Positions 1-25,756 of a DNA stretch of 25,756 nt are shown piece after piece. A program made the position numbers and the translations under genes. The stretch's first letter is position 1; every line of letters starts with the position of its first letter. Location of the stretch: the IMG/VR virus record IMGVR_UViG_3300032331_000368, positions 1 to 25,756 of that record. One strand, given 5' to 3'. Origin of the DNA: a virus. Under the pieces are notes generated by a model. That model searched no databases, was not told where the DNA came from, and saw nothing but the letters and a program-made list of their open reading frames with translations.

Positions 1-263
1 TCCTGAACGGACTTGTACCGCTTGCCCGACGAACGCAAATCCTGATTACTTACAACGAATCCAACAACCTCATCATCGTTGCCAATTGAAGGGGCCGTTT
101 CCTGAGCCGTAACGGGCTGTTCTACCAGCGTGATAGGTTGTTCCTGATAGACGACAGCGGAAGGCTGTTCTGGAACGAGAATAGAGGCATTTGCGTCCTC
201 TAGCGGAATGGACAAGTCAACCGTAGTGCCGGTCTTGTAAGTAATTTTTATGCTTATGTTCAT
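1..263 (-). CDS. Unknown protein, N-terminal part only (cut by window edge)
   Basis: This is an open frame of 87 codons starting at an ATG at 263 and running off the left edge. I do not recognise it. The protein begins MNISIKITYKTGTTVDLSIP, followed by a stretch rich in Q, P, V and E (roughly residues 30-60) that looks like a flexible linker, then a more ordered segment with GFVVSNQDLRSSGKRYKSV near the cut. It starts 13 bases after the stop of the upstream 99-residue gene, so it is probably in the same transcript as the ssDNA-binding and nuclease genes. No Shine-Dalgarno sequence is seen upstream. No function is assigned. Confidence 0.6.
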   Translation of the reverse strand, partial: MNISIKITYKTGTTVDLSIPLEDANASILVPEQPSAVVYQEQPITLVEQPVTAQETAPSIGNDDEVVGFVVSNQDLRSSGKRYKSVQ

Positions 264-276
264 GTTTGTAAGTGAG

Positions 277-576
277 TTAGAAGCTTTCTTCCGTCATGGA
301 AGCTTTAGCCATCGAGGAAAGGATCTCCTCAAGTTCCATGGTCTTGAAGCTCTGCCGTAGTTCCTCAAGAACCAGGACATCGTTGTAGTTGCCCGTTTCG
401 TCGGTGCGATCCTCCATGCGCTGCAAGGTGGATACAAAGTTGCCGAGCAAGAGCGTCAAAGCCTCCAGTTCGGAAGGTTGACCGTGGACCGTAGCGCACA
501 CGATACCGTTGTCGTTGTCGCGCAAGATAAGCACTGCTGTTTTTGTATTTTGTGGGATTTCCAGTATATTTCTCAT
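277..576 (-). CDS. Unknown 99-residue protein
   Basis: This small soluble-looking protein has no family I recognise. It has a beta-like N-terminal half (TAVLILRDNDNGIVCATVHG) followed by predicted helices (ELEALTLLLGNFVSTLQRM and VLEELRQSFKTMELEEILSSM). It lacks cysteines in clusters, membrane segments and signal peptide. It lies 104 bases downstream of the Hjc-like nuclease gene, a gap in which I see no clear signal, and 13 bases before the next gene. Its company suggests a place in the DNA-metabolism operon, but that is inference only. The upstream bases are A-rich (ACTTAAAAACAT before ATG) with no Shine-Dalgarno sequence. Confidence 0.6.
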   Translation of the reverse strand: MRNILEIPQNTKTAVLILRDNDNGIVCATVHGQPSELEALTLLLGNFVSTLQRMEDRTDETGNYNDVLVLEELRQSFKTMELEEILSSMAKASMTEESF

Positions 577-680
577 ATGTTTTTAAGTTGCGCGTTGTCG
601 AGTCGCGCCCCTCGTAGCGTGTTTCATGCGGCACTCCTCTAAATGCCTGTTGCAGGATCTCCATGCACACCATACGCAAA

Positions 681-1013
681 TTATTTACCAAGACTATCCA
701 TGCCGTCCTTCAATAATTTGAAGAACAACTCAGGTGACATCGTAACTCGCCAAGGTTTGCGGTCTTTTTTATGCGCAACCACCCAATCTTTTTTATCACC
801 GGCATCACGGGATGCCTGGGCAATAGCAGTCTCCAGATTGAGTGCCTGCACACATTTCACCTCAAAGTGAATGTTGGACAACTCTTCGCAGATGACATCG
901 GGGGAATCGGTGCCACCTGCAAATTGTTGACCACGCCGAGCAGTAAATCCCGCAGCACGAAGTTCATCGCGCCACATGCGTTCACCTCTTGCTCCTTTTT
1001 GGCGGGCATTCAT
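681..1013 (-). CDS. Hjc-like Holliday junction resolvase / PD-(D/E)XK nuclease
   Basis: This 110-residue protein has the pattern of small archaeal-type Hjc and phage resolvases of the PD-(D/E)XK superfamily. KGARGE (residues 6-11) supplies the N-terminal basic patch and Glu11, TDSPDV gives Asp39, and FEVK (residues 50-53) gives the Glu51-x-Lys53 pair; these are the usual metal-binding and catalytic residues. Such enzymes cut branched DNA, which a phage needs to resolve recombination or packaging intermediates. Its start overlaps the stop of the ssDNA-binding gene (TAATG), which fits translational coupling and a shared replication or recombination role. An alternative is another small restriction-like nuclease of the same fold. 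Family assignment is from motif reading only. Confidence 0.7.
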   Translation of the reverse strand: MNARQKGARGERMWRDELRAAGFTARRGQQFAGGTDSPDVICEELSNIHFEVKCVQALNLETAIAQASRDAGDKKDWVVAHKKDRKPWRVTMSPELFFKLLKDGMDSLGK

Positions 1014-1678
1014 TACCAGCCAATTTCTTCGCTAAGGTCATCAGAGCTTGACAAAGGAATCTCATCCTCAACAGGAGGCTTCTCAGGCTTTGCACCGTCA
1101 GGGAAAAATGCCGAAAGACCTGCCTTGTATGCGCTGATACACATCGAGGCGACTGCCGCTTGAAAATGATCATCGCTAATCTTGATCTGGTCACGGATAT
1201 ATCCAGCGGCCTTGATGCACTCCACATAAAGCTGTGCTTGCTGGAACAGACGCTTGCGTGCAGCGGATGGATTTGGCGCAACTGAAGCAGTAGTTTGAGA
1301 CTTGCCAGCAACATACTGAGCCACAGCAGGGCCAGCACCAGCATCACCTTCATAGATGCCCGCTTTGTCGGTGATCTTTAACTCGTTTGTATCGCTATGC
1401 TTGGAGTACTGAACAGCCAAGCCTTGCAATCCCTTGTTGCCTGCTTGCGACTTGATGGTCACGGTTTTGCCCACCAGACCCTGCATATCATCTGGAGTCC
1501 AGAATGATGCTCGGATTTCTCCCGTTGCGTCTTTAAGAATGCAAGCCTGCACTCTCCATGGGCCGTATTTCCCTTCGCCAGTCTTGGGAGGAAATGCAGC
1601 CTTAATCTGCACCTTCATTTCACCGATTACACTGCCATCAGCTAGATTGGCAATATCCTGAATTTTAGCTACTTTCAT
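1013..1678 (-). CDS. OB-fold single-stranded DNA-binding-like protein
   Basis: This 221-residue protein has an N-terminal OB-fold-like region (about residues 1-105): strands around GSVIGEMKVQIKAAF, GPWRVQACILKDATGEIRASFW and GKTVTIKSQAG match the RPA/SSB-type OB pattern. A low-complexity linker (about 110-140) leads to a helical segment. The end is an acidic tail, PVEDEIPLSSSDDLSEEIGW, finishing on an aromatic residue. Bacterial and phage SSBs use such acidic tails to recruit replication partners. It probably coats ssDNA during phage replication. It is followed without a gap by the Hjc-like nuclease. The 108-base leader upstream carries a strong RNA hairpin and no Shine-Dalgarno sequence. It is longer than typical SSBs, so another OB-fold nucleic-acid-binding role is possible. 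Confidence 0.6.
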   Translation of the reverse strand: MKVAKIQDIANLADGSVIGEMKVQIKAAFPPKTGEGKYGPWRVQACILKDATGEIRASFWTPDDMQGLVGKTVTIKSQAGNKGLQGLAVQYSKHSDTNELKITDKAGIYEGDAGAGPAVAQYVAGKSQTTASVAPNPSAARKRLFQQAQLYVECIKAAGYIRDQIKISDDHFQAAVASMCISAYKAGLSAFFPDGAKPEKPPVEDEIPLSSSDDLSEEIGW

Positions 1679-1694
1679 GTGTTTATGCTTAGTT

Positions 1695-1776
1695 GTAGGT
1701 CAGCTTGGGGGAGTGGCATCTGTGCCATTCCCAATCACCAAAGCTGCGCCTACACTATATCCTTACGGTTTCCCGT
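1695..1776 (-). promoter_or_regulatory. Structured RNA leader of the ssDNA-binding gene
   Basis: Read on the minus strand, 1753-1695 folds into one long arm. The helices are GTAGG/CCTAC at the base, AGCTT/AAGCT, then GG/CC, then GGGA/TCCC, then TGGCA/TGCCA closed by a CAGA tetraloop, with small internal loops between them, giving 21 paired bases. Just upstream, 1776-1765 forms ACGG-GAAA-CCGT, a hairpin with a GNRA tetraloop. The arm ends 16 bases before the start codon at 1678 and has no U-tract, so it is not an intrinsic terminator. It may control translation or processing of the downstream gene. I do not match it to a known riboswitch class. Confidence 0.5.
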
Positions 1777-1786
1777 CGAGAAAACT

Positions 1787-1957
1787 TTACTTCTTTTTTT
1801 GGCAACAAGAAGATTTTTTTGCGTGAGCCTCTCTAATTGCTTGTTTTTGAACAGAATACGCAATAGCAACAGCCTGCTTTTGTGGCTTACCTGCGCCTAT
1901 TTCGGCCTTGAGATTGGACGTAAAAGCCTTTTCGGAAGAAGAGTGTTTGAGTGGCAT
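1787..1957 (-). CDS. Short basic phage protein with a GKPQKQAVAIA motif
   Basis: This 56-residue protein begins MPLKHSSSEKAF and contains AEIGAGKPQKQAVAIAYSV, a combination I recognise from many small uncharacterised phage proteins; their function is not known to me. The C-terminus is lysine-rich with two adjacent cysteines (SSCCQKKK). The start at 1957 was chosen because the open frame upstream (to 1993) would overlap the preceding giant gene and because MPLK is the usual start of such proteins; this leaves a 4-base gap after the stop at 1962. The charge (rich in K) could suit nucleic-acid or membrane binding, but that is speculation. Confidence 0.75.
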   Translation of the reverse strand: MPLKHSSSEKAFTSNLKAEIGAGKPQKQAVAIAYSVQKQAIREAHAKKSSCCQKKK

Positions 1958-1961
1958 GGGA

Positions 1962-4900
1962 CTAGTGTTTTGTGATTTCAATGGATGCTCCATTCAAGTT
2001 TGGATTGTCTTGTACTGTAAATCCATCACCAAGAACGGATTTTACATATTCCCTTAATTCCTTTTGAGAAAATCCTTTTTGGTATCTGTCTCCCACAATA
2101 AACCCGCCTGGTTCTGTGGATGGTGTTTTTATTTTAGCGGCAGATACATCCTGCAGGGTTCTTGCCGTGATTAACGCCTTGCCTTTAGGGGCCAAGATTC
2201 TTCCAATTTCTGACACAATAAAGCTTCGCACATTTGGTTTTACAACATTTAACACAGAAAAATTTGTGACGTTATTGTACGCACTAGATGGAATTTCTGC
2301 GCTGTCTGTAAATGTTACCTCTTGTTTGCCTTTCCATCTGTCTGGAAATGGCTCATATGAATCAGTATTAAATCCTTTTTCACGAAGAACATCTGCTCCA
2401 AGCCCTAGACCAGCACCATAATCTATGGTTTTGCCTTTTGAATTAAGCTGATCAGATGCTTTTGCGTATGTGTTTACTGTAGTTGCAATCTGCGTTTTTG
2501 CAGAACTTGCTTCAAACTCCATTGCGCAAATTGAAAGTTTGTTAAGCGCAAGCTTAGCCTCTTCGGCACTTTTGTAAACACCGTGAAGCGAGCCATCTGG
2601 GCGGTATAGCTTTTGAGATCTGCCATCCTTGCTGACCATACGCCATCCGGTACGTTTGTCCGTAGCCACAGATCCGTTTCCTAACGACTCTACAAGCACG
2701 TCAGCAGGTTGAAAGTTAGACTCCATGCTGTTGTACGCTTTATACTTGTACGGTACCTTAAAACCTTCACCCTCTGGTGCTGGGTTAATTACTTCCATAC
2801 GGTCTAGACGACCATCAGAGATGGTGCTTGTGCCACCAGGACGACGAACTTCTTCACGGCCAGGAATAGCTTTGCGCATTGCCGCTTCAGCTTGCCGCGC
2901 TGAACCAATGTCCCAAGGAGGATTGTTTTCAAATTTAATCCCTTTGGCAGGAGCAATGTCACGCACAAGGTAAAGCATGTCTCGGAACTGTGCGCCGCGC
3001 TTTTCATCGCCTTTAAAGTACATGTCTCCAAACAACTTTGCAGTTGGCACTTTGGAAGCACCTTTATTTAAGTTGGCAACATATGCACCCAAAGCTTGCT
3101 GCATCTTGGCATGGCTTAAGCCAAGGCTTCTTGCGGTGTAACCCAAGTCTTTGGTGCGCTTAATGTAAGCAGGATTGTTCAAATAAGCGTTTAAGTTGTC
3201 GCGCATCTGATCGAGGTCGAGCCAACGCACACGCAAACCAGAGTCAGGCAACTTCTCGATTCCCCAAGGCACCACAAGCCGGTCTGTGACGTGATACCAG
3301 TCAACGACCTGCCCCTTTTCATTTAGGATCTCATGGTAACCACTCCAGCGCATTGGCGTGCCATCGTTTAAGCTTTTAGCTAACAAGTCAAGTGACTCAC
3401 CCTTGCCAGCAAATGGCTGCACACCATCTGGTGTGGTGTACGTTTTAAGTTCTTGAAGCATCTCGGCAGATAGATGCGAAACATGCACAATAGATTGACC
3501 AACCTGCTTCTGTTTTTCCTTAAACCGATTAGGAGTCAGCTTGTCAGTAACGTCTTGAGTAGAAAGAATTCGTTCTCCAAAGATCTTTCTAAATTCAATA
3601 TCTGATGCATTATGAATCTTTTGACGTTCTTTTAAGTTCTTGCCGTATTCATCAGCAAAGCCAAGTGCCTGCACGGCTTCTAGCTTACGAGCGTCAGGAA
3701 TGGCCCTTAAAAGCGTTGGGGTCTGGGTAACTTTTGAAGCATCCTCTACTGATTTAATTGGCGTCTGTGAAACAATCTCAGCCTCTACTGTGGGCGGAGT
3801 AAATTTAATCAGAGTATCATTTGGCACCAAAGGAGACTGGACTGGTGTAGGAGCAGTAGTTGGTTTTTCTTTTGGTTTAGTTGCCGGCAACGGTGCCCTA
3901 ACAGCAGTAGGTAGATCCCGAGTTGCAACCTCTACAACAGCAGCAGGAGCAGGAGTTTTTGTTGGCGTAACCTTAGCAGGCTTTGTAGGTTTAGGTTTGG
4001 CTCCAGGCTTATAGTACGGATTAGGAGCCTCAACCATTCCAGCACCACCAGCATCAATGAAGATGGTAGGGTTGTTGCTACCACCTTCACGCCGAGTGCG
4101 TTCCATTTCATCCAACACCTTTTGCACAAGTCGAGTGCGTGTTGGTGCATCAACCACATCAACAGATCTAGTAACAGCAGTGTCAGCAATCTCTAGCAAC
4201 CTGCCGGTGGTCATTGGTGGCCCAGAAGGCACTGTAGTACCTGCCATTCGCTCTTCAGCAGCAGTGTATCGATCCGATGGCACAGGAGCTTGAATGCCCT
4301 GTACAACGCGCCTGCCTTCCACATCAATAACCGTTTCAGGTGGTGCGCCAAACACTGCGCTAACAACTCTAGGTCTTGGAACTTCTGTTACCGGCCTAAA
4401 GCCTTCAGGTGGCCGATTTGTGGAGTTACGATGCTCATCTAAAAATCTAGACGCCAAAGCATCCCATTCAGGAATAACGATCCGTTTACCATCCCGATAA
4501 AAATGACCAGTGATTGGATCAACAACTCCACCGTGCGCACGCGCTTGTTCTGTTCCAAGTTCACGAAACAAGTTATCCGTGACGTTCCTGAATGCAGACT
4601 CCCAGACGTTAGGAACCTTATCTCTTAAGAAAACGTCAGGATGTTTGTTTTGTGCCCAGTTTTCAAAGTAGTACGCACCAAACTCCTCAGTAGCACGCGC
4701 CAACATCGCGGCCCTATCAGCAGGTGCAATATTGCGGTCATCAAGTGCCCTGAAAGTTGTGTCTATTAATCGTTGACCTTCAGGTGCCCTGCGTCCGTAT
4801 GTTTCCACAAACGAGCGAAACTGCGCACCTTGCTCGCTAGCTGCAAACTTATCTGGATCAAATTTGGTAATATCACCAAACAACTGCTCGCGCATCTGCT

Positions 4901-6770
4901 TGGCAAATTCATCACCCACTAAAGCATGAAATACTTCGTGAGAAGCAGTGGATGCTTTCATGCGATCTACGTTAAGTAGAATCGTAGGATTACCATCAGC
5001 ACCAGTGAAAATGGTTACGCCATTGTACTTGGTGCCTTGATTATCTGGCATCGAGAACTTGTCGTCATGAAAAACAACCTTTGCTCCAGACTCTTCAGCG
5101 GTCTTAGTAAGCGATAGAATACGGGACAGTTCCTTGCCAGAAAACCGCTCAACAGCCTTTGCTCTTGCTGCTTTGTCATTAACTTCTACAAGAATGAACG
5201 AGTCGGATACACCCACAACTTCTCCACTACGATCAAGCACTTCAGTCTGTTTTAGAAAATCAACTGTAATCGTATTTGGACGTTCGTTATAGTCGCGCGC
5301 AAAGTCCTTTAAAACACGTTGCTTATATGCCTCTCCGGTGATTTGTGATTTTGCCCCAGCTACCGTACCAGCAACAGCACCAAACCCAGCACCTCCGCCG
5401 GCAGCTTCAGCAGCACCCTCCAGCGTACCTTCCATTCCGTAGCCAATTGCTCCGCCAATAATGGAACCAGCAATTGCACCTTGGGCAGCACCCTTAAGTG
5501 TTTCTCCGATTGGAATGCCATACTTTGCTGCTGCTTCAGCCACTTTCCTGCGTCCGTAGGTTGAGCCTTGAGATGCAACACTTTCCAGCGCAGAAACCTG
5601 TCCACCTCCACGTTGAGCCGCAATATCAGCAGCTTCTTTAGCAATTCCAGAAAAGAATTCAGCAGCCTTGGCAAAGCCTTCTCCGAGTCTGGCAGTTGCA
5701 GAAACAGCTAGTGGAGCCAATCCACCAACAGATCCAAGAGCAGCATTTAACAGCACATACGTTCCTGCTGCACGCTCAAGATTACCCATCCAGTTTCCAG
5801 CTTTTTTAGCTGTGTTTAGAACATCTTGTGTATGTTGAGTAGCCTCCTCAAGAAGTTGCTGTGCTTTAGCTGGATTAATATCAATAAGTTTTCCCGCTTC
5901 TTCTCGCGCTCCTGTAAGTACCGCATCAGTATAAGCCTGCGCTCCGCGTTGCCAGTCTGCAAGGTAACTAGTGGCTCTAGCAGCAGTCTCTGTAGTTTCA
6001 AACACAGTCTTAGCCATGCCTGCCGTTTTAGCTTCTGCTGCCATCTGCTTGCTAGTTTGCTCAAGCAATTCAGCTCCTGTCATGCCAGCCCTAGCTGCAC
6101 CACCAACAAGTTTGGATGCTGCCATTCCCACAGCAAATCCATCAAGAACATAACTGGCACCTTTTGCAACCTTAGGATCTACGCCACCAAAATCTTTAAG
6201 CTCACGAATCATTGGCATTTCGCCAGACTCAGCCATCTTCATGGCAGACTGCATGTCCCTGGCATTAAGGAACTGCTCGTAGCGTTCTTGTGGCGTACCT
6301 GTGCCAGTAATGAACGACTTTAGTTTAAATAGAGGACTCTGTGTGTTTTCGGAGTAAGCCAGCATCGCAGGGAATGCCATCCCCTGCGCAGAACCCTCAA
6401 TCAGCGAGTTAACAACTTTTTGAAACTCACCATTAGCAGCAAGTTTACCTCCCGCTACTACAGCACCACCAATATCATCCACCAGCATGTGCTTCAGCCC
6501 TTTACCAAAGGCAGATACAGCATCAAATCCTTTTTCAACAATACCACGCTGATCATCTTTTCCTAATTCAGCTTGATATGCCTCAAGTTTTAAGAAGTCT
6601 TGATACGATGGTCGATAGTCAATTGCGTTGTAGCGTTGAGTATCTTTGAAAACATCCTCTCCGTTGCGCGGATACAAGCTATCAATGTCAGCTTTAATCT
6701 GCTCATCAGTAGCGTCATCTGGATACTCCAGCGTTGCATCACGGTTAGGAATGTAGATTTGCTGTGGCAT
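1962..6770 (-). CDS. Giant internal virion (ejection) protein with metallopeptidase and methyltransferase-like domains
   Basis: This 1602-residue protein is the largest product here. In order: an N-terminal segment MPQQIYIPNRDATLEYPDDA; a long alanine-rich helical region (about 75-400); a glycine zipper (about 427-475, with AIAGSIIGGAIGYG) suited to membrane insertion; a zincin-like domain with HEVFH at 611-615 and a possible third ligand in EEFGAYY (695-701); a P/K/T-rich linker (about 915-985); a domain of unknown type (about 1015-1410); and a C-terminal Rossmann methyltransferase-like domain (about 1448-1602) with DYGAGLGLGADVL as the SAM-binding motif I. Size, position after two Q-rich proteins and the zipper suggest it is packed in the capsid and ejected with DNA. 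Start 6770 follows the upstream stop by one base (TAATATG); an ATG at 6806 is less likely. Confidence 0.8.
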   Translation of the reverse strand: MPQQIYIPNRDATLEYPDDATDEQIKADIDSLYPRNGEDVFKDTQRYNAIDYRPSYQDFLKLEAYQAELGKDDQRGIVEKGFDAVSAFGKGLKHMLVDDIGGAVVAGGKLAANGEFQKVVNSLIEGSAQGMAFPAMLAYSENTQSPLFKLKSFITGTGTPQERYEQFLNARDMQSAMKMAESGEMPMIRELKDFGGVDPKVAKGASYVLDGFAVGMAASKLVGGAARAGMTGAELLEQTSKQMAAEAKTAGMAKTVFETTETAARATSYLADWQRGAQAYTDAVLTGAREEAGKLIDINPAKAQQLLEEATQHTQDVLNTAKKAGNWMGNLERAAGTYVLLNAALGSVGGLAPLAVSATARLGEGFAKAAEFFSGIAKEAADIAAQRGGGQVSALESVASQGSTYGRRKVAEAAAKYGIPIGETLKGAAQGAIAGSIIGGAIGYGMEGTLEGAAEAAGGGAGFGAVAGTVAGAKSQITGEAYKQRVLKDFARDYNERPNTITVDFLKQTEVLDRSGEVVGVSDSFILVEVNDKAARAKAVERFSGKELSRILSLTKTAEESGAKVVFHDDKFSMPDNQGTKYNGVTIFTGADGNPTILLNVDRMKASTASHEVFHALVGDEFAKQMREQLFGDITKFDPDKFAASEQGAQFRSFVETYGRRAPEGQRLIDTTFRALDDRNIAPADRAAMLARATEEFGAYYFENWAQNKHPDVFLRDKVPNVWESAFRNVTDNLFRELGTEQARAHGGVVDPITGHFYRDGKRIVIPEWDALASRFLDEHRNSTNRPPEGFRPVTEVPRPRVVSAVFGAPPETVIDVEGRRVVQGIQAPVPSDRYTAAEERMAGTTVPSGPPMTTGRLLEIADTAVTRSVDVVDAPTRTRLVQKVLDEMERTRREGGSNNPTIFIDAGGAGMVEAPNPYYKPGAKPKPTKPAKVTPTKTPAPAAVVEVATRDLPTAVRAPLPATKPKEKPTTAPTPVQSPLVPNDTLIKFTPPTVEAEIVSQTPIKSVEDASKVTQTPTLLRAIPDARKLEAVQALGFADEYGKNLKERQKIHNASDIEFRKIFGERILSTQDVTDKLTPNRFKEKQKQVGQSIVHVSHLSAEMLQELKTYTTPDGVQPFAGKGESLDLLAKSLNDGTPMRWSGYHEILNEKGQVVDWYHVTDRLVVPWGIEKLPDSGLRVRWLDLDQMRDNLNAYLNNPAYIKRTKDLGYTARSLGLSHAKMQQALGAYVANLNKGASKVPTAKLFGDMYFKGDEKRGAQFRDMLYLVRDIAPAKGIKFENNPPWDIGSARQAEAAMRKAIPGREEVRRPGGTSTISDGRLDRMEVINPAPEGEGFKVPYKYKAYNSMESNFQPADVLVESLGNGSVATDKRTGWRMVSKDGRSQKLYRPDGSLHGVYKSAEEAKLALNKLSICAMEFEASSAKTQIATTVNTYAKASDQLNSKGKTIDYGAGLGLGADVLREKGFNTDSYEPFPDRWKGKQEVTFTDSAEIPSSAYNNVTNFSVLNVVKPNVRSFIVSEIGRILAPKGKALITARTLQDVSAAKIKTPSTEPGGFIVGDRYQKGFSQKELREYVKSVLGDGFTVQDNPNLNGASIEITKH

Positions 6771-6771
6771 A

Positions 6772-7812
6772 TTAAGGTGTATCAATAAACTTACCACCAG
6801 GTCCAATTACCCTTGATCTTGTTTTTCTTGCTTCTGGAGCAGTTGCCGATTGTACTTGTGGTTTTTCTCTTGTAACACGCGGAGCTACAGATATTGGAGT
6901 GCCATATCTTTGATCAACTTTTCCAGCATATGGCTTTTGTAAATCTGGCCCTAAAAAGTTTTGAGCAGTCTCAGGACTAGATTTAAGTGCAATCTTGTTA
7001 AATGACAGATTGCTTTGGCTTTGCAGGGTGTGCATCACATCAACAAGCGTCTTTTTATAGCTCGCTAATTGATCTGGAGTGCTTTCAAATATTCCCTTCC
7101 CTTGTTTTAAAAAATTTCCAAAATTAACCCATTGTCCTGTTGCGCCACCCATTAACCGGTCTGCTTCTCTCTCGGCAACGGCATCTGAAGTTCCCATGAT
7201 ACCATTGACTGTCTTAAGCCATGGGCCGGATAATTCTCGAATTATATTTGCAGCATGATTTTCTGGTGAAACTCCTTTTGGAATAGGAGCATCAATTGCT
7301 TTTAATTGCGAAGATATGGCATCTGCAATAGAAGATCTTTTTGTATTATCGTTTAGCAATTCTTTTCCAAGAGCTTCAACGTGCGGACTTACTTTTGCAA
7401 ATTCTTCAGTTCTAATGTTATTTGCTGCTAAAGAAGCATCTACTTCTGACATTAAAGATTTGCGAAAATCTTCTCTTTCGTTTTGTGGCAATAGCCTTGC
7501 CATTTCATTTATTTTCTCAATAGATTGAGATTTAAAATCTAATCCCTTTTGCTTTTTTTGATTATAAACATCTTCAGGAAATTGAAAGTTAGGTTGTGAT
7601 TCAACTGGCTGGGATACTGGTTCAGCTTGTTGAAACTGAGGTTGTCCAACTGGTTGACCGGCAATCAAGGATTCATCTGCATTCAATGGCGCGCCTGTGC
7701 GTTGAGAAGACTGATAAGCCGCCTGCGCAGATATAGGCGCACCAGCACGGGGAGCATCTTGTGGCCGAGTTTCCGTAAAGTTTTGAAGTAACCATTCGCC
7801 TATATTGCCCAT
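6772..7812 (-). CDS. Probable internal virion protein (346 residues)
   Basis: I do not recognise a named family. The N-terminus (MGNIGEWLLQNF) may form an amphipathic helix. Residues about 15-85 are disordered and rich in Q, P, A and S (for example GQPVGQPQFQQAEPVSQPVE). The middle (about 85-280) is charged and helical, and the C-terminal 60 residues are again disordered and basic. It lies between another Q/A-rich protein (3-base gap upstream) and the giant ejection protein (1-base gap downstream), the usual place for proteins stored in podovirus heads and injected with the genome. That role is inference from context and composition. No membrane segment or catalytic motif is visible. Confidence 0.7.
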   Translation of the reverse strand: MGNIGEWLLQNFTETRPQDAPRAGAPISAQAAYQSSQRTGAPLNADESLIAGQPVGQPQFQQAEPVSQPVESQPNFQFPEDVYNQKKQKGLDFKSQSIEKINEMARLLPQNEREDFRKSLMSEVDASLAANNIRTEEFAKVSPHVEALGKELLNDNTKRSSIADAISSQLKAIDAPIPKGVSPENHAANIIRELSGPWLKTVNGIMGTSDAVAEREADRLMGGATGQWVNFGNFLKQGKGIFESTPDQLASYKKTLVDVMHTLQSQSNLSFNKIALKSSPETAQNFLGPDLQKPYAGKVDQRYGTPISVAPRVTREKPQVQSATAPEARKTRSRVIGPGGKFIDTP

Positions 7813-7815
7813 AAA

Positions 7816-8634
7816 TTATTTATTCCAAATAATATCACCAGCATTATTTAGTGCTGCTTCTCTTCGCGCTGAACTATATGCATTCCATGCACCAATTCCA
7901 ACCTTGCTATTACGAACTCTTGTCTTGTCAAGTTCGCTTAAATTTCCAAATGCAGTAGGATGCTCTAAATCAATTCCATTTTCTGGAAGTACAAGCTCCG
8001 TATTTGATTGAGTAGGTGTAACAACAGGTTGATTTGTCGCTGGTTTGGTATTGTCGCTAAGTGTTTGTGCGGCCCACTGTTTAAAACCGTTTAATTTTTC
8101 ATTAAATGTTGCTTGATTTCTGGATGCTGCTTGACCTTGTCTTTGCAACTCTTCTGCTTTCGCATAATCGTAAGCGGCAGCAGCAGGCGCAGTTGTCCAG
8201 CCAGGATTATATTGCCCTTGCAACTTTGTCATCTCCTGTTGCTGCAAATATTGCCTGCCAATAGTAGCATATTCCTGAAGTGGACCAAGAAGCTTTTGAG
8301 AAAACTGTGCGCCACCCATTTGACCGTGTTGACCAATAGTATCACGAAAACTACTCAACATATCTACTCGCTCTTGACCGCTAATCCCAAGTATTTTCTT
8401 GGACATTTCCTCGTTACCAAGGAGCGTTTCGGTCATCTTATTGGATGCTTTGGCGGTATCATAATTAGCATAAGCTTGGCCAACAGCCTGAATGCCAGCT
8501 CCAATACCTTTGCCAAGGGACTCGTAACCAGACTGGATGGAACGCCCAATGTTAGCGCCGGCCTCTAGGAGACCTTGGCCCATCATTGCCTGCGCTTGCG
8601 GAGCAGGACCGCTATAAAGATCTTTTGGTTTCAT
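7816..8634 (-). CDS. Probable internal virion protein (272 residues)
   Basis: This Q/A/G-rich protein begins MKPKDLYSGPAPQAQAMMGQ. A helical glycine-containing stretch (SLGKGIGAGIQAVGQAYANY, about residues 39-58) could insert in or cross a membrane. Further on are coiled-coil-like segments (about 60-200) with EYATIGRQYLQQQEMTKLQG, and a less ordered C-terminal third. It overlaps the upstream CxxCxxCC gene by 23 bases and is followed 3 bases later by the next internal virion protein gene. The composition resembles ejection proteins of podoviruses, but no specific family could be named from the sequence alone. A weak purine run (GAAAGAAG) lies upstream of the start. Confidence 0.7.
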   Translation of the reverse strand: MKPKDLYSGPAPQAQAMMGQGLLEAGANIGRSIQSGYESLGKGIGAGIQAVGQAYANYDTAKASNKMTETLLGNEEMSKKILGISGQERVDMLSSFRDTIGQHGQMGGAQFSQKLLGPLQEYATIGRQYLQQQEMTKLQGQYNPGWTTAPAAAAYDYAKAEELQRQGQAASRNQATFNEKLNGFKQWAAQTLSDNTKPATNQPVVTPTQSNTELVLPENGIDLEHPTAFGNLSELDKTRVRNSKVGIGAWNAYSSARREAALNNAGDIIWNK

Positions 8635-8950
8635 GCAGCTTCTTTCTGGCTTCTAAGCAAAGTGGACTTCCTTTTTCAAAACGTGAACAAGCTTGTGGAC
8701 GATGCTCGTATATCGAGCAAGATACTGATTTGCCAACTGTACCACACAATGCGATACACCTGCTATTGTTTGTTTTGAGCAGCGGATAATCATCTCGTAT
8801 AAACTCTTTAGGGATTCCGATGGCATCACTCTTGTCCTTTCGCAAAATTGGCCAGCTCCACTTGTGACTGCAACAAGCCCCGCAAGTCTTGCAATCCAGT
8901 CCTGACGTTACAATAGGGGACAACTGGTTGCTCGTGCAGGACGTTTTCAT
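8612..8950 (-). CDS. YkgJ-type CxxCxxCC metal-binding protein
   Basis: This 112-residue protein matches the CxxCxxCC family (YkgJ/UPF0153, putative zinc or iron chelation). LDCKTCGACC places Cys20, Cys23, Cys26 and Cys27, followed by Cys78 in VSCSIYEHRP, Cys88 in QACSRFEKG and Cys98 in SPLCLEAR, the characteristic spacing of the family. The biochemical role of the family is poorly known. Odd feature: it overlaps the end of the PP-loop gene by 125 bases in another frame, and the conserved CxxCxxCC motif itself lies in the overlap. The only ATG that keeps this motif is at 8950; a non-ATG start near residue 18 (CTG) cannot be excluded. The last 23 bases overlap the next gene. Confidence 0.75.
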   Translation of the reverse strand: MKTSCTSNQLSPIVTSGLDCKTCGACCSHKWSWPILRKDKSDAIGIPKEFIRDDYPLLKTNNSRCIALCGTVGKSVSCSIYEHRPQACSRFEKGSPLCLEARKKLHETKRSL

Positions 8951-9683
8951 GTAGGTTTTCTACATCAATGCCAAATTTCGGGCAATAAACAAACTTACCT
9001 TCGCGCTTATCAACGCACCTAAAACAGGCATGAACATAGTCCGAGTTGTACTGCTTGTCCTTTTTACTGACTACGTTCTCATCGTACCGATTCTGATCAA
9101 ATTTGATTTGGTTAATGTGCATCCAATCAGCCACATCCTCATCAGTCCACTCCCGTAACGGGAACCACATTTGTGTAATGGCACCGATATACTTCATGTC
9201 AACCTCTAGCGGGATTTGACCGGTGATTGGATCTTCATCAGAAGACTTGTGCCCACAAAGAAGAACATCAAAGTCACTAATTACAAAAGCCTTTGGCCGG
9301 TTAAGCCATTCCTTCCCGCACACCCAGGGCTTATCTTCCTCAAATGGCTCGGTGCCGCGCATTACCTTAATGGCACCATCACCGGCAGAATAGGTCTCAC
9401 AAACGTCAATGCGGCCATTTCCGTGCGTTAAAGCAACGGACTGTGGCACCCAGTCATGCACGGTTATATTTAACTCCTGCTGCACCTCATGATGATGCTT
9501 GTACTTCTCTGGAAGAAATGGAAGTTTCCAGTGAATCACCTCAATATCAGGACGTTCTTCACGGGCAATATCAAGCAGCACAGTGCTATCTTTGCCACCA
9601 CTCCAAAGCACGGCAGGCCGTTTTGCGTGTTTAAGTGCAAGTTGAATTGCAGATACCGATTTTACTTTTGTTGATAGTTTCAT
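8826..9683 (-). CDS. PAPS-reductase-family / PP-loop nucleotide hydrolase
   Basis: This 285-residue protein belongs to the adenine-nucleotide alpha-hydrolase superfamily. SGGKDST (residues 28-34) is the PP-loop that binds ATP or PAPS pyrophosphate. WFPLREWTDEDVADWM (about 173-188) is the typical downstream motif of PAPS-reductase-like proteins. CFRC (Cys220, Cys223) and Cys234 may bind metal or take part in redox chemistry. Phage members of this family are widespread; roles in sulfur metabolism or nucleic-acid thiolation have been considered, and the sequence does not decide. It is embedded among virion genes: its start overlaps the upstream stop (TAATG), and its end overlaps the CxxCxxCC gene. 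The last 28 residues lie in that overlap and may be a late extension. Confidence 0.85.
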   Translation of the reverse strand: MKLSTKVKSVSAIQLALKHAKRPAVLWSGGKDSTVLLDIAREERPDIEVIHWKLPFLPEKYKHHHEVQQELNITVHDWVPQSVALTHGNGRIDVCETYSAGDGAIKVMRGTEPFEEDKPWVCGKEWLNRPKAFVISDFDVLLCGHKSSDEDPITGQIPLEVDMKYIGAITQMWFPLREWTDEDVADWMHINQIKFDQNRYDENVVSKKDKQYNSDYVHACFRCVDKREGKFVYCPKFGIDVENLHENVLHEQPVVPYCNVRTGLQDLRGLLQSQVELANFAKGQE

Positions 9684-10543
9684 TAAAATGCTATACCAGC
9701 ACCCATCAATGCTCCACCTGCAATAGATCCAAACATGCTAGACTTTCCAGCATTTGATGCCGCATTAGCCTGGGCCTGCGCTCCAGCTAGGTTCATCTGC
9801 GCGTTATATGCACCATAAATGCTTCCCATTCCAGTCTGGCTCTCTGGGTTAAACAACGCTGGTCCAGACTGCTGCTGACTCATAAGCGCATTCTGTGATG
9901 CCTGACCGCCAAATGCACCAGCATACATAGGCTGTTGGTAGAACGAAGCTAGACCAGGCGCAGCGGCTTGCTGCTGATACTGGCCGAGCTGCATGCCAGT
10001 GCCTAGCAATTGCTGTTCGCGGCCCTGCCGGTACTGATAGCGATTCAAGACCTCGGCAAGATTTGCCTGTTGGCCAAGCGCAGTGCCACGAGCAGCATAT
10101 CCAGCGCGAGTCTGTTGCTCGATAGAACGCTGTTCTTCAGGTGACAGATTTGTTCCATTCGCTTGTAGCTGCTGTAGCTTCTGCTGGCCATAGTTCTGGA
10201 TGGCTTGATTGATGTCGTAGGTGCCACTTGCCTGCTGAAAAGACTTAAGATACTCGGGAGCCTGCTCTTGAAGTGCCTTTTGCTGCGCGGCCTGCTGGCT
10301 ACGCATGTAGCTAGCTTCAAGCTCAGAATAAGAGGGCTGTAGCTGCTTATAAAGCGCAAGCTGATCGGCAGCAGACTGAGCTTCAATTTGGCCCTGTAGC
10401 TTCTGATATTGCGGCTGAAACTCAGCTTCCTTGGCGTATACCTGTGGAGCAAGATCAATTTGAGCCTGCAAGATGGACCGCATCGACTCTTGATAATTAG
10501 GTGCTGCCGGTGCTTGGATTGTTGTGCTTTTTGAGCCTCCCAT
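9683..10543 (-). CDS. Probable internal virion protein, glutamine/alanine-rich (286 residues)
   Basis: The protein starts MGGSKSTTIQAPAAPNY, a form I associate with small internal or connector proteins of environmental podoviruses. Residues about 20-200 are strongly Q/A/L-rich and predicted to be helical coiled coil. The C-terminus is glycine-rich and hydrophobic (GSIAGGALMGAGIAF, the last 15 residues), a likely membrane-interacting tail. This combination fits a protein carried in the head and inserted into the host envelope during DNA ejection, like T7 gp14 in position, though no sequence similarity can be claimed. Its start overlaps the upstream GNAT-like gene by 47 bases, and its stop overlaps the start of the PP-loop gene. 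Confidence 0.7.
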   Translation of the reverse strand: MGGSKSTTIQAPAAPNYQESMRSILQAQIDLAPQVYAKEAEFQPQYQKLQGQIEAQSAADQLALYKQLQPSYSELEASYMRSQQAAQQKALQEQAPEYLKSFQQASGTYDINQAIQNYGQQKLQQLQANGTNLSPEEQRSIEQQTRAGYAARGTALGQQANLAEVLNRYQYRQGREQQLLGTGMQLGQYQQQAAAPGLASFYQQPMYAGAFGGQASQNALMSQQQSGPALFNPESQTGMGSIYGAYNAQMNLAGAQAQANAASNAGKSSMFGSIAGGALMGAGIAF

Positions 10544-10943
10544 AAAATAGTATTCTTTCTAATTTGCTTGCAGTTAATTCAGTTGAGTTGCCTCTCCTCC
10601 AAGCATGAAACTCATACACGGGACTTGAACGTGATTGTAAGAAGTTTGATATGAGTTCTGCAAGTGCGTATTTATTGACGGCCCAGACCATGTGTGCAGT
10701 CCACACACCATCCCTGCCTTGCCAGTGCCAGTCGAAGTCCCTACAGCCTGGATGTGCCGTTGCAACGCCGGCAATGATGCCATCCTGCTCTGACCAGAAC
10801 AACCCGCTATGAATAGCGTAGAAAGCAATATAGTTGGCGCACTCATTGCGAGTAACGCGCCCAAGTAAATTGAGATTTTCTTTAGATTGTTCATAAGTTA
10901 AATCAATTATACGCTCGTATAACTCAAGCGTTAATTGCTTCAT
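10497..10943 (-). CDS. GNAT-like small protein (possible internal virion protein)
   Basis: This 148-residue protein has the rough layout of a GNAT acetyltransferase fold: DGIIAGVATAHPG resembles the central beta strands, WTAHMVWAVNKYALAELISNFL a strand followed by a helix, and YEFHAWRRGNSTELTASKLERI the C-terminal strand and helix. T7 gp13, an internal virion protein, has a comparable GNAT-like layout and a similar place in the genome. A clear acetyl-CoA loop (Q/RxxGxG/A) is not visible, so catalytic activity is doubtful. It starts 6 bases downstream of the second fibre gene, and its last 47 bases overlap the next internal virion gene. The function remains tentative. Confidence 0.65.
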   Translation of the reverse strand: MKQLTLELYERIIDLTYEQSKENLNLLGRVTRNECANYIAFYAIHSGLFWSEQDGIIAGVATAHPGCRDFDWHWQGRDGVWTAHMVWAVNKYALAELISNFLQSRSSPVYEFHAWRRGNSTELTASKLERILFYGRLKKHNNPSTGST

Positions 10944-10949
10944 TATTTT

Positions 10950-11951
10950 TTAGTTTCCAAAAATTTGAACACACACAAGTGCGCTATCAACTTCTGCTGA
11001 AAAATTGTAATTTGTTACGCGCAACCACATTGAAGTTGTAGTTGGAGTAACTAATACTGCTAATAATCCACAAAACGGAACTGCGACAGATGGATTGCCT
11101 GAACTACTTGGTTGCGCGCTTAATGTAGCTGTATAATTTATATCACCTAAAGCGGTTGCAAAATTTACTGAGTAAACTCCTGCGCCATATTTTGTAATGC
11201 TAGAAACATTATACGAAGAATTAATTGTACATCCTTGAAATGTTATACTTACTGCAAATATTGCTGTTGTGGCAATAGTTTGAATTGTAAACGAAGTGTC
11301 GTTAATTCGCGTTATAACATATGCGCCAACAGCAACACCTGTAAGCACATTGACAGTATTTCCAGTAATTAAATTATGGTTTGATGCAGTTGAGATTGTT
11401 GCAGTTGTGCTGCCAGATGCCCTAGTGACAGTTGATGTTCCACCTGCCCATGTTGCAGAAGTTGTGCCGTCAAAGTTAACCCATGCTTTTGCAAGCCCTG
11501 GCCTATTGTCAGAATACTGCTTTGTTACAGCCTGAAGGGCACTAACGGGATCTTTAGATAGTGTTATGACTGCTGCTGTAGTTAGGGTAACATTTCCGCT
11601 TACCGTTCCTCCAGTTACAGCAAGAAAATTTGCATCAACATGTCCTTTGGAAATAGCTTGCAATGCGCTCACCTGCTGTGTGGAACCAAGCACCAACTGC
11701 GCTCCCGTTGTAAGAGGGATAGTGCCATCTGCTCTTAAAGCCCCCACGGCATCAAGCGCACTGGAAATTGTTGTTTTCTTTAACGAGCCGGCCTTGTTAA
11801 TGAGGATGGCATCCGTTGGTGCTGCAGTATCGGATACTTGATCTGAGATAGCCCCAGGCAGCAACACGGCACTATCAACGTGTGCGTTAAGATTTATGGC
11901 GGTGACCTGATCGCCAGTTGCAAATGTAGTTCCTTTTTGTATTTGAGCCAT
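10950..11951 (-). CDS. Second tail fibre / spike-like protein
   Basis: This 333-residue protein is probably a virion fibre. The N-terminus (TTFATGDQVTAINLNAHVDSAV) resembles attachment regions of phage fibres. Residues about 60-150 contain short T/A/V-rich repeats, including VSALQAISKGHVDANFLAV and VSALQAVTKQYSDN. The C-terminal domain starts at AKAWVNFDG (about 154-162) and contains INSSYNVSSITKYGAGVYSV (about 243-262), a receptor-region signature found in many tail fibres. A separate segment of about 55 residues (TTATISTASNHNLITGNTV onward) is inserted between these two parts. It starts 2 bases after the nozzle-like gene and has the best Shine-Dalgarno sequence in the window (GAGGA, 7 bases upstream). 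Confidence 0.8.
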   Translation of the reverse strand: MAQIQKGTTFATGDQVTAINLNAHVDSAVLLPGAISDQVSDTAAPTDAILINKAGSLKKTTISSALDAVGALRADGTIPLTTGAQLVLGSTQQVSALQAISKGHVDANFLAVTGGTVSGNVTLTTAAVITLSKDPVSALQAVTKQYSDNRPGLAKAWVNFDGTTSATWAGGTSTVTRASGSTTATISTASNHNLITGNTVNVLTGVAVGAYVITRINDTSFTIQTIATTAIFAVSITFQGCTINSSYNVSSITKYGAGVYSVNFATALGDINYTATLSAQPSSSGNPSVAVPFCGLLAVLVTPTTTSMWLRVTNYNFSAEVDSALVCVQIFGN

Positions 11952-11953
11952 AC

Positions 11954-13915
11954 TTATTCCTCAGAAATCATGTTTCGATTAGCGGTTATTGCATATAGCG
12001 CAGCACTTTTCAATGCTGGTCTTCCGGTTATAAACTGCACTTCCATATCCATGCAAGCACCTCTTAATGCGATTCTTGGTCGAAGCGTTGAATCTGTTGT
12101 TGCTGATCCAGTAAATTGATACGCAAGAATTGTTTCCGCCACATCAGGATCATGTGTTCTGGCGTAAAGATTTATAAAATTACCAGCAGAATTGTTGAAT
12201 TGATATTCAGCACGCAAAAACCTTTTTTCGTTCATGGTGTCAAAGGTGTATTGCCTTGATCTTAAACGAGCATCAATTGCTTCAAGCCGTGGAGTTCCAC
12301 TTGTTATTGTTGCTGGTAATGTAAATGGAATTACAGGAGTTCCAGTAATAGAGGAAAATTGATCGCCACCTTCATTTTGCTCAGTAAGAAAAATGCCACC
12401 AAACTGTCCAGATCCAGCGAAATTAGTCAGAATAAACATTCTGCGCTTTTGACCGTACTGAGATATTTGAATATTATCAATATACATTCCGGTTGGATAT
12501 GTATCTATAGTTTCCCAAGCTTGATTAAGCGTATTATAAACAATGATTTTGTCAGGCCGCGTGCTTGAGCCAGTAGGAATTGCTATAAAAAATCTGTTGT
12601 CGTAGTAGCTAGAAACAGACTTGTTTGCATACTGGAAGTTTACATTATCAAAAAAATCATCAATAGGTTCACTAAGTGGCAACGTATTTCCAATCAGCTT
12701 TAGATCAAGCTGTGGCGATAGCATATGCACGCCTTTACCAGATAAGAACAGCACAAACTGGCCGGCAGATACGATACTCTTGCGAGACAAACAACCAATC
12801 TGAGTTGTTACCACAGTGATCTGACTCATGTCAGCAGCAGCAGGATCAAGCCTGGGATCAATGAATGCTATGAAAATTGACTTGGCCATGAACACCAAGA
12901 AGTTGTTCTCAACCCAAGGCAACACGCCAACAATAGTATCATTGCCGCCTTGGTTAATAATAAAATTGTTTAACGTAAAGTCAAAATTTTCGGACAGAAT
13001 ATCACTAACAACAATTTCATTGTTTGAGATCTTACAAACAATTCTATTTTGAAAATACAAACCAAAGTCAGAAGGTGGTATAGAACCAAACTGTGGCGTA
13101 TATCCAGTTTGAGTTTGTACGTTGTTGTTAATGGACGTTTGTGGTGCAACAATCAGGCTATTAGAAACACCATCCCAAATAAGCGGAGGCTTAACCTTAA
13201 CTACACACGCATGATACGGTTGTCCTGATGCTGTAATTGTAGATCCAGTATTATTGGTATATGAAAACTGAAACGATGTAGTTCCAGTAACTTGAGTTAC
13301 AATAAACGTATTGTTAAATGACGAATGTTGCGCATCAGTAATATTAAAAATTGTTACCTCATCACCAAGCGCATAAGTTGTGAAAAGCGAGTTTACCCAA
13401 GTGGCAGTCACAGTCACAGTAGCACCATTTGCTACTGTAGCATGCGTAAGATTTAATGCACAGGTAGTAGATGTGCCGCCAGTGCCATATCGAGTTTCAG
13501 TTTCTTGACCTCTAAAGATGTAGAGCTTACCAAGAGCTTGCACCACATCCACTATACCTCCAGATACTATGCCGCGAGTATAGCTGTTCTGTGTTGGGAA
13601 CGTCTTTGCTACTGAAAGCGTTGCTGTCTCGGTATTGTACAGGTACAGCGAGTCAGTAAACACAAGTACTATGTTATCTTGCCCATTAGCATCCACATAG
13701 TTTCCCGCACCAACCATGACCTTGTTATTAAGGGTGGTATCCGTGAGCCTAGAACACCCTTTACGCGGCTGTGCAGTGCCACGCTGTAGTCGCATATTAA
13801 ATGAAGCTTGAGCAAAACCTGGCTGAAGATTCGACGGGTCTAAGCGACTGTTGAATCCAATGAAGTTGTTATCAACCTCCTGCAGTACATTGCTGGCAGC
13901 TTCAGGCTTTGGCAT
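11954..13915 (-). CDS. Nozzle-like / DNA-stabilisation-like tail protein
   Basis: This 653-residue protein is built mainly of beta strands, as expected of the beta-propeller nozzle or packaged-DNA stabilisation proteins of podoviruses (T7 gp12 or P22 gp10 in role). NNFIGFNSRLDPSNLQPGFA and RLQRGTAQPRKGCSRL near the N-terminus resemble such proteins: a line on positions, then the expected N-terminal RxG strand. Repeated blade-like segments follow (for example NIVLVFTDSLYLYNTETATL, KLYIFRGQETETRYG, FFIAIPTGSSTRPDKIIVYN). Residues about 152-236 look like an inserted Ig-like module. It starts one base after the zinc-ribbon gene stop (TAATATG). The nozzle role is inferred from fold-like pattern, size and context. 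Confidence 0.65.
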   Translation of the reverse strand: MPKPEAASNVLQEVDNNFIGFNSRLDPSNLQPGFAQASFNMRLQRGTAQPRKGCSRLTDTTLNNKVMVGAGNYVDANGQDNIVLVFTDSLYLYNTETATLSVAKTFPTQNSYTRGIVSGGIVDVVQALGKLYIFRGQETETRYGTGGTSTTCALNLTHATVANGATVTVTATWVNSLFTTYALGDEVTIFNITDAQHSSFNNTFIVTQVTGTTSFQFSYTNNTGSTITASGQPYHACVVKVKPPLIWDGVSNSLIVAPQTSINNNVQTQTGYTPQFGSIPPSDFGLYFQNRIVCKISNNEIVVSDILSENFDFTLNNFIINQGGNDTIVGVLPWVENNFLVFMAKSIFIAFIDPRLDPAAADMSQITVVTTQIGCLSRKSIVSAGQFVLFLSGKGVHMLSPQLDLKLIGNTLPLSEPIDDFFDNVNFQYANKSVSSYYDNRFFIAIPTGSSTRPDKIIVYNTLNQAWETIDTYPTGMYIDNIQISQYGQKRRMFILTNFAGSGQFGGIFLTEQNEGGDQFSSITGTPVIPFTLPATITSGTPRLEAIDARLRSRQYTFDTMNEKRFLRAEYQFNNSAGNFINLYARTHDPDVAETILAYQFTGSATTDSTLRPRIALRGACMDMEVQFITGRPALKSAALYAITANRNMISEE

Positions 13916-13916
13916 A

Positions 13917-14237
13917 TTAGGACTTTACTGCTTGAGATCCTTGACGCACCCACATGGTTGTTTGTGCAGGGGCCGGCATGTCGCCTTCGCTATCAGACTC
14001 GGCAGCATTATCAACGATCATGCGGTCAATTAACTTGATGGCTGATTGAAGAGTGTCGCGCAGATCAAGCATGGTTTGAGTTTCCATACTTTCATGCTCG
14101 GAATCCATGCTATCTTCTTCTCCGTATCCACAATCAGAGCAGCATCCATTTGAACCTACCTGCTCTCCACAATCAGGACAATAACTCTTAGAGGCAAGAG
14201 CCCCAAGCGAACCGAGTGCGAGCATCAATTTTTTCAT
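13917..14237 (-). CDS. Small zinc-ribbon protein
   Basis: This 106-residue protein contains CPDCGEQVGSNGCCSDCGYG (residues 20-39), two CxxC knuckles of a zinc ribbon. The N-terminus (MKKLMLALGSLGALASKS) is basic then hydrophobic and could be a short membrane anchor or signal, an unusual companion for a zinc ribbon. The middle is very acidic (GEEDSMDSEHESMETQ), followed by a helix (MLDLRDTLQSAIKLIDRMIV). I do not recognise a family. It is the first gene after a 52-base gap holding a promoter-like motif, and its stop is one base from the nozzle-like gene start. Confidence 0.65.
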   Translation of the reverse strand: MKKLMLALGSLGALASKSYCPDCGEQVGSNGCCSDCGYGEEDSMDSEHESMETQTMLDLRDTLQSAIKLIDRMIVDNAAESDSEGDMPAPAQTTMWVRQGSQAVKS

Positions 14238-14254
14238 AAATCAAGATCTTTGGA

Positions 14255-14286
14255 GGGTATATTACAAGAAAACACAAATCAATCAA
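14255..14286 (-). promoter_or_regulatory. Promoter-like motif ahead of the zinc-ribbon gene
   Basis: On the minus strand, TTGATT (14286-14281) is followed after 16 bases by TAATAT (14264-14259), continuing as TAATATACCC. This is close to a sigma-70 pattern. The same ten bases, with TTG at the equivalent upstream position and the same 16-base spacer, occur ahead of the large fibre gene. The site lies in one of the few intergenic gaps of the window, 21 bases from the start codon. It could be a phage middle or late promoter. Confidence 0.4.
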
Positions 14287-14289
14287 CTA

Positions 14290-14550
14290 TCATGCAATTC
14301 TATAATGCTTAGTTATTAAAGTTTTACCATCTGAAGTAGTAGTTCTAAATTTGCCAATCTCAGCTTTTTTATGACGAAGCAATCTTGATACAAAATGATG
14401 ATCTCGTCCTGTTTCCTCACAAATTTGCGACATGGTGTACCACCCCTCATTTTCTGGGGGAAAAGGCACGTTAATCTCATCCACCAACTGTTTTAGCCAA
14501 CCTACATTGGCAGGCGGAACGTCCCGTTTTTGGTCTCTTTTGCTAGCCAT
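14290..14550 (-). CDS. Small helix-turn-helix-like protein
   Basis: This 86-residue protein begins MASKRDQKRD, a basic N-terminal tail. The central part, GWYTMSQICEETGRDHHFVS followed by RLLRHKKAEIGKF, has the spacing of a winged-helix or MerR-like helix-turn-helix: helix (MSQICEETG), turn, recognition helix (HHFVSRLLRHK), then a strand-like stretch ending KTLITKHYRIA. It may bind DNA, for example as a regulator, but the target is unknown. The start at 14550 was chosen over the ATG at 14571 because MASKRD is a more natural start and reduces the overlap with the phosphoesterase gene to 49 bases. It ends 52 bases before the next gene. Confidence 0.6.
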   Translation of the reverse strand: MASKRDQKRDVPPANVGWLKQLVDEINVPFPPENEGWYTMSQICEETGRDHHFVSRLLRHKKAEIGKFRTTTSDGKTLITKHYRIA

Positions 14551-15245
14551 ATTATTGTCTCGTTGTCGCAAAATTCACCCCAAGCAAAGCCTCGGCTCCA
14601 TGACGTTGTTGCCCTTCGATTTGCAGCATAGCCTGCTTGCTTGGGATCACCGAGCCAACCCACGCAGTAGCCCGTAGGATGCGCTCTATTGCGTCCCTCT
14701 GCTTGTGTTACCCTGTGCAAGTGTGCTATCAGCACCTTGTTGTGTGTTCCTGTGCAAATAGCCTCCGCGTGATCTCGTACAGCCATTTCGTTGACCATGT
14801 ATCCATGACCGGCGAGCGTGTCTCCAAATGGAAACCAGCCGTCCTGAAAGTTGTAATCTATCACTTTGCATTTAATCTCTCGCGCACGATCTTGAATCTG
14901 TTGATATACGCGGCATGCTAAGGCGGAAATGATGGCTTTAGGCGACTCCATTAAATGTCGGAGTCGAGCCTCATGGTTGCCAAGGAGGTATACTTGTGGG
15001 CGAAGCTGCGAGAGAAATGAAAGTCCATCGTTTAAGTCTCCCTCTGGATCTACAGCCTCATCCGGACTGCCAGCAGATCCGCTGCGGAGACACGCTAAGT
15101 CGATGGCATCACCTAAATGTATAGTGAGCTGTGGCTTAAATCGCTCCTTAAATGCCAGCACCTGACGCAATAACGCTTGATCTGCGAGATGCCCGTGCGA
15201 ACAACCAACCGCAAGGAATCTCTTCCATTTGCGAGTTACGTTCAT
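14502..15245 (-). CDS. Metallophosphoesterase (calcineurin-like)
   Basis: This 247-residue protein shows the ordered metal-binding motifs of calcineurin-like phosphoesterases: GCSHGH (14-19), HLGDAID with Gly45-Asp46, GNHE (89-92), AGHGYM with His147, and AHLH with His175 and His177. The family hydrolyses phosphomonoesters or diesters, including nucleotides and nucleic-acid ends, using two metal ions. The first motif normally reads DxH; here Cys15 takes the place of the Asp, while His17 is kept. The start codon overlaps the lysozyme stop by 4 bases (ATGA), so it is probably expressed with the lysis genes. The substrate cannot be told from the sequence. Confidence 0.85.
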   Translation of the reverse strand: MNVTRKWKRFLAVGCSHGHLADQALLRQVLAFKERFKPQLTIHLGDAIDLACLRSGSAGSPDEAVDPEGDLNDGLSFLSQLRPQVYLLGNHEARLRHLMESPKAIISALACRVYQQIQDRAREIKCKVIDYNFQDGWFPFGDTLAGHGYMVNEMAVRDHAEAICTGTHNKVLIAHLHRVTQAEGRNRAHPTGYCVGWLGDPKQAGYAANRRATTSWSRGFAWGEFCDNETIIWLAKETKNGTFRLPM

Positions 15246-15826
15246 GCGGTTGTAAATAAATCTGCTTCACGATCTCGCCTCAATCTTAAGCCACGGGTAT
15301 CGGGCCATAGACGTTTCATTTCACGAAACAAATCAGGAATCTTGTCTAATTCGTTATTTGCCAGTGCTACCTTGATTTCTAGCATTTCTTGGCGGCGAGG
15401 TCCGTTGAGTGAATTGCCGCGGTTAAACACTAAAGACAGTAACGCAGCAGTCTGTTCCGGTTCAATAGAGTCAGCTTGAGGATATATTTTAAGCATCTGC
15501 GCATAAAACTTAGGCACTGTTACCTGCTTAAACACATCAAGTGCCGCGCTCCAAGAAATAGTCATATCCTTAATCAGCGGCAATTTGGCGTGTGCCGCTT
15601 CGCCTTTAAGGCCAGATACTGCTACTAACCGAGCAAGATCGATGCGGTCAACGTGACCGCTCCAGTCGCGGCTAATTGTGCTGGCATCGTTATATCCGCA
15701 ATCGTATCCAATGCCTACAGTTATGCCAGATGCCTCTCCAGGCCATTCAGGATGCTTGTTGTACTCGCTTTGTCCGCCTGTTTCTTGGTCGATTATGAAC
15801 TGTATTCCTTTGCTGTTTAGATTCAT
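15242..15826 (-). CDS. Endolysin, pesticin-type lysozyme
   Basis: This 194-residue protein has the catalytic arrangement of pesticin/T4-lysozyme-like muramidases. Glu15 in DQETGG, Thr36 and Asp42 in SGITVGIGYDCG are spaced almost as in pesticin (Glu178, Thr201, Asp207 in that protein). It should cut the glycan strands of peptidoglycan at the end of infection. No signal peptide is visible, so it depends on a holin, in line with the holin-like genes just upstream. The start MNLNSKG at 15826 was chosen because the open frame extension to 15886 encodes a hydrophobic stretch that does not belong to such enzymes; a signal-anchor role for that extension is a less likely alternative. It overlaps the upstream membrane-protein gene by 80 bases. 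Confidence 0.88.
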   Translation of the reverse strand: MNLNSKGIQFIIDQETGGQSEYNKHPEWPGEASGITVGIGYDCGYNDASTISRDWSGHVDRIDLARLVAVSGLKGEAAHAKLPLIKDMTISWSAALDVFKQVTVPKFYAQMLKIYPQADSIEPEQTAALLSLVFNRGNSLNGPRRQEMLEIKVALANNELDKIPDLFREMKRLWPDTRGLRLRRDREADLFTTA

Positions 15827-16109
15827 GGAAAGGTTTTGGTTTCGGAAAAAGTAGTGCAACAGAAATAAAATTACATGCAACAGCAAAACTCATAAGAGTT
15901 TCAGTTGGAGTTGGATCATAAGCTGTAATTATGTTTCCAATTGCTGCACAGATAGTTATGCAAAGTCCAGCCTTACGAATAAAACACAACAAGGGCGAAT
16001 CATGCACATCGCTGCGCTTGTCTAGCCAGATCCGCCACAGCAAATAATACACTGCACTTGCAGTGCAGATATTAGCGACTGCGTTTAGAAAGACGTTCGG
16101 AGTCCACAT
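15747..16109 (-). CDS. Small membrane protein of the lysis cassette (third of three)
   Basis: This 120-residue protein has three hydrophobic segments (about residues 8-27, 45-63 and 72-90) and a strongly basic C-terminal tail (NRPRNRRTKRVQ). The topology fits a holin-like or antiholin-like protein. The start MWTPNVF at 16109 is preferred; the open frame extends to an ATG at 16172, which would deepen the overlap with the upstream gene to 101 bases. With the chosen start the overlap is 38 bases. The basic tail lies in an 80-base overlap with the lysozyme gene. No family was recognised with confidence. Confidence 0.6.
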   Translation of the reverse strand: MWTPNVFLNAVANICTASAVYYLLWRIWLDKRSDVHDSPLLCFIRKAGLCITICAAIGNIITAYDPTPTETLMSFAVACNFISVALLFPKPKPFHESKQQRNTVHNRPRNRRTKRVQQAS

Positions 16110-16374
16110 ATCGGTTAACGATTCGTTCAACAACTCGTAATCCTGCGAAACCGAGTAAAAATGCAGTGGCATAACTATATTGTGTTTCGTTAGCTACGTT
16201 CATCCATTTAAGAACAAGCGGAGTTAAATAATTGGCAGATGCTGCTCCTCCAACAATAGAAATAGCAGACTGCCAAATTGTTTGCTTTTCATGCCTAGCA
16301 GACGTTGTAAGCAAAGCGCCAAACAAACCTGCAATGGCTAGAGAAGCATCAACTCCGTATTCTTTTAAGCTCAT
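16072..16374 (-). CDS. Putative holin-like membrane protein (second of three)
   Basis: This 100-residue protein has three predicted membrane segments (about 10-24, 34-55 and 68-85) with charged loops (ARHEKQT) and a basic C-terminus (RYVDSERLSKRSR). Size and topology fit class I holins, which form lesions releasing the lysozyme. The start overlaps the stop of the upstream holin gene by 4 bases (ATGA), implying coupled translation. Having two such genes in a row is typical of holin/antiholin pairs; which one drives lysis cannot be told here. Confidence 0.65.
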   Translation of the reverse strand: MSLKEYGVDASLAIAGLFGALLTTSARHEKQTIWQSAISIVGGAASANYLTPLVLKWMNVANETQYSYATAFLLGFAGLRVVERIVNRYVDSERLSKRSR

Positions 16375-16847
16375 TTGGAAGGTTGTTGGTGGCTAGCTCC
16401 GTAGTAAAAAGCAATAACTGCTGTGACAGCCCCAGTGAGTTGGCCCAGCAACATGGTCAACGTCTGGTTATCCCACAATTTCATATCTCCTGTTAATAGC
16501 AGGCATATAATTATGAGAAACGTGCCCACCAAGACAAAGCCAAGTATTGCTGGCACTCTTGAGTTGGTGGCAACTTGCATGGCTCTAGCATCAGCTCGAT
16601 CCACCTGAGCTAGCTTCTCGGCCTCAATTCCTAATTCCGCCAGCCTCTGTTTAAACACTTGATCAGCAGTCTGCAGGGCAGCAATCTGCTCTGGCGTTAG
16701 GCTATTACCAGCAAGTGCTTTTTCTACCGATGCCTTGGTTTTGTCTGATAAGCCAAGCGCATTGCCGATTGCCTCTGCAGCAGCACCACCAAGTGGACCG
16801 CCCAGAAGCGAACCAATGGTAGGAATGATTTTATTAAGCCACTCCAT
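16371..16847 (-). CDS. Holin of the 3TM (GTA-holin) type
   Basis: This 158-residue protein resembles the 3TM holin family known from gene transfer agents and many phages. It has an N-terminal glycine-rich hydrophobic segment (IIPTIGSLLGGPLGGAAAEA, residues 7-26), a soluble middle with the family-like DRADARAMQVATNSR (about 83-97), and two clear membrane helices (98-120 and about 130-150) ending in AFYYGASHQQPSK. It should permeabilise the inner membrane at lysis. It starts 14 bases inside the upstream gene and overlaps the next by 4 bases. The order holin, second membrane protein, third membrane protein, lysozyme marks a lysis cassette. Confidence 0.8.
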   Translation of the reverse strand: MEWLNKIIPTIGSLLGGPLGGAAAEAIGNALGLSDKTKASVEKALAGNSLTPEQIAALQTADQVFKQRLAELGIEAEKLAQVDRADARAMQVATNSRVPAILGFVLVGTFLIIICLLLTGDMKLWDNQTLTMLLGQLTGAVTAVIAFYYGASHQQPSK

Positions 16848-17214
16848 ATTCTGGCTTTTCGTCCCAATTTAGCGTGCTTTCATTCCAGCAATACTTCTTG
16901 CCATCTTGTGGCAATGGCACTGGAGCTTCCCACAGCCATGTGGCTGTTGAGAGCGTCCATGATGGGAATGGTTTAGGCTCGATAAATACGTCATTTTCAT
17001 GATCGTAAGTATGTCCAACGCCAGCAAAGTTGCCACGAAGCGCAACTCCACCATCAGGATTGCCATCAGGCCCGTAATGCACGTTTCCAGACGTGTTGTA
17101 GGATGTTTTGATCCATTGACCTGGAGAATTGTCAATAAAGGTGTCAAAGAAATCCTGTTCAGCGACAATCACTTGAACAACTGTTCCGTTTACGACTTTT
17201 GCAAAGTGTCCCAT
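16834..17214 (-). CDS. Small fibre-associated virion protein of the GHFAKV type
   Basis: This 126-residue protein begins MGHFAKVVNGTVVQVIVAEQ and contains PGQWIKTSYNTSG, NFAGVGHTYDHENDVFIEP and KPFPSWTLSTATWLWEAPVP. This pattern is familiar from proteins widespread in aquatic phages, usually encoded beside tail-fibre genes; their function is not established, and a virion or fibre-assembly role is inferred from neighbourhood. The start at 17214 follows the fibre stop by one base (TAATATG) and was preferred to the open-frame ATG at 17268, which lies inside the fibre gene. Its end overlaps the holin gene by 14 bases. Confidence 0.8.
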   Translation of the reverse strand: MGHFAKVVNGTVVQVIVAEQDFFDTFIDNSPGQWIKTSYNTSGNVHYGPDGNPDGGVALRGNFAGVGHTYDHENDVFIEPKPFPSWTLSTATWLWEAPVPLPQDGKKYCWNESTLNWDEKPEYGVA

Positions 17215-17215
17215 A

Positions 17216-20200
17216 TTATGCTGTGTAAGTTCCCGATGCTGTGAATTTAATGACAGTAGTTCCGCCAAATGTTGTTACTGTTGGTGCGCCAGTGACGGCG
17301 CCAGTGTAAGTTGCTGTTGGAAGCGATAGAATAACCACACCACTGCCTCCTGCTCCAGATGCACGGTTGCCATCTGATCCGCCACCACCTGCTCCAAGGT
17401 TGGCAGTGCCTGCAGTTCCTGCTGCAGAGTTAGAAGCGGCTCCTCCGCCACCTGTTCCACCAGTTCCAGCCGTATTGTTTCCACAACCACCTCCGCCACC
17501 GGCATAAGTAACGCTTGAGCCAGTAATGCTATTAGCAAGGCCGGCTCCACCATTTGCTCCAAGACCTGCAGTTACGTAGGTTGCACCCACTGCGCCTGCC
17601 CCTCCTCCTCCTCCGCATGTTCTAACATTGTCTCCACCACCACCATTGTTGCCTTGGCCTGTTGTGCCAGAAGCAATTGTCGTATTAAATGATCCACCAC
17701 CAGATCCACCAGCAGTACCTGCTGCTGTTCCTCCTCCTCCTCCTCCTCCAAGGCAGGTAAGAATTGTTGAGCCTGCTACTAGCGTTGTATTATTGCCAAT
17801 ACTGCCAGTTGCTATTGATGCTGCTGCGCCACCTGCGCCAACTACCGCAGACACAACTGTACCTGTAGTTAGTGCAACAGATCCAGTCAAGTATCCACCT
17901 GCTCCACCACCACCACCTTCGCTCACTCCTGTTGTTCCACCACCACCAGATCCTCCGCCGGCAATGGCAAGGTACGATGCAACTATTGGGCGGCTGAATA
18001 TTGTGCCAACAGTTAATGTTGTTGTGCCTACCGTAATATCAGAGTCACCTGCCACTGCTGAGTAGATGGAGGCTTTTTGGGATTGATATATTGTTCCACG
18101 CGCAAATGTTACTGTCATCCCATTGCGCACTGTGCCGCTAAACCAGTTGGGGCGAGTCCAGACTGCCGCCACACTGCCAGTGCCCAGTGTTGTGATAATC
18201 CAAGGCCCATTCTGGGTCGAGTCAGTTTGGTTAGAATTAACAACCAAATCACCCAGTGCCAAAGTATGTGAATCTACTGCTGTTTGAACACCAACAGCAA
18301 AGGTAAGTGTAGTTGCAGTCGCTACTGACACAGTTAACCCCGTTGCATTACGTACAGTTGCAAAGAAACCTGTGCCATCTGGAAGCGCATATCGGGCACC
18401 AGAAGATCCAACCAAGTAGGCATAAGTGCCATCCCACTCAATATCGTTGGCAGCCGGAGTTGTTTTTAGGACAGACGCAGCACCAAATGCAGCAGGAGCC
18501 TGAGCGGTTGTGCCGGCAGCAAACAACTGCTGATACGTATTGCGCTGTGATGTGGCGTTAGCAATTACAGTTAGCGAAGTGGTGCCAACCGTGATATCCG
18601 CATCACTTGGCGTTGTTGGCACAAGGATTCGCGTTGCTCCTTGGAAAGTGGTTCCACGGAAGATGTTAAATGCCATCGAGCCACGTACTGTGGAGCCTTG
18701 AAACCAACCTGGGCGAGTCCAGACAGCAGCAACACCAGCAGTACCCACAGTCGTAACGATCCAAGGACCGTTCTGGGCTGGGGCCGCTTGAGCGGTCAGC
18801 AAGATCGTGTCGTAAAGAGCCAGCGTGTGCCCGTCAATGGCTGCCTGAACGCCAACAGCAAAAGTTAGCGTTGTTGCCGCTGGAGTTGCTACTGTTAGTG
18901 CTGCATTTTGCAGTACCGTAATATGGAAAATAGCGCCATCAGCCAACCCGCGTCGATTGACGTTAGTTGCTGGAGTCAGGTAAGCGTAAGTACCATCAAA
19001 CTCAAACCCACCTGCTACTGGAGTGGTCAAAAGCGACGGTGCAACGGAAGTTCCAAGTCGGAACGGGCTGATTAATGCAGTATTGTTTGGGAATGTTTGA
19101 GTGCTGCTAAATGAATTTGCTCCAGTAGTTGCTGCTGTTGTCTTGGTGATCGAATTGAACGTAGTCAACGGAGTCTGACCAACTACAATATCAGCATCAA
19201 CGGCAGTTGTGGGATATACTATCCATCCAAGGCTTTGCGAAGTTGTTCCGCGCTGAACGATATTAAGTTGTGGGTTAACTGTTCCAGTAAACCACGTTGG
19301 TCGAACCATCACTTGCGATACGCCAGTAGCGCCTGCAACACTACATTGCCATGCTCCATTAGTTGGCGTTGGAGCCTGCGAAGAAAACAAAACTACATCA
19401 CCAACAGCAACCGTATGTCCTTCCAATGCTGCTTGCGCCCCAGGCGGATACGTGAACGTGGTATTTGAAGTGTTGTAAACCACTATTGCCGCAGCGGTTA
19501 AGGTGGCACTAGCATTTGCGCTTAACACAAACTGAGTTGAGTTTGTGATGCTCGCAATGGCACATCCTGCCAAAGCAGTTGTGCCAAAAGTCATACCTAT
19601 TGCAAGTAACGAAGTATCTCCAGTTGTAAGAGTTACTCCAGTCGTGCCTGTTGTGACACTTGCGGCATATGGTCCAGCAAGAGCAATTGGCGCTTGTGTA
19701 ACAGATGCTCGGACTGTGGTATAGTGGATGGGAATTCCCAAATTAAACCGTGCAGTACCAGCGTCAGTTGCACCAGTTCCACCATTGGCAATTGCCACAG
19801 TTCCGGTTACGTTAGCAGCAGTGCCAGTAGTATTCTGGTTGAGTGTTGGCACATCACCTGCCTGAATTGCAGACAACAATGTATCCGTTCCATTGCTGCG
19901 AAGGTACTGTCCAGATGCCTGGGTGCCTGCTAGTGCCGTTAATGCTGCTTGATGCGCAGTTTGTCCTGTGCCGCCATTTGAAATGGCAATAATTGCGGAC
20001 GTTGCTACGGCACCAATGCTTGATGGGGTTATAGCAGAAACTTGAGCCGTTGTGGCAAGATAGCTAAACGCGCTGGTAGCAATAAATCCTCCAGCTTGCG
20101 AAGTGGCAAGCGCACCAATTGCTGATGGGGTAATTCCCAATGCATTAATTGCAGCAGCACTTGTAGTAGATCCAGTTCCGCCATTTGCAATCCCAAGTGT

Positions 20201-21487
20201 GCCGGCTAGTGTTACAGCGCCATTTGTATTAATACTCGGAGTCAGTCCAGATAAGGTCGTTACAAAAGAAGCAACACCGGACGCAGCAGCAGCAAACTGA
20301 ATGAAATTAAGTGAAGTAACCCCAAAGTTAATGGGAGCAGGAGTCTGCTGTACCCAAGCTGTATTAACTAAGGTTCCAGCAAGGATTAATACAAAGTCAC
20401 CAGCCTGCACTTCATTGGTGCCAGACCCGCTGGTATCGTAATCTGCTGCGCGGGTTAAAATGTATGGCTGTGAAGAACCATCACCCTGTTGCGTGACAAC
20501 ATAAATACCGTTTTGAAATGTGCTTGCCTGATCTTTAACCAAGATGCGCTGACTAACAGACACTGTAGCCCCATCAACTTGCAGGACAGCGTTTGTAGAG
20601 CCAGTCAAAGTGGCATTAACGCCAACTCCGGCGCCACCAGGCTGATTGTAGGTAGCGGATGGTGACAGCGCAGCGAGTGTTGCATAATTACAAGCATCAT
20701 GGAAGTTAATGCCTGATCCAATTGCATCAGCGTACTCTTTGTTAACAATGTCAGAAGCACCAGATGGTACAGTTGATACCGTTCCAGACGTTAAAGCTAC
20801 AGAAGTAATATCTGTATTTGCTCCAGAGGCAGCTACTCCAGACAATTTGGAAATTGGAAGTGTCGGAATGTCTGAACTAACAAGTGCAGCCAACGTGATG
20901 TTGGTGCCATTTCCCTTAAGCACTTGGTTGGCAGTAACTGCACCGGCCAGTGCATTTAATGCGGATTGTTGAGTGGTTGCTCCAGTGCCACCTGAGCCAA
21001 TGGCAATGATTTGGGAAGTTGCAAATGCACCAATAGACGCTGGGCTAATTGCGGCAACTTGAGAGGTAGTGGCAAGGTAACTTAGCGCGGAAGTCGCAAT
21101 GAACGATCCAGCTTGGGCGGTGCTGAGAGCACCAATGCTAGCCGGCGTGATTGCCGCCAACTGCAAGGTCGTTGCTAATCCTTGAATTTGTAGGGTGCTG
21201 GCAGCACCAATAGATGCTGGAACCAATCCCGCAACAGCCGAACTAACAGCCGTTACACTATCAATGCTTGCGGCTCCAAGACTTTGCAATGCGGCAGTGG
21301 AAGTTACTGCTCCTGTTCCGCCTTGACTGATTGCCAAAGGAGCTGCCGTAGTTAGCGCAGTTTGCAGGCCGTCAACAATCAGTGAGCGTGAGGCGGTCTT
21401 CGTGGTGAGACCCTGATCCATCACAAAGATGTCTGCGTTGCCTACGCTCGTTGCTGCTGGTAACTCGGAAATTTTAATGTCGGCCAT
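17216..21487 (-). CDS. Large modular tail fibre with glycine-rich tip
   Basis: This 1423-residue fibre is probably the main host-binding protein. The N-terminus (MADIKISELPAATSVGNADI, then FVMDQGLTTK) is a common virion-attachment region. GGTG-type repeats occur at about 56, 166, 435, 504 and 568, each followed by an alanine-rich stretch ending in LG or LAG. A collar-like domain (about 260-400, RILVKDQ and NGIYVVT) is followed by three related modules (about 675-780, 853-975 and 1036-1160) sharing HTLAL or HTVAV, NGPWIVTT and VWTRPGWF. The last 240 residues form a glycine-rich domain with polyglycine runs, ending GTTVIKFTASGTYTA. Polyglycine tips are known as receptor-contacting loops in some phage adhesins. 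No Shine-Dalgarno; a promoter-like motif lies just upstream. Confidence 0.88.
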   Translation of the reverse strand: MADIKISELPAATSVGNADIFVMDQGLTTKTASRSLIVDGLQTALTTAAPLAISQGGTGAVTSTAALQSLGAASIDSVTAVSSAVAGLVPASIGAASTLQIQGLATTLQLAAITPASIGALSTAQAGSFIATSALSYLATTSQVAAISPASIGAFATSQIIAIGSGGTGATTQQSALNALAGAVTANQVLKGNGTNITLAALVSSDIPTLPISKLSGVAASGANTDITSVALTSGTVSTVPSGASDIVNKEYADAIGSGINFHDACNYATLAALSPSATYNQPGGAGVGVNATLTGSTNAVLQVDGATVSVSQRILVKDQASTFQNGIYVVTQQGDGSSQPYILTRAADYDTSGSGTNEVQAGDFVLILAGTLVNTAWVQQTPAPINFGVTSLNFIQFAAAASGVASFVTTLSGLTPSINTNGAVTLAGTLGIANGGTGSTTSAAAINALGITPSAIGALATSQAGGFIATSAFSYLATTAQVSAITPSSIGAVATSAIIAISNGGTGQTAHQAALTALAGTQASGQYLRSNGTDTLLSAIQAGDVPTLNQNTTGTAANVTGTVAIANGGTGATDAGTARFNLGIPIHYTTVRASVTQAPIALAGPYAASVTTGTTGVTLTTGDTSLLAIGMTFGTTALAGCAIASITNSTQFVLSANASATLTAAAIVVYNTSNTTFTYPPGAQAALEGHTVAVGDVVLFSSQAPTPTNGAWQCSVAGATGVSQVMVRPTWFTGTVNPQLNIVQRGTTSQSLGWIVYPTTAVDADIVVGQTPLTTFNSITKTTAATTGANSFSSTQTFPNNTALISPFRLGTSVAPSLLTTPVAGGFEFDGTYAYLTPATNVNRRGLADGAIFHITVLQNAALTVATPAATTLTFAVGVQAAIDGHTLALYDTILLTAQAAPAQNGPWIVTTVGTAGVAAVWTRPGWFQGSTVRGSMAFNIFRGTTFQGATRILVPTTPSDADITVGTTSLTVIANATSQRNTYQQLFAAGTTAQAPAAFGAASVLKTTPAANDIEWDGTYAYLVGSSGARYALPDGTGFFATVRNATGLTVSVATATTLTFAVGVQTAVDSHTLALGDLVVNSNQTDSTQNGPWIITTLGTGSVAAVWTRPNWFSGTVRNGMTVTFARGTIYQSQKASIYSAVAGDSDITVGTTTLTVGTIFSRPIVASYLAIAGGGSGGGGTTGVSEGGGGGAGGYLTGSVALTTGTVVSAVVGAGGAAASIATGSIGNNTTLVAGSTILTCLGGGGGGGTAAGTAGGSGGGSFNTTIASGTTGQGNNGGGGDNVRTCGGGGGAGAVGATYVTAGLGANGGAGLANSITGSSVTYAGGGGGCGNNTAGTGGTGGGGAASNSAAGTAGTANLGAGGGGSDGNRASGAGGSGVVILSLPTATYTGAVTGAPTVTTFGGTTVIKFTASGTYTA

Positions 21488-21494
21488 AAATCAG

Positions 21495-21526
21495 GGGTAT
21501 ATTAACTATCCAATATTAATCTGCAA
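21495..21526 (-). promoter_or_regulatory. Promoter-like motif ahead of the large fibre gene
   Basis: On the minus strand, TAATATACCC (21504-21495) repeats exactly the ten bases found before the zinc-ribbon gene at 14264. TTGCAG (21526-21521) lies 16 bases upstream of TAATAT, the same spacing as TTGATT at the other site. It is only 7 bases from the fibre start codon, so a transcript starting here would be almost leaderless. It sits just after the stop codon of the 68-residue gene. Confidence 0.35.
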
Positions 21527-21712
21527 TCCAGATTCAGTTGTAAGAAAAAGATTAGCTTCCGTTAATAAACGCGATGCCGCTCCGGTAGATACTGATTTTT
21601 TTCTAAATTTAAAAGTATGATCACCAGATGCATGTACTTGAATACGAGCATCACTTTTAGAAAAAGGAAGATTTGTATTTACGTTTCTTTTTCTGATGAA
21701 TTTTGTGATCAT
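21506..21712 (-). CDS. Small basic unknown protein (68 residues)
   Basis: This short protein (MITKFIRKRNVNTNLPFSKS onward) is rich in K and R with beta-like stretches (ARIQVHASGDHTFKFRKKSV, LFLTTESGLQINIG). No family is recognised and no membrane segment is seen. It starts one base after the adaptor-like gene stop (TAATATG), and is followed after an 18-base gap by the large fibre gene. The tight coupling supports its being a real gene. It could be a small structural or assembly protein, but nothing in the sequence shows it. Confidence 0.65.
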   Translation of the reverse strand: MITKFIRKRNVNTNLPFSKSDARIQVHASGDHTFKFRKKSVSTGAASRLLTEANLFLTTESGLQINIG

Positions 21713-21713
21713 A

Positions 21714-22874
21714 TTAGTACGTGTATACCATGTTCATGCGCTGCACCTGGCCCTGCTGGCGTACCAGCACATCAATCTGCTGTTGCAACGCAAACTCTGC
21801 AGTGGAGTCAAAGATGTTGGCTTCTTCCGCTCGACCTTCAGACCTTAGAAAGTCAGCAGAAATACCATTGATTAGGTAATCCTTAAATCGGTATGGAATT
21901 GAAATCATTTTCCAGTAAGAACTTGTTTCAGCGGGAGGTTGCCCAAGTGTGTTTGCAACATCCTGTATCGCAATCCAGAAATTTCCACGAACAGGTTTTG
22001 AGGTTACAGTGGGATTGTAATCACCAGACTGTTGGGCCGTGTCGTAATACACCTGCGCATCTTTGTAGTAGCTTGTAGTGCTAGAATACTTGAATGCAAA
22101 TATACTTTGGCATGGTTGCCGATATTTAATGGTTTTTTCATTGTCGTTGAAAAACCTCAAATAAGAAAATTCCTGCTGATATACGTTTGATAACGACCCA
22201 TCATTTCTATCAGCAAAATCCTCAACTAAAAATGATTGCACAACTGATCTTGTGCTTATTCTTTGATCAACATTGTATGCCTCAAGCCCCTGCAACGCAG
22301 TCGAGTCCAGTTGCACCAACAAGTTCAGGTTAGATGAAAATATTACTTTTGTAGTTAAAGGAGCATTTACGCCTGCATATGTTGCAGGATATTCTGGAGT
22401 TCCTAAAGCTGCTTGAATATCTACAGTTGTAATGTAGGTTCCAAATGAATCACTTGATGTAGCATATGTAAAGTTATATTGATCATCAGATATGCTAACT
22501 CTTGTTCCATCTCCCTTAAGTATATAAAATGGATTTACAAACTTAACAAAAGTAGAACCAATCTTTCCAAGCTTATAAGCGTCACCATCAAAATCAGGCA
22601 AATAAATTCTTGGGAAGTTTACATCCAAGGTGATCCGTATGGTGCTATACGTTGATGTCTGTGACAAAAGCGTTACTGCACTAACAGGATTGCCAGGAAA
22701 AGTAGTTACTCTGCGCTCTGTATCCGGCCACTCTTCGCGATCCCAGATGGCGCTCATCCTGCGAGAACACATGTCTCGCACTGCGCCAAATGCCTTATCA
22801 TTTAGTGTATTGCGATCCAGTCCAACAAGTTGGCACACCTGAGCTAAAATATCACTAAATGGAACAGTTTTCAT
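21714..22874 (-). CDS. Probable head-tail connector / adaptor-like virion protein
   Basis: This 386-residue protein begins with helical segments (PFSDILAQVCQLVGLDRNTL, AVRDMCSRRMSAIWDREEWP) and continues in beta strands (RRVTTFPGNPVSAVTLL, STIRITLDVNFPRIYLPDF). A helical C-terminal region contains PYRFKDYLINGISADFLRSE and a Q-rich end (FALQQQIDVLVRQQGQVQRM). Its position between the capsid protein and the fibre, together with its size, fits a head-tail adaptor or gatekeeper of a podovirus tail. The assignment is by context and general resemblance, without a diagnostic motif. It starts 3 bases after the upstream gene stop, and its own stop is one base from the next start. Confidence 0.6.
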   Translation of the reverse strand: MKTVPFSDILAQVCQLVGLDRNTLNDKAFGAVRDMCSRRMSAIWDREEWPDTERRVTTFPGNPVSAVTLLSQTSTYSTIRITLDVNFPRIYLPDFDGDAYKLGKIGSTFVKFVNPFYILKGDGTRVSISDDQYNFTYATSSDSFGTYITTVDIQAALGTPEYPATYAGVNAPLTTKVIFSSNLNLLVQLDSTALQGLEAYNVDQRISTRSVVQSFLVEDFADRNDGSLSNVYQQEFSYLRFFNDNEKTIKYRQPCQSIFAFKYSSTTSYYKDAQVYYDTAQQSGDYNPTVTSKPVRGNFWIAIQDVANTLGQPPAETSSYWKMISIPYRFKDYLINGISADFLRSEGRAEEANIFDSTAEFALQQQIDVLVRQQGQVQRMNMVYTY

Positions 22875-22877
22875 GCG

Positions 22878-23195
22878 CTACTTGCCAGGAGTCCATCCAA
22901 CATGGATGTCTTTGGTCCCGCCACTATTGACTTTAAGTTCAGGATTGTCACGAAGAAACTCATCCATAAATGCTTGGTCATTCCAGCATTCATATCCAAG
23001 CTTTTGTCCCCAAAAGTGAAATGCTGTCATTGGAATTCGCGCTCTCAATTGACCAAGCCCTTCAATAGACCGATGCCGATCTTTGTTTATTTCGCCAATA
23101 CGCTTTGACTCAATTTCAGCCTGTACCCTGTTTTGGTTCCAGCCAACACGAAGTTCTTTGTCCAGTTGATCAGCAAGTTTAGCGTCTAATTCCAT
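22878..23195 (-). CDS. Unknown 105-residue protein downstream of the tRNA
   Basis: The protein starts MELDAKLADQLDKELRVGWN, mostly helical and charged, followed by RIPMTAFHFWGQKLGYECWN and a short C-terminal beta-like part (GGTKDIHVGWTPGK). No family is recognised. The open frame extends upstream through the tRNA gene to 23261; that part is an artefact, so the ATG at 23195 was chosen, 5 bases after the tRNA CCA end. No ribosome-binding site can be seen there, and a later start (MTAFHF) is possible. The gene lies 3 bases upstream of the adaptor-like gene, suggesting a small head-completion or assembly protein by context only. Confidence 0.65.
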   Translation of the reverse strand: MELDAKLADQLDKELRVGWNQNRVQAEIESKRIGEINKDRHRSIEGLGQLRARIPMTAFHFWGQKLGYECWNDQAFMDEFLRDNPELKVNSGGTKDIHVGWTPGK

Positions 23196-23200
23196 AAAAT

Positions 23201-23275
23201 TGGTTGCGGGGGCAGGAATCGAACCTGCGACATGCTGCTTATGAGACAGCCGATCTACCACTGAGCTACCCCGCG
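23201..23275 (-). tRNA. tRNA-Met (CAT), with initiator-type acceptor stem
   Basis: The 75 bases fold as a complete tRNA. The acceptor is CGCGGGG against CCCCGCA, followed by an encoded ACCA end. The D arm is GCTC-AGTGGTA-GATC, with one C-T mismatch in the stem. The anticodon arm is GCTGT-CTCATAA-GCAGC, the anticodon is CAT, the variable loop ATGTC, and the T arm GCAGG-TTCGATT-CCTGC. The C1xA72 mismatch and the G2-C71, C3-G70 and G4-C69 pairs are the known acceptor determinants of bacterial initiator tRNA for formylation, and these ends are identical to those of E. coli tRNA-fMet. The anticodon stem, however, lacks the three consecutive G-C pairs typical of initiators, so the identity is mixed. 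A CAT tRNA modified to read isoleucine codons is a less likely alternative. Confidence 0.93.
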
Positions 23276-23278
23276 ATT

Positions 23279-23315
23279 AAAAAATTGGTGCGTGTCTCTC
23301 CACGCTGTCACACCA
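23279..23315 (-). terminator. Terminator-like hairpin between capsid gene and tRNA
   Basis: On the minus strand, TGGT and GCGT pair with ACGC and ACCA around a GGAGAGAC loop, with a six-base bulge on the 5' side, followed by a run of six T (23284-23279). It could end transcripts of the capsid gene, or be the 3' end of the structured RNA described separately. It lies only 3 bases from the 5' end of the tRNA. Confidence 0.5.
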
Positions 23316-23378
23316 TTTACCAAACGGGCTTTCGCTAACGGATGGCACTTGCGGCATGGAGCCACAGGCAGGTGTCGC
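23290..23378 (-). ncRNA. Repeated structured RNA element, copy B
   Basis: This is the second copy (in transcription order) of a two-copy element between the capsid gene and the tRNA. It begins with GCGACACCTGC (23378-23368), followed by about 53 variable bases, then TGGTGTGACAG (23315-23305) and a hairpin in which GCGT pairs with ACGC around the conserved loop GGAGAGAC. ACACC near the start can pair with GGTGT. The stem differs from copy A by paired changes, which supports RNA folding. No open frame explains the similarity. Confidence 0.55.
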
Positions 23379-23386
23379 AAAAGAAT

Positions 23387-23460
23387 GACCGTCTCTCCAG
23401 TCTGTCACACCACTTTTGTATCAACTGGTGCATGCACCAATCAACACTCGCAGGTGTCGC
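23387..23460 (-). ncRNA. Repeated structured RNA element, copy A
   Basis: This first copy begins 10 bases after the capsid stop codon with GCGACACCTGC (23460-23450). The variable middle contains the perfect palindrome TGGTGCATGCACCA (23439-23426). Then come TGGTGTGACAG (23412-23402) and a hairpin in which GACT pairs with GGTC around the conserved loop GGAGAGAC. Outside it, AAAAG (23417-23413) can pair with CTTTT (23383-23379). Copy B shares the conserved blocks but not the stem bases. The function is unknown. Confidence 0.55.
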
Positions 23461-23469
23461 GGAAGGCTA

Positions 23470-24543
23470 CTAGGAGCTGAAGTTGAACTTGCCGAGACCC
23501 AGTGGGTTCCCAACAACCAACCCAGCAACTGCTTCAATCAAGCGAGCAGGGCCACCACCGTAGTCAGGCAATGCCGTGACCTGAGCAACATTCCCACCGT
23601 AGCGCACTTCGATGAGGCTCATGTCAAGAACCAGACCTTTGTACGGAGTGGCAGTATAGCTGCTTCCGCTAATCGTTCCGAGAAACGTAGTAGGATGCAA
23701 GCGAACCGTGCCAAAGTCACCCTGGAACACGTCCATGGACTGGATGTAAGTGTCAGCAGCAGCATCACGCTGGAACGTCTGGATCTTGGTAGCACCGGCG
23801 GCAAGCGTGTTGCTGGAGTTGCTAACAGTGGTCAACGCCGTGGTGCCTAGCAAGCCCGTGAAGGCACGCTTCAAATCAGTCCCGACAATACAGTCAAACG
23901 ACTTGTACTGACCGGTCTGATCAAAGATAGACTTCAACAGCCCCTGCACCATCGTGTCAGTCAGTGTGGAAGCTGCAGCAGATGTTCCAACAATGGAGTT
24001 TGCTGGCGTAACAAAGGAAGGTGACGTAGTGCCAGATCCGATGTTAAGGCCAGTTCCGATGTTGTCGCCACCGATCCAAGACTGCGCACCTGCCGTGAGG
24101 TAGGGAACGCCACTTGCACCAGTGTCCTGCTGGCCAAGCTGATTGGAGGTGAAGGTCACTTCCATGTCACGCTTGAGGCCGATGATTGCCTTGGCAACGT
24201 TATCGGACAGCGAATCACGAACGCCGGCAACATCTGCCAAATCCTGAGCGAGCTTAGAAACACGCACAGTACGGCGGAAGATCTGCGCGTAGTTAGCTAG
24301 TTCTTTGCGATACCCATCAACAAAGTTGCTGTAGCTAGTTACGTCAGTACCGTCAATCGTCCCGCCAACCACTGGGGATGGGTTCTGATCTGCCTGCCAA
24401 CGGAAATACATATTTCCAGGCTTGCTGCCCTTGCGGGCCATAGATGTGAAAGGCGTGTCACGAGCGTCCACAAGGGCGATCATGTCAGCCAAGTCTTCGC
24501 GTTTGCCGCGACCGGATAGAGTAGGTTCAGTTAAAAGAGCCAT
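23470..24543 (-). CDS. Major capsid protein, SU10 type (former DUF5309)
   Basis: This 357-residue protein shows the signature of the SU10-type HK97-fold major capsid proteins. The N-terminus has GKREDLADMIALVDARDTPF, followed by YFRWQADQ and a conserved RRTVRVSKLAQ with nearby ANYAQIF (about residues 82-100), then GLKRDMEVTFTSNQ. Members of this family form the prolate or isometric heads of podoviruses such as SU10 and phiEco32. The order scaffold then capsid supports the call. The start at 24543 is 24 bases after the scaffold stop; no Shine-Dalgarno is seen. A terminator-like hairpin precedes it, and a pair of structured RNA elements follows. Confidence 0.92.
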   Translation of the reverse strand: MALLTEPTLSGRGKREDLADMIALVDARDTPFTSMARKGSKPGNMYFRWQADQNPSPVVGGTIDGTDVTSYSNFVDGYRKELANYAQIFRRTVRVSKLAQDLADVAGVRDSLSDNVAKAIIGLKRDMEVTFTSNQLGQQDTGASGVPYLTAGAQSWIGGDNIGTGLNIGSGTTSPSFVTPANSIVGTSAAASTLTDTMVQGLLKSIFDQTGQYKSFDCIVGTDLKRAFTGLLGTTALTTVSNSSNTLAAGATKIQTFQRDAAADTYIQSMDVFQGDFGTVRLHPTTFLGTISGSSYTATPYKGLVLDMSLIEVRYGGNVAQVTALPDYGGGPARLIEAVAGLVVGNPLGLGKFNFSS

Positions 24544-24559
24544 AAGAATGAATTGAGTT

Positions 24560-24579
24560 AAAAAGGGCTACACAAGCCC
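24560..24579 (-). terminator. Intrinsic terminator-like hairpin between scaffold and capsid genes
   Basis: On the minus strand, GGGCT and AGCCC form a five-base-pair GC-rich stem with a TGTGT loop, directly followed by five T. The scaffold stop codon TAG lies inside the hairpin. The T-run ends 16 bases upstream of the capsid start codon. It may be a leaky terminator or a processing and stability element setting the scaffold-to-capsid ratio. Confidence 0.6.
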
Positions 24580-25551
24580 CATTGCTTTGACCAAATCTGA
24601 CAATCCGCCTTTATCAGAAGAATTCTTAGCGAAGTTCTGACGGGCTTTTAAAAGATCTGATTGAGTACTAGCGGCTGGAACTGCACGAACACTTGGTTGC
24701 GCTGGGGCACGCTTGATTGGGGCCGGTACACCGGACTTCTTCTTGGTTTGCATTTCGGCATACGCCTTAGCACCCAAAACGACCAGCCCAGCAACATGCT
24801 TCCAATCTGCTCTACGCTTCTTTAGTTCTGGAAACTCCTTCAATACCTGTTGAGCAACTTGGTACTCTTCAGTTTCAGGTTTATTCCACCAAGGAAAATT
24901 CTGCGCAATTTCTGGTTCTGCAGCAGCTACCTGCTGTAAGAACCGCATACGTTGCGGCAGTTCAATCTCCTTGCGCTTCATTGCTACCTTCTTCATGGCG
25001 CGGACTTCACTTGAGGTAAGCTCTTGCTCTTCACCGTTAGGTAAAGGAATTACTCCACCATCAATATTGTCTTCGCACCACATTAGAACTTCCAAAGCTT
25101 TGCCATATTCTTCTTCTACCCGCTGAGTGGTATCCAAAGATTCGACAAACTGTGAAATATCTTGCTGCTTTACCGGCGTTGAATTCTTTGCAGATTCTAA
25201 TTCCGCCTGTAATTTAACAAGAGTAGCTTTTTGAACGTCTAATTCAGCTTGAGCGGCTTTTTTCGCAGCAACTAACTTGTTAATGCGCTTCTGTACGCCT
25301 TTACTCAAAGAACTTTCATCAGCTTCAGGCTGATCGGATACTTCTTCAGAATGATCGACATCCTCTTCAGAGGTATCGGTTTCTTCAGGAGTCTCCTGTT
25401 GCTCCACTGGAGCGGGAGCAGACTGCTCCTCCTCGTTAAGGAAGCTACCAAGCAGGCTTTTAAGGCCCACATGATCTAAACCGAGTTTTGGTGCAACGGA
25501 ATTATCTGCCTCCTGACCCGTAGAATCAGGCTGTGTAGTATCGTTATCCAT
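24568..25551 (-). CDS. Capsid scaffolding-like protein
   Basis: This 327-residue protein lies directly upstream of the major capsid gene. Its first 85 residues are very acidic and rich in E, D, Q, P and S (for example PEETDTSEEDVDHSEEVSDQ), followed by a basic-then-mixed coiled coil (about 85-125, KRINKLVAAKKAAQAELDVQ). A helical middle ends in a lysine/proline-rich part (KKKSGVPAPIKRAPAQPSVR) and a C-terminal segment SDLLKARQNFAKNSSDKGGL. An acidic, coiled-coil-rich scaffold that guides capsid assembly and then leaves or is cleaved is the usual product at this locus. There is no protease motif. The stop codon lies inside the terminator-like hairpin. The start was taken at MDNDTTQ. Confidence 0.8.
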   Translation of the reverse strand: MDNDTTQPDSTGQEADNSVAPKLGLDHVGLKSLLGSFLNEEEQSAPAPVEQQETPEETDTSEEDVDHSEEVSDQPEADESSLSKGVQKRINKLVAAKKAAQAELDVQKATLVKLQAELESAKNSTPVKQQDISQFVESLDTTQRVEEEYGKALEVLMWCEDNIDGGVIPLPNGEEQELTSSEVRAMKKVAMKRKEIELPQRMRFLQQVAAAEPEIAQNFPWWNKPETEEYQVAQQVLKEFPELKKRRADWKHVAGLVVLGAKAYAEMQTKKKSGVPAPIKRAPAQPSVRAVPAASTQSDLLKARQNFAKNSSDKGGLSDLVKAMGLV

Positions 25552-25603
25552 GGAGTTTAGGTTCCAAGATCCTTTATAACTAAAATCAATCCAGTAACGC
25601 TGG

Positions 25604-25622
25604 AAAGCCCGTTAGTGGCTTT
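25604..25622 (-). terminator. Weak hairpin after the upstream gene
   Basis: AAAGCC and GGCTTT form a six-base-pair stem around ACTAACG, overlapping the stop codon of the partial upstream gene. It lacks a proper T-tract beyond the stem's own T's, so it is a weak terminator candidate at most. The remaining 52 bases before the scaffold start show no other clear signal. Confidence 0.25.
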
Positions 25623-25756
25623 ATGCCAAATCTTCCTCAGAAGTCAAACCATTTAATACTCTGGCTTCTTTTCTTAATGAAATAAGTAACGAATAAATCA
25701 TGTTTACACCATCAGCTTGACCACAAGCATGTACTCGATCTTCGCCTTTAACTTCA
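25621..25756 (-). CDS. C-terminal end of an unknown protein (cut by window edge)
   Basis: The last 44 codons of an open frame entering from the right edge end at a TAA at 25621. The visible part contains GEDRVHACGQADGVNMIYS and then LLISLRKEARVLNGLTSEED, a helical-looking end. No family can be named from this fragment. It lies upstream of the scaffold gene in the same direction, where portal-associated or small head genes are often found, but nothing more can be said. Confidence 0.5.
   Translation of the reverse strand, partial: EVKGEDRVHACGQADGVNMIYSLLISLRKEARVLNGLTSEEDLA

Follow-up and report, generated by a model that had tools for sequence, protein, structure and literature searches.

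The window, the whole 25,756-nt stretch of viral DNA analysed here, contains a short interval between the major capsid protein gene and a tRNA in which the same sequence blocks occur twice, raising the question of what this repeated segment is and what it does for the phage. Copy 1 (23460-23387) and copy 2 (23378-23290) are both encoded by the minus strand, and the pair follows the stop codon of the capsid gene at a distance of ~12 nt. On this strand, GCGACACCTGC is found at 23460-23450 and 23378-23368, TGGTGTGACAG at 23412-23402 and 23315-23305, and GGAGAGAC at 23398-23391 and 23301-23294. The arms flanking GGAGAGAC are ACT/GGT in copy 1 and CGT/ACG in copy 2, with C next in each. The first-pass annotation had described these blocks as a two-copy structured RNA whose arms differ and yet pair, and the blocks and arms are indeed present where it had placed them. 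With up to three mismatches allowed, the 3' block occurs twice in the window, compared with 0.16 occurrences expected. From 5' to 3' on the minus strand, the junction contains the following features.

23470-24543, minus strand: major capsid protein gene (phrog_1328, E 1.5e-40), upstream neighbour
23453-23457, minus strand: copy 1, 5' strand of helix P1 (ACACC), with GCG directly before it; assigned from sequence, P1 being supported by the family
23412-23452, minus strand: copy 1, spacer enclosed by P1, with the long hairpin TTGATTGGTGCATGCACCAGTTGATACAA
23407-23411, minus strand: copy 1, 3' strand of P1 (GGTGT)
23403-23406, minus strand: copy 1, conserved linker GACA
23387-23402, minus strand: copy 1, hairpin P2 (GACTG-GAGAGA-CGGTC), supported by sequence, arm pairing and covariation
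23371-23375, minus strand: copy 2, 5' strand of P1 (ACACC), with GCG directly before it
23315-23370, minus strand: copy 2, spacer enclosed by P1
23310-23314, minus strand: copy 2, 3' strand of P1 (GGTGT)
23306-23309, minus strand: copy 2, conserved linker GACA
23290-23305, minus strand: copy 2, hairpin P2 (GCGTG-GAGAGA-CACGC), 14 nt 5' of the tRNA; covariance model 31.0 bits, E 9e-6
23201-23275, minus strand: tRNA-Met (CAT), next downstream feature

Copy 1 is matched by the covariance model at 23383-23461 (42.3 bits, E 1e-8). We note that an open reading frame with a GTG start (22878-23261) overlaps the tRNA, and the ATG at 23195 is its probable real start.

The element folds into two helices with the consensus R-ACNNN - spacer - NNNGU-GACA-GNNNG-GARAGA-CNNNC-A. 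P1 contains exactly 5 bp, and the spacer that it encloses ranges from 3 to >100 nt and may be a few nucleotides, a hairpin, or a large folded domain (Chloroflexi prophages, Pseudomonas phages). P2, also of 5 bp, is a hairpin capped by a hexaloop of purines. The pairing of ACACC with GGTGT, raised earlier from the window alone, is a real helix, namely the P1 found with compensatory changes throughout the family. The earlier description of a fixed apical loop between paired arms also stands, with its boundaries redrawn: the six bases GAGAGA form the loop proper, on a 5-bp stem whose closing pair is an invariant G-C.

Searches of other phages with the conserved blocks, proposed in the first-pass annotation, revealed homologues across bacterial phyla. 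At least about 290 non-redundant copies were found in phages and prophages of many phyla in public collections after near-identical copies were removed. The pattern TGGTGTGACAGNNNGGAGAGACNNNC, in which the arms are free, matched 77 viral contigs, where we estimate well under one chance match. The free arms pair in all 77 contigs (one copy with 2/3 pairs), and GACACC is found upstream in nearly all of their copies. A second pattern, GACANCCGGGAGAGACCGG, with the P1 block relaxed and one arm pair fixed, matched at least 120 contigs. One contig, L072, represents the window's own phage (99.96% over 9.9 kb) and is not independent. In bacterial genomes, one pattern matched 74 contigs from Alpha- and Gammaproteobacteria, Chloroflexi, Planctomycetes, Cyanobacteria, Spirochaetes, Clostridia and others, and covariance model R1 matched 50 of 50 genomes searched whole from this set, mostly with one copy apiece. 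The neighbours of the bacterial copies are largely prophage genes, including capsids, Mu-like gpT, S24 repressors, RecT and portal. The host range is wide but sporadic. Among 5426 Escherichia coli genomes, only 2 contain the form found in phage mEp390. Tandem copies a few nucleotides apart are found in the window, L003 and L035.

These homologues allow the two helices to be assessed separately. An independent scan with the loop GGAAAGAC (GAAAGA) left the P2 arms unselected, and all three arm pairs are formed in 74 of 78 non-redundant copies among the matches listed. For P1, 129 of 250 copies have a 5-bp Watson-Crick partner in the preceding 60 nt, compared with 38 expected when partners are permuted between copies, and a sixth pair shows no excess. 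The excess of partners is largest where the spacer measures 0-60 nt and has faded at ~150 nt. In an alignment of 74 diverse sequences, 8 of 10 pairs have changes on both sides, and the covariation score is 0.53, compared with 0.13 for shuffled alignments, none of 500 reaching 0.53. Because P1 was selected for pairing in this alignment, the claim for P1 rests on the partner permutation, the GAAAGA scan and the spacer-distance test.

Both helices change by compensatory pairs, with G-U pairs occurring in P2, around an unchanging GACA linker and loop. Across phyla, the linker, the loop and the closing pairs together keep ~20 near-invariant positions, and A is the first base 3' of P2 in 78% of 179 copies. 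Among unselected neighbouring copies, the loop is GAGAGA or GAAAGA, and the last linker base is A, rarely G, T or C. Arms that change without pairing, or loss of the conserved loops, had been named in advance as evidence against a functional RNA; nearly all homologue arms pair, and linker and loop are kept. These observations strongly support the earlier view of a functional RNA rather than a duplicated terminator.

Two other explanations of the repeat are already disfavoured. A weak intrinsic terminator or attenuator 3' of the capsid gene would agree with the window, where both copies are terminator-like in a loose sense, with a 5-bp stem and a T-run 2-4 nt on; a T-run is absent from most family members, including most copies outside the capsid group, and termination has no need of the conserved loop, the linker or P1; this reading is very unlikely. 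Even less probable is a DNA-level element that merely resembles RNA, such as a single-stranded hairpin promoter or a recombination or packaging site. Inverted repeats could give cruciforms, and tandem copies are known, but the G-U pairs in P2, the strand bias relative to genes and tRNAs, and the formation of P1 around spacers of 3 to >100 nt all argue against it. Candidates rejected by sequence include the cores of the hammerhead, pistol, hatchet and twister-sister ribozymes, as well as a CsrA sponge and an N4-type hairpin promoter, the last two being also at odds with the host range.

Comparison with Rfam 15 placed the element in no family. At the gathering threshold, the tRNA alone was matched in the window, and a search up to E=10 of 401 nt around the element gave no match to it. 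The element was likewise without a match up to E=1 at nine related phage or prophage loci. The fold and core match no family tested, and the element probably represents a new RNA family, whose mode of action may prove to be of a known kind.

The genomic context of the copies suggests what that action may be. The element is intergenic and in the sense orientation. Of 20 tRNAs that follow within 60 nt, all start 2-14 nt after P2 and 16 start 2-7 nt after it. The gaps between tRNAs at these loci vary more, with 38 of 79 at 2-7 nt (binomial p ~0.004). The gap between an upstream tRNA and P1 ranges from 16 to 122 nt. No antisense tRNA was found near the element among default tRNA calls. As a separate observation, the upstream tRNAs are mostly tRNA-Met (10 of 16; L012, L047, L060, L066, L094, L100, L104, L109, L221). 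The start codons of protein genes are also close: ATGs of open reading frames of at least 70 codons are enriched 10-40 nt 3' of P2 relative to antisense and upstream controls. A Shine-Dalgarno sequence is present in 56 and absent in 46 of the 102 genes that start within 45 nt of P2, and where present it is mostly 8-20 nt 3' of P2.

The junction between capsid and head-tail-adaptor genes recurs as a site of the element, with upstream capsids of phrog_1328 (9), phrog_371 (2), phrog_4523 (2) and phrog_10 (1) and downstream adaptors of phrog_195 (7 of 94). Among three possibilities left open earlier, a phage ncRNA, an mRNA-end element of the capsid transcript or a tRNA processing signal, the last two point to recurrent neighbours, capsid genes and tRNAs, neither of which is required. 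This combination favours a general 5'-boundary or leader role, and a 5'-boundary element is favoured by how closely the copies keep to the start of whatever RNA unit follows and how loosely to an upstream tRNA.

We tentatively propose, with a confidence that stays short of even, that the element is a cis-acting phage RNA marking the 5' limit of whatever RNA unit comes next, be it a tRNA, the ribosome-binding region of an mRNA or another structured RNA, and that it is most likely a processing site. The polycistronic phage transcript would be cut at or beside the 3' side of P2, which would free the downstream tRNA or an mRNA with a short leader; the upstream mRNA, that of the capsid in the window, would then end in the stable P2 hairpin. 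We infer this cleavage, its site and its agent, which could be the element itself, acting as a small self-cleaving ribozyme, or an RNase common to all bacteria; the wide and sporadic host range would fit either. The capsid/adaptor junction is a place where a phage would gain by separating a very abundant mRNA from the next. The near-invariant positions and the A that mostly follows P2 also count in favour of the proposal.

Several observations stand against this proposal. Compact phage genomes alone yield short gaps, and some copies in mEp390, Cronobacter phage CS01 and Medea1 lie 150-450 nt upstream of the next gene in long leaders, where a boundary function is not apparent. A single cut would also not require copies in tandem. 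Conservation 3' of P2 is only moderate, and the element forms no helix with the 3' product.

A precedent is provided by theta ribozymes, which process tRNA 3' ends in gut phages (PMC10879173). Like the element, these HDV-like ribozymes are small phage RNAs often found beside tRNAs; unlike it, they lie 3' of the tRNA and adopt a nested double-pseudoknot HDV fold. An assignment to the theta/HDV-like ribozymes was rejected, since the element has no HDV-family match in the Rfam searches above and lies 5' of tRNAs. That the element is instead a novel class of small self-cleaving ribozyme, used by tailed phages of many bacterial phyla to cut polycistronic transcripts just 5' of tRNAs and ribosome-binding sites, is a rather improbable idea that we nevertheless keep in view.

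The main rival to a processing boundary is an antitermination or anti-pausing RNA similar to put of phage HK022, a possible but doubtful reading. A nascent two-stem RNA would bind the host RNA polymerase and carry it through pauses, Rho sites and terminators, be it in an untranslated leader, within a tRNA cluster or at an operon junction. This would explain the early-leader and tandem copies better than a boundary would: the temperate phages mEp390, P7641 (Klebsiella), Medea1 and MinM2 carry copies in long untranslated leaders that open early operons. In mEp390, which belongs to the Hendrixvirinae like HK022, the element is found at the position of putL, in ~700 nt after the repressor side, and a second, variant copy is present. 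RNA polymerase is a universal partner, in agreement with the host range, and the two stems with a short linker, the sense orientation and the phage-gene neighbours would also fit a short cis-acting RNA of this kind.

However, HK022 putL and putR lack the GACA linker and the GARAGA loop, and their stems are longer and internally bulged. A hairpin with GACA and GARAGA is absent from 12 kb of HK022 spanning pL and pR, and in a test of whether the put RNA of HK022 belongs to the family, model R1 found no match in L276. The put folds are also more complex than the element, with a single unpaired G between the stems (PMC9378689), and identity with the HK022 put RNA was rejected by sequence and fold. 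In addition, put has been described 3' of early promoters in lambdoid phages, whereas phages of many phyla carry the element, with copies ahead of tRNAs and within late operons. Antitermination leaves the tight tRNA spacing unexplained, and intrinsic terminators show no clear enrichment downstream (17 of 261, controls 9-17). A search of the carriers for a phage single-subunit RNA polymerase gave no match, but the control search was likewise without any match, so that this negative carries no weight.

The element could alternatively be recognised by a conserved protein of host or phage, such as NusA, a ribosomal protein or an RNase, which would stabilise the 5' ends of mRNAs or control their translation. 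An invariant linker and purine loop amid freely changing helices are typical of such sites, and the element is often just 5' of the ribosome-binding region. Against this, translation control cannot account for placement directly before tRNAs, and no shared phage gene was found among the genes adjoining the copies; we regard such a site as unlikely. ANTAR targets are dual hairpins with A1 and G4 of a hexaloop in both. The element resembles them in having two hairpins with a hexaloop in one and differs in that GARAGA is confined to P2, the P1 loop being unconserved. RNase III sites of phage T7, which rank with put and the theta ribozymes as the nearest analogues, are intercistronic hairpins just upstream of ribosome-binding sites and have no conserved sequence core; they share with the element the position between phage genes and lack its invariant linker and loop.

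An earlier description of the motif was not found in the open-access papers searched, including work on put-like widespread elements, phage structured RNAs and phage ribozymes; many relevant journals lie outside this set, and a description may exist. The element is a common and strictly conserved phage RNA structure without a match among the catalogued families, for which model R1 is ready for annotation and bench use. If it is a ribozyme, it would be a new catalytic class; if an antiterminator, RNA-only antitermination would be far more widespread than the HK022 case. Either reading, if true, would show how long transcripts are partitioned or completed in many phages with no need of dedicated proteins.

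Further structured RNAs were observed near the element. A second hairpin, GAGCCCGCCAAGGCTAG-hairpin-CTCAAACCGGCGGGCCACT, recurs upstream or downstream of it in capsid-group phages (L007 near 2680, L025, L041, L100 and others); its stem bases change and its internal-loop sequences are fixed (9 copies, 7 distinct). The early leaders of mEp390 (L267:2106-2780) and Klebsiella P7641 (L273:2050-2610) are very long, apparently untranslated mosaics of conserved structured blocks without an Rfam match, and one 83-nt leader block recurs at 94% identity in phages of Xanthomonas and Pantoea. In Chloroflexi prophages (L277:8900-9360 and L278:5840-6260, minus strand), two elements ~200 nt apart each close a large domain, with a T-loop-like GGGTGCAARTCCC hairpin between them and, in L277, a tRNA directly 3'. 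ARAGORN predicts a tmRNA with the tag ANYDAIPQAA ~170 nt 3' of the element in another viral contig (L333:4727-5082, minus strand).
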